This document shows, one piece after another, positions 1 through 50,935 of a stretch of 50,935 nt of DNA. The stretch covers positions 1-50,935 of the forward strand of contig CACGLH010000010.1 in the NCBI GenBank assembly GCA_902573735.1, in the 5' to 3' direction. Position 1 is the first letter of the stretch. Every line of letters starts with the position of its first letter. Source of the stretch: an uncultured Alphaproteobacteria bacterium (lineage in GTDB: Bacteria > Pseudomonadota > Alphaproteobacteria > Rhodobacterales > Rhodobacteraceae). Below the pieces are notes generated by a model that saw nothing but the letters and a program-made list of their open reading frames with translations, was not told the DNA's origin and searched no databases. The translations under genes were made by a program, and so were the position numbers.

Positions 1-2
1 TT

Positions 3-368
3 TCAGTTGCTACTTCAGAATCTTGGAGAGATAAAAATTCTGGAGAAAAACAGGAAAGAACCCAATGGCATAATATTTCAATTTTATCAGAACCACTAGT
101 TAACATAGCTGAAAGATTCTTAAAAAAGGGATCAAAAGTTTATCTAGAAGGCCAACTTGAAACAAGAAAATGGCAAGATAACTCAGGCTCAGATAGATAT
201 AGTACTGAAATAGTTCTTAGGCCCTACAAGGGTGAGATTACATTGATCGACAATAAAGCAGATTCAAATATGACAAATGAACCTATCAGTAATAACCAAA
301 TGGATGAAATTCAAGAAAATAGCGTAAGTCCAAATGTAGATGACTTTGATGATGAAATACCTTTCTAA
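3..368 (+). CDS. ssb: Single-stranded DNA-binding protein, C-terminal part (5' end outside window)
   Basis: This is the last 121 codons of an SSB gene; the start lies upstream of the window. The visible part is the second half of the OB-fold, with the strand motifs [20 protein letters not shown] and [13 protein letters not shown]. An Asn/Asp-rich disordered linker follows, and the protein ends in the acidic tip DDFDDEIPF. In this family that tip docks partner proteins such as RecG, RecO and polymerase subunits, and SSB coats single-stranded DNA in replication, repair and recombination. The gene precedes gyrA on the same strand, but a terminator-like hairpin separates them. Identification is from the OB-fold motifs and the conserved C-terminal tip. 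Confidence 0.93.
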
Positions 369-377
369 ATAAAGCAG

Positions 378-404
378 AAAGTTTACAAAATAAGTAAACT
401 TTTT
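378..404 (+). terminator. Rho-independent terminator-like hairpin after ssb
   Basis: A perfect 9-bp stem (AAAGTTTAC at 378-386 with GTAAACTTT at 394-402) encloses a 7-base loop and runs into further T residues. It begins 10 bases after the ssb stop codon. This suggests that ssb transcription ends here and that gyrA has its own promoter in the remaining 90 bases. The stem is AT-rich, as expected for this genome, so efficiency cannot be judged by eye. Confidence 0.55.
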
Positions 405-494
405 ACTATCATATTACTACATATTGTACTAAAATATAAAAATTCTAATATTATCTTAAGTTCAAATCCAAACACTATTAATTAAAAAGTTTTA

Positions 495-3197
495 ATGGAA
501 GATAATCCTAATACAAAAGAAGATAAAAACCCTTTAGAAAGCATTAAAATCCAGGATGAAATGCGTAGTTCGTATTTAGATTACGCTATGAGTGTTATAG
601 TAAGCCGAGCTATTCCTGATTTAAGAGACGGTCTTAAGCCTGTCCATAGAAGAATCCTATATGCTATGCATGAAACTGGTAATACTCCTGATAAGGCATA
701 TCGAAAGTCTGCAAGACCAGTTGGTGACGTAATGGGAAAATATCACCCACACGGTGACAGCGCTATATATGATGCCTTAGTAAGGATGGCTCAACAATTT
801 TCAATGGGAGAAGTACTTATAGACGGTCAAGGAAACTTTGGCTCAATAGATGGTGATTCAGCTGCAGCAATGCGTTATACGGAAGTAAAATTAGCACCAA
901 TTACAAATAATATACTTACAGATATAGAAAAAGATACCGTAGATTTTCAAGATAATTATGACGGAAAAGATCTTGAACCTAATGTATTACCTGCTCAATT
1001 TCCAAATTTATTTTTGAATGGCGCAAGTGGTATTGCTGTAGGAATGGCAACAAACATTCCTCCTCATAACTTGAAAGAATTAATTCAAGCTACAAAGAAA
1101 TTAATTAATGAACCTAATAGTAGTCTTGAAGATTTATTTCAAATTGTCCCAGGACCTGATTTTCCTACTGGTGGATTAATTCTTGGTTATGGAGGTGCAA
1201 GAAAGGCTTATTCAGAAGGAAAAGGGTCTATATTAATAAGAGCAAAAACAAATATAGAAACTATAAGGCAAGATAAATCAGCAATTATTGTATCTGAAAT
1301 TCCATATCAAGTTAATAAATCAAATTTAATAGAAAAAATAGCTGATTTGGCAAAAAATAAAAAAATTGATGGTATTTCACACATACAAGATGAGTCTGAT
1401 AGGTTTGGTATTCGTATAGTAATAGAATTAAAACGAGACGCTACTGCTGAAGTAGTCTTAAATCAGTTGTATAGGTTTACGCCTCTTCAAACTAGTTTTG
1501 GATGCAATTTATTAGCTCTTAATAAAGGTAAACCAGAACAATTGAACCTCAAAGTGTATTTGGAAGAATTTATAGAATTTCGAGTTGAAATTGTTACAAA
1601 AAGAACAGAATTTGATCTAAGAAAAAATAGAGATAGAAGTCATCTGTTATGTGGTTTAGCAGTAGCAGTTTCTAATATTGATAAAATTGTAAATCTAATA
1701 AGAAATTCAAGTGATGGAATAGAAGCCAAAAATAATCTTATGAAAACAAGATGGCCTTCACAGGAAATAGTAGAATATTTAGAATTAATAGATGATCCAT
1801 CACACAAAATTAATGATGATGGCACATATAATTTAACTGAAAACCAGTCAAAAGCTATCTTGGAGTTAAGGCTACAAAGATTAACTGCTTTAGGAATTAA
1901 AGAGATTACAGAAGAATTAGTTCACCTTTCAAAAAATATCAAATCATATTTAGAAATTTTAGAATCTAGAGAAAAAATACTGGATATTGTAAACGAAGAG
2001 CTTACAGCCATTTCAGAAAAATATGGGAAGAAAAGGCAATCAGAAATTATTGATTTTGAAGGGGATACTGAAGACGAAGATTTAATTGAAAAAGACGATA
2101 TGGTTGTTAGTGTCACCGCTGGAGGATATATCAAAAGAACTTCTCTATCAGAATATAGAGCTCAAAATCGTGGTGGCAAAGGTTTACAAGGAATGAATCC
2201 TAAAGACGAAGATGTAGTAACAAATTTATTTGTAGCAAACACACATACTCCACTTCTATTTTTTTCAACTGACGGGATAGTATACAAAATAAAGACCTGG
2301 AGACTTCCAATTGGTGGGAGAAACTCACGAGGAAAAGCAATTATAAATATCTTACCCATAAATTCAGGTAAATCGGTTGCTGCAATTATGCCAGTTGATG
2401 CACCAGAAGAAACATGGGACGACTTACAAATATTTTTTGCAACCTCAACTGGCAGTGTACGTCGAAATGCCCTTTCTGATTTTACAAAAGTACAATCTAA
2501 TGGCAAAATTGCAATGAAATTGCCCGAAAATACTAACCTTGTAGGTGTAAAGATATGCTCTGATAATGATGATGTATTATTAAATTCATCTAAAGGAAAA
2601 GCTATTAGATTTGCAGTTTCAGATGTTAGAGTTTTTAAAGGAAGAGATTCTACCGGGGTAAGAGGAATTAAACTTTCCAAAAATGATTTTGTTGTTTCAA
2701 TGGCAATTATAAGGCATGTTAAGGTTACTTCAGAAGAACGATATTCATATTTTAAAATGCGCAGAGCTATAACAGGTGAGGAAAGTGTTGAAGAAACTCA
2801 ATTTGATACTAATGATCAAATGGTTACTATTTCAAAAGACAGATATGCAGAACTATCCGCTTCTGAAGAATGGATCCTTACATTAACATCCTCAGGGTTT
2901 GGCAAAAGGTCATCTGCACTTGAATTTAGAGTTTCTGGTAGAGGCGGACAAGGTATAACAGCTGCTAATCTTTTAAAAAGAGAGGATACAATTGTTGCAG
3001 CTTTTCCAGTAGAAGATGATGACCAAATTATGCTGATGACATCTACAGGTAAAGCTATAAGATGTCCAGTATCTGGAATTTCAAGACAGTCAAGAACTGC
3101 CTCTGGAGTTAAGGTTTTTGACACAGCGAATGAAGAAAAAGTTGTATCTGTTGCATGGATAGCTGAAAATAATGAAGAAGATGATCCAAGCAACTAA
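495..3197 (+). CDS. gyrA: DNA gyrase subunit A
   Basis: This is the A subunit of type IIA topoisomerase (A2B2 with GyrB), which introduces negative supercoils using ATP. The 900-residue length is normal for the alphaproteobacterial family. Visible marks are the N-terminal [18 protein letters not shown] block, the catalytic tyrosine Tyr128 in AAAMRYTEV, and the quinolone-resistance region [14 protein letters not shown]. In that region Ser89 and Asp93 match the susceptible-type residues (Ser83 and Asp87 in E. coli). A GyrA-box occurs near residue 557 as QNRGGKG, which marks the DNA-wrapping C-terminal beta-pinwheel and separates GyrA from ParC. An acidic tail ends the protein. The ATG at 495 has no clear Shine-Dalgarno sequence. 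The gene follows ssb and precedes trmFO by 29 bases. Confidence 0.98.
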
Positions 3198-3226
3198 AGA
3201 AATATCTTATTTAAAAATTTTTTCTT

Positions 3227-4585
3227 ATGAATTCTCATAATATAAACGTTGTTGGTGCTGGTTTAGCAGGGTGTGAAACAGCATGGCAATTATCTAAAAA
3301 AGGATATTGTGTAACCTTATATGAAATGCGTCCACAAAAAAAGACAGAGGCACATAAAACAGATAAATTTGCCGAATTAGTTTGTTCAAATTCGTTTAGG
3401 TCAAGTGACCATGAGAAAAATGCAGTTGGACAACTTAAATGGGAATTAAACAAAGCAAATAGTTTTATTTTAGAAAATGCAAATTTAAACTCTGTTCCCG
3501 CTGGTGGTGCATTAGCTATTGACCGAGAAAAGTTTTCATCTGATATCACTGAAAAGATATATTCAAATCAAAATATAAAAATTTTAAAGGAAGAAGTTAA
3601 AAATATTAAAGATTTTAAAGATCCTACAGTAATTGCAACAGGACCACTAACGTCCGACCAATTAAGCAACCAAATAATTTCTATTACTAACTCTGAAAAC
3701 CTTGCTTTTTTTGATGCTATTGCCCCTATTGTTTATTTAGAAAGTATAGATATGAAAAAAGCTTGGTTTCAATCAAGGTATGATAAAGGAAATGATGAAA
3801 ACGATAGAACAGCTTATCTAAATTGCCCCCTAAATGAAATACAATATAAACAATTTATTGATGATATTCTTATTTCTTCTAAAATTGATTTTAAAGATTG
3901 GGAAAAAAATACTCCTTATTTTCAATCATGTTTACCAATAGAAATTATGGCAGAAAGTGGAATAGAAACTCTTAGATTTGGGCCTATGAAACCAGTTGGG
4001 TTAAGAAATCCGCACAAACACAATGAAAGGCCACACGCTGTTGTGCAGCTTAGACCCGATAACAAAGAAAAAACATTATATAACATGGTTGGTTTTCAAA
4101 CAAAAATGAAATATGCCTCACAAGTTGAGGTATTTAAAAAAATTCCTGGTATGGAAAATGTTCAATTTGCAAGACTAGGTGGTATCCATCGAAATACTTT
4201 TATCAATACACCACACTTATTATCAAATGAATTGAGTTTAAAAAATGCCTCCAATATTTATTTTGCTGGACAAATTACAGGAGTTGAAGGTTATGTAGAA
4301 AGTACCGCAATTGGCCTTTTAGTTTCTTATTTTATAGATCAGAAAATCAAAAATAAAAAACCAATTATACCTCCACCCACTACTGCAATTGGAAGTCTCT
4401 ATCATCATTTACTGTTCAAAAACGATTTTGTTGAATTTCAACCTATGAATGTTAATTTTGGTTTATTTCAAGAATTACCAAAAATTAAAGGACATAAATT
4501 AAAAAAAGAAGTAAAAAAAGTAGCCTTAACTTCAAAAGCAAAAGAAGATTGGACAAATTGGATATCAGCTATAAACTTTTTTTGA
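3227..4585 (+). CDS. trmFO: Folate/FAD-dependent tRNA (uracil-54 C5) methyltransferase TrmFO
   Basis: TrmFO makes ribothymidine-54 in the tRNA T-loop using methylenetetrahydrofolate as carbon donor and reduced FAD, instead of the SAM-dependent TrmA. The 452-residue protein starts with an FAD dinucleotide motif (GAGLAGCETA from residue 10), followed by YEMRP and the conserved LVCSNSFRS stretch around Cys53. Near the C-terminus it has a second FAD-contacting stretch, YFAGQITGVEGYVES. These are signatures of the TrmFO/Gid family and not of the related GidA/MnmG, which is longer. It lies 29 bases after gyrA on the same strand, so it may be cotranscribed. gluQRS, another tRNA-modification gene, follows directly. 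Confidence 0.96.
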   Translation: MNSHNINVVGAGLAGCETAWQLSKKGYCVTLYEMRPQKKTEAHKTDKFAELVCSNSFRSSDHEKNAVGQLKWELNKANSFILENANLNSVPAGGALAIDREKFSSDITEKIYSNQNIKILKEEVKNIKDFKDPTVIATGPLTSDQLSNQIISITNSENLAFFDAIAPIVYLESIDMKKAWFQSRYDKGNDENDRTAYLNCPLNEIQYKQFIDDILISSKIDFKDWEKNTPYFQSCLPIEIMAESGIETLRFGPMKPVGLRNPHKHNERPHAVVQLRPDNKEKTLYNMVGFQTKMKYASQVEVFKKIPGMENVQFARLGGIHRNTFINTPHLLSNELSLKNASNIYFAGQITGVEGYVESTAIGLLVSYFIDQKIKNKKPIIPPPTTAIGSLYHHLLFKNDFVEFQPMNVNFGLFQELPKIKGHKLKKEVKKVALTSKAKEDWTNWISAINFF

Positions 4586-4614
4586 TACCTAATTAATTCT
4601 AATTGTTTTTTATC

Positions 4615-5460
4615 ATGATTATATCTAGATTTGCACCTTCACCAACAGGTTTTTTACATTTAGGACATGCGTATTCTGCATTATTGGCTTTTCAACTTGC
4701 TAAAACCAGTAATGGTTTATTTAAATTGAGAATAGAAGATATAGATTCAACTAGATGTAAAAAAATTTATCATAATGAAATCTATTATGATCTTAATTGG
4801 TTAGGAGTTAAATGGGAAAAGGATGTATTTGTTCAATCGGATAGAATTAATATCTATAAAAATTACATAAATTTCCTTAACGACAGAGGTTTAATTTATG
4901 GATGTGAGTGTTCTCGATCAGACATAAATAATGCTTTATTAGCTTTAGATAAACCTTTTAAATATCCCAATGCAGTAACTTATCCAGGAACATGTAGGAA
5001 AAAACAATTAGATATTTGGAGCAATAATGTAAGAATAAATGTTGAAAAAATTAACCATCACCTTGGTAGTCCAACTTTGTTATTTAATGAAAAAGGTACA
5101 GGACCAAATGGTGAAAAAGGTATTCAACAATTTGATTTACAGTGGTTCAAACAAACTCTTGGTGATATTGTAATAGCAAGAAGAGATATAAGAACATCAT
5201 ATCACTTAGCTTCTACAATTGATGATTTTCATCAAAACGTATCACTTGTAACTAGAGGAAACGACCTTTTTTATGACACTCCTGTTCACGTTTTACTTCA
5301 AAAATTATTTAACTTCAAAATTCCTAATTTTTATCATCATAAATTAATAAATGATCAAAACGGGAAAAAGTTATCAAAATCAAAAAATTCTGAAAGCTTA
5401 AATCAATTAAGAGAAAAAGGAATTAGTTTGGATGAAATAAAATCATTAATTGAGCAATAA
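4615..5460 (+). CDS. gluQRS: Glutamyl-Q tRNA(Asp) synthetase
   Basis: GluQRS is a truncated glutamyl-tRNA synthetase paralogue that attaches glutamate to queuosine-34 of tRNA(Asp). The protein has 281 residues from the ATG at 4615; an upstream TTG at 4603 would add only four residues and is less likely. Visible motifs are RFAPSPTGFLHLGHA, containing the class I HIGH-type sequence HLGH, and the KMSKS-type loop KKLSKSKNS near residue 250. A Cys-x-Cys ... Tyr-x-x-x-Cys set (GCECSRSD, then YPGTC) matches the zinc site typical of GluQRS. The protein stops soon after the KMSKS loop and lacks the anticodon-binding domain of full GluRS, which supports the call. It sits 29 bases after trmFO. Confidence 0.93.
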   Translation: MIISRFAPSPTGFLHLGHAYSALLAFQLAKTSNGLFKLRIEDIDSTRCKKIYHNEIYYDLNWLGVKWEKDVFVQSDRINIYKNYINFLNDRGLIYGCECSRSDINNALLALDKPFKYPNAVTYPGTCRKKQLDIWSNNVRINVEKINHHLGSPTLLFNEKGTGPNGEKGIQQFDLQWFKQTLGDIVIARRDIRTSYHLASTIDDFHQNVSLVTRGNDLFYDTPVHVLLQKLFNFKIPNFYHHKLINDQNGKKLSKSKNSESLNQLREKGISLDEIKSLIEQ

Positions 5461-5628
5461 AAAATTTATTTAAATAATTTTGTTAAATATTAATCTTTTT
5501 ACATTTTAAAAAAGTCAAAATTCTAAATAAAGTTATAGGACAACTTGTCTGGTTTTATTTCTTTTCATATTTTATATAGTAAGTAATTCTGTTAAATACT
5601 ATTATAATCCTTTTTGTTTTAAATCTCT

Positions 5629-6042
5629 ATGAAACTTTATTCTGAAAAAATATTAAAGCTTGCAACAGAAATACCTCATGTTGGAAAACTTAATAACGCA
5701 GAAAAAGAAATTAGTCTCAGAACTCCAATATGCGGTTCGAAAGTGTCAATATATATCAATTTTGAAAATGGTATTATTAAAGAATATATGCAAGAAATCA
5801 AAGCATGCGCTTTAGGCCAAGCTTCAGCCTCTATATTTGGATCAAATGCTATTGGCCAAAATTATACTTCTGTTTCTAAATTATTTTACAGTGTAAAAAA
5901 TATGCTTGAAAATAATGGAGATACACCTTTTAAGCCCTTTGAAAAATATGAATTATTGAGACCAGCATATGAATTTAAAAATAGGCATGATTCCATACTA
6001 TTGGTACTAGAAGCCGCCAAAAAAGCCTTCAAAATAAATTAA
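5629..6042 (+). CDS. NifU/IscU-like iron-sulfur cluster scaffold protein
   Basis: The 137-residue protein resembles the NifU N-terminal/IscU-like fold used as a scaffold or carrier for Fe-S clusters. Visible marks are Cys35 in RTPICGSKV and Cys60 in IKACALGQASAS, the conserved loop typical of the alphaproteobacterial NifU-like group. The third cysteine of canonical IscU, near the C-terminus, is absent, so this is a divergent member and not the main IscU. It is separated from gluQRS by 168 bases, so it probably has its own promoter. It is convergent with recG. The exact client proteins cannot be inferred from the context. Confidence 0.8.
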   Translation: MKLYSEKILKLATEIPHVGKLNNAEKEISLRTPICGSKVSIYINFENGIIKEYMQEIKACALGQASASIFGSNAIGQNYTSVSKLFYSVKNMLENNGDTPFKPFEKYELLRPAYEFKNRHDSILLVLEAAKKAFKIN

Positions 6043-6229
6043 AAAAAATTAAAAATTTAGAAATATGATAAATATCAAATAATTTATTATAAAAATAAAA
6101 ATACTATAAGCTGAACTAAATAAAAATATTTTCAGAAGGTTTAAAAAATAATGAAACATATTGGCATAAATTTTTGTTCTTGTTTTGTTCTTTAACACCT
6201 AGCATTCTTTTTTAGATACTGCAAGTATT

Positions 6230-8323
6230 TTATCCTGTTTCAAGAAGTGACAGCGACTTATCTTTATTCATCAAATGTAAAAGAATTCTTATATTTTCAC
6301 CATCTTTAGATTTAAGATTTCTATTATTTTTTATAATTTCACTTGCATCCTCATGTGCATAATAAAGTAAATCTTTATCAAATTCTAAATTTGCAATTTT
6401 AAACTTTGGGATACCTGATTGCTGTGGTCCAATAGGATTTCCTCCTCCACGCATTAATAAATCTTTCTCTGCAATATCAAATCCATTATCAAATTTTCTC
6501 AAGACCTCCAACCTTTCTTTACCTTGATTGCTGACATTTTTTGAATAGATCAAAATACAATTCGATTTTTTTTCTCCCCTACCGACTCTTCCCCTTAATT
6601 GGTGTAACTGCGCTAATCCAAATCTTTCTGCAGCTTCAATAATCATTACATTTGCATTAGGCACATCTATTCCTACTTCAATAACAGTTGTTGCCAAAAG
6701 AATTTGAATACTTCCAGCCTTGAATGACGTCATTATGTCACTTTTTTGGTCCTCTGACATTTTACCATGCAAAGTTTCAATTTTAATATTTGGAAGAAAT
6801 TTATTGAGTATAGAAAGCCTTTTTTCAATGGCTATTAATTCAGATTTTTCACCATCTTCTATTAATGGGCATACCCAATATGCTTGAGCTCCATTATTAC
6901 AAATTTCAAATAATCTAGAAATGAGTTTGTCTATTTTTTTTTCAGAAATGATAGATGTGTCTATTTTTTTTCTATTTAATGGTTTATCAAATATTCTCGA
7001 AATATCCATATCTCCATAGTTTGCAAGCTCTAACGTTCTTGGAATTGGTGTAGCTGTCATTACCAATATATCTAAATTTTCACCTTTTTGTATAAGATCG
7101 TGGCGTTGTTTTACACCAAACTTATGTTGTTCATCAACAATAACCAATTCAAGTTTTTTAAATAGAACCCCCTTTTGAAAAAGTGCATGAGTACCAATAA
7201 TTAAATCTGCTTTACCTGATTTTATGATTTCTAGAGTTTCTTTTTTCTCTTTAGTTTTCATTTTACCTGTTAATAATACAACGCTAATTCCAGCATCTTT
7301 TGTATATTGAAGAAAATTAATAAAATGTTGTTTAGCTAATATATCAGTTGGAACCATTAAGGCAGATTGACCTCTATTTTCAGCAACTAATATCATTGCA
7401 AATAATGCAACTAATGTTTTACCCGAACCAACATCTCCTTGGATCAATCTGTACATTCTATCAGTTTTCGATAGATCAGATTGAATTTCAGCAATACATA
7501 ATTCTTGAGATTTTGTTAATGAAAAAGGTAATTTCCTCCTAATCAAAGTGGAAATTCTATGAGTTGAAATTCTTCTTTTTTTTTTATTTTTTTTTGAGAA
7601 ATTTCTTGCTATTAACAAACTCAGTTGATGACTAAATAGCTCATCATAAGCTAATCTTAATCTAAAATAAGAGTTTAAAGATAAGTCATTTATTGTTTTT
7701 GGACTATGTATTCTTTTTAAACTACTGGCATGATCTATCCAATTCATAGATTTCAGTCTTTTTTTACAAATCCATTCATATGAATTGATTGATTTTGGCA
7801 ATAGTTGAAGAATTTGATTCACACAATTAAAAAATACTTTTTGAGATATGCCTTTTGTAAGAGAATAAATAGGTTCAATTTCTGGAATTTTATCTAAATC
7901 ATTTATTGTTTCTATATAATCAGGGTGAATAATTTGGAAATTATCTTTATATTTTTGTAATTTTCCTGATACAATTCGTTCTTGATTAATGGGTAAATTT
8001 CTTTTGATCCAATCATTTTTAGCATTAAAAAAAATCAAATTTATTTGATTAAATCCATCGGTTACTTCAATGCTAATTGGTCCTTTAAAATTTTTAAAAT
8101 TATGCTTAACTACTCTTATCTTTAAAATGACTGTTTCATTTTCATTAAAATCATTAATTATTTCTACATGTTTTCTAATTTTTAAACTTGAGGGAAAAGA
8201 ATACAGAAAATCTAAAGGTTTTGATATGCCCAGTTTATGTAAATTGAAAATTGATTTTGGGCCAATTCCTTTTAAGTTTTCTAATTTTCCAAATAATGGA
8301 AATAAAAAATGAGGTCTAAACAT
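6230..8323 (-). CDS. recG: ATP-dependent DNA helicase RecG
   Basis: RecG is a superfamily 2 helicase that regresses stalled replication forks and migrates Holliday junctions. The 697-residue length is normal. The N-terminal wedge/OB domain begins with the helix-hairpin-helix-like LKGIGPKSIFNLHKLGI. The helicase core shows Walker A (GDVGSGKTLVALF), motif II as DEQH (IVDEQHKFGVKQR), motif III (MTATPIPRTLEL) and motif VI (QLRGRVGRGEKKS). The coding strand contains two very long A tracts (10 and 9 A, opposite the T runs near 7577-7596), yet the frame stays open. This is useful when judging the homopolymer frameshifts elsewhere in the window. ligA lies 41 bases upstream on the same strand. Confidence 0.97.
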   Translation of the reverse strand: MFRPHFLFPLFGKLENLKGIGPKSIFNLHKLGISKPLDFLYSFPSSLKIRKHVEIINDFNENETVILKIRVVKHNFKNFKGPISIEVTDGFNQINLIFFNAKNDWIKRNLPINQERIVSGKLQKYKDNFQIIHPDYIETINDLDKIPEIEPIYSLTKGISQKVFFNCVNQILQLLPKSINSYEWICKKRLKSMNWIDHASSLKRIHSPKTINDLSLNSYFRLRLAYDELFSHQLSLLIARNFSKKNKKKRRISTHRISTLIRRKLPFSLTKSQELCIAEIQSDLSKTDRMYRLIQGDVGSGKTLVALFAMILVAENRGQSALMVPTDILAKQHFINFLQYTKDAGISVVLLTGKMKTKEKKETLEIIKSGKADLIIGTHALFQKGVLFKKLELVIVDEQHKFGVKQRHDLIQKGENLDILVMTATPIPRTLELANYGDMDISRIFDKPLNRKKIDTSIISEKKIDKLISRLFEICNNGAQAYWVCPLIEDGEKSELIAIEKRLSILNKFLPNIKIETLHGKMSEDQKSDIMTSFKAGSIQILLATTVIEVGIDVPNANVMIIEAAERFGLAQLHQLRGRVGRGEKKSNCILIYSKNVSNQGKERLEVLRKFDNGFDIAEKDLLMRGGGNPIGPQQSGIPKFKIANLEFDKDLLYYAHEDASEIIKNNRNLKSKDGENIRILLHLMNKDKSLSLLETG

Positions 8324-8364
8324 TTATAAAAACCTTCCTAATGAATTATATATAATAAAAGGAA

Positions 8365-10506
<2,142 letters not shown>

Positions 10507-10512
10507 TTAAAC

Positions 10513-10527
10513 ATTGCAAATTGCAAT
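10513..10527. promoter_or_regulatory. 15-bp inverted repeat between ligA and mnmA
   Basis: ATTGCAA at 10513-10519 and TTGCAAT at 10521-10527 form a perfect inverted repeat around a central A. It lies in the 150-base gap between the divergent ligA and mnmA genes, about 50 bases upstream of ligA. Two G/C-containing half sites facing each other in otherwise A/T sequence look like a small operator, but no matching regulator is visible. It could be chance. Confidence 0.3.
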
Positions 10528-10614
10528 AATTGATTTAATTAACAACTCAATATGTAATTTAAATTATAAGATATTACTTACCATAACTTTAAATTTATAA
10601 CATTTTTTTTGATT

Positions 10615-11733
10615 ATGAATTCATTAGGAATAAATAAAGAACCAAAAAATACAAGGGTGGTTGTTGCAATGTCTGGTGGCGTTGATAGTTCTGTTGTAGC
10701 AGCAAAATTAAAAACAGAAGGATATGATGTTATCGGAATTACAATGCAATTATATTCTGGTAATGTATCTAATAATAAACCTGGTAAATGTTGTGGAGGT
10801 GTGGATATAAACGATGCCATCAAAGTTTCAAGAGACTTTGATTTTCCTCATTATGTATTTGATTATGAAGATGAATTTAAAAAAAATGTCATTGATGATT
10901 TTACAAATTCTTATGTTAATGGACTTACTCCTGTTCCATGTATACGTTGTAATGAAACTGTAAAATTTTCAAATCTTCTTGATGCAGCTAGAAATTTAAA
11001 GGCAGACTGCATGGCTACAGGTCATTATGTTAGAAGAAAATTAGGCTTGAATGGTATTGAATTACATACTGCACTTGATAATAAAAAGGATCAAAGTTAT
11101 TTCTTGTTTGCGACTACACTCAAACAGTTAGAATTTTTGCGATTTCCACTTGGGGATCACAAATCAAAAGAAACAACTAGATCTTTAGCCGAAGATCTAG
11201 GTCTTAAAGTTGCTAATAAACCTGATAGTCAAGATATTTGTTTTATTGCAAAAGGTAAATATTTTGATTTTATACAAAATACAACAAATGAGTATATAAA
11301 AGAAGGATCAATATATAACAAAGAAGGACAAAAATTAGGTACACATAAAGGTATCGCAAATTATACAATAGGCCAAAGAAAAGGTTTAGGCATATCTTCA
11401 ACTCGTCCCCTTTACGTTACTAAAATTGATGTTAAATCAAACTCAATAATTGTTGGTTATAAATCTGATCTGGTTGGAGAAAAGTTTAAAATTAATAATA
11501 TAAATTGGTTAGGTCATGAAAATTTTAATGATTGCCCTAAAAATGGTTTTTTAGTAGATGTAAAAGTTAGATCAACAAGACCACCTAAAAGTGCTGAAAT
11601 ATATCCTTTAGATAAAAAAAATGGATTAGTTACTTTAAAGGACCACGAAGAATCAATTGCACCAGGACAAGCCTGCGTATTTTATGAACAAAATTCTTCA
11701 AGAGTACTAGGTGGAGGATGGATTTCTAATTAA
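10615..11733 (+). CDS. mnmA: tRNA-specific 2-thiouridylase MnmA
   Basis: MnmA places sulfur on C2 of the wobble uridine (U34) of tRNA(Lys), tRNA(Glu) and tRNA(Gln), using ATP and a persulfide relay. The start is set at the ATG at 10615 (372 residues); a TTG two codons upstream is in frame but has no better signal. Visible motifs are the PP-loop SGGVDSS at residues 20-26, the catalytic cysteine in TPVPCIRCNETVKF, and the second catalytic cysteine in PDSQDICFIAKG. The C-terminal beta-barrel ends in SSRVLGGGWIS. Two A8 tracts within the gene are in frame. yaaA follows 20 bases later on the same strand. Confidence 0.97.
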   Translation: MNSLGINKEPKNTRVVVAMSGGVDSSVVAAKLKTEGYDVIGITMQLYSGNVSNNKPGKCCGGVDINDAIKVSRDFDFPHYVFDYEDEFKKNVIDDFTNSYVNGLTPVPCIRCNETVKFSNLLDAARNLKADCMATGHYVRRKLGLNGIELHTALDNKKDQSYFLFATTLKQLEFLRFPLGDHKSKETTRSLAEDLGLKVANKPDSQDICFIAKGKYFDFIQNTTNEYIKEGSIYNKEGQKLGTHKGIANYTIGQRKGLGISSTRPLYVTKIDVKSNSIIVGYKSDLVGEKFKINNINWLGHENFNDCPKNGFLVDVKVRSTRPPKSAEIYPLDKKNGLVTLKDHEESIAPGQACVFYEQNSSRVLGGGWISN

Positions 11734-11753
11734 TTAAATAAAGGTTAACAGAA

Positions 11754-12524
11754 ATGTTATTAGTTATATCACCAGCAAAAAAATTAGATTTTTCACCAGT
11801 AGAAATCGAAAATAATTTGTCAAAGCCCCTTTTTCAAAAAGACGCTACAAATTTAGCTAATGTAGCATCAAAATTAAGTAAATCGGAGTTAAAACAATTA
11901 ATGTCAATTTCAGATAAATTAGCTGATTTAAATTTTCAAAGATTCCAAAGTTTTAAAAATAATCCAACTGAAATATCTACTAAAGCTGCAGCATTTGCTT
12001 TTAATGGTGATACTTACACTGGTTTGAATATAATGGAATTCTCTAAATTAGATTTAGATTTTTCTCAAAATCACTTAAGAATTTTGTCTGGTTTATATGG
12101 TTTACTTCGCCCCCTCGATTTAATTCAACCATATAGGCTGGAAATGGGAAGTAACTTAAAAAATGATAAAGGCCATAATTTATACCAATATTGGAGTGAT
12201 ATTGTTTCAAACAACCTAAATTTGGATCTTGAAAAATCTAAATATAATAAAATTATAAATTTAGCATCCTTAGAGTATTCAAAAGTTATAAACACTAAAA
12301 TAATAAGTGCCGATATTATTAATCCACAATTTTTAGAAGAAAAAAATAATACATTAAAAAATGTTAGTTTTTTTTCTAAGAAAGCTAGAGGTAGTATGGC
12401 TAGATTTATATTAAAAAATAAAATACTAAATCACTCTGAAATTAAGGATTTTAATTATGATCGCTATAAATTTAACCCTTCTTTATCTTCTGAATTGAAG
12501 CCTGTATTTACAAGAAAATCATAA
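11754..12524 (+). CDS. yaaA: Peroxide stress protein YaaA (DUF328/UPF0246)
   Basis: The 256-residue protein begins MLLVISPAKKLDF, the highly conserved N-terminus of the YaaA/UPF0246 family. It also carries the family motifs FNGDTYTGL, LSGLYGLLRPLDLIQPYRLEMG, ASLEYSKV and KARGSMARFI. In E. coli the protein lowers oxidative damage by limiting free iron and binds DNA; its biochemical mechanism is not fully established. The gene sits between mnmA and an M20 peptidase with short gaps and is probably in the same transcript. Length and motifs are normal. Confidence 0.93.
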   Translation: MLLVISPAKKLDFSPVEIENNLSKPLFQKDATNLANVASKLSKSELKQLMSISDKLADLNFQRFQSFKNNPTEISTKAAAFAFNGDTYTGLNIMEFSKLDLDFSQNHLRILSGLYGLLRPLDLIQPYRLEMGSNLKNDKGHNLYQYWSDIVSNNLNLDLEKSKYNKIINLASLEYSKVINTKIISADIINPQFLEEKNNTLKNVSFFSKKARGSMARFILKNKILNHSEIKDFNYDRYKFNPSLSSELKPVFTRKS

Positions 12525-12549
12525 CCTTAAAAAGAATAGTTAATTGAAA

Positions 12550-13926
12550 ATGAATTTAGAAAAAACTCTAAAAAGGTTGGACCAAACCAGGGATGAATCT
12601 GTATCCAGACTATCTGAACTTCTTAAGTTCAAATCGATATCTACGAATAGCAAATACAAGATTGATTGTATTTCTACAGCGAAATGGCTTGTAAATGAAC
12701 TAAATACTATAGGTTTTAATGCTTCATTAAGAGAAACTACAGGAAATCCTATGGTTGTTGCTCACACTACCAAATCTAAAGGAGACTTTTTATTTTATGG
12801 ACATTATGATGTTCAACCTGTTGATCCTTTGAAAGAATGGGAAGATGATCCCTTTGAACCTAAAATTAAATCTATTTCAGGTGAGAAAGTTATTGTGGCT
12901 AGAGGAGCATCTGATGATAAAGGACAACTCATGACCTTTATTGAAGCATGTAGAGCAATAAATTATGTAAATAATTCATTTCCTATTAATTTATCCATTC
13001 TTCTAGAAGGAGAAGAAGAAACATCATCTCCATCTCTTGTTCCATTTCTTAAAAAGAATACCTCTGAGTTAAAGTGTAAATATGCTTTAGTATGTGACAC
13101 TGGCATGTGGGATAAAAAAACTCCCTCTATTACTTGTTCTTTAAGAGGTATGTTATCTGAAGAAATTAGCATAAAAGGGCCTAATCGAGATTTACATTCT
13201 GGTATTTATGGTGGAGTTGTTAACAATCCATTGAAAGTAATGTCCGATTTGTTATCTAATTTACATGATAAAAATGGAAAAGTAGATATACCTTACTTTT
13301 ATAATGGAGTAGATGCTGTTTCTAAAGAGTTAAAAAAAGAGTGGAAAAAACTTAGCTTCTCAGAAGAAACCTTTTTAAAAAATTTGGGAATGTCTAAATC
13401 TTTTGGTGAAAAAAATTATTCATTACTTGAAAGATTATGGGGTAGACCTACCTGCGAAATTAATGGGATGTGGGGTGGTTATATTGAAGAAGGCTTCAAA
13501 ACAGTTATTCCATCAGAGGCTCATGCTAAAATTTCATTTAGACTAGTGGGAGATCAAAACCCAGAGGAAATAAGGCTTAATTTTAGAAAAAAGCTGATGA
13601 ACGATTTACCTGAAGATTTTGAAATAAAATTCAGCAACCATAAAGGTTCTAAAGCAACTCAATTCCCACTTAATGACGAAATTATAAATAAAGCCCAAAA
13701 AGCCCTTTCAGACGAATGGAACTCTAAAACCATATTTGAAGGAGGTGGCGGTTCCATACCAATAGTTCAACACTTTAAGAATATATTAGATATGGATACC
13801 TTACTTGTAGGATTTGCCCTTGATGATGATAATATCCATTCTCCTAATGAAAAATATAATCTAAAAAGCTTCTATAAAGGTGCACGAAGCTGGGTTAGAA
13901 TAATAGATGAAATTGCTAAAAACTAA
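12550..13926 (+). CDS. M20 family zinc metallopeptidase (dipeptidase-like)
   Basis: This is a cytoplasmic M20-type metallopeptidase that probably hydrolyses dipeptides or N-acylated amino acids. The first metal ligands are in FYGHYDVQPVDPLKEW, the bridging Asp in ARGASDDKGQ, the catalytic Glu pair in LLEGEEETSSPS, and the last His ligand in DDDNIHSPNEKYN. A dimerisation-type insert lies between about residues 200 and 350. The start is taken as the ATG at 12550 (458 residues); a TTG at 12544 would add two residues. It follows yaaA by 25 bases. The exact substrate cannot be read from the sequence, because M20 members with near-identical motifs range from carnosinase-like to succinyl-diaminopimelate desuccinylase-like. 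Confidence 0.88.
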   Translation: MNLEKTLKRLDQTRDESVSRLSELLKFKSISTNSKYKIDCISTAKWLVNELNTIGFNASLRETTGNPMVVAHTTKSKGDFLFYGHYDVQPVDPLKEWEDDPFEPKIKSISGEKVIVARGASDDKGQLMTFIEACRAINYVNNSFPINLSILLEGEEETSSPSLVPFLKKNTSELKCKYALVCDTGMWDKKTPSITCSLRGMLSEEISIKGPNRDLHSGIYGGVVNNPLKVMSDLLSNLHDKNGKVDIPYFYNGVDAVSKELKKEWKKLSFSEETFLKNLGMSKSFGEKNYSLLERLWGRPTCEINGMWGGYIEEGFKTVIPSEAHAKISFRLVGDQNPEEIRLNFRKKLMNDLPEDFEIKFSNHKGSKATQFPLNDEIINKAQKALSDEWNSKTIFEGGGGSIPIVQHFKNILDMDTLLVGFALDDDNIHSPNEKYNLKSFYKGARSWVRIIDEIAKN

Positions 13927-13935
13927 AATATAAAG

Positions 13936-13958
13936 AAATTTCAATAATTGAAAATTTT
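13936..13958. terminator. AT-rich hairpin between convergent genes
   Basis: An imperfect inverted repeat (AAATTTCAAT against ATTGAAAATTT, one bulged A) lies 10 bases after the M20 peptidase stop and 38 bases before the end of the convergent methyltransferase gene. It is flanked by A and T runs on both sides, so it could act as a bidirectional terminator. With such low GC content the evidence is weak. Confidence 0.3.
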
Positions 13959-13995
13959 ATAATGATTAAAAATTATAAAGAGATTTTTAAAAGTC

Positions 13996-14820
13996 TTATT
14001 TTTTTGCAGAAGCTCTAATACCTGCTAACTTTCCTCCACTTAAGTACCTCATTGCAAATGAATAAAAGTAAAGCATGTTTTGGACTATAATTTCGTTATG
14101 CACTCTAGTATGTCTATCAATATTATCCTGATAGTTTTTATACCTATCTTTAGTAAATTTACTCCAACTACTAGTCATATCTTCAATAAATATCTTAGAA
14201 AATCCAGCTTCTTTTAGATCTGTCTCATATTGAGATAAACTTACTAAGTAATTCGCAAAAAAATCATTTGAAAGTTCTATTTTTTCATTATCATCGAATG
14301 GTTTAAAAAATGCAAAATCTTCAACATAGAAATGACCATCAGGTTTTAATATATCTATACAATTATTTAACAATTTTTTTCTGTTAGGAATATGATATAA
14401 AGCTAACCAACTAACCAATACCGTATAATGATTTTTAGGAAACTCTAATTGCAAAAAATCACCACATATGTGTTCAACTTTACTATCTAAATTGCATCTT
14501 TTTGTAAGATAAACAGCTGCATCATGATGATCTTCTTGAAGTTCAACTGCAGTGATATTAGCACCAGTTTTTTTTGCTAAATATCTAGCTGGCCCACCTA
14601 ATCCAGAACCAATTTCTAATATTTTTGACTTGTGATTAATGTTTAATTTTTTTATCGCAAAATCAATAGCTTGTGTTCCGTGATAATGTAATTGATCAAA
14701 AGAAGACAATTCATTTACTGATAATGATCCACTATTTGCTTTTCCTAATTCTCTTAACTCATTATAAATCCTATCAATAAAGTTGTACAACTTCATTGAT
14801 TTGATATTGTCGTTTTGCAT
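13996..14820 (-). CDS. SAM-dependent methyltransferase, small-molecule type
   Basis: This is a class I (Rossmann) SAM methyltransferase of 274 residues from the ATG at 14820; an upstream TTG at 14832 would add four residues. The SAM motif I is KILEIGSGLGGPARYLAKK, with motif II acid in ITAVELQED, and motif IV in WLALYHIPNRKKLL. Upstream of motif I the stretch FDQLHYHGTQAIDFA resembles the substrate-side segment of sarcosine/dimethylglycine-type and related methyltransferases acting on small amines or thiols. No sulfolipid, ubiquinone or rRNA-specific marks were seen. It stands alone, convergent with the M20 peptidase and divergent from pncA, so the context gives no substrate. The family assignment is secure; the substrate is not known. 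Confidence 0.78.
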   Translation of the reverse strand: MQNDNIKSMKLYNFIDRIYNELRELGKANSGSLSVNELSSFDQLHYHGTQAIDFAIKKLNINHKSKILEIGSGLGGPARYLAKKTGANITAVELQEDHHDAAVYLTKRCNLDSKVEHICGDFLQLEFPKNHYTVLVSWLALYHIPNRKKLLNNCIDILKPDGHFYVEDFAFFKPFDDNEKIELSNDFFANYLVSLSQYETDLKEAGFSKIFIEDMTSSWSKFTKDRYKNYQDNIDRHTRVHNEIIVQNMLYFYSFAMRYLSGGKLAGIRASAKK

Positions 14821-14918
14821 TATTGAGTCCAATAAATATATAGTAACAATTAAATTACATTTTTTCTTTTGATTCTTATATCAAAATATACTTATACTTT
14901 AAGCATAATCAATTTTAG

Positions 14919-15554
14919 ATGGTTAAAATGACAGTTTTTAAGGATAATACTGCTTTAATATTAATAGATATTCAGAATGATTTTTGTCCAGGTGGCGCTC
15001 TTGAGGTAGGAGAAGGCAATGAAATTGTAGAGGTTGCTAATAAATTACAAGAAAAATTTAGAGTAAAAATTGCTACTCAGGATTGGCATCCTCCTAACCA
15101 TACATCTTTTGCTTCTAATCACTTAGAGAAGTTACCTTTTTCAACTACTGAAATGTTTTATGGAACTCAAGTGTTGTGGCCAGATCACTGTATACAAGGA
15201 AAAAAGGGGGCAGAATTTCATCCAAAACTAATAACAAAAAGTACAGACTTAATCATTAGAAAAGGTTTTAGAACTGAAATAGATAGTTATTCTGCTTTTT
15301 TTGATAATGATCACAAAACATCAACTGGACTAGGAGGATATCTTAAGGCAAGAGGAATAAATTCTATTTATCTTTGTGGATTAGCTTTAGATTTTTGTGT
15401 TTATTTTTCAGCAATTGACGGAGTTAATTTAGATTTAGAAGTAAATGTGATAAAAGATGCTTGCCGAGCTATTGACTTAGACGGATCACTCGAAATGGCG
15501 ATTAATGATATGAAAAATAAAGGAGTTAATTTAATTACCTCTAATGATCTATAA
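14919..15554 (+). CDS. pncA: Nicotinamidase
   Basis: PncA hydrolyses nicotinamide to nicotinate and ammonia in NAD salvage. The 211-residue protein shows the catalytic Asp17 in LILIDIQNDFCPGG, metal-binding residues in TQDWHPPNHTSFASNH, the catalytic Lys in LIIRKGFRTE, and the nucleophilic Cys in YLCGLALDFCVYFSA. This is the full isochorismatase-fold active-site set. pncB, which consumes the nicotinate, is also in this window at 30378-31670. The gene is convergent with livF and ends only two bases from it. ATGs at 14919 and 14928 are both possible starts. Confidence 0.95.
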   Translation: MVKMTVFKDNTALILIDIQNDFCPGGALEVGEGNEIVEVANKLQEKFRVKIATQDWHPPNHTSFASNHLEKLPFSTTEMFYGTQVLWPDHCIQGKKGAEFHPKLITKSTDLIIRKGFRTEIDSYSAFFDNDHKTSTGLGGYLKARGINSIYLCGLALDFCVYFSAIDGVNLDLEVNVIKDACRAIDLDGSLEMAINDMKNKGVNLITSNDL

Positions 15555-15556
15555 AT

Positions 15557-16258
15557 TTATAATCCTATAAAACCATATATTTTTTTTAATGTTGCTTTGT
15601 TTTTAAATTCTTTTGAAGATGCAGAAAATATCTTCGAACCACTCTCAATAATTATTACTTCATCTGCAACTGGTAAAATTGCCTCTACTCTCTGTTCAAC
15701 AAGAAGTATAGACACTCCTTGTTTTTTTAGCTCTAAAATACTATTTCTTATCAAAGATATCATTGATGGTTGTAATCCTTCGGTAGGTTCGTCTAAAAGT
15801 AATAAGTTTGGCTCAATACAGAGAGCTCTTGCTAAAGCGAGCATTTGTTGCTCACCTCCAGATAGTGTTCCAGAAATTTGGTTAATTCTCTCTTTAAGTT
15901 TTGGAAACATATTAAGAATTTTTTCCTTAGTTTTCTCTCCTTTTTTTCTTGTTAAAAGACCTATTTCTAAGTTTTCTTCAACAGTTAATTCCGAAAAAAG
16001 TCTTCTGCCTTGAGGAACATATCCAATACCTTTTTTGGGAATAAAGTGCGCAGAAACTCCTGACAATTTTTCATCATTAAACAATATTAATCCATTTGTG
16101 TGATCTACCAAACCCATAATTGATTTGAGAATAGTTGTTTTACCAGCACCATTTCTCCCGAGAAGACAAAGAACTTGACCTTGATTTAAATTAAATGAAA
16201 TTTCATTTAAAATTTTGATATTAGCATAATATGATACTAAATTATCAACGACTAGCAT
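15557..16258 (-). CDS. livF: Branched-chain amino acid-type ABC transporter ATP-binding protein LivF
   Basis: LivF is the second ATPase of a branched-chain-type (HAAT) importer. In its 233 residues it has Walker A (LLGRNGAGKTTILKS), the Q-loop region in GIGYVPQGRRLFSELTV, the ABC signature (LSGGEQQMLALARAL), Walker B (LLLLDEPTEGLQP) and the switch His replaced by Gln in LLVEQRVEA, which is typical for LivF. It is the last gene of the operon, and its start overlaps livG by 7 bases, indicating translational coupling. It works in the cytoplasm with LivG on the LivHM channel. Confidence 0.94.
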   Translation of the reverse strand: MLVVDNLVSYYANIKILNEISFNLNQGQVLCLLGRNGAGKTTILKSIMGLVDHTNGLILFNDEKLSGVSAHFIPKKGIGYVPQGRRLFSELTVEENLEIGLLTRKKGEKTKEKILNMFPKLKERINQISGTLSGGEQQMLALARALCIEPNLLLLDEPTEGLQPSMISLIRNSILELKKQGVSILLVEQRVEAILPVADEVIIIESGSKIFSASSKEFKNKATLKKIYGFIGL

Positions 16259-16974
16259 TGATCCCCCAAGTATGCTTTTTGAACTAAAGGATCACTCTGT
16301 ATTGAATGTTTGTCTCCCTCTGAAATAATTTTTCCAAAATGAAGTACTGTTATTTTGTCAGCAATTGACATTACAACATCCATATTGTGTTCTATCAATA
16401 AAACAGTCATAGTCTTAGAAAAATCTTTAATGAGCTTTTTAAAATTTTCAATTTCTAAATCTGACAGTCCTTGTGTAGGTTCGTCTAAAATTAATAACTT
16501 TGGTCTCTGTGCCATTCCCATAGCTAATTCTAGTAACCTTTGATGTCCATAACTTAAGTCACCACTTCTTTGGGAAACTCTATCTAAAAGACCAACTTTA
16601 TTTAAAACTTCGAATATAATACTTCTTTTTTCTTTATCTCTTCTATTTTTTATTGATAAAGCAACATTTTCATAAACGGTTAAATTAGAAAAAATTGCAG
16701 TAATTTGAAATGTATATCCTATACCACTAGAAATCCTTTTATAAACAGGAAGATTTGAAATATCTGATCCATTAAAAAAAACTTTACCTTTAGATGCTCT
16801 TATCCTTCCACAAAGCAGTGATACAAAAGTTGTTTTCCCTGCCCCATTTGGGCCAATTAAAGCTCTAATCTCATTTTTATTTATCTTAAAGTTAACTTTA
16901 TCTACAGCAGTAATACCTTGAAAATTCTTACTTAAATTTTCTGTATACAATAATTCGTCATTTAAGATATCCAT
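16252..16974 (-). CDS. livG: Branched-chain amino acid-type ABC transporter ATP-binding protein LivG
   Basis: LivG is the first ATPase of the importer, 240 residues. It has Walker A (LIGPNGAGKTTFVSLLCG), the Q-loop in GIGYTFQITAIFSNLTV, the variant signature LSYGHQRLLELAMGMA, Walker B (LLILDEPTQGLS) and the switch His in LLIEHNMDVVMS. The LSYGHQR signature is usual for LivG-like proteins and separates it from LivF. It overlaps livM by 13 bases upstream and livF by 7 bases downstream, so the operon is tightly coupled. Confidence 0.94.
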   Translation of the reverse strand: MDILNDELLYTENLSKNFQGITAVDKVNFKINKNEIRALIGPNGAGKTTFVSLLCGRIRASKGKVFFNGSDISNLPVYKRISSGIGYTFQITAIFSNLTVYENVALSIKNRRDKEKRSIIFEVLNKVGLLDRVSQRSGDLSYGHQRLLELAMGMAQRPKLLILDEPTQGLSDLEIENFKKLIKDFSKTMTVLLIEHNMDVVMSIADKITVLHFGKIISEGDKHSIQSDPLVQKAYLGDQC

Positions 16975-17903
16975 TTATAATACCTAAATCTTAATTCTCC
17001 TATTATACCACGTCTTGCAAATAAAGTTACAAATAGAAGAGCAACACCCACAATTATCATATAGGCATCAGTAATATCGCTTGCATAGTCAATTAAATAA
17101 AACATAAAAATTGCCCCTATCAGTGGTCCTAAAACTGTTCCAGCACCTCCAATTAAGACCCATAAAAGAGGAAAGATTGAATACGAAACAGCAGCAAAAC
17201 TAGCACCCACATATCCAAATAAAATACCATAACATGCACCTGCCAAGCCTGAAATAGTTCCAGAAATTATTATAGAAAATAATTTATACAATTTTACATT
17301 ATAGCCTAGCATAAGAGCTCGATCACTATTTTCTCTAATTGCTACTAAAACTCTACCAAATGGACTTTTTGCTATCCACAAATTAATCAACATACATAGG
17401 GAAAAAATTAAAAGAGCAGAATAGTATCTGATTTTGGGATTAGATAAATCCATTGAAAGAAAAACTCTACTAGATTGTTGAATAACAAACCCTTCATCAC
17501 CTCTTGTAATACTACCAAAATATAAAATACTTAAATAAGCAATTTGAGAAAACATTAAGGTTACTATCATAAAGGATACGCCTATTGTTCTTAAAGCAAG
17601 AAAACCTATTATTAAAGAAATCAATGCAGAAATACAGATAGCAAGGAATAATGATTGCTCAATGTTATAATCTAAATGGTAGATTGACAGACCTGAGGCA
17701 TAAAGACCTGCTGAGAAAAATAAAGCATGCCCCAGGCTCAAAAGTCCTGTGTAACCAAATAAAATGTTATAACCCACACCGTAAGCTGCAAGTACTAATA
17801 TCCTGGCAAAATTACCTTGGTGATATTCAGAAAAAATCCCTAATATTTCTAACAAAAAAAGAAATAATAAGGCACTTAGATGAAGAATTATATCTTTTCT
17901 CAT
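16962..17903 (-). CDS. livM: Branched-chain amino acid-type ABC transporter permease LivM
   Basis: LivM is an inner-membrane permease of 313 residues with about eight to ten hydrophobic segments. The conserved family stretch NILFGYTGLLSLGHALFFSA is near residue 45, and the EAA-like coupling segment SPFGRVLVAIRENSDRALML sits in the middle. It pairs with LivH to form the channel. The ATG overlaps the livH stop by 4 bases, the classic coupled arrangement. The substrate is set by the binding protein and is not determined here. Confidence 0.93.
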   Translation of the reverse strand: MRKDIILHLSALLFLFLLEILGIFSEYHQGNFARILVLAAYGVGYNILFGYTGLLSLGHALFFSAGLYASGLSIYHLDYNIEQSLFLAICISALISLIIGFLALRTIGVSFMIVTLMFSQIAYLSILYFGSITRGDEGFVIQQSSRVFLSMDLSNPKIRYYSALLIFSLCMLINLWIAKSPFGRVLVAIRENSDRALMLGYNVKLYKLFSIIISGTISGLAGACYGILFGYVGASFAAVSYSIFPLLWVLIGGAGTVLGPLIGAIFMFYLIDYASDITDAYMIIVGVALLFVTLFARRGIIGELRFRYYKWIS

Positions 17904-18781
17904 GTTTTAGTTGTTCCAAATAATCCATTTGGCTTGATTATTAATACCACTACAACTAATAAGGTTGCTAAAATCTTTGCTATATTTGGTGAAAAAAATA
18001 CAGAAATTATTCCATCACTCATACCAATTAATATAGCGGCAGCTACCGTACCTTTCAGACTTCCTAAACCACCAATGATTACTACAATAAATGCAAGTAA
18101 CAAAGGCTCACCACCCATTAAATAGTGAGCTTGTTGAATTGGTACTATTAATACTGCTCCTACGGCTGCTATAGCCGCTCCTAATCCAAACACAATATTA
18201 TATACTCTAGATATCGGTATCCCGAATGCTTGAGCTGTTTCGCTATCTAATTGTGTAGCTCTTAAAATAAGTCCAAATTTCGTTTTGCTCATTACTAACC
18301 ATATAGCAAGTAAAAGTATTATTGCTGAAAAAATAACAAAAAATTTATATGCTGAAAAACCAAACCAATATAAATCTAATCTTATATTAAATGGTTGTTC
18401 TACTGGTTTTGCATCGGGACCAAAAGTCATTAATGCAAATTGTTGTATAATGTATAAAATTCCAATTGTTGCTATTATTGTTGCTTCAGGATCATATTTT
18501 AAATGCCTTAAAATCAACCAATCACTTAAAACTGCAGTCATTCCGACAATAATGGGAACTACTAATAAAGCTAATAAAAAACCAATAGCAGGGTTACCTG
18601 AAACAAAGCTTGATACCCACCATGTAATTATAGCGCCAAGCATGAAAAACTCTCCATGGGCAACATTTACTATCCTCATAACTCCAAATACTAGACTTAA
18701 TCCCAAAGCTATAAGTGACAAAACAGCTGCATGCACTAAGCCTTCTAAAGAGGCAAAGAGTAAATAAGGCCCTAATTCCAT
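17900..18781 (-). CDS. livH: Branched-chain amino acid-type ABC transporter permease LivH
   Basis: LivH is an inner-membrane permease of 293 residues with about eight hydrophobic segments. Family marks are VFGVMRIVNVAHGEFFMLGA near the N-terminus, the coupling segment KFGLILRATQLDSETAQAFG, and LAFIVVIIGGLGSLKGT near the C-terminus. It partners LivM, whose gene it overlaps by 4 bases. It begins 20 bases after the binding-protein gene ends. Confidence 0.93.
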   Translation of the reverse strand: MELGPYLLFASLEGLVHAAVLSLIALGLSLVFGVMRIVNVAHGEFFMLGAIITWWVSSFVSGNPAIGFLLALLVVPIIVGMTAVLSDWLILRHLKYDPEATIIATIGILYIIQQFALMTFGPDAKPVEQPFNIRLDLYWFGFSAYKFFVIFSAIILLLAIWLVMSKTKFGLILRATQLDSETAQAFGIPISRVYNIVFGLGAAIAAVGAVLIVPIQQAHYLMGGEPLLLAFIVVIIGGLGSLKGTVAAAILIGMSDGIISVFFSPNIAKILATLLVVVVLIIKPNGLFGTTKT

Positions 18782-18801
18782 ATTAATTTTCGACTATTAC
18801 A

Positions 18802-20088
18802 CTAAAATGATTGTTTAGTATAATCAACTTCATCAGGATAAAATGTGTCTTCAATAGAAGTAGTATGAGCAAGAACTAGTTTACCATTAGTCATTTTAGT
18901 AATATATTGATGACCAAATGTTTGATGTGTCTTTCCATTAAATATTTTAGCACCTTGTGGGTGAGCTTGAGACAACGGCATATTATTCATACTTTCAACG
19001 GCCTCTATTAATTTAGATCTATCTTTAACATCTGAATATCCAGATACTTCCATTCCTTTTTTAATTATGTGTAATGTTTCCCAGCAACCAAACATATGTG
19101 CATAAGTGGAAACATCTTTAGGGTCTGAAACTGATGCACCATTTTTATCAACGCCTACGGCAGTTCTATAAAATTGATCATGAACTGTCTGATTATCTTG
19201 AGCATATCTAGGATTTCCCTCCCAAAAATAACTCCCATCTAAAAATTCTAACCCAGGAGTGTTTAAATCAACAGCTTCAACACTATCGATAAAACCAAAA
19301 AGTTTAGGACCTTTAGAACCGTAAAATTCTCCTAATTCCTTAACAAATGTTAAAACTGCAGGACCTACCATAACATGATATAAGACTTCAGTATCTCTAG
19401 GTATTTTGGGGAAATATTTAGAAAAACTGGATTCCGTTGGTGGAATTGGGACTTTAGCAATTATTTCACCACCTTGGGATTCAAATGCTGCTGAAAAATA
19501 ATCCCTATGATCATGACCAAAAGCAAAATCTGGATAAACCATAGTTACTTTTTTACCTAAATTATCTTTCACGAAAGGTGCCATGGCTTGTACCTGACTC
19601 TTTACATCAGTAATTCCTGGCTGAAGTGTATATCTATTTAGCATACCTGATGCTACATGATGACCTTCAGAAACAACAAAATACGGTAATTTTAGTTCAC
19701 CAGCTCTTGGAGCTGAACCGATAACAACATGAGAAAAAAGTGTACCAAAAGCAACATCGCAATTATGTTGATTAGCAAATTTTTCAAGAGCTTCAGCACC
19801 TCTTTTGGGATCTGTTCCATCATCTTCTGATATAATCTCTAAAGGACGACCATTTATACCACCTGAATCATTAATAATTTTTACAGCAGCTTGAGTTGTT
19901 CTATCGTACCATCGCCCATATGCTGCACCTATCCCAGTTCTATGAACTTGGAAACCTATTCTTATTGGTGCAGAACTTGAAGCCTGACTATAATTTACAA
20001 AACCAGGCATAGCCGAAATACTTCCTACAGCAGCAATACTTTTCATTAATTTTCTTCTGGAAAGATTACTTTTAGAATTTTTTTTCAT
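18802..20088 (-). CDS. ABC transporter periplasmic substrate-binding protein (HAAT/LivK type), Tat-exported
   Basis: This is the receptor for the adjacent liv-type importer. Its 428 residues are longer than LivK of E. coli and typical of the wider amino acid/amide/urea receptor group (peripla_BP_6). The N-terminus carries a twin-arginine signal: SRRKLMK followed by a short hydrophobic stretch and an Ala-rich cleavage region near residues 35-38. The mature part starts IRIGFQVHRTGIGAAYG and has AVKIINDSGGINGRPLEI, typical of type I periplasmic-binding folds. Tat export implies folding in the cytoplasm, unusual for LivK but seen in this group. The ligand cannot be read from the sequence; amino acids, amides or urea-like compounds are all possible. 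It is the first gene of the liv operon. Confidence 0.9.
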   Translation of the reverse strand: MKKNSKSNLSRRKLMKSIAAVGSISAMPGFVNYSQASSSAPIRIGFQVHRTGIGAAYGRWYDRTTQAAVKIINDSGGINGRPLEIISEDDGTDPKRGAEALEKFANQHNCDVAFGTLFSHVVIGSAPRAGELKLPYFVVSEGHHVASGMLNRYTLQPGITDVKSQVQAMAPFVKDNLGKKVTMVYPDFAFGHDHRDYFSAAFESQGGEIIAKVPIPPTESSFSKYFPKIPRDTEVLYHVMVGPAVLTFVKELGEFYGSKGPKLFGFIDSVEAVDLNTPGLEFLDGSYFWEGNPRYAQDNQTVHDQFYRTAVGVDKNGASVSDPKDVSTYAHMFGCWETLHIIKKGMEVSGYSDVKDRSKLIEAVESMNNMPLSQAHPQGAKIFNGKTHQTFGHQYITKMTNGKLVLAHTTSIEDTFYPDEVDYTKQSF

Positions 20089-20173
20089 ATCATGATTCCA
20101 TTTATTTAAAAAAAAGGATATTCACTAAATAAAATATAAAAATAACTTCTTGTCTAGTTATAATAAAGTATTT

Positions 20174-21590
20174 TTAACCTACCGAAGGGGTAGAAAGTAT
20201 CCATAAACCCAAAAAAGTGTAACAAATCATAAAAATACTTATTGGGAATTGACTAATAAGAAGCGATGATTTTGATTTTAAATATTTTTCACTTATTGAA
20301 TGAGCTAATAAAACTGCAATTACATGTCCAAATACAATAGCAAACGCTTGAATTAACCAAATTATTCTTACAGTTTCAATACTATTAAAAAAACTAGTTG
20401 TCACATGAATATTACCCGTACCAAAGTAATTTGATCCATTATTAAAAGGATCAGAAAGAACTTTATAAAAATATTGAATATTAACTAAAAAGGTAGTTAA
20501 GTAGTGAGCTATATGGTAGGCAATTGCTATAGGCAATAAAGCTATAGAATTAATACCTATTATTTTATTAAATTCAATTTTTTCATAGATAAATTTGTGA
20601 CCTAAATAAATTGTTAATAGAAAAATAAAAAATAAAAAAATTGCAAATGCTAATAAGCCAATTGAATTTTGAAAAATAACAGAGGATCTACCATGAAATT
20701 CTAGTGGATTGATATTGATAATTTTAAACCAAAAAAAAGTTTCATTTAATCCATCAAATGAAAGTGTTGCTAAAATTATAGCTAAGAATAAAACAGTTAA
20801 AGGTGGTAAATAATTAATATGAGTTAATTGAGATCCAAAAAAGCCAAAATAAGCTTTTCTATTTTCAAACCAAAACAAGGATAATTTTGATAACATACCA
20901 AAAAAAACAGAAAAACATTCCCCTTTTTTTTAGCCATTCTATCCCAAACAACCAGATACAAAAAAAATTCAACAAAAAATACAAACATACTACAGTAGCT
21001 AACCTGTCTGGATCATCAGGAGCTATATCGACAAGCATGAATAATGAAAAAAGAAGAAAAAACAAAGAGGGTATTACTAGAGTTAAATTATTGTCTAATT
21101 TAAAAAAAAAATTATTTTTGAATAAAATCTTCCCAATACCATACCAAGGATTTAAAAAGGACCATATGTTTCCAAATATCATTTGAGCTAAAGGCATAAC
21201 TAAAAACCAAACTGACCAAATGAAAAGTGAAAGAGGGTTAACTAATGGATCTCTTGAACCTGTAAAACCCAAGACAATTAAAATAATTAAAAGAAAAAAA
21301 CTTATTAAACTCATAAAAACTTTAATTGAGTTCAAATCAATTGAAGAGATAAAATTAAAACGTTTAAAAAAAATTATTTCATAAGTTCTGAAGAGTTTGC
21401 CAATAAATGCTTTTGGTGAAATATAGGTAATTAAAATAGTTAAAACTAAAACAGATATACCAGCAGGAATATAAATTTCTGTAGGCAACAATAATGTTAA
21501 TGCTCTTTCCGAAACATGGGCATAAGAAATTTCAAAACTCAATAATAATATTAAGAGAAATAATGTGATGTTTATTATCATAAATCTCAT
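20174..21590 (-). CDS. Polytopic membrane protein, homologues sometimes labelled fenitrothion hydrolase; broken by a one-base frameshift
   Basis: Two overlapping reading frames (21590 to 20865 and 20896 to 20174) are the halves of one gene. The break is at an A8 tract of the coding strand (T run at 20924-20931). Removing one A gives a continuous 471-codon frame reading WLKKGECFSVFFGML across the join, which matches the RGExFSVFFGM-like stretch I recall in full-length relatives. The protein has an N-terminal signal-like segment ending in YAHVSERA, then the motif TLLLPTEIYIPAGI, and about a dozen hydrophobic segments. Relatives are sometimes annotated as fenitrothion hydrolase; the natural function is unknown. 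The gene lies 85 bases upstream of the liv operon on the same strand. Family recall is from memory; the frame restoration is directly visible. Confidence 0.7.
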
Positions 21591-21660
21591 ATCTAGAAAT
21601 GTATCTTAAATTTAATACTAATAAAAATTTTTTTTAAAATTAATTTACTAATAAAATTAA

Positions 21661-21918
21661 TTAGGTGAGTGTTCTTTTATCTCTTTTTCTTCTTTTTGCA
21701 CGATAACCAACAGACAGACCCTCTAAAAGAACACTAGTCATTGGATGCGTGGGGTTAGATAATGAATATTGTTCGTGAAGAGTTTTAATTGCGAGATTTA
21801 TATCAATTCTTAAATCAAAATTTAAAACCCAACCAAAAAAAATTGAACGACATTCTTCATCACTTATACCATCGATTTTAAATGACTCACTTATAAGTTT
21901 TTTAGGATCATAATCCAT
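21661..21918 (-). CDS. Small hypothetical protein, 85 residues
   Basis: I do not recognise this protein. It is small, mostly alpha-helical by composition, acidic in the first third and strongly basic at the end (YRAKRRKRDKRTL), with no membrane segment or cysteine pair suggesting metal binding (a single Cys at residue 23). The ATG at 21918 lies 9 bases after the glnE stop, so it is probably translated from the glnE transcript. The tight coupling and balanced composition suggest a real gene. The basic tail would suit nucleic-acid or ribosome contact, but this is only inference. Confidence 0.65.
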   Translation of the reverse strand: MDYDPKKLISESFKIDGISDEECRSIFFGWVLNFDLRIDINLAIKTLHEQYSLSNPTHPMTSVLLEGLSVGYRAKRRKRDKRTLT

Positions 21919-21927
21919 AGTCGTGTA

Positions 21928-24816
21928 CTATTTTAATTTTTTATCAAATAAATTGCCAATATATTTAGATTTCTGCTTAAGTAACAGATAAAAATCATTT
22001 AAATTTTTACCTTTTTCATAGTTAATTGATTTACAAAAGTTTTCAAACAAATATTGTAATCCATGATTTGATAAAATTTCTTTATTATCTATCTTATCAG
22101 ACATAATACAAATTACTTGCTGATAGTTAAAAAATAAGTCATAAATTAGAGATACTTCTTTAAACTCATCTTCATTTAAAAAGCTAGATCTGAACAATAA
22201 CACAATTAATTTTTTTGGGGATTGATGATTTTTTTTATAACCAATATTGATTAAGAGCATTCCCATCTGTACAAGAAGTTCTAACTCTTGAAATCCTCCT
22301 CTACCATATTTTATATCTGGTGGATTAAATTCTTTACTATAATTTTTATGTAAAGTCAGACGCATATTTAGAGTTTGTTTTTTTATCTCATTTTTGGAAA
22401 AAGTTTTATTATCAAAAATTTGAAACAATATTTTATTTAATTTACTTTTTGTCTTAGTATCACCCGCAATTATCCTAGCTCTTGATAGTGCCATATGTTC
22501 CCAAACCCATGCTTTATTTAATTGATAATTTAAAAATGAACTTATTGATGTAGCAACGGGTCCTTTTCTGCCTGATGGCCGAAGTCTCATATCAACATTA
22601 TATAATTTTCCTTCTTGGGTTAAAGAAGTGAATGCAGATACAAGAGCTTGAGTAAATCTAGCAAAATATTTCTCTAAAGAATTATAATTTTGATTTTTTA
22701 TTTTATATTTCACAAATGGATCATAAATTAATATGAGATCAAGATCAGAAAAAAAATTCATTTCACTAGAACCTAATTTTCCCATACCTAAAACACATGG
22801 TAAATGATTCACAGGATATCCATAACGTGTTTTTAAATTTTTCTTAACTACAGGTAATAAGATTTCTATACAAATTTCTGCAGTATCCGAAAAATATTTT
22901 GAAGCATGAAAACAATTAATTTTGCCTAAAATTAAATGTATACTAATTTGGAATTTTCTTTCTTTAACAAACCTTCTTAACTCATTTATAATAAATTCAA
23001 AATCATTGTTATATTTAAATCTTAATTTCAGCTCCTTAGCCAATATGTCTTTTGAAGAAATATAATCCAGAAATTTTTTGGAAACTAACAAATCAAGTAA
23101 TTCAACATTATATGATAATTTCTGAGAAATTAAGTTTGAACTATTTAAAATAATTAATAAAGTTTTCACCAGTGTTGGGTTATTTTCTAAAAGTGGAAAA
23201 AGCTGTGATCCAGTTGATATATTTTTAAAAAAAACTTCTAATTTCCTAATTAATTGAGTTTGATTATCAAATTGTTTTATTTCTTTAATAAATTTTGGTA
23301 TTAGAGCATTAAATGATCTTAAGGTACTAAGATTTTTAAAAATCTGGTTGTTTTTTAAAGAATTAATTTCACTATGAAGAGAATTGTCAATATTTGATTT
23401 TCTATCAAATTTGTTTTTTCTATTATTCAAAGGTCTTACATGAAAAGATGTGTTATTCTGTACTTTTCTAAATTTTAAATTAGAAAAAAAATCATCGGTT
23501 AGAGTTTTTACTGCTTTTAATTTATTTAATAATAGATCCCTGAAGTTTATACAGTCATTGAAACCCATGAGTGAGGCTAATTGTTTAAATTTTATAGATT
23601 TTTCATTAGGTAAACTTTGTGTTTGGGTATTATTAATAATCTGTAATCGATTTTCCGTTGTACGTAACAAAATATAAGCATCCACTAAAGTTTCTAATGA
23701 TCGATTATCAAGCCAGCCAAATTCTTTAAGCTTTTTTAGTATTAAAATAGTGTTTGCTCCTCTTAATTCTTGTTGTCTACCAGCTACTACTAACTGGTAA
23801 GTTTGAGTAAAAAGTTCGATATCTCTAATTCCACCAATGCCAATTTTAATATTATAACCACTTAAATTAAATGATTTTAAATGAGTGGAATTTAATTTCA
23901 TCTTTTCTCTTAAGTTTTTCACATCATCAATAGCTGCATAATCAAAATGATTTCTCCAAATAAAGGAAGAAATGTTACTCAGAAACTCTTTACCCTTAAG
24001 TATATTTCCACTTACTGGCCTAGCTTTGATAAAAGCCATTCTTTCCCAAGTACGACCCAAGTTTTGATAATAACTTTCGGCAAAATTTGTATCTGTTACA
24101 ATAGGTGTAGAGGAAGGATCAGGTCTTAACCTAAGGTCAACTCTATATATGAAATCCCCAGTTGATGTATCTGTTAAAATACGCACAAGTTTTCTGAATT
24201 TTTTTATGATTTTTTGTTTAGCTTCAAACTGATCATCAATCTTTTTATTATCAAAAGTATTAAAAAGAATAATATCAATGTCAGATGAATAATTAAGTTC
24301 ATATGAACCCATTTTACCCATAGCAAGAATGAAAAAACTTATAGAATTATTTATATTTTTATTATCTAAAACACTACGATATTCTTTTTCATAAATTATA
24401 AATTTAGATAATGCTGATAAAATAAAATCAGCTACATACGTTAAAATTAGTGAGACGTGATCTAGTGACAAATAACCTGAAATATCAAATATTGATGTAA
24501 TTAAGAAAATTCGCCTCTTAACCAATCTACACTCTCTGACTAAATCATCTAAATTTAAAGCTCGAACATCAAGAATTAATTCATTTATAATGTCATTCAA
24601 ATACTTTTCTTGAATTCTATGAAGCCACTGTGTTTCCCTTTTATATATTCTTTGTAGATAAGGACTCAAATTCCCTATTTCTTCTAAAAAATCAAAAAAT
24701 TTAATTTCATTAAAATGTTTAGAATCTGTATTTTTATATTTGTTTATATCATAAAAATCAATTTTACCGTCTAATTGCGATAATTTAATTTTGGGTAAGT
24801 TAGAAAGTAATTTCAT
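21928..24816 (-). CDS. glnE: Bifunctional glutamine synthetase adenylyltransferase/adenylyl-removing enzyme
   Basis: GlnE adds AMP to, and removes AMP from, glutamine synthetase in response to PII, tuning ammonia assimilation. The protein has 962 residues from the ATG at 24816 (a TTG one codon upstream is in frame). It shows the two nucleotidyltransferase domains expected: an N-terminal one with GSYELNYSSDIDIILF and a C-terminal one with GSSEMNFFSDLDLILIYD, each carrying the G-S ... D-x-D metal site. Each is followed by a helical domain with VDLRLRPDP or VDMRLRPSG and a GGIRDIE / GGFQELE motif. glnE lies downstream of ccmH and is separated from it by a terminator-like hairpin. A small gene follows 9 bases later. 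Confidence 0.96.
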   Translation of the reverse strand: MKLLSNLPKIKLSQLDGKIDFYDINKYKNTDSKHFNEIKFFDFLEEIGNLSPYLQRIYKRETQWLHRIQEKYLNDIINELILDVRALNLDDLVRECRLVKRRIFLITSIFDISGYLSLDHVSLILTYVADFILSALSKFIIYEKEYRSVLDNKNINNSISFFILAMGKMGSYELNYSSDIDIILFNTFDNKKIDDQFEAKQKIIKKFRKLVRILTDTSTGDFIYRVDLRLRPDPSSTPIVTDTNFAESYYQNLGRTWERMAFIKARPVSGNILKGKEFLSNISSFIWRNHFDYAAIDDVKNLREKMKLNSTHLKSFNLSGYNIKIGIGGIRDIELFTQTYQLVVAGRQQELRGANTILILKKLKEFGWLDNRSLETLVDAYILLRTTENRLQIINNTQTQSLPNEKSIKFKQLASLMGFNDCINFRDLLLNKLKAVKTLTDDFFSNLKFRKVQNNTSFHVRPLNNRKNKFDRKSNIDNSLHSEINSLKNNQIFKNLSTLRSFNALIPKFIKEIKQFDNQTQLIRKLEVFFKNISTGSQLFPLLENNPTLVKTLLIILNSSNLISQKLSYNVELLDLLVSKKFLDYISSKDILAKELKLRFKYNNDFEFIINELRRFVKERKFQISIHLILGKINCFHASKYFSDTAEICIEILLPVVKKNLKTRYGYPVNHLPCVLGMGKLGSSEMNFFSDLDLILIYDPFVKYKIKNQNYNSLEKYFARFTQALVSAFTSLTQEGKLYNVDMRLRPSGRKGPVATSISSFLNYQLNKAWVWEHMALSRARIIAGDTKTKSKLNKILFQIFDNKTFSKNEIKKQTLNMRLTLHKNYSKEFNPPDIKYGRGGFQELELLVQMGMLLINIGYKKNHQSPKKLIVLLFRSSFLNEDEFKEVSLIYDLFFNYQQVICIMSDKIDNKEILSNHGLQYLFENFCKSINYEKGKNLNDFYLLLKQKSKYIGNLFDKKLK

Positions 24817-24856
24817 CAACTTATAACACTTAACAATATTAAAGTTATACTTGATA

Positions 24857-24889
24857 AAAAAATAAAAAAAATGTAATTTTTTATTTTTT
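24857..24889 (-). terminator. A/T-only hairpin at the end of ccmH
   Basis: A perfect 13-bp stem (A6-T-A6 at 24857-24869 against T6-A-T6 at 24877-24889) with a 7-base loop overlaps the last codons of ccmH. On the minus strand it reads A-rich arm, loop, then a long T-rich arm, as in a rho-independent terminator without a GC core. It would separate the ccm genes from glnE. Strength is doubtful because the stem has no G-C pairs. Confidence 0.35.
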
Positions 24890-25339
24890 AATAAATGCTT
24901 CTAACTTTTTTACGTCTTTAGCAGAATGTTTTTTTGAGATTTCATCTCTTTTAGGTCTATTAAAATAAACTCTAAAAGTAATCATCAATACTGAAATAAT
25001 AAAAAGAATTGGCCCAGTTATCCATAAAAATATGGTTGAACCAGAAAATGTTGGATTTAATAGAACATATTCACCATAACGTTTAACTATAAAATCTTTT
25101 ACTTGTTTATTTGTATCACCTAGAAGAATTCTTTCTCTTACCAATACCCTTAAATCTTTTGCAAGCTCTGCATTAGAACTATCAATATTTTCATTTTGAC
25201 ATACTAAACATCTAAGATCTTTTGAAATTAGCCTAGCTCTCTCTTCTAAAATTTTATTTTTTAAAATTTCATCTGGTTCTACGGCTAATGAAACTACCGG
25301 ATAAAAAAACAAAAATATAAACAACAAAAACTTTTTCAT
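24881..25339 (-). CDS. ccmH: Cytochrome c maturation protein CcmH (CycL)
   Basis: CcmH is a membrane-anchored thiol-disulfide protein that keeps apocytochrome c haem-binding cysteines reduced for the CcmF/H lyase. The 152-residue protein has an N-terminal signal sequence (MKKFLLFIFLFFYPVVSLA), the redox pair in LRCLVCQNENIDSS (family motif LRCxxCQ), and one C-terminal membrane segment (about residues 100-125). The three-helix catalytic domain faces the periplasm. This is the short single-domain form; the CcmI (CycH) part is not fused and not found nearby. It starts 4 bases after ccmF ends. Confidence 0.95.
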   Translation of the reverse strand: MKKFLLFIFLFFYPVVSLAVEPDEILKNKILEERARLISKDLRCLVCQNENIDSSNAELAKDLRVLVRERILLGDTNKQVKDFIVKRYGEYVLLNPTFSGSTIFLWITGPILFIISVLMITFRVYFNRPKRDEISKKHSAKDVKKLEAFIKK

Positions 25340-25343
25340 AAAA

Positions 25344-27311
25344 TTAAATTAAATGTTCTTTTCTTGATGCTATACCAATCCTTAATTTTTTATCAACAAT
25401 ACTTAAGATACCTCCTAATGATAAAATAAACGCACCAAGCCATATCCAATTTACAAAAGGCTTTATATAAGTCCTAATGACCCATTCAGATTTATTTTGC
25501 TCTGATCCCAATACTACATATATGTCTCTGGTTAAACCGTTATCAATAGCTGCTTCTGTAGTAGTAATAGATTGAGTTGGGAAAAATCTTTTTTCAGGTT
25601 TTAACGTTGTGACAAAATTGTTATTTTTGTCTAAAACATCCAAAAGACCCATTGTTGATACATAATTTGGACCATTTTTATTAATAACATTATTTAGGGT
25701 AAAATGATAGGATCCGGCAGAATATGTATCCCCTATTTTCACAACTCTTATATCTTCAATTTCCCAAGCTGTTATACTTGATATTCCAAAAATAATTATA
25801 CCAAAACCAGAATGTGCAATTATTTTACCCCAATCGGATGCACGCATGTGTAAAATTCGGTACAAAGCAAGACTGTAATTTGTTGAAAATATCCTATTCT
25901 TAACGAAGAATTCACTCCATGCTCCAAAAATAACCCATACAGACAAAACGATCCCAATAGGAGCTATTAGATTATTTTTTTGCTGCATCTCATACACAAT
26001 AATTCCAACAAATATCGAAAATACGAAAATTGGTAATAAAACGATTAAATAATTTGAATTAAAGGATTTACGCCAAGGTAGAACTGCTCCTAGGGGTAAA
26101 ATCATAGCTAACAATACCATGAAAGGTGTAAAGGCTTTATTGAAAAAAGGAGCACCCACTGATATTTTCTCACCAATTAAGGTTTCAATCAATAATGGCC
26201 ATAAAGTTCCTATGAAAACTACAACAGTCGATACCATTAAAAGTAGATTGTTAGATATAAGTGCACTTTCACGGCTAACTAATGAAAATGTAACGTTTTT
26301 GGATAATTCAGAAGCTCTTAAAGAAAATAAAACTAAAGCTACTCCTACTATTAAAGATATCATAAATAAAAGCCAAACTCCTCTTGTAGGATCATTGGCA
26401 AAGGAATGAACTGAAGTTAGTATTCCTGAACGAACTATAAATGTTCCTATTAATGAAAACGAAAAGGCAATAATTGCCAGTAAAATAGTCCAGTTTTTTA
26501 GAGTGTCCCTTTTTTCTGTAACAAGAGCAGAATGAAGTAGAGCAACTGAAGTAAGCCAAGGCATGAATGAGGCATTTTCAACGGGATCCCAAAACCACCA
26601 ACCACCCCAACCTAACTCATAATAAGCCCACCAACTACCAAGTGCTATTCCAATTGTTAAAAAAATCCAAGCAACTAAAGTCCAAGGCCTTACCCATCTT
26701 GCCCAAACCGAGTCAATTTTTCCAATAATAAGAGCTGCAACAGAAAAACTAAATGCTACTGATAAACCTACATAACCTAAATATAAAAAAGGAGGATGGA
26801 ATGCTAATCCAGGATCCTGTAGAATAGGATTCAAACCCTTTCCTTCATTGAAAAACAAATCAGTCCTTTCAAAAGGATTTGAAGTAAAGATTAAAAAACA
26901 TAAAAAAAGAAATAAAATGCTGGTTTGCACTCCGATAGCCACATTTTTAAATGAATTATCCAAATGTTTTCCGAACCAAGATATTAAAGCTCCAAAAAAA
27001 GAAAGTAACAAAACCCATAATAGTAATGAACCTTCATGATTACCCCATGTCCCGGTAATTTTATACAATAGTGGCTTTAAAGTATGTGAATTTTGCAAAA
27101 CAATAATTAAAGAAAAATCAGAAATTAAAAAACCATAAACAAGAGAACAAAAAGAAATTAAAAGAAAAACAAAAATTACAGAAGAAAGATTAAATGTTAG
27201 TCTTTCAAAATTTTCCCATCTATTAATATAACCTAATGATGATGTCAGCAAGGTTATGCTTGAGAGGGTTAAAGCTAATAATAAAGATAAATGTCCTATT
27301 TCAATAATCAT
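25344..27311 (-). CDS. ccmF: Haem lyase subunit CcmF (CycK)
   Basis: CcmF is the inner-membrane core of the System I cytochrome c haem lyase, which attaches haem from CcmE to apocytochrome c. It has 655 residues with about 14-15 hydrophobic segments. The WWD haem-handling motif is visible as GWGGWWFWDPVENASFMPW near residue 235, with conserved His residues before and after it (for example GNHEGSLLLW and LLHSALVTEKRD). A large periplasmic domain lies near the C-terminus. It is the middle gene of ccmE-ccmF-ccmH, an order matching alphaproteobacterial cycJ-cycK-cycL. The ccmE stop is 11 bases upstream. Confidence 0.97.
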   Translation of the reverse strand: MIIEIGHLSLLLALTLSSITLLTSSLGYINRWENFERLTFNLSSVIFVFLLISFCSLVYGFLISDFSLIIVLQNSHTLKPLLYKITGTWGNHEGSLLLWVLLLSFFGALISWFGKHLDNSFKNVAIGVQTSILFLFLCFLIFTSNPFERTDLFFNEGKGLNPILQDPGLAFHPPFLYLGYVGLSVAFSFSVAALIIGKIDSVWARWVRPWTLVAWIFLTIGIALGSWWAYYELGWGGWWFWDPVENASFMPWLTSVALLHSALVTEKRDTLKNWTILLAIIAFSFSLIGTFIVRSGILTSVHSFANDPTRGVWLLFMISLIVGVALVLFSLRASELSKNVTFSLVSRESALISNNLLLMVSTVVVFIGTLWPLLIETLIGEKISVGAPFFNKAFTPFMVLLAMILPLGAVLPWRKSFNSNYLIVLLPIFVFSIFVGIIVYEMQQKNNLIAPIGIVLSVWVIFGAWSEFFVKNRIFSTNYSLALYRILHMRASDWGKIIAHSGFGIIIFGISSITAWEIEDIRVVKIGDTYSAGSYHFTLNNVINKNGPNYVSTMGLLDVLDKNNNFVTTLKPEKRFFPTQSITTTEAAIDNGLTRDIYVVLGSEQNKSEWVIRTYIKPFVNWIWLGAFILSLGGILSIVDKKLRIGIASRKEHLI

Positions 27312-27322
27312 AAAATTATCTG

Positions 27323-27763
27323 TTATTTTTCAGGCTCAACATAAAGACCGTCCTGTTTTAAAATATCAATTACCTCTTTTGGTAAATAACTTTCATCATG
27401 TTTGGCAAGTATTTCTTCTGCGACAAAAACTCCATTTATATATTTACCTGATGCAATTACACCCTGGTTTTCAGCGAATAAATCAGGCAATATTCCCTCA
27501 AATGAGGTTGGAATTGAGTTCTGGTTATCAGTGATATTAAAGGAAATTTTTTTTCCAGAAGACTTGACTAAACTCGAGTCTTCAACCAGACCACCTAACC
27601 TGAATTTGATGTTTTCAGATATATCAGAACTCAAAACTTGAGATGGTGATTTATAATATTCAATACCGTCCTTTAAAGAAAAACCTATGATCAATGAAGC
27701 TGTTGCAATCATAAAAAAAGCCAAAATAAGCCATCTTATTCTTTGTTTCTTTTTTGAAATCAT
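27323..27763 (-). CDS. ccmE: Cytochrome c-type biogenesis haem chaperone CcmE (CycJ)
   Basis: CcmE binds haem covalently in the periplasm and hands it to CcmF. The 146-residue protein (ATG at 27763; a TTG two codons upstream is possible) has one N-terminal membrane anchor (about residues 10-30), an OB-fold core (FRLGGLVEDSSLV ... FEGILPDLFAENQGVIASG) and the haem-binding motif LAKHDESYLP, with the His of HxxxY. The argC stop is only a few bases upstream, so translation is coupled to argC. Downstream is ccmF. Confidence 0.95.
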   Translation of the reverse strand: MISKKKQRIRWLILAFFMIATASLIIGFSLKDGIEYYKSPSQVLSSDISENIKFRLGGLVEDSSLVKSSGKKISFNITDNQNSIPTSFEGILPDLFAENQGVIASGKYINGVFVAEEILAKHDESYLPKEVIDILKQDGLYVEPEK

Positions 27764-27769
27764 AGCCAA

Positions 27770-28792
27770 TCAAGGATAAATTGGAGGGGTTAAAAGACCT
27801 AGAGATTCATCCAAATTGAACATTAAATTAGCATTTTGTATTGCTTGACCTGAAGATCCCTTAATTAAATTATCTAATGTAGAAAGTAAAATTACAGTAT
27901 CAGGACTACTAGACTCGCAAACTGATATATTACAGAAATTTGATCCTCGGACATCTTTAGTAGATATTAAAGTATTCAATGGCATGACATTTATAAACTT
28001 TTCATTTTCGTATTTTTTATATAGTGTGTCATAAATTTTATTTAAGTTACCTTTGACATAAATTGTTGTTAAAATACCTCGATTTTGAGGTAATAAATGA
28101 GGTGTGAAAGTTATTCTTATATTTTTTCCTGAAAAATTAAATAATTCTTGATCAAATTCTGCAAGATGTCTGTGTTTTTTTATATTATAAGGAGAAAATC
28201 CTTCAGATACTTCACTATGAATAATTGATTCAGAAGCTTTTCTACCAGCTCCAGATACTCCGGTTGCAAGATTAATAATAATATTGTCAAAATCAATGAC
28301 TGCATTGGAGACTAAAGGGAGAATAGGATATAATCCTGCTGCTGAATTACATCCTGTGCAAGCCACATGATTAGAAATTTTAATATCACTTCTATAAAAT
28401 TCAGTTAATCCGTAAATAAACTTAATTAGCATTTCTGGACAAGGATGATCCACCCCATACCACTTTTTATAATCAACTGAAGAGTTAAGCCGAAAATCCG
28501 CAGACAAGTCTATTACTTTAATATTTGATGGTAAATTGTTAATTATATTTGCACTTTTAGTGTGCGGTAATGCACAGAATACAGCATCGATTTCTTCATA
28601 ATTAATCTCTGAAACTGATAACAAATTAGGTAATTTTAAATATTGTAACCCAGGATAAACATCACCAAATTTCATTCCTGACTTTGAATCACCAGAAAGG
28701 TACACTATTTCAAATTTGGGGTGCATAGAAATAAGTCTTACAAGCTCAAGTCCAGTATAGCCACTAGCACCAAGAATAGCTACTTTAAACAA
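27770..28792 (-). CDS. argC: N-acetyl-gamma-glutamyl-phosphate reductase
   Basis: ArgC performs the third step of arginine biosynthesis, NADPH reduction of N-acetylglutamyl phosphate. The 340-residue protein starts with the NADP-binding motif ILGASGYTGLELVRL, has the segment SADFRL, and carries the catalytic Cys in VACTGCNSAAGLYP. There the usual NPGCYPT reads CTGCNSA, a divergent loop that keeps the Cys itself. The C-terminal IKGSSGQAIQNANLMFNL is typical. The start is a TTG at 28792 preceded by AAGGA six bases upstream; no nearby ATG fits. It is the first gene before ccmE and overlaps the potential ccmE TTG region. Confidence 0.93.
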   Translation of the reverse strand: MFKVAILGASGYTGLELVRLISMHPKFEIVYLSGDSKSGMKFGDVYPGLQYLKLPNLLSVSEINYEEIDAVFCALPHTKSANIINNLPSNIKVIDLSADFRLNSSVDYKKWYGVDHPCPEMLIKFIYGLTEFYRSDIKISNHVACTGCNSAAGLYPILPLVSNAVIDFDNIIINLATGVSGAGRKASESIIHSEVSEGFSPYNIKKHRHLAEFDQELFNFSGKNIRITFTPHLLPQNRGILTTIYVKGNLNKIYDTLYKKYENEKFINVMPLNTLISTKDVRGSNFCNISVCESSSPDTVILLSTLDNLIKGSSGQAIQNANLMFNLDESLGLLTPPIYP

Positions 28793-28823
28793 TTGTATTC
28801 CTTTTTATATTGGAGATATTAAA

Positions 28824-29684
28824 TTATGCGTCAAAATCAAATCCTTCATCATAATTCTTACTTTTATCAGGTGATAATTTATATGTTTCAGTTCTTAAAA
28901 ATTGCATTAAATCATCTGCATTATCTTTAAATTTATTAATATCTTTAGTATTAAAAGCTTTACCAATAACAACCGAAACTTTATCGTTTGTTCTTTTACC
29001 AAATTCGTTGATAAGAAGTGCCATTCTTAAATTATAATGTAAATGGCTAGCAATTTGAAAAATACGACTATTACTTCCTTTAAAGTATATAGGAATAACT
29101 TTAGCTTCTGATTTAGCTATTAATCTTGCTGTAAACTTTCTCCAACTTGGATCCATAGCTTTTCCGAATGGTTTTAAGGAAGTAGAAACAGTTCCTCCTG
29201 GAAAAATACCAACACATCCACCATTAATTAAATAATTTATAGCTTTTTTTCGTGTTTCTATATTTTTAGAAATGCCTTCTCTTGTCTCGTCAAAATTTAT
29301 AGGTAAAATAATATCATCAAGATCTTTAGCTTTTTTAAAAATTCTATGCGCTAAAATTCTAAAATCTTTTCTTGTAGTTGATAATATATGGCCTAATAAC
29401 AAACCATCTAAAATTCCATATGGATGGTTTGCCACTACAACCACTGGACCTTTTTTTGGTATATTATCAAGCGATCCATCCATTATGTTCAAACTAATTT
29501 TATACTTTTCAAGTATTACTTCCCAAAAATCTCTTCCTAGAGCTACTTCATTTTCATAATTCTTTGCTTTCTTAATTAGACGAAGTCTTCCAGTCATATT
29601 TTCAATCGACCTAATAACTGCCCTTCCTGCTTTACTTTTTGCAGAACTTGCATACGAAATATCTCTGGCTACTTCTTTTTTCAC
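28824..29684 (-). CDS. Lysophospholipid/1-acyl-glycerol acyltransferase (PlsC-like, OlsA-type)
   Basis: The protein belongs to the PlsC-type acyltransferases that add an acyl chain to a lysolipid at the inner membrane. It has the HX4D catalytic motif as VANHPYGILDG near residue 90 (numbered from the GTG start) and the acceptor/Gly motif GIFPGGTVSTS about 80 residues later. The sequence SYASSAKSKAGRAVIRSIEN near the N-terminus matches the start of alphaproteobacterial ornithine-lipid-type acyltransferase homologues. The start is placed at the GTG at 29684 (286 residues), preceded by AGG eight bases upstream. The longer frame starting with TTG at 29849 adds 55 low-complexity residues with no ATG and looks like read-through. 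It lies 31 bases upstream of argC. Substrate is inferred from family only. Confidence 0.82.
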   Translation of the reverse strand: MKKEVARDISYASSAKSKAGRAVIRSIENMTGRLRLIKKAKNYENEVALGRDFWEVILEKYKISLNIMDGSLDNIPKKGPVVVVANHPYGILDGLLLGHILSTTRKDFRILAHRIFKKAKDLDDIILPINFDETREGISKNIETRKKAINYLINGGCVGIFPGGTVSTSLKPFGKAMDPSWRKFTARLIAKSEAKVIPIYFKGSNSRIFQIASHLHYNLRMALLINEFGKRTNDKVSVVIGKAFNTKDINKFKDNADDLMQFLRTETYKLSPDKSKNYDEGFDFDA

Positions 29685-29879
29685 TTCAAAACCTATAATT
29701 AAAAAAAGACTTGTTAATAATATTTTATTTAAATGATAACCATATTTATAATAATAGATTAAAAAATTCAAGATATAGCATATATAAGAAATATGTAATA
29801 GTTTATGGCTGATAATACTTTTAGTTAAAGGAATACAAAAATTAAACAATTCTTTTTTTTAATAGTAATTTCCCTAATT

Positions 29880-30227
29880 ATGGTAATTATCATAGTTTCA
29901 AATTGGCAAAATTTGAAAGATGGATTTAAAAAACCTGAATTGATTATTGCCAAAGTAACTCTTAACAATGAATGTTCTATATTATCTGATGCTTTTGTTG
30001 TTATTCATCAAAAAACAAAAAGAATATTTAACTTTTCTAATAATCTTGCAAGGATCAAACTTTACGAAAATGATATGATCAGACTAGCTATTTCACCTAA
30101 ATACCCCGATTACATATATAATGGTGATTTTTTTAAAGCGAAAAAAGAAATTACACTTACTGCAAATTGTGAAACAGATCCTAGAATGAAGTCAATATTT
30201 AATTCAATGCGTGACCAATTCAAATAG
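29880..30227 (+). CDS. Hypothetical protein, probably membrane-anchored
   Basis: I do not recognise this protein. The ATG frame encodes 115 residues with two cysteines (NNECSILS and TANCETD) and a mixed beta-type composition. In-frame codons upstream, back to 29841, add the run KQFFFLIVISLI, so the full hydrophobic stretch would make a good single signal anchor. No ATG, GTG or TTG start exists in that extension. AAAGGA lies eight bases before an ATT codon at 29841, a rare start that would fit. The gene is divergent from the acyltransferase and upstream of pncB. Real coding is supported by the protein-like composition, not by homology. Confidence 0.6.
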   Translation: MVIIIVSNWQNLKDGFKKPELIIAKVTLNNECSILSDAFVVIHQKTKRIFNFSNNLARIKLYENDMIRLAISPKYPDYIYNGDFFKAKKEITLTANCETDPRMKSIFNSMRDQFK

Positions 30228-30377
30228 GTAAATTATTTAGAAAAAAAGTTAAATAAAATTTCTAATTGAAGAAATGAAAATTACATCTAGTAAAAAACTT
30301 TTTTATTATTTAAAAGAAAACATAAGCATATCTTAATTATGTATTTTTTTGTAAGACAAAAATAATTTTAGGTAATT

Positions 30378-31670
30378 ATGATTGATATTGCATCTAGAGT
30401 TTATAATCATAATTGGAAAATTGATCCGATAGTCAGATCTTTACTAGATATTGACTTTTATAAACTTTTGATGGCCCAATTTGTATTAAGAAACTCACCA
30501 GATGTAACTGTTGAATTTTCAGTTATCAATAGATCAAATAAGATACCCCTTACTAAATTAATTGATGAACAGGAATTAAGAGAACAACTTGATAACATAA
30601 AGAAATTATCCTTAAGTAGAGGAGAAAGTACTTGGCTTAGAGGGAATTCCTTTTATGGAAAACACGCCATTTTTAAACCAGAATTTATTAACTGGTTAGA
30701 AAAATTAAAATTACCAGATTATCACCTAGAGAAAAAAGGAGATCAATTTGAAATCAAGTTCAAAGGTTTATGGCCAGAAGTCATGTTTTGGGAAGTACCA
30801 GTTTTATCTGTTATTACCGAATTAAGGTCTAGAGCTATATTGAAAAATATGGGTCGTTTTGATTTACAAATTTTATACGCTAGAGCAATGACAAAATTAT
30901 GGGAAAAAATTGAAAAATTAAAAGCTTATGATGATATTAGAATTGCAGACTTTGGAACAAGGAGAAGACATAGTTTTTTATGGCAGGATTGGTGCATTCA
31001 AGCAATGATTGAAGGTTTAGATAAGAGATTTATAGGCACCTCTAACTGCTTAATTGCAATGAGAAGAGATTTAGAAGCTATTGGAACAAATGCTCATGAG
31101 CTTCCCATGATTTATTCAGCTCTGTCAGAAAATGAAAAAGACTTAAAAAAAGCTCAATATAATGTTTTAGAAAAATGGCACAAAGAGCATGATGGTAATT
31201 TAAGAGTTATTTTACCTGATACTTATGGATTAGAAAATTTTTTTAAAAACTCCCCGAAGTGGTTAGCTTCATGGACGGGAATAAGGATAGATTCAGGAGA
31301 TCTAGAAAAAAATGCAGAACTTGCAATTAATTGGTGGAAAAAAAAGGGAGAAGATATAAAAAAGAAACTTTTGATATTTTCAGATGGTTTAGATACTGAA
31401 AAAATTATTTACTTGCACAAAAGATTTTCTAATGAAATCAAGGTAGGATTTGGTTGGGGAACACTTTTAACTAATGATTTTAGGGGATTGTCAAATAACT
31501 CTACATTAGATCCATTCTCTATTGTTTGCAAAGCAACATCTGCAAATGGAAAACCAACAGTAAAATTGTCAGACAATAAGTACAAAACAATGGGACCTAC
31601 TAAAGAAATTCAAAAATATAGAGAGATTTTTGAATTAAAAAAACAAAATGAAAACCATTTGTTAGTATAA
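30378..31670 (+). CDS. pncB: Nicotinate phosphoribosyltransferase
   Basis: PncB converts nicotinate, PRPP and ATP into nicotinate mononucleotide in the Preiss-Handler NAD salvage route, after PncA. The 430-residue protein has the family N-terminus LDIDFYKLLMAQFV, the central stretch ADFGTRRRHSFLWQDW and FIGTSNCLIAM, and the phosphate-binding region RIDSGDLEKNAELAINWW plus GFGWGTLLTND. These match the PncB subgroup. AGGT precedes the ATG at 30378. It is convergent with a methyltransferase gene 12 bases away. Confidence 0.96.
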   Translation: MIDIASRVYNHNWKIDPIVRSLLDIDFYKLLMAQFVLRNSPDVTVEFSVINRSNKIPLTKLIDEQELREQLDNIKKLSLSRGESTWLRGNSFYGKHAIFKPEFINWLEKLKLPDYHLEKKGDQFEIKFKGLWPEVMFWEVPVLSVITELRSRAILKNMGRFDLQILYARAMTKLWEKIEKLKAYDDIRIADFGTRRRHSFLWQDWCIQAMIEGLDKRFIGTSNCLIAMRRDLEAIGTNAHELPMIYSALSENEKDLKKAQYNVLEKWHKEHDGNLRVILPDTYGLENFFKNSPKWLASWTGIRIDSGDLEKNAELAINWWKKKGEDIKKKLLIFSDGLDTEKIIYLHKRFSNEIKVGFGWGTLLTNDFRGLSNNSTLDPFSIVCKATSANGKPTVKLSDNKYKTMGPTKEIQKYREIFELKKQNENHLLV

Positions 31671-31682
31671 AAAATGAAATAT

Positions 31683-32324
31683 TTATTTATTTTCTTTAAA
31701 TAAGAGGACCAAACTAATTCGGTCATTTTCATTTTTTGAAAAACAAAAACTTTTTTCAGAGTAAGAAAATTTGTTTACAACACTATAATTACCTAAATCA
31801 CAAAACATTTTGTAGTAATTTTCTTTATAACTCTTTAATCCCTTGAAATGAGAATATTCATTTTCATAAGAGTTATGAGGATCAAAATCAATTATAGACA
31901 AAAACTTACCTGATTTCAAAAGCTGATCTGCCTGTTTGATTACATCATTAATTTTATTTCTTGAGACAAGATATAAACAAAATCCAAAATGAACTAAATC
32001 AAATTTATTATTAAAAAAAGATAAATCATCTGCAGTAGCGACGGTATAACTACATTTTTGGTTATATTTTTTATTTGCAAAATTTACAGCAGTTTTACTA
32101 GGATCTATTCCTTGACCTAAAGCATTAAGCTGCCAGCATAATTGAGCCAATTTATTTCCAGCACCAGACCCTATTTCTAAAATATTATTTATGTCATTTT
32201 GAAATGGCATCAACCAATTACAGAGTAATGATATTTCTATAGAATTCTCTTCTAATTTTACTAAATTACGTAAAAACCATTTGTTACCTTCACTTTTTCT
32301 AAAAGCAAGTTCTTGATTTTTCAT
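31683..32324 (-). CDS. SAM-dependent methyltransferase of unknown substrate
   Basis: This is a class I methyltransferase of 213 residues. SAM motif I is NNILEIGSGAGNKLAQLCW, followed by the acidic end of strand 2 in GQGIDPSKTAV and motif IV in FDLVHFGFCLYLV. The N-terminal sequence AFRKSEGNKWFLRN, with its Gly/Asn and Arg-Asn ending, resembles methyltransferases often found in surface-polysaccharide gene sets, but none of those genes is nearby. Convergent with pncB; rpsI is downstream on the same strand, 35 bases away. The target cannot be named. Confidence 0.75.
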   Translation of the reverse strand: MKNQELAFRKSEGNKWFLRNLVKLEENSIEISLLCNWLMPFQNDINNILEIGSGAGNKLAQLCWQLNALGQGIDPSKTAVNFANKKYNQKCSYTVATADDLSFFNNKFDLVHFGFCLYLVSRNKINDVIKQADQLLKSGKFLSIIDFDPHNSYENEYSHFKGLKSYKENYYKMFCDLGNYSVVNKFSYSEKSFCFSKNENDRISLVLLFKENK

Positions 32325-32359
32325 ATTATAAATTATGTTGGATTTTATTTGTTATATTT

Positions 32360-32857
32360 TTAACGCTTTGAAAATTGGAAACTTCTTCTTGCTTTAGGTT
32401 TACCATATTTCTTTCTTTCTACCACTCTACTATCTCTTGTAATAAAACCTGCATTTTTTAATAATGGTCGTAAAGTGGGCTCATATAAACTAAGAGCCTT
32501 GGAAATTCCGTGCTTTAATGCACCTGCTTGACCCGATAAACCTCCGCCCTTAACGGTTGCTTTAATATCAAACTCTCCCTCTACTTTCGCAACAGAAAAA
32601 GGTTGGTTTACAAGCATTTGTAAAACTGGCCTTGCAAAATACTTGCCCATATCTTTTCCATTAACTAATATGACACCAGCACCTTTTTTTATCCAAACTC
32701 TTGCTACAGCATCTTTTCTTTTCCCAGTAGCATAAGATCGTCCCAGATCATCTTTCAATGAAACAGTCTCTTCAACCTCTGAAGTTTCTATATCTGTTAC
32801 TGCGTCTTTTTCTTTAAGTTCTTTTAAGTCCTCTAGAGATTTTTTTTCTTCTGTCAT
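32360..32857 (-). CDS. rpsI: 30S ribosomal protein S9
   Basis: S9 is a small-subunit protein whose C-terminal tail touches the P-site tRNA. The core begins [20 protein letters not shown] and ends in the universally conserved RRSFQFSKR. The protein has 165 residues, with about 35 acidic N-terminal residues before the core; such an extension is common in alphaproteobacterial S9. It starts 3 bases after the rplM stop, the conserved rplM-rpsI operon. Confidence 0.98.
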
Positions 32858-32860
32858 ATT

Positions 32861-33334
32861 TTAACTTCTCTTAACATTTTTAAAATTCATTTCTTTCACA
32901 TTGATTGGTGATGGACCTTGAGCTTCATGTGGATGAGAATTACCATTATATACTCGAAGGTTTGTAAGTTGACGTTTTGCTAGTGGTCCCTTTGGCAACA
33001 TTCTTTTAACTGCTTTAATTAAAACTCTTTCGGGGAATTTACCGTCAAGTATATCAGAAGCTTTTCTGGATTTTATGCCACCAGGATAACCTGTATGCCA
33101 GTAATATGTTTTATCTTCTCTTTTTTTACCAGTTAATTCAACCTTTTCAGCATTAACTACTATAACATTATCACCCATATCCATGTGTGGTGTGTAGCTA
33201 GGTTTATGCTTACCTCTCAAGTACTTAGCAATTAGAGAAGCTAATCTACCTAATACCAGACCATCGGCATCAATAACCAACCATTTTTTCTTAATTTCAG
33301 ATGGTTTTATACTAAATGTTTTGTTAATAGTCAT
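32861..33334 (-). CDS. rplM: 50S ribosomal protein L13
   Basis: L13 is an early assembly protein of the large subunit. The 157-residue protein shows [50 protein letters not shown] and [12 protein letters not shown], all family marks. It is the first gene of the rplM-rpsI pair. No recognisable rplM leader structure was identified in the 111-base gap upstream. Confidence 0.98.
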
Positions 33335-33445
33335 AATTTTTAATACTCATAATAGGTAGTTTTTATTTAATCATTACCTTTTAAGAAATTTTTTAAATTC
33401 GTCAATAATAATCGTCAGTATTGTAAAAAATAATTTATATTAAAG

Positions 33446-33862
33446 CTAATTATTTGAAATTGAATAAGTAAAAAGTGCATGAGCAAAAATAACTTTTTTA
33501 TCCTCTGATAAAATTTCAACATCTCCTACAACTATTCTTTTGCCCAATTTTTTTATTTTTGAAATACCAATTAAATTTGATAGTAATGGTTTATTTAAAA
33601 AATTAATGGAAACATTTATTGCAACGGATTTCTCACTTAATTTAATAGATCCCATAACAGCTACATAAAAAGATATATCTGCTAGTTTGAACATAGAAGG
33701 ACCAGAAATAGTATTTCCAGGTCTTAAATTATTTTTATTTGTTAAAAGTTTTACTTCACTGTAACAATTTTTGATATCTAAAATTTGATATGTTTCAGAA
33801 ACCTGGGGGATAATCTCCTTCAGTTTTTTTCTAATCTCTTTAATTGATATTTCTTTATTCAT
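33446..33862 (-). CDS. PaaI-like hotdog-fold thioesterase
   Basis: The 138-residue protein has the length and pattern of PaaI/YdiI-type hotdog thioesterases: NLRPGNTISGPSMFKLADIS, a substrate-side helix, then SVAINVSINFLNKP and the C-terminal strand IFAHALFTYSI. These enzymes release CoA from acyl-CoA, and the central acidic residue in MFKLADIS matches the usual Asp of this helix. It is divergent from the crotonase-fold gene 54 bases away, so a shared acyl-CoA role is possible. The specific acyl group is unknown. Confidence 0.75.
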   Translation of the reverse strand: MNKEISIKEIRKKLKEIIPQVSETYQILDIKNCYSEVKLLTNKNNLRPGNTISGPSMFKLADISFYVAVMGSIKLSEKSVAINVSINFLNKPLLSNLIGISKIKKLGKRIVVGDVEILSEDKKVIFAHALFTYSISNN

Positions 33863-33916
33863 TTCTTATTATAGAACTTATTATTAAAAAAGAATTAATA
33901 TAATCCGGAGATATCT

Positions 33917-34705
33917 ATGAGTGACATTCTTTTACATGAAGTCAAGGATAAAACTGAAATTATTACATTTAATAACCCTGAAAAATTAAATGTTTTATCT
34001 GACCAAATGCTTGAGTTATTAACAAAAGCATTAGAAAAAGCATCTAGAAACTCAGAAACAAAAGTGGTAATCATAAAATCTACCGGAAAAGCTTTTTGTG
34101 CTGGTCATGATTTAAAGCAAATGCAAAAAGCAAGAAATTCTTCAGATAAAGGATTAGGTTATTTTAAGGACCTTTTTAATAGATGTTCTAAGGTTATGCT
34201 TGCTATAAATAAACTTCCTAAACCAGTGATAGCTGAAGTGCAAGGGATTGCAACTGCTGCTGGTTGTCAACTTGTTGCTACCTGTGACATTGCTGTAGCG
34301 TCCAAAAATGCAAGTTTTGGAGTAAATGGTGTAAATATTGGACTTTTTTGCTCAACACCTATGGTTGCATTATCCCGGAATATTAGCAGAAAGAAAACTT
34401 TTGAAATGCTTGTAACTGGAGATTTCCTTAATGCATATCAAGCTAATGAAGCAGGATTGATTAATCATGTTACTGAAGAAAATGAATTAGAAAATAAATC
34501 AAAAGAAATTGCTTCTAAAATTACAGAAAAGTTTAAAAGAGTAGTAAAAATTGGGAAAGAAGCTTTTTATAAACAGGCAGAAATGAGCCTTGAACAAGCC
34601 TATGAGTATACTGCTAATGTCATGGCAGAAAACATGATTTATGAGGAAACAAACGAGGGCATTTCTGCTTTCATTGAAAAAAGAACACCAGAGTGGACTG
34701 AATGA
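33917..34705 (+). CDS. Crotonase-fold (enoyl-CoA hydratase-like, ECHDC3-type) protein lacking catalytic glutamates
   Basis: The 262-residue protein has the crotonase fold: KAFCAGHDLKQM is the CoA/oxyanion-hole segment and the second oxyanion glycine lies in GIATAAGCQLVATCDIA. In true enoyl-CoA hydratases that segment reads GGGCELA with Glu144, and the next one has Glu164 (FGQPEI). Here these positions read AAGCQLV and FGVNGVNIG, so both catalytic glutamates appear replaced. This places it with ECHDC3-like proteins whose reaction is not established. A clear GGAGAT Shine-Dalgarno precedes the ATG at 33917. It is convergent with ctaA. Confidence 0.82.
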   Translation: MSDILLHEVKDKTEIITFNNPEKLNVLSDQMLELLTKALEKASRNSETKVVIIKSTGKAFCAGHDLKQMQKARNSSDKGLGYFKDLFNRCSKVMLAINKLPKPVIAEVQGIATAAGCQLVATCDIAVASKNASFGVNGVNIGLFCSTPMVALSRNISRKKTFEMLVTGDFLNAYQANEAGLINHVTEENELENKSKEIASKITEKFKRVVKIGKEAFYKQAEMSLEQAYEYTANVMAENMIYEETNEGISAFIEKRTPEWTE

Positions 34706-34725
34706 TTATAAACAAAATAATTAAA

Positions 34726-35808
34726 TTAATTTCTTACCAAAAATAAATTAAATCTTAAATTTAGAGTTCCTAATAAAAGCAATACTGCAAATAGCTGATG
34801 TAAAACTCCTAAATAAATCGGAACAGCATTAACAACTGCAAGAATTCCTATTACAACTTGAAAAATAATTAGCAATAATAACAAATTATAATTTTGTCTA
34901 ATTATTATATTTGGTGTTTTTTTGAATCTATCTAATATCCAAATTAATATACCAAATACAAATAAAAAATAACCCATCATTCTATGGTTAAATTGAACTG
35001 TTGCAGGATTTTCAAAAAAATTTAAATACTTAGGATCCAAATAAAAAATATCCTCAGGAAGGAAATTATCGTCCATTAAAGGCCACTCATTATAACTTTT
35101 GCCAGCATCAATACCAGAAACCAAAGCACCCAAGGTTATTTGAATAAAAATACTAAAAATAAATATTGTAATAAAAAATTCTTCTTTAGAAAAATTCTTT
35201 AAAATAGTTGTGAAATTAATATTCTCTGTCCAATTATTATTAACCTTAATTAATAAAAATATTAATGAAGTAATTACCAAAGCTAGGTTAAGATGAATAG
35301 CTAATCTATAAGAAGCAACGTCAAGTAAACCCGCTTCCTTATCAAGACCGGACTTGACCATCCACCAACCTATTAAAGCTTGTAATAATCCTAGGCAGCC
35401 TAAAGTTAAGAACGATATTTTTAATAACTTTGGTAATTTTGAAAAAGTTAAAAGATAAATGAAGCCAATAAACCAAAATAATCCTATTAAACGGCCAAAT
35501 TGTCTATGTCCCCATTCCCACCAATAAATGACTTTAAATTCCATCAAGTCCATATTGAAATTTTGAACCTTAAACTCGTTTGTCAATTTATACTGATCAA
35601 ATGCTAAAACCCAATCTGTGTTTGATAATGGTGGAATAGCACCAATTATGGGTTCCCAATTAGTTATTGAAAGTCCTGAATCAGTTAGTCTAGTAAGACC
35701 GCCTATTAAAATCATGAGTAATAATAAAAAAAGGAGGCCTAACAACCAAAAATGAACAATTTTAGCATTATATTCAGATTTATATATTATATTAGTGTTT
35801 TGATTCAT
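34726..35808 (-). CDS. ctaA: Haem A synthase (COX15/CtaA)
   Basis: CtaA oxidises haem O to haem A for aa3-type cytochrome c oxidase in the inner membrane. The 360-residue protein has about eight membrane segments. Family marks are GGLTRLTDSGLSITNWEPI, the haem-binding His in WEWGHRQFGRLIG, NHRMMGYFLFV, and the second histidine pair in LGVLHQLFAVLLL. This is the alphaproteobacterial/mitochondrial COX15 type. Its length is normal. A small palindrome lies 35 bases upstream. Confidence 0.95.
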   Translation of the reverse strand: MNQNTNIIYKSEYNAKIVHFWLLGLLFLLLLMILIGGLTRLTDSGLSITNWEPIIGAIPPLSNTDWVLAFDQYKLTNEFKVQNFNMDLMEFKVIYWWEWGHRQFGRLIGLFWFIGFIYLLTFSKLPKLLKISFLTLGCLGLLQALIGWWMVKSGLDKEAGLLDVASYRLAIHLNLALVITSLIFLLIKVNNNWTENINFTTILKNFSKEEFFITIFIFSIFIQITLGALVSGIDAGKSYNEWPLMDDNFLPEDIFYLDPKYLNFFENPATVQFNHRMMGYFLFVFGILIWILDRFKKTPNIIIRQNYNLLLLLIIFQVVIGILAVVNAVPIYLGVLHQLFAVLLLLGTLNLRFNLFLVRN

Positions 35809-35842
35809 GTTTGTAATATAAACTTGTTTTTTATAATTTTAT

Positions 35843-35859
35843 TGCGTCTTACAGACGCA
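35843..35859. promoter_or_regulatory. 17-base hairpin palindrome between trmJ and ctaA
   Basis: TGCGTCT at 35843-35849 pairs perfectly with AGACGCA at 35853-35859 around a TAC loop. Its G/C content stands out in the surrounding A/T sequence. It lies after trmJ and before ctaA, both on the minus strand. There is no T tract directly after it on the minus strand, so it is not a typical terminator. It may be an mRNA hairpin or an operator upstream of ctaA. Confidence 0.4.
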
Positions 35860-35891
35860 TAAAATTTTGGATTAAACAACTTGAGACATTT

Positions 35892-36617
35892 TTATTTATC
35901 CTTATCTAAGGCCTTTATTATACCAAATAAGGTTTTTAAATTTGGTTTTGTAAGCTCTAAACCATGAAAAAGGTTATCAATATTCAGATTCAAACTATCA
36001 ACTTTATCATCAGGCCAAAAATAACCTTTTTTTTGCAGTTGAGATTTCAATTTTAAAACAAATTTTTCAACATGAATCTTTTTTACATATTGAAATTTAT
36101 TAATTTCATCCGTTTTTTCTTCTCCATTATTTTTAGAATTCTTAAACCATTCATATGAAATTATACCAACAGCGTGAGATAAATTTATGGATTTAAATTT
36201 TTCACTTACTGGTATTGAAATTATTGCATTAGAACAAGATATTTCTTTTTTATTTAATCCTGCTCTTTCCGAACCGAATAATATTCCAACTGAATTTCCC
36301 TCTTTTATGAGTTTTTTTGCAAATTTAATACCTTCTTCGGGATTAAAAACTTCTTTGGAATATTTCCTAGAACGAATTGTGGTAGAGAATACAAAATTCA
36401 AATCATGAATAGAATCATTCAAATTCGAATATGTAATAGCATTGTCAATTAAGCTGCCACCACCTGATGAAACAGTAGCTGCTTTTTTATTTGGCCAACC
36501 ATCTCTTGGTGAAATTAAACGCAAACTTTGTAGGCCAAAATTATACATTATTCTAGCTGCAGCACCTATATTCTCTCCTAATTGAGGTCTTGATAGAATA
36601 ATATGAGGTTTTGACAT
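35892..36617 (-). CDS. trmJ: tRNA (cytidine/uridine-2'-O-)-methyltransferase TrmJ (SpoU family)
   Basis: TrmJ methylates the 2'-OH of residue 32 in tRNA using SAM through a knotted SPOUT fold. The 241-residue protein (ATG at 36617; a TTG three codons upstream is weaker) has the SpoU motifs LSRPQLGENIGAAARIMYNF, ILFGSERAGLNKKEI and ISIPVSEKFKSINLSHAVGI. A C-terminal extension of about 70 residues is typical of TrmJ and separates it from TrmL. It is divergent from icd, with a perfect palindrome in the gap. Confidence 0.9.
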   Translation of the reverse strand: MSKPHIILSRPQLGENIGAAARIMYNFGLQSLRLISPRDGWPNKKAATVSSGGGSLIDNAITYSNLNDSIHDLNFVFSTTIRSRKYSKEVFNPEEGIKFAKKLIKEGNSVGILFGSERAGLNKKEISCSNAIISIPVSEKFKSINLSHAVGIISYEWFKNSKNNGEEKTDEINKFQYVKKIHVEKFVLKLKSQLQKKGYFWPDDKVDSLNLNIDNLFHGLELTKPNLKTLFGIIKALDKDK

Positions 36618-36638
36618 TATATCCAAAAAAATACTTGT

Positions 36639-36658
36639 ATCATGTTTATAAACATGAT
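36639..36658. promoter_or_regulatory. Perfect 20-bp palindrome between trmJ and icd
   Basis: ATCATGTTTA at 36639-36648 is followed directly by its exact reverse complement TAAACATGAT at 36649-36658. It lies 22 bases upstream of trmJ and 86 bases upstream of icd, which are divergent. A symmetric site with no loop looks like a dimeric-repressor or activator operator and not a terminator. No regulator gene is nearby, so the binding protein is unknown. Confidence 0.45.
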
Positions 36659-36743
36659 GTTAGATAATACAATTCAAAACTTATTAAATTTTTAGATTAC
36701 TCTCAATATTATATTAATTCGTCAAAAATTGGATAATTAAAAA

Positions 36744-37955
36744 ATGCAAAACAAAATAAAGATTGAAAACCCAATTATTGAATTAGATGGGGATGAAATG
36801 ACCAGAATTATCTGGAAAATTATTAAAGACAAGTTAATACTACCTTTCTTAGACATAGATTTACATTATTATGACTTAGGCATTGAAGAGAGAGATAACT
36901 CCAATGATGAGGTTACTATCAAAGCTGCTAATGCTATAAAAAAGTATGGAGCAGGTGTTAAATGTGCCACAATTACTCCTGACGAAGCAAGAGTTGAGGA
37001 ATTTAATTTAAAGAAAATGTGGAAATCTCCTAATGGTACAATAAGAAACATCTTAGGAGGTGTAGTTTTTAGAGCACCAATTATTTGCAAAAACGTACCA
37101 CGCTTAGTGCCTGGATGGAAATCTCCCATAATTATTGGTAGACACGCATACGGTGACCAATATAAAGCAACTGATTTCACTTTTCCAGGGAAAGGCAAAC
37201 TTTCAATTAAATTCGAAGGTGAAGATGGTAATATTATTGAAAAAGAAGTTTTTAATGCACCATCTAGTGGCATAGCTCTTGGCATGTATAATCTTGATAG
37301 TTCCATTATTGACTTTGCTAGGGCTTCTTTTAATTATGGATTAAAGCTGGGTTGGCCGGTTTATTTATCGACAAAAAATACTATTCTCAAAGCTTATGAT
37401 GGTAGATTTAAGGATTTATTCCAAAAAGTTTATGACGAAGAATTCAAAGAAAAATTTGAAACAAAAAAAATTGTATACGAACATAGATTAATTGATGATA
37501 TGGTAGCAGCAGCTTTAAAGTGGTCAGGATCATTTGTATGGGCTTGTAAAAACTACGATGGAGATGTTCAATCAGATACTGTTGCTCAAGGTTTTGGTTC
37601 ATTAGGATTAATGACAAGTCAGTTAATGACTCCAGATGGAAAAATTCTTGAGGCGGAGGCTGCTCATGGAACAGTAACGAGACATTATAGAGAACACCAA
37701 AAGGGAAACGAAACCTCTACTAATTCAATAGCATCAATTTATGCTTGGACAGGTGGACTAAAACACAGAGCTAAATTAGATAATAATAAGTTACTTGAAG
37801 ACTTTGCTCTTAAACTTGAAAAAGTAGTAATCAAAACTGTTGAAAATGGGTCAATGACAAAGGATTTAGCTATGTTGGTTGGAAAGGAACAACCTTGGCT
37901 CAATACATATCAATTTATTGAACAGGTGGAAAAAAATTTAATTATGGAATACTGA
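36744..37955 (+). CDS. icd: Isocitrate dehydrogenase (NADP-dependent, homodimeric eukaryote-like type)
   Basis: Icd oxidatively decarboxylates isocitrate to 2-oxoglutarate in the TCA cycle. The 403-residue protein is of the type II/eukaryote-like NADP dimeric class common in alphaproteobacteria. It shows [10 protein letters not shown]-type start [32 protein letters not shown] for isocitrate binding, [14 protein letters not shown], the metal-binding region [28 protein letters not shown], and the NADP region [17 protein letters not shown]. The three parts are quoted as separate stretches. It is divergent from trmJ and convergent with alaS, 13 bases apart. Confidence 0.96.
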
Positions 37956-37968
37956 TTTTTCCTATGAT

Positions 37969-40632
37969 TTATTTTTCATTAATATAAAATTCAACTTTTG
38001 ATATTAATTTTTCTGTATTTAATATTTCATTACCACCGCCTTGAGCAAAGTCTAATCTGCCGCCTCCTTTTCCATTAGTTAATTGGTTTAAAATTTTTAC
38101 AATGTCTTGAGCTGAATATTTAGCGGTTATGTTATCGGTTACCCCGACCGTATAGATAGTTTTTTTAACATGACTAGATAAATTTAAGATAATACATTTA
38201 TCAAATTTTTGTTTGTATTCATCCGTCAAAGACCTCATCTCTTTAATTTGCAAGTTGTCTGATTTGTTAACAACAAATGATATACCATTTATGATCTTGA
38301 CATTTTTATCACGCCCTAAATCAGAATTGGATGGTTTAGTTTTCTCTAGTTGGTCTATTTTCTGAGTTAATGTTTTCTTTTCAGTTAATAAAGAGTTTAA
38401 CCTTTCATCTACTGCTTCAATTGGAATTTTTAAGATTGAAGTAATTTTATCTATATAAAGTCTATTTAATTGCAAATATTTTATAGCATTCATTCCTGTG
38501 AGAGCTTCAATTCTACGAACACCTGAACTAGAAGCCATTTCAGATTTTATTATAAAAGATCCTATCATTCCAGTTCTATGTACATGAGTTCCACCACAAA
38601 GTTCCATTGAGAATCTTTCTATCAAAGGAGAAGATTTTGCATCCCAAACAGAATTAAAACCCATCAATACCACTCTTACTTCGTTTTCATATTTTTCACC
38701 AAAAAGAGCCTGAGCTCCTATTTTTTTTGCTTCTTCTAAATCCATTACCCTTGTATCAACTATTGTATCTTCTAAGATATGTTTATTTACAATTTGTTCC
38801 ACTTTTTGAATATCATTAGTAGAAATTGGTTTATTACTTGAAAAATCAAATCTTAATCTTTCAGAATCATTCAAAGACCCTCTTTGATTAACTTGAACAC
38901 CAACTACATCTTTTAAAGCTTGATGCATTAAATGAGTTGCTGAATGATTAGCTGCTATTGATTTTCTTCTATTAGCATTAACAACTAGATTTACTAAATC
39001 ACCATTGTAAATTTTCCCCTTACTAACAATAATTTTATGAACCATCAAACCTGATATTTTTCTTACTTTTTCAATTTTCGCTTCGAAATTTTCGTTACTT
39101 ATTATACCAGTATCTGAAACTTGACCTCCACTTTCTGCATAAAAAGGTGATTGATTGAAAATTAACTCTGCGGACTTACCATTTTCAATTTTATCTGCAA
39201 CATTTCCATCTATAACAATTGCAAGTATCTTAGCTTGCGAATTCAAAGAATTGTAACCAAGAAATTCAGTTGGATCTAAGTTATTGGCTAAATCGATCCA
39301 TACTTGTTCAATTATTTTTTCTCCTGAACCTATCCATGCATTTCTTGCTAGTCGTTTTTGTTTATCCATTGATAAATTAAATCTTTCGATATCAACTTCT
39401 ATATCAATATCTCTGACTGCGTCTTGAGTTAGATCAATTGGGAAACCATATGTGTCATATAATTTAAAAGCTACTTCACCAGAAAATTTTTCTCCCTTAT
39501 TTAACCTACTTATTTCCTTATCCAATAACTTTAAGCCTCTATCCAAAGTGGATCTAAATTTGATTTCTTCATTTAGTAAACTCTCTTCAATTAATTGTTT
39601 TGCTTCAATCAATTCTGGGAATGCCGCTCCCATTTCTCGTGTTAAAGATGCAACCATTTTATAAAGCATAGGCTCTTTTACTCCCAAAAAGTGAATATGC
39701 CTCATAGCTCTTCTCATTATTCTTCTTAAAACATATCCTCTTCCATCATTAGTGGGAAAAATACCTTCTGCTATTAAAAATGATATAGACCTTATATGAT
39801 CAGCAATAACTCTATGATGAATATTATACTTTCCATTTACTTTTTGGCTTGAGAGATTTGCAGATTCATCAATAAGTGCCTTCATTAAGTCAGTATTATA
39901 GTTATCGTGGGTGTTTTGAAGAACTGCACCCATTCTTTCTAATCCCATTCCAGTATCGATGGAGGGTCTAGGAAGATCTTCTCTTTTATCATTATCTAAC
40001 TGGTCATACTGCATGAAAACTAGATTCCAAATTTCAACAAATCGATCACCATCTTCATTTGGGGAACCAGGAGGACCTCCAGCAATATTAGAACCATGGT
40101 CAAAAAATATCTCTGAGCATGGTCCACAAGGACCAGTTGCTCCCATTGACCAAAAGTTATCACTAGATTTAATTTTGATAATTTGAGAATCAGAAAGACC
40201 AGCATATTTTTTCCAAATATCCATTGCTTCATTATCTGTATGATAAACAGTAACCAATAATCTATTTTTGGGTAAAGAAAACTCTTTTGTAATTAAATCC
40301 CAAGCTAGGGGTATGGCTGTTTCTTTGAAATAATTTCCAAAGGAAAAATTGCCTAACATTTCAAAAAAAGTGTGATGTCTGGATGTATATCCTACATTGT
40401 CTAAGTCATTATGCTTTCCACCTGCCCTTAGACATTTTTGACTTGTTACAGCATTATTATATGAACGACTTTCAAGCCCTGTAAAAACATTTTTAAATTG
40501 AACCATTCCAGAGTTAGTGAACATCAAAGTTGGGTCATTACTAGGAACAAGTGCAGAGCTTTTAACTTCCTCATGCCCGTGTCTTTTAAAATAATTGATA
40601 AAAGTAGATCTAATTTCAGCTAAGCCTGTCAT
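37969..40632 (-). CDS. alaS: Alanyl-tRNA synthetase
   Basis: AlaRS charges tRNA(Ala) and edits misacylated seryl and glycyl forms. The 887-residue length is normal. The class II aminoacylation core has FTNSGMVQFKNVFTG (motif 1 region), RHHTFFEMLGNFSFGNYF (motif 2) and GMGLERMGAVLQ (motif 3). The editing domain has the zinc-type motifs NHSATHLMHQAL and ELCGGTHVHRTG. The C-terminal DHHA1 domain ends in GKGGGRLDFAQGGG. It is 68 bases downstream of recA on the same strand, a common recA-alaS arrangement in alphaproteobacteria. Confidence 0.98.
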   Translation of the reverse strand: MTGLAEIRSTFINYFKRHGHEEVKSSALVPSNDPTLMFTNSGMVQFKNVFTGLESRSYNNAVTSQKCLRAGGKHNDLDNVGYTSRHHTFFEMLGNFSFGNYFKETAIPLAWDLITKEFSLPKNRLLVTVYHTDNEAMDIWKKYAGLSDSQIIKIKSSDNFWSMGATGPCGPCSEIFFDHGSNIAGGPPGSPNEDGDRFVEIWNLVFMQYDQLDNDKREDLPRPSIDTGMGLERMGAVLQNTHDNYNTDLMKALIDESANLSSQKVNGKYNIHHRVIADHIRSISFLIAEGIFPTNDGRGYVLRRIMRRAMRHIHFLGVKEPMLYKMVASLTREMGAAFPELIEAKQLIEESLLNEEIKFRSTLDRGLKLLDKEISRLNKGEKFSGEVAFKLYDTYGFPIDLTQDAVRDIDIEVDIERFNLSMDKQKRLARNAWIGSGEKIIEQVWIDLANNLDPTEFLGYNSLNSQAKILAIVIDGNVADKIENGKSAELIFNQSPFYAESGGQVSDTGIISNENFEAKIEKVRKISGLMVHKIIVSKGKIYNGDLVNLVVNANRRKSIAANHSATHLMHQALKDVVGVQVNQRGSLNDSERLRFDFSSNKPISTNDIQKVEQIVNKHILEDTIVDTRVMDLEEAKKIGAQALFGEKYENEVRVVLMGFNSVWDAKSSPLIERFSMELCGGTHVHRTGMIGSFIIKSEMASSSGVRRIEALTGMNAIKYLQLNRLYIDKITSILKIPIEAVDERLNSLLTEKKTLTQKIDQLEKTKPSNSDLGRDKNVKIINGISFVVNKSDNLQIKEMRSLTDEYKQKFDKCIILNLSSHVKKTIYTVGVTDNITAKYSAQDIVKILNQLTNGKGGGRLDFAQGGGNEILNTEKLISKVEFYINEK

Positions 40633-40700
40633 AAATTTTTCATTTAAATAATAATTTTCACTAAATTTATATTACATGTATTTAACATAAACTATATCTC

Positions 40701-41775
40701 TTAATTTTTTTCTCTTGAAGAAGTATCTTCAATCAAATTTGTAACAGAATTATTATTTAAACCATTAGCTACTCTTATTTTGTCTTCAATTTCTTGAGCA
40801 ATATCAATATTTTCCATTAAAAATTTCTTTGCATTTTCCCTACCTTGACCAATTCTTTCATCTCCATAAGAAAACCAAGCACCAGATTTTTCTATAATTT
40901 CAAACTTTACTCCTAAATCAATGATTTCGCCCACTTTTGAAATTCCTTCCCCATACATAATATCGAATTCAACCTGTTTAAATGGTGGGGATACTTTATT
41001 CTTAACAACTTTTACTCTAGTTGAATTACCTATAACCTCATCACGATCTTTGAGTGCACCAATTCTTCTAATATCTAGTCTCACAGAAGCATAGAATTTC
41101 AAAGCATTTCCGCCAGTTGTGGTTTCAGGGCTACCAAACATAACACCAATTTTCATTCTTATCTGATTGATAAAAATTACCATACAGTTTGATCTACTAA
41201 TTGATCCCGTAAGTTTCCTCATTGCTTGACTCATTAATCTTGCTTGCGCTCCAACTTGAGCATCTCCCATATCACCCTCTAACTCTGAACGTGGAGTTAG
41301 AGCTGCAACAGAATCCACCACAACTAAAGAAACTGCTCCTGATCTTACTAATGTTTCAGTTATTTCTAAAGCTTGCTCACCAGTATCTGGCTGGGAAATT
41401 AATAACTCGTCCAAATTTACCCCTAGTTTTTTTTGCATAACCAGGATCTAAAGCATGTTCAGCATCTACAAATGCACATATTCCTTCTTTTTTTTGCTCT
41501 TCAGCGACTACGTGTAGGGCTAGTGTAGTTTTTCCTGAGCTTTCAGGTCCATAAATTTCGATTATTCTTCCTTTTGGGAGTCCCCCAATGCCCAAAGCAA
41601 TATCCAAACTAATTGATCCTGTGGAAATAGCTTCAATATCAATAACAGGATTATCTTGACCAAGTTTCATAATTGAACCTTTGCCAAAATTTCTTTCAAT
41701 TTGAGAAAGGGCCGTTTCTAGTGCTTTATCTTTATCCATTGATACTCTTTCTGATAAATTAACTAACTTTGTCAT
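40701..41775 (-). CDS. recA: Recombinase RecA, interrupted by a one-base frameshift at an A8 tract
   Basis: RecA catalyses strand exchange in recombinational repair and triggers LexA self-cleavage in the SOS response. The sequence holds both halves in different frames: the first from 41775 ([11 protein letters not shown], Walker [14 protein letters not shown], then [16 protein letters not shown]), the second reading [18 protein letters not shown] to the end at 40701. The break is at the T run 41427-41434 (A8 on the coding strand). Removing one A restores [14 protein letters not shown], the exact family sequence, and a frame of 357 codons, the normal RecA length. Second-half marks are [17 protein letters not shown] (Walker B) and [14 protein letters not shown] (L2 region). 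An SOS box lies upstream and alaS downstream. The gene is otherwise intact, so the indel may be a sequencing error, a real polymorphism, or rescued by slippage. Confidence 0.9.
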
Positions 41776-41857
41776 ATTTAATTCCTTATTTCATATCTTT
41801 GTTTATCTAGCAACATTACAAAAAAATAAATTATAAAAATCATATTTAATCTATTAT

Positions 41858-41872
41858 GTTCACTATATGTTC
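41858..41872. promoter_or_regulatory. LexA (SOS) box upstream of recA
   Basis: GTTC at 41858-41861, a 7-base spacer and GTTC at 41869-41872 match the alphaproteobacterial LexA operator GTTC-N7-GTTC exactly. It lies 83-97 bases upstream of the recA start and after the rsmB stop, as expected for damage-inducible recA control. The direct-repeat form differs from the palindromic CTGT-N8-ACAG of gammaproteobacteria and so also supports the lineage call. Confidence 0.75.
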
Positions 41873-41907
41873 TTATATGAATTATGGATTAATTCAAGAA
41901 ATTTTAA

Positions 41908-43119
41908 TTATCTTTTTTTAAGAATAGCAAAAAAAAATCCGTCACTAGCATTTATTGGGTGGTACAACTGTTTGTTAACAAGTGAAAATTTTTGATTATT
42001 CATTAGAAATTTTTTTACAACCAATTCTCCCTCGTCTTCTAATAATGAGCAAACAACATATATCAAAAAACCACTTTTTTTTAAATAGCTACATGAATTT
42101 TGCATGATTTTATATTGATTTTTACTTAAGGTTTTTATTTTTTGATCATTTATTTCCCATTTTGTCTTTGGATCCCTTCTCCATGTACCAGTTCCAGAGC
42201 ATGGTGCATCAATGAAGATAATATCAAAAAAATTTCCATATTTATTTAAGCTTCTAGAATCAATAATTTTTATTCTGGCTCCTGCTCTATTTGATCTAAG
42301 TAAAAGATTACTTAATTTTAATGTATTGACGTCATGAGCAAATATATCTGCATTATTTTTGAGCTTTGAAGCAATTGCTAGAGATTTACCACCACTTCCT
42401 GCACACAAATCTAATATCCTTTTTCCTGGGGAAATTTCATCGACCTCTGTTGTTAATTGAGAAGACAAATCTTGTAATTCAACGTTACCTAGTTGATAGC
42501 TTGATGATTTTTTTAAAAATTGCTCACCACTTTTAATTCTAAGAGCACTTTTTGAAGCAGAACAATATTCACATATAATATTTTCTTTTTCTAAATTTGA
42601 TTTTTCGTCTTTTAAATTTGTTTTTAAATTATTTATCCTTAAGTATATCGGTGCTCTTTCTAAAAAAATTTTCATTACTTTATCAAAATCATTTCCCAAT
42701 GTTGTTTTGAGTTTTTTTTCCAAAAATTCTGGATAACCTAATAAAATATTTTTGGGGGCTTTTTTGATATGGTCATTTATTTTGTTAAGAATTAATAATT
42801 CCTTATTTTTTATAGCTGGTAAAAAATATTTATTATCAACAATATCACACAATGAAAATGTATCTCTTTTATAAATATAGAGATAAGAAAGAACTAAAAT
42901 TCGACCATTTTCATAATAATCATTTATTTGAAAAGGATAAAATAGAATAAGCCTTTTTCTTAAAATATCAAAAATTATGTCTCTGATACTTCTTCTATCA
43001 TTGGATCCAGCAAAACGGTTATTTTTAAACCATTCTTTAAGTGCTTTTTCTATTGGGATTCCATTGATATAATTGTCTAATATGTCTATTGCGGCACATG
43101 CACGAGAAATTTGTAACAT
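41908..43119 (-). CDS. rsmB: 16S rRNA (cytosine-C5) methyltransferase RsmB
   Basis: RsmB methylates C967 of 16S rRNA. The 403-residue protein has an N-terminal NusB-like RNA-binding domain (AIDILDNYINGIPIEKAL, then DRRSIRDIIFDILRKR) and a C-terminal NSUN-type catalytic domain. The SAM site is DLCAGSGGKSLAIAS, the first active cysteine is in DAPCSGTGTWRRDPKTKW, and the catalytic cysteine is in YVVCSLLEDEGE. It follows guaB by 26 bases; recA is next downstream but has its own SOS-type control. Confidence 0.92.
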   Translation of the reverse strand: MLQISRACAAIDILDNYINGIPIEKALKEWFKNNRFAGSNDRRSIRDIIFDILRKRLILFYPFQINDYYENGRILVLSYLYIYKRDTFSLCDIVDNKYFLPAIKNKELLILNKINDHIKKAPKNILLGYPEFLEKKLKTTLGNDFDKVMKIFLERAPIYLRINNLKTNLKDEKSNLEKENIICEYCSASKSALRIKSGEQFLKKSSSYQLGNVELQDLSSQLTTEVDEISPGKRILDLCAGSGGKSLAIASKLKNNADIFAHDVNTLKLSNLLLRSNRAGARIKIIDSRSLNKYGNFFDIIFIDAPCSGTGTWRRDPKTKWEINDQKIKTLSKNQYKIMQNSCSYLKKSGFLIYVVCSLLEDEGELVVKKFLMNNQKFSLVNKQLYHPINASDGFFFAILKKR

Positions 43120-43145
43120 AAGAATTTTTATACATTAAGATGATA

Positions 43146-44600
43146 CTAATTATTGCTATAGTTTGGAGACTCATTTGTTATTCTAACGTCATGTACATGA
43201 CTTTCAGACAAACCAGATCCTGTAATTTTAATAAACTTACAGTCTTTCTTCATTAGCTTTATATTTTCATTACCAGTGTATCCCATTGACGCCTTTAACC
43301 CACCAACTAATTGGTAAATAATTTTATTTACTGAACCTTTATATGGAACCTGTCCCTCTATTCCTTCAGGTATGAGTTTATCAGCTTGTATATTTTTTTG
43401 AAAATATCTATCAGCAGATCCCCTAGCCATAGCACCTATAGAACCCATTCCTCTATAGTTTTTAAAACTCCTTCCTTGGTATAAAGTTATCTCCCCAGGA
43501 GATTCATCGGTACCTGCTAATAAGGAGCCAACCATAGCACAAGAGGCACCAGAGGCTATTGATTTTGCAAAATCCCCAGAATATCTAATTCCACCATCTG
43601 CAATTACGGGTATATTATGTCTTTCAGCTTCTTTAGCACAATTGATTATCGCAGTTATTTGTGGCATTCCTACACCAGCAATAATTCTTGTGGTACATAT
43701 TGATCCTGGACCTATACCTACTTTAATACCATCAGCACCAACACCTATTAATTCTTTAGTGGCTTCTGCAGTTACAACATTACCAGCAATAATTTGCGTA
43801 TCGGAAAATTCTTTTTTTAATCTCTTTACTGCTTCTATAACTTCTACAGAATGACCATGAGCTGTATCTATAACAATTATGTCTACTCCTGCTTCAATTA
43901 AAGATGCAGAACGTTCAAAACCATTATCACCAACTGAAGATGCCGCAGCACATCTCAATCTACCCAACCTATCTTTACATGCGAAAGGATTTAGAACGGA
44001 TTTTTCAATATCCTTTATTGTGAGCAATCCAGACAAAAAATTTTTATTATCAACAACTAAAAGTTTTTCTATTCTCCTTTTTGCCATAATATCTTTTGCT
44101 TCTTTTGTATTAATTGGCTCTTTTACAATTGCTAAATTTTCTTTAGTCATAATATCACCAACTCTTACATTATTATCTTCCAAAAAACGAATATCTCTAT
44201 TAGTTAAAATCCCAAGTACTTTATTTGCTTTATTAACTACAGGAAAACCAGTGATGTTATATTTTTTTGCAATTTTTTTTGCAGTTTTCACTGTATCATC
44301 AAAATTTAAAGTAATTGGATTATAAACAATACCACTCTCAAATCTTTTAACTGCAGATACATATTTCACTTGTTTACTGATACTTAAATTTCTATGTATA
44401 ACACCAATTCCACCACACTGTGCCATTGCAATTGCCATATTAGTTTCAGTAACAGTATCCATTGCTGATGAAATTAGTGGAATATTAAGTTTTATATCCT
44501 TAGTGACAAAAGTTTCGGTATTTACCATGTCAGGTGTAACTGCTGATTTTGCAGGTACAAGTAGAACATCATCAAAAGTTATAGCATTTTCTAATTCCAT
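43146..44600 (-). CDS. guaB: Inosine-5'-monophosphate dehydrogenase
   Basis: GuaB oxidises IMP to XMP, the committed step of GMP synthesis. The 484-residue protein starts ITFDDVLLVPAKSAV and has a CBS-domain pair (for example KYNITGFPVVNKANKVLGIL and RIEKLLVVDNKNFLSGLL). The catalytic cysteine loop is VGIGPGSICTTRIIAGVG, and the flap follows in FKNYRGMGSIGAMARGS. Length and motifs are normal. It follows rlmE by 43 bases and precedes rsmB by 26 bases. Confidence 0.98.
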   Translation of the reverse strand: MELENAITFDDVLLVPAKSAVTPDMVNTETFVTKDIKLNIPLISSAMDTVTETNMAIAMAQCGGIGVIHRNLSISKQVKYVSAVKRFESGIVYNPITLNFDDTVKTAKKIAKKYNITGFPVVNKANKVLGILTNRDIRFLEDNNVRVGDIMTKENLAIVKEPINTKEAKDIMAKRRIEKLLVVDNKNFLSGLLTIKDIEKSVLNPFACKDRLGRLRCAAASSVGDNGFERSASLIEAGVDIIVIDTAHGHSVEVIEAVKRLKKEFSDTQIIAGNVVTAEATKELIGVGADGIKVGIGPGSICTTRIIAGVGMPQITAIINCAKEAERHNIPVIADGGIRYSGDFAKSIASGASCAMVGSLLAGTDESPGEITLYQGRSFKNYRGMGSIGAMARGSADRYFQKNIQADKLIPEGIEGQVPYKGSVNKIIYQLVGGLKASMGYTGNENIKLMKKDCKFIKITGSGLSESHVHDVRITNESPNYSNN

Positions 44601-44643
44601 TTGATTAAAACCTTTATATTTTAAAGTTAAGTTTTTTAAATAA

Positions 44644-45384
44644 TTATTCTTTTTTAAAATTTAAAGCTACAACATATTTTTCAGAACTGTCTGATCTACT
44701 TGATTTAGGTTTGAAATTATAAACTTTATTAAATTTTCTTTTTAATATGTTTTGTAGCTCCATTTCTGCACCACCAGCAAGAACCTTTGCAACAAAATTT
44801 CCACCTTCATTTAAATAATCAAAAGAAAAAAAAGCTGCTGATTCACATAAAGCCATTATTCTTAAATGATCTGATTTTTTATGTCCTGTTGAGTTACTAG
44901 CCATATCAGAAATTACATTTTCGACTTTAGATTTTAAAATTTTATTTATTTTTTCTTCAAAATCATTATCTAAAAAATCAAGTTTTATTATCTCTGCACC
45001 CTGTATAGATAAAATAGGCTTTAAATCAATTCCAATAACCCGCCCCTTTTTTCTCTTTAAATTATCAAGATTTGAATTTGTTTTTTCAACTGCAACTTGT
45101 GTCCACCCACCTGGAGCACAACCTAAATCAATCACAGTATCACCAGATTTGAAAATATTAAATTTTTTGTTTATTTCTAATAGTTTAAAGGCAGCTCTTG
45201 ATCGATAACCATTCTCTTTAGCTAATTTTACATAAGGGTCATTCAGTTGTCTTCTCAACCAATTTGTAGATGATAACTTTCTACCTTTAGCAGTCTTAAC
45301 ATTTACTTTAAAGGAAAGATCAGTGTTATTTTTAAAGTTTTTGCCTTTACTTTCTTTTTGTTTTGTTGATTTTTTACTTCTCAT
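44644..45384 (-). CDS. rlmE: 23S rRNA (uridine-2552-2'-O) methyltransferase RlmE (FtsJ/RrmJ)
   Basis: RlmE methylates U2552 in the A-loop of 23S rRNA, late in 50S assembly. The 246-residue protein has the K-D-K-E type active-site set with AAFKLLEINKKFNIF (Lys), the SAM site VIDLGCAPGGWTQVAVEK, the Asp in ENVISDMASNSTGHKKSDH, and the Lys in GGNFVAKVLAGGAE. A Lys-rich N-terminal extension of about 40 residues precedes the core, as in many alphaproteobacterial forms. It begins 4 bases after the ppx/gppA-type gene ends. Confidence 0.95.
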   Translation of the reverse strand: MRSKKSTKQKESKGKNFKNNTDLSFKVNVKTAKGRKLSSTNWLRRQLNDPYVKLAKENGYRSRAAFKLLEINKKFNIFKSGDTVIDLGCAPGGWTQVAVEKTNSNLDNLKRKKGRVIGIDLKPILSIQGAEIIKLDFLDNDFEEKINKILKSKVENVISDMASNSTGHKKSDHLRIMALCESAAFFSFDYLNEGGNFVAKVLAGGAEMELQNILKRKFNKVYNFKPKSSRSDSSEKYVVALNFKKE

Positions 45385-45388
45385 TTTT

Positions 45389-46510
45389 TTATTTAAAATG
45401 ATTATCTGCAGTCATTAATGAATATAAAATGCCTTCTCTTAATCCACGATCTGCCACTTTCATACTACAAGCCGGCCAAATTCTCATTAGAGTTTGCATT
45501 ATCGCCGACCCTGACATTATTAAATCAGCCCTATCCCTACCTATCCCTGGTTCTTTTTTCCTACCCTCTGGTCCTAGAAATAGGAATTTTTTTATAACAT
45601 TATCAATATCGGAAGAAGAAAGATTTAATCCATCAACTTTGAGTCTATCATATCTTCTTAATCCTAAATGAACAGCACCCAAAGTGGTTACAGTACCAGA
45701 AGTACCAATTATTTGTAGTTCTTTTGTAAGGTCAATTTCATCATAATTTAAATATGGCAAAAAATTTTCTATTTTTTGTTCAAAATCACATGACATTAGG
45801 GCAAATCTCGCGTTATCATCATCAACATCTGAGAAACGTTCAAGTAAAGTTGCAACACCCAATGGTACTGAAATCCAGTCTACTATTTTTATATGATCTT
45901 TTTTAGATTTTTCAAATTTTGAGTAATTTTTATTTTTAAATCCTAATTGTAATTTAAGCATTTCTGCTATTCTTTTTTCTTTTGGTACTTCTGATAAATC
46001 CATCCAAACTAATTCCGTAGAACCTCCTCCAATATCAACTATTAGAACATGAGAAAAATTTGGGTCAAAAAGCGGTGCACAACTTATAACAGCTAATCTA
46101 GCTTCTTCCTCAGGTTTAATTAATTCTAGTGTAAGACCTGTTTCTTTTTTAACTTTTGATAAAAAGCTTTTACCATTTTTGGAACGTCTACATGCTTCTG
46201 TAGCAACAAGTCTTGAATTTCTGACACCAAATTTATTTATTTTTTTTGCACACACATGTAAAGCTTGCAATGCCCTACTTATACCTGCTTGAGAAAGTTC
46301 ACCTGTTCTTTCTAAATCTAATCCCAATCTTATTGATTTCGAAAAAGCATCTACAATTTCAAATCTTGAACCGGTTGGTCGGGCTATTAACATCCTGCAA
46401 CTATTGGTACCTAAATCTAAAGCTGCATATAATTTTTTCTTATTATCGTTAACCTTTTTAAAATCTAAACTTTTATCGACCAACTTAGGATCTAAACCTA
46501 AGTCTTCCAT
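45389..46510 (-). CDS. Ppx/GppA family phosphatase (exopolyphosphatase or pppGpp phosphatase)
   Basis: The 373-residue protein has the ASKHA-type Ppx/GppA fold: LYAALDLGTNSCRMLIARPT (phosphate 1), ATEACRRSKNG, LIVDIGGGSTELVWMD (phosphate 2) and GTSGTVTTLGAVHLG. It ends after the core with VADRGLREGILYSLM. Members remove phosphate from polyphosphate or pppGpp; which applies here cannot be decided by sequence. It is the first gene of the ppx-rlmE-guaB-rsmB run. A strong GAGAGGA Shine-Dalgarno precedes the ATG. Confidence 0.88.
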   Translation of the reverse strand: MEDLGLDPKLVDKSLDFKKVNDNKKKLYAALDLGTNSCRMLIARPTGSRFEIVDAFSKSIRLGLDLERTGELSQAGISRALQALHVCAKKINKFGVRNSRLVATEACRRSKNGKSFLSKVKKETGLTLELIKPEEEARLAVISCAPLFDPNFSHVLIVDIGGGSTELVWMDLSEVPKEKRIAEMLKLQLGFKNKNYSKFEKSKKDHIKIVDWISVPLGVATLLERFSDVDDDNARFALMSCDFEQKIENFLPYLNYDEIDLTKELQIIGTSGTVTTLGAVHLGLRRYDRLKVDGLNLSSSDIDNVIKKFLFLGPEGRKKEPGIGRDRADLIMSGSAIMQTLMRIWPACSMKVADRGLREGILYSLMTADNHFK

Positions 46511-46524
46511 TATAATCCTCTCAA

Positions 46525-46557
46525 AAATAGTGATAGCTTTTATGAGCTAAACTATTT
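46525..46557 (+). other. Stem-loop with T tract in the ppx leader region
   Basis: AAATAGT (46525-46531) pairs with ACTATTT (46551-46557), and an inner AGCT pairs with AGCT around a six-base loop. On the plus strand a GTTTTTTC tract follows, so it would look like a terminator for transcripts entering from the left. On the minus strand it lies just upstream of the ppx Shine-Dalgarno. Either role is possible; nothing else in the gap between the divergent genes (46511-46715) was recognised. Confidence 0.35.
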
Positions 46558-46715
46558 GTTTTTTCTATGATAATATAAACTATCTCGATTAACAACTTTT
46601 AATACTTATTTTGTTCAATGTCGGATTATTATTTCAAGCAGTCGATTTTATGTTATCTAAATTTTAGAATAATCTATTTATTCAAATAAATAAGATAACT
46701 GAATTGGAATTTCAG

Positions 46716-47663
46716 ATGACAAAAACAATAGTAGAAAGTTCAACAAAAACAGTAACTATTGGACTGGACGAACCATTTTGTATTATTGGTGAAAGAATAA
46801 ATCCAACTGGAAGAAAAAAATTAGCTTTAGAATTAGAAAATGAAAATTTTGAAACTGTAATTAAAGACGCATTAGAACAAGTAAATTCAGGTGCAAATAT
46901 TTTAGATATTAATGCTGGGGTTGTTTATAATTCTAATCCGAACCCTAACGAAACTGAACCAGTTTTGATGAAAAAATTATTAGAAGTTGTACAAAATTTA
47001 GTAGATGTTCCATTATGTATAGATAGTTCAGTCCCAGGTGCTCTTGAAGAGGGTTTAAAAACAGCAAAGGGCAGACCTTTATTAAATTCTGTCACAGGTG
47101 AGGAAGAAAGGTTAGAAAGTATTTTGCCTCTTGTAAAAAAATATAATGTTCCTGTAGTTGCAATATCTAACGATGATACAGGAATTTCAGAAGATCCTGA
47201 AATTAGATTTAAAGTAGCAAAAAAAATAGTTGAAAGAGCCTCTGATTTTGGAATACCGCCAAACGATATTATAGTTGATCCACTTGTAATGCCAATTGGT
47301 GCAATGCCAACAGCTGGACAGCAAGTATTCGAATTAGTAAAGAAATTAAAAGAAGAACTGAAGGTGAATACTACCTGCGGAGCTTCTAATATTTCTTTTG
47401 GTTTACCAAATAGACATTCCATAAATTCAACATTTCTTCCAATGGCAATTGCATCTGGTATGTCGAGTGCAATTATGAATCCTACAAATCCAGATGAATT
47501 AAACGCGATTTATGCTGCTAACCTATTAATGAATAGAGATAAAAATGGTTCTAATTGGATAAAAAGAAACAGAGTTACTACTAAAAAAATTAATACTGAG
47601 CAAAATAACGGTGAAAATCAAGAGGGTAATAGAATTAGGCGGAGAAATAGAAGAAGATCATAA
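46716..47663 (+). CDS. Methyltetrahydrofolate:corrinoid methyltransferase-like protein (DHPS-type TIM barrel)
   Basis: The protein belongs to the pterin-binding TIM-barrel family, which includes methyltetrahydrofolate:corrinoid/iron-sulfur protein methyltransferases. These move a methyl group between a folate and a corrinoid cobalt. The start is the ATG at 46716 (315 residues); a TTG at 46704 would add four residues. Motifs are FCIIGERINPTGRKK, GANILDINAGVVYNSN, VPLCIDSSVPGALEEGL, LLNSVTGEEERLES, DIIVDPLVMPIGAMP and TCGASNISFGLPNRHSINST. The last about 35 residues are an Asn/Gln/Arg-rich tail ending in RIRRRNRRRS, outside the barrel. The next gene is its likely activase partner 34 bases downstream. 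No methylcobalamin domain is present, so the corrinoid carrier must be encoded elsewhere. Confidence 0.85.
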   Translation: MTKTIVESSTKTVTIGLDEPFCIIGERINPTGRKKLALELENENFETVIKDALEQVNSGANILDINAGVVYNSNPNPNETEPVLMKKLLEVVQNLVDVPLCIDSSVPGALEEGLKTAKGRPLLNSVTGEEERLESILPLVKKYNVPVVAISNDDTGISEDPEIRFKVAKKIVERASDFGIPPNDIIVDPLVMPIGAMPTAGQQVFELVKKLKEELKVNTTCGASNISFGLPNRHSINSTFLPMAIASGMSSAIMNPTNPDELNAIYAANLLMNRDKNGSNWIKRNRVTTKKINTEQNNGENQEGNRIRRRNRRRS

Positions 47664-47697
47664 TTAGTTAAATTACTAGATAATTTATTGGCAAGGG

Positions 47698-49734
47698 ATG
47701 GTTTCAAAGAAAAATAATTCAATTTCAATATCTTCAGAAAAAAATCACTCAGTAGTTTTCACTCCATCTGGGCTTAGAGGTATTGTTAAAAGTGGAGTAA
47801 GTGTATTAGACGCTGCCAGGCAATTAGGAGTTGATTTAGACAGTGTATGTGGTGGTAGAGGAATATGTACAAAATGTAAGGTTAAGCCATCTTTTGGTAA
47901 TTTTTCGAAATTTAATATAACAGCTGAAGAAAATAATTTAAGTAATTTCACAGAAATAGAGAAAAAATCAAAAGAAAAAAATAGAATTTATTTTAACGAG
48001 AGACTTGGATGCCAGGCTAAAATTATAGGTGATGTTATTATTGATATCCCAGAAGAAAGCCAGGTCCATAAACAAGTTATTAGAAAAAGAATTGAACTTA
48101 AAGATATAGATATTCACCCTACAACTAAACTTTATTATGTCGAAGTTGAGGAACCTGATATGCATAATCCATCAGGAGATCTTCAAAGATTGAACGATTC
48201 ACTTAATAAGCAATGGGGTATTTCGAACACAAAAATTTGCTTAAAAGTATTAAAAAACCTTCAATACAATTTACGTAAAGGAAAATGGAGTGTGACCTGT
48301 GCTATTTTCAACGAAACTAATGAAATAATTAATATATGGCCTGGTTTTTTAGATTCTAATCTTTATGGAATTGCTGTAGATTTAGGTTCAACTACTATTG
48401 CAGCTCATATTTGTAACTTAAGCACGGGTGAAATAGTTAATTCATCAGGTATTATGAATCCTCAGATAAGATTTGGTGAAGATCTTATGAGTAGAGTGAG
48501 TTTTTCAATGATGAATGAAGATGGCACAGAAAAACTTAAGGATGCTGTACAAGAAACACTAAACCAACTTTGCAAAACGTTAATCAAAGACAGTAAGATT
48601 GATCATAAACTTGTAGTAGAACTTTCGATAGTATGTAATCCAGTTATGCATCATTTGCTGCTTGGAATAAATCCTATAGAACTAGGTCAAGCTCCTTTTG
48701 CATTAGCTACTTCCAATTCACTTTATTTCAAAAGCGAAGAATTAGCACTTAATTGTTTGCAGAATGCAACCATTTTTATTTTGCCATGTATTGCTGGACA
48801 TGTGGGAGCAGATGCTGCAGCTGTTGTATTATCAGAAGCTCCAAATGAATCTAAAGAAACTGTACTTATTATTGACGTTGGTACTAATGCTGAACTCATA
48901 TTGGGCAATAAATATGAATTATACGCTTGTTCATCTCCAACCGGTCCTGCATTTGAAGGTGCTCAAATATCATCTGGTCAAAGAGCAGCTCCAGGAGCTA
49001 TTGAAAAAGTTAAAATTGATCCAAATACAAAAGATCCAATTTTTAAGGTTATAGGAAGTGAATATTGGTCAGATAAAGTAGAATTTAAAAATTTTGTTAA
49101 AAATCAACCAATAACAGGTATTTGTGGATCTGGAATAATTGAAGCAATTGCAGAAATGAGAATTAATGGCATATTAGATAAATCGGGATTGATTGGGTCA
49201 AGTATAGAAACTGGTGCTAAAAGAAGTATTACTGATGGAAGGACTTATAGTTATTTATTATATGAGGACAAAAATAATGGAGAAAATAAAATAAAAATTA
49301 CAAATGCAGATGTTAGAGCAATACAATTAGCAAAAGCAGCACTATTTGCAGGATCTAGATTGTTAATGGATGAGATGAAAATTAAAAAAGTTGATAAAAT
49401 AGTTTTAGCTGGAGCATTTGGTGCACATATATCAACAAAACATGCCATGGTACTAGGAATGATACCAGATTGTAACTTAAAAAATGTAATATCAGCTGGT
49501 AATGCCGCAGGAGCGGGCGCAATAATAGCACTTTTAAATAAAAACTCTCGATCAAAAATTTCTAAAATTGTAAAAAAAATTAATAAAATTGAGACTGCAA
49601 TGGCTCCAAAATTTCAAGAATATTTTGTATCTGCATCGGGTATACCAAACTCAATGTTTTCTTTTCCAGAACTTGATAAAGTTGTAAAATTACCTGAAGT
49701 TAATTTTAACAAAAAGAAGCGGGTAAGAAAATAA
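47698..49734 (+). CDS. RamA-like corrinoid activation protein: [2Fe-2S] ferredoxin plus ASKHA (DUF4445) domains
   Basis: This is a RACE-type activase, which uses ATP to push the corrinoid cobalt from inactive Co(II) back to Co(I). The N-terminal ferredoxin domain has Cys51, Cys57 and Cys60 in VCGGRGICTKC and a fourth cysteine at 105 in RLGCQAKI. A linker domain follows. The C-terminal part is the DUF4445/ASKHA domain with GIAVDLGSTTIAAHIC, VLIIDVGTNAELILG, GICGSGIIEAIAE and LAGAFGAHIS. The 678-residue length fits the family. It pairs with the methyltransferase gene 34 bases upstream, so the two probably serve one corrinoid methyl-transfer system. The ATG follows GGCAAGGG, a weak Shine-Dalgarno. 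Confidence 0.88.
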   Translation: MVSKKNNSISISSEKNHSVVFTPSGLRGIVKSGVSVLDAARQLGVDLDSVCGGRGICTKCKVKPSFGNFSKFNITAEENNLSNFTEIEKKSKEKNRIYFNERLGCQAKIIGDVIIDIPEESQVHKQVIRKRIELKDIDIHPTTKLYYVEVEEPDMHNPSGDLQRLNDSLNKQWGISNTKICLKVLKNLQYNLRKGKWSVTCAIFNETNEIINIWPGFLDSNLYGIAVDLGSTTIAAHICNLSTGEIVNSSGIMNPQIRFGEDLMSRVSFSMMNEDGTEKLKDAVQETLNQLCKTLIKDSKIDHKLVVELSIVCNPVMHHLLLGINPIELGQAPFALATSNSLYFKSEELALNCLQNATIFILPCIAGHVGADAAAVVLSEAPNESKETVLIIDVGTNAELILGNKYELYACSSPTGPAFEGAQISSGQRAAPGAIEKVKIDPNTKDPIFKVIGSEYWSDKVEFKNFVKNQPITGICGSGIIEAIAEMRINGILDKSGLIGSSIETGAKRSITDGRTYSYLLYEDKNNGENKIKITNADVRAIQLAKAALFAGSRLLMDEMKIKKVDKIVLAGAFGAHISTKHAMVLGMIPDCNLKNVISAGNAAGAGAIIALLNKNSRSKISKIVKKINKIETAMAPKFQEYFVSASGIPNSMFSFPELDKVVKLPEVNFNKKKRVRK

Positions 49735-49800
49735 AATAGGACAAAATAAACAGAGCTGATAGAGTTTAATTATAATTAAAAATATGAAGGAAAAATTTTT

Positions 49801-50205
49801 TTGTTAAATACATTTAGATTAATATATAAGTCCATACCTTTTGGATATGATCAAAATATATTGAATGGAATATTATCTGATGCAATAAACTACAACAAAA
49901 AAAATAATATCACTGGTGCTTTGGTTTGTAGAGATGACATTTATTTACAACTTCTTGAGGGTCCAGAGCAAGCAGTAAATTACACTTACCAAAAAATATT
50001 AGATGACGATAGACACTTAGAAGTTGAACTTTTAATTAAAGAGTATTGTAATAAAAGAATTTTTCCCAAATGGAATATGAAAGATGATCCTGCTAAAACC
50101 TGGTTTTGGAATAAGGAGGAAGTAAGATCAGGAGTTTTTAAAACTTTAAATAAAAGTAAAATAATAGCAGTTTTTGAAAAAATCGCTAAGGAAACAAGCA
50201 AGTAG
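49801..50205 (+). CDS. BLUF-domain blue-light sensor protein
   Basis: BLUF domains bind FAD and change hydrogen bonding near the flavin under blue light. The 134-residue protein is a BLUF core plus a short C-terminal helix. The key residues are present: Tyr9 in RLIYKS, Asn32 in the NYNKKNNITG stretch, Gln50 in YLQLLEG, and FPKWNMKD near residue 95. This suggests an active photocycle. No output domain is attached, so it should act by binding a partner. The start is TTG at 49801, with AAGGA nine bases upstream; the nearby ATG at 49784 is out of frame. It follows the corrinoid pair by 66 bases and precedes the coiled-coil gene. Confidence 0.88.
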   Translation: MLNTFRLIYKSIPFGYDQNILNGILSDAINYNKKNNITGALVCRDDIYLQLLEGPEQAVNYTYQKILDDDRHLEVELLIKEYCNKRIFPKWNMKDDPAKTWFWNKEEVRSGVFKTLNKSKIIAVFEKIAKETSK

Positions 50206-50210
50206 CTATT

Positions 50211-50242
50211 AAAAAAAGTGAATTAGCAATAAACTTTTTTTT
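50211..50242 (+). terminator. AT-rich terminator-like hairpin after the BLUF gene
   Basis: AAAAAAAGT (50211-50219) pairs with ACTTTTTTT (50233-50241) around a 13-base loop, starting 6 bases after the BLUF stop; a further T follows. The T tract is part of the stem, a form often seen in AT-rich genomes. It suggests that the downstream coiled-coil gene has its own promoter in the next about 125 bases. Confidence 0.45.
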
Positions 50243-50368
50243 AAATAATATAAAGATAAAAGTGGATAAATTTGTCTTTCATAATTAAATTTGCAAAATC
50301 TAGTTTATTTTTTTTAAAATTTAAACTTATAATATACTCAATTATTATATTGGTCAGGACACTATATT

Positions 50369-50935
50369 ATGGATATAAATTCTAAATTAAAATTAAAGAT
50401 TAAATCTAATAGAAAAGCTATTTTCGAATTAGATGCAAAAATTGAAGAAAATAGATCTAAAATTGAAGAGTTAAGGTCTTCATCTGAAAGAGATAATGCT
50501 TCAATAGCTCGAAATTACACTGCTGCATTTTATGGGAATCATCATTTAACCAATAGGAATACAGAAGAAATTTTTAAAAATAGAATAGCCATTCTTAACA
50601 ATATGGAAGTTGAAGGTGAGATTGAAGTAGGTTTTAGAGAAACAATGATTAATATGGCAAATATTGATTATTTCACTCATAGGGCAGAAGTTAATCAAGA
50701 GATAATTGATATCAATCAAAAATTATCCGAAGTAAATTCATTACTTATTGAAATAAACAGAGCAATCATGGCAAGAAATGAAAAATCAGTTAAATTTAAT
50801 AGAAAAAATTTGGATATAAACAAAAGATTTTTAGATGGTGAATTTCATCCTTCAAAAGCTACCTTAACAGCAAATAATAAAAGATCTAAGGATAATGAAG
50901 AAAGATGTTTAAAACTATCTAAAGCTGCTGATAGA
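50369..50935 (+). CDS. Coiled-coil protein with an Asn-heptad repeat, 3' end outside window
   Basis: An open frame from the ATG at 50369 runs without a stop to the window edge, 189 codons; CAGGACA lies about ten bases upstream as a possible Shine-Dalgarno. I do not recognise the family. The first 40 residues form an amphipathic helix (FELDAKIEENRSKIEELRSS). A less helical part follows, containing IARNYTAAFYGNHHL and NIDYFTHRAEVN. From residue 109 to 151 seven heptads carry Asn at the same place (109, 116, 123, 130, 137, 144, 151), with Val, Ile or Phe just before it in six of the seven. After residue 156 the composition becomes basic and polar. No signal peptide or membrane segment is visible. 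It lies downstream of the BLUF gene. Confidence 0.75.
   Translation, partial: MDINSKLKLKIKSNRKAIFELDAKIEENRSKIEELRSSSERDNASIARNYTAAFYGNHHLTNRNTEEIFKNRIAILNNMEVEGEIEVGFRETMINMANIDYFTHRAEVNQEIIDINQKLSEVNSLLIEINRAIMARNEKSVKFNRKNLDINKRFLDGEFHPSKATLTANNKRSKDNEERCLKLSKAADR

Follow-up and report, generated by a model that had tools for sequence, protein, structure and literature searches.

The recA gene of this Rhodobacteraceae-like bacterium is divided between two reading frames at a run of eight adenines (A8), and comparison of the sequence with that of its relatives suggests that the split is probably a technical insertion of one base into the draft genome, most likely with no biological basis. 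In the living species, recA would then probably be undamaged and subject to normal selection, the private +1 having arisen in the A run during amplification, sequencing and assembly of DNA that probably came from one cell.

The window, the whole stretch of DNA that was analysed (50,935 bases), is all of contig C10 of a draft genome (G000) that comprises 1.93 Mb in 61 contigs and is 77% complete. Two ORFs on its minus strand correspond to the N-terminal third and the C-terminal two thirds of RecA (Table 1); the initial annotation had described them as halves of the protein. Profile matches agree with this assignment: the first ORF aligns with positions 1–103 of TIGR02012 and 1–99 of PF00154, and the second with positions 101–320 of 321 (386 bits) and 97–262 of 262, respectively, such that the two pieces jointly cover positions 1–320 of the 321 in TIGR02012 and 1–262 of the 262 in PF00154, in two frames. 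The GPESSGKT motif lies in the first ORF and the VVVDSVAAL stretch in the second; these we take to be the nucleotide-binding motifs of RecA. No single uninterrupted frame carries both, the frame changing at the A8 run, whose position and strand were read directly in the window and are as the initial annotation gave them. No second match to RecA (PF00154) was found in the window's 77% complete genome.

Table 1. Features of the window bearing on the split recA gene and on a second split gene.
Feature	Coordinates	Strand	Remarks
ORF with N-terminal part of RecA	41377-41775	minus	132 aa, of which ~116 are RecA and the remainder an out-of-frame tail
ORF with C-terminal part of RecA	40701-41438	minus	245 aa
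A8 run, site of frame change in recA	41427-41434	minus (coding strand)	A7 in G010
SOS-type box GAAC-N7-GAAC upstream of recA	41858-41872	minus	GAACATATAGTGAAC
alaS-like gene adjoining recA	37969-40632	minus	neighbour control
Second split gene	20174-21590	minus	ORFs 20865-21590 and 20174-20896, in two frames
A8 run at second split	20924-20931	minus (coding strand)	A5-G-A in G010, one base shorter

The initial annotation had pointed to close relatives as an informative comparison, and they show an undivided gene. The nearest relative among the genomes compared is isolate AH-287-M23 (G010, L033); a BLASTN alignment of recA together with 120 upstream bases against this genome (L004/L033) gave 95.3% identity over 1196 columns with 1 gap, and its recA has A7 at the run and one frame of 357 amino acids. 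All eight same-genus genomes with a match carry recA as one open frame. When the run was located by peptide in these eight genes, the longest A run at the site was found to be A7 in G010 and G003, A6 in G006 and G009, and A3 in G002, G004, G005 and G007; the presence of A7 in G003 as well shows that this length is not peculiar to the closest lineage of the window. The other three of the 11 same-genus genomes (G001, G008 and G011) gave no recA match. The adjoining alaS-like gene (a name that we presume from its sequence) also lacks a full match in all three, so the absence of recA looks like assembly gaps, and loss of recA as a trait of the genus was rejected on the same observation. A candidate second copy of recA in G010 was likewise rejected, the weak match concerned (E 1.3e-4) being that of the query's out-of-frame tail, inside recA itself.

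The two RecA pieces were compared separately with the gene of G010 over 355 codons, those at the run being excluded. The comparison yielded 45 synonymous and 5 non-synonymous differences, with dS of 0.221, dN of 0.006 and a dN/dS of ~0.03. One of the five residue differences, at position 292, falls on the window's branch and another, at position 72, on that of G010, with the other three unplaced at residue level. Neither the raised dN/dS nor the additional lesions of a pseudogene under relaxed selection were found: no decay of recA is visible against G010 at this dN/dS, and the alignment contains no further gap. The low dN next to the much higher dS indicates that selection on recA persisted until very recently.

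An intact SOS box upstream of recA had been reported in the initial annotation, and it stands (Table 1); the GAAC-N7-GAAC form, presumably the alphaproteobacterial LexA site, is kept upstream of recA in 9 of the 9 genus loci examined, the window counted. The window's genome also has an open lexA frame. Two further differences from G010 were seen nearby. At 41908–41913 on the minus strand, at the end of a methyltransferase-like gene, there is a one-base difference (T7 versus T6 on the plus strand), which at 41913 alters only the last codons of that neighbouring gene. The guaB-like gene is full length in the window and in G006, while that of G010 is without ~976 bases relative to window positions 43568–44543 (L137, contig C5 of G010); ~8 bases are common at the deletion junction, and the deletion is possibly one of amplification or assembly.

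The recA split is not the only one in the contig. The initial annotation had seen no other coding damage, which proved wrong: the gene at 20174–21590 is likewise divided, again at an A8 run. Its counterpart is a single ORF of 468–471 aa in G010, G006 and G009, and it encodes a hydrophobic-looking protein, neither piece of which has a Pfam match. A base rate for such splits was obtained by comparing ORFs no shorter than 100 aa across partial stretches of six genus drafts (~832 kb), with one G006 row (joined coverage 0.08) removed from the split count as a non-orthologue. Split loci numbered 6 of 846 (G000, 2 of 271; G010, 1 of 130; G006, 2 of 203; G001, 1 of 70; G009, 0 of 49; and G005, 0 of 123). 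Every one of the six is private: the locus was unbroken wherever it could be compared, in one to four further genomes. Private frameshifts were found in three of the five sister drafts. The two splits of G000 share one contig (C10), as do the two of G006 (C17); such clustering, noticed post hoc, is what local quality problems would give and is a weak pointer to them. Among the sister drafts, a 677-aa gene of G010 (L208, contig C19, ~5149–5643) has two one-base indels that shift the frame and then restore it, the two frameshifted genes of G006 (L219, contig C17, ~4816–9047) are ~3.5 kb apart, and one of the G006 splits likewise consists of an A run lengthened by one, from A8 to A9.

These numbers can be set against a published error rate. 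Three papers state error rates of 3.0 indels and 5.0 mismatches per 100 kb for the single-cell workflow that produced at least one of the sister genomes (PMC6122165, PMC8443664, PMC11247762); all three cite one earlier benchmark and thus amount to one test, not three, and the consulted part of PMC5519541 contains no indel figure. At 3.0 indels per 100 kb, ~1.5 would be expected in the window, enough for both splits, and ~8 in the 271,882 bases of tested G000 loci, versus the two frameshifts found there; the six private frameshifts among 846 loci over ~832 kb also lie below the published workflow rate. The two splits among the 271 G000 loci are thus private and no more frequent than the error of the method, provided that this genome was made by it, in which case no biology is needed for the splits. 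We infer that the genome was amplified from a single cell and that the error arose at that stage. AG-414 is listed in a table of PMC6122165, a single-cell study, and L034 (AG-414-O15) is a contig of G006. Against a technical error, the record of the nearest relative, L033 (AH-287-M23), is titled 'MAG', and a consensus error at A8 should be less likely in an Illumina MAG; the indel benchmark was run on other organisms; and a +1 in an A run is also a product of real replication slippage. Inverted duplications, as expected from amplified single cells, were absent from the stretches checked, the sole hit being a 120-base repeat inside C1 with 79% identity. A mismatch-repair mutator was considered and rejected, mutS (an 893 aa frame) and mutL (a 647 aa frame) both being open in G000. 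Of the three causes offered in the initial annotation, the consensus error is the best supported, because private frameshifts are fewer than the published workflow indel rate predicts, and rescue by transcriptional slippage has the least support.

Second to a technical error, it is possible, though we consider it unlikely, that the insertion is real and very recent in the sampled cell or strain, replication slippage having extended A7 to A8 and inactivated recA to leave two non-functional fragments. Slippage in A runs is a standard mutation, the nearest relative has A7 at the same place, the genome yields no second RecA match, and the absence of decay would fit a very recent event. However, recA is kept in the relatives wherever its neighbourhood is assembled, neither lexA nor the SOS box is damaged, and cells without a working recA should be scarce in natural populations; moreover, the other private frameshift of the contig would require an event of its own.

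It is decidedly improbable that the A8 allele is real and fixed in the species, with RNA polymerase dropping one A (or adding two) in some transcripts and thereby providing some full-length RecA. We give still less credence to the fuller scenario of an A8 fixed in a small-genome marine species, in which RecA would come only from A-dropping transcripts and recombination would proceed on a low RecA dose set by slippage. Among published precedents, 12–50% of the transcripts of frameshifted genes in endosymbionts of aphids and ants are corrected where poly(A) runs are long (PMC5009743); Blochmannia vafer has eight genes with such frameshifts, including dnaX and dnaG, and endosymbiont poly(A) frameshifts are reported to be conserved between populations and even species (PMC3017870); and slippage on eight As has been proposed to be productive in the IS elements of two bacterial species (PMC1088944). 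These precedents favour rescue, as do the conserved RecA protein sequence and the lesion itself, a single indel in an A/T run of an otherwise conserved gene, which is the form that slippage rescue would take. The data of PMC5574713 bear on both sides. In favour of rescue, 16 of 57 deletions in Buchnera transcripts were in homopolymers, with a deletion rate that climbs with run length. Against it, homopolymers took 151 of the 157 insertions in Buchnera, insertions prevail in A/T runs in the transcripts of E. coli and Buchnera, and frame-restoring errors went undetected, whereas rescue of recA requires loss of an A or gain of two.

The genome itself also argues against rescue. On the coding strands of 225 genes of the window and the G000 stretches, A8 was observed 156 times versus 111.9 expected from codon shuffling (sd 7.1), and A9 to A11 combined 44 times versus 59.8. 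Since A8 is commoner than the codon-shuffled expectation, it is not avoided in the genes of this genome, which does not appear to treat it as a hazard, suggesting that A8 is not strongly slippery here. A frameshift rescued by slippage would be expected to be kept in relatives, yet that of recA is common to none of the eight same-genus recA genes; nor, in the stretches compared, did any of the six split loci turn up split in another genome, in contrast to the conserved frameshifts described for endosymbionts. Nor is there support for the endosymbiont setting that the initial annotation had invoked, the closest named records being uncultured Alphaproteobacteria and Rhodobacteraceae. Ribosomal frameshifting was also set aside: on reading the sequence, slipping by −1 on the A run would miss the second frame, and a +1 shift would be required.

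Phase variation of recA, with A7 as the on state and A8 as the off state, is the least credible reading and very improbable: although two of the eight same-genus relatives (G010 and G003) have an A7 run here, the run is not kept in the others (A6 in two of the eight and A3 in four), runs of this kind are common (in the 225 genes, 268 A7 and 156 A8 were counted on the coding strand), and recA does not belong to the typical contingency genes.

Were the A8 real and rescued, this bacterium, without sign of symbiosis, would depend on slippage for its RecA, which would be surprising. The technical insertion that we favour carries a plainer lesson, namely that an ordinary draft error can yield an apparent headline gene loss; with 6 of 846 genus loci split in one draft only, several conserved genes per genome may look broken.

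Loss of recA occurs in reduced symbionts, and the present assembly resembles them in having no uninterrupted recA. Unlike in those symbionts, recA shows no erosion, the SOS box and lexA are intact, and the gene is one base from the frame of its relatives. The poly(A) frameshifts of Buchnera and Blochmannia offer a second parallel, in that an AT-rich genome carries an A-run frameshift in an otherwise intact housekeeping gene; this bacterium differs from them in being Rhodobacteraceae-like with no sign of an endosymbiont, in having a run of only A8, in requiring rescue by a deletion or a +2, and in the absence of the frameshift from the relatives compared. The third comparison is with the private homopolymer indels of SAG drafts and, while a SAG origin is here presumed, the likeness extends to a one-base A-run indel in a conserved gene, its restriction to one draft, the presence of more than one such indel per contig, and a rate within the published 3.0 per 100 kb.
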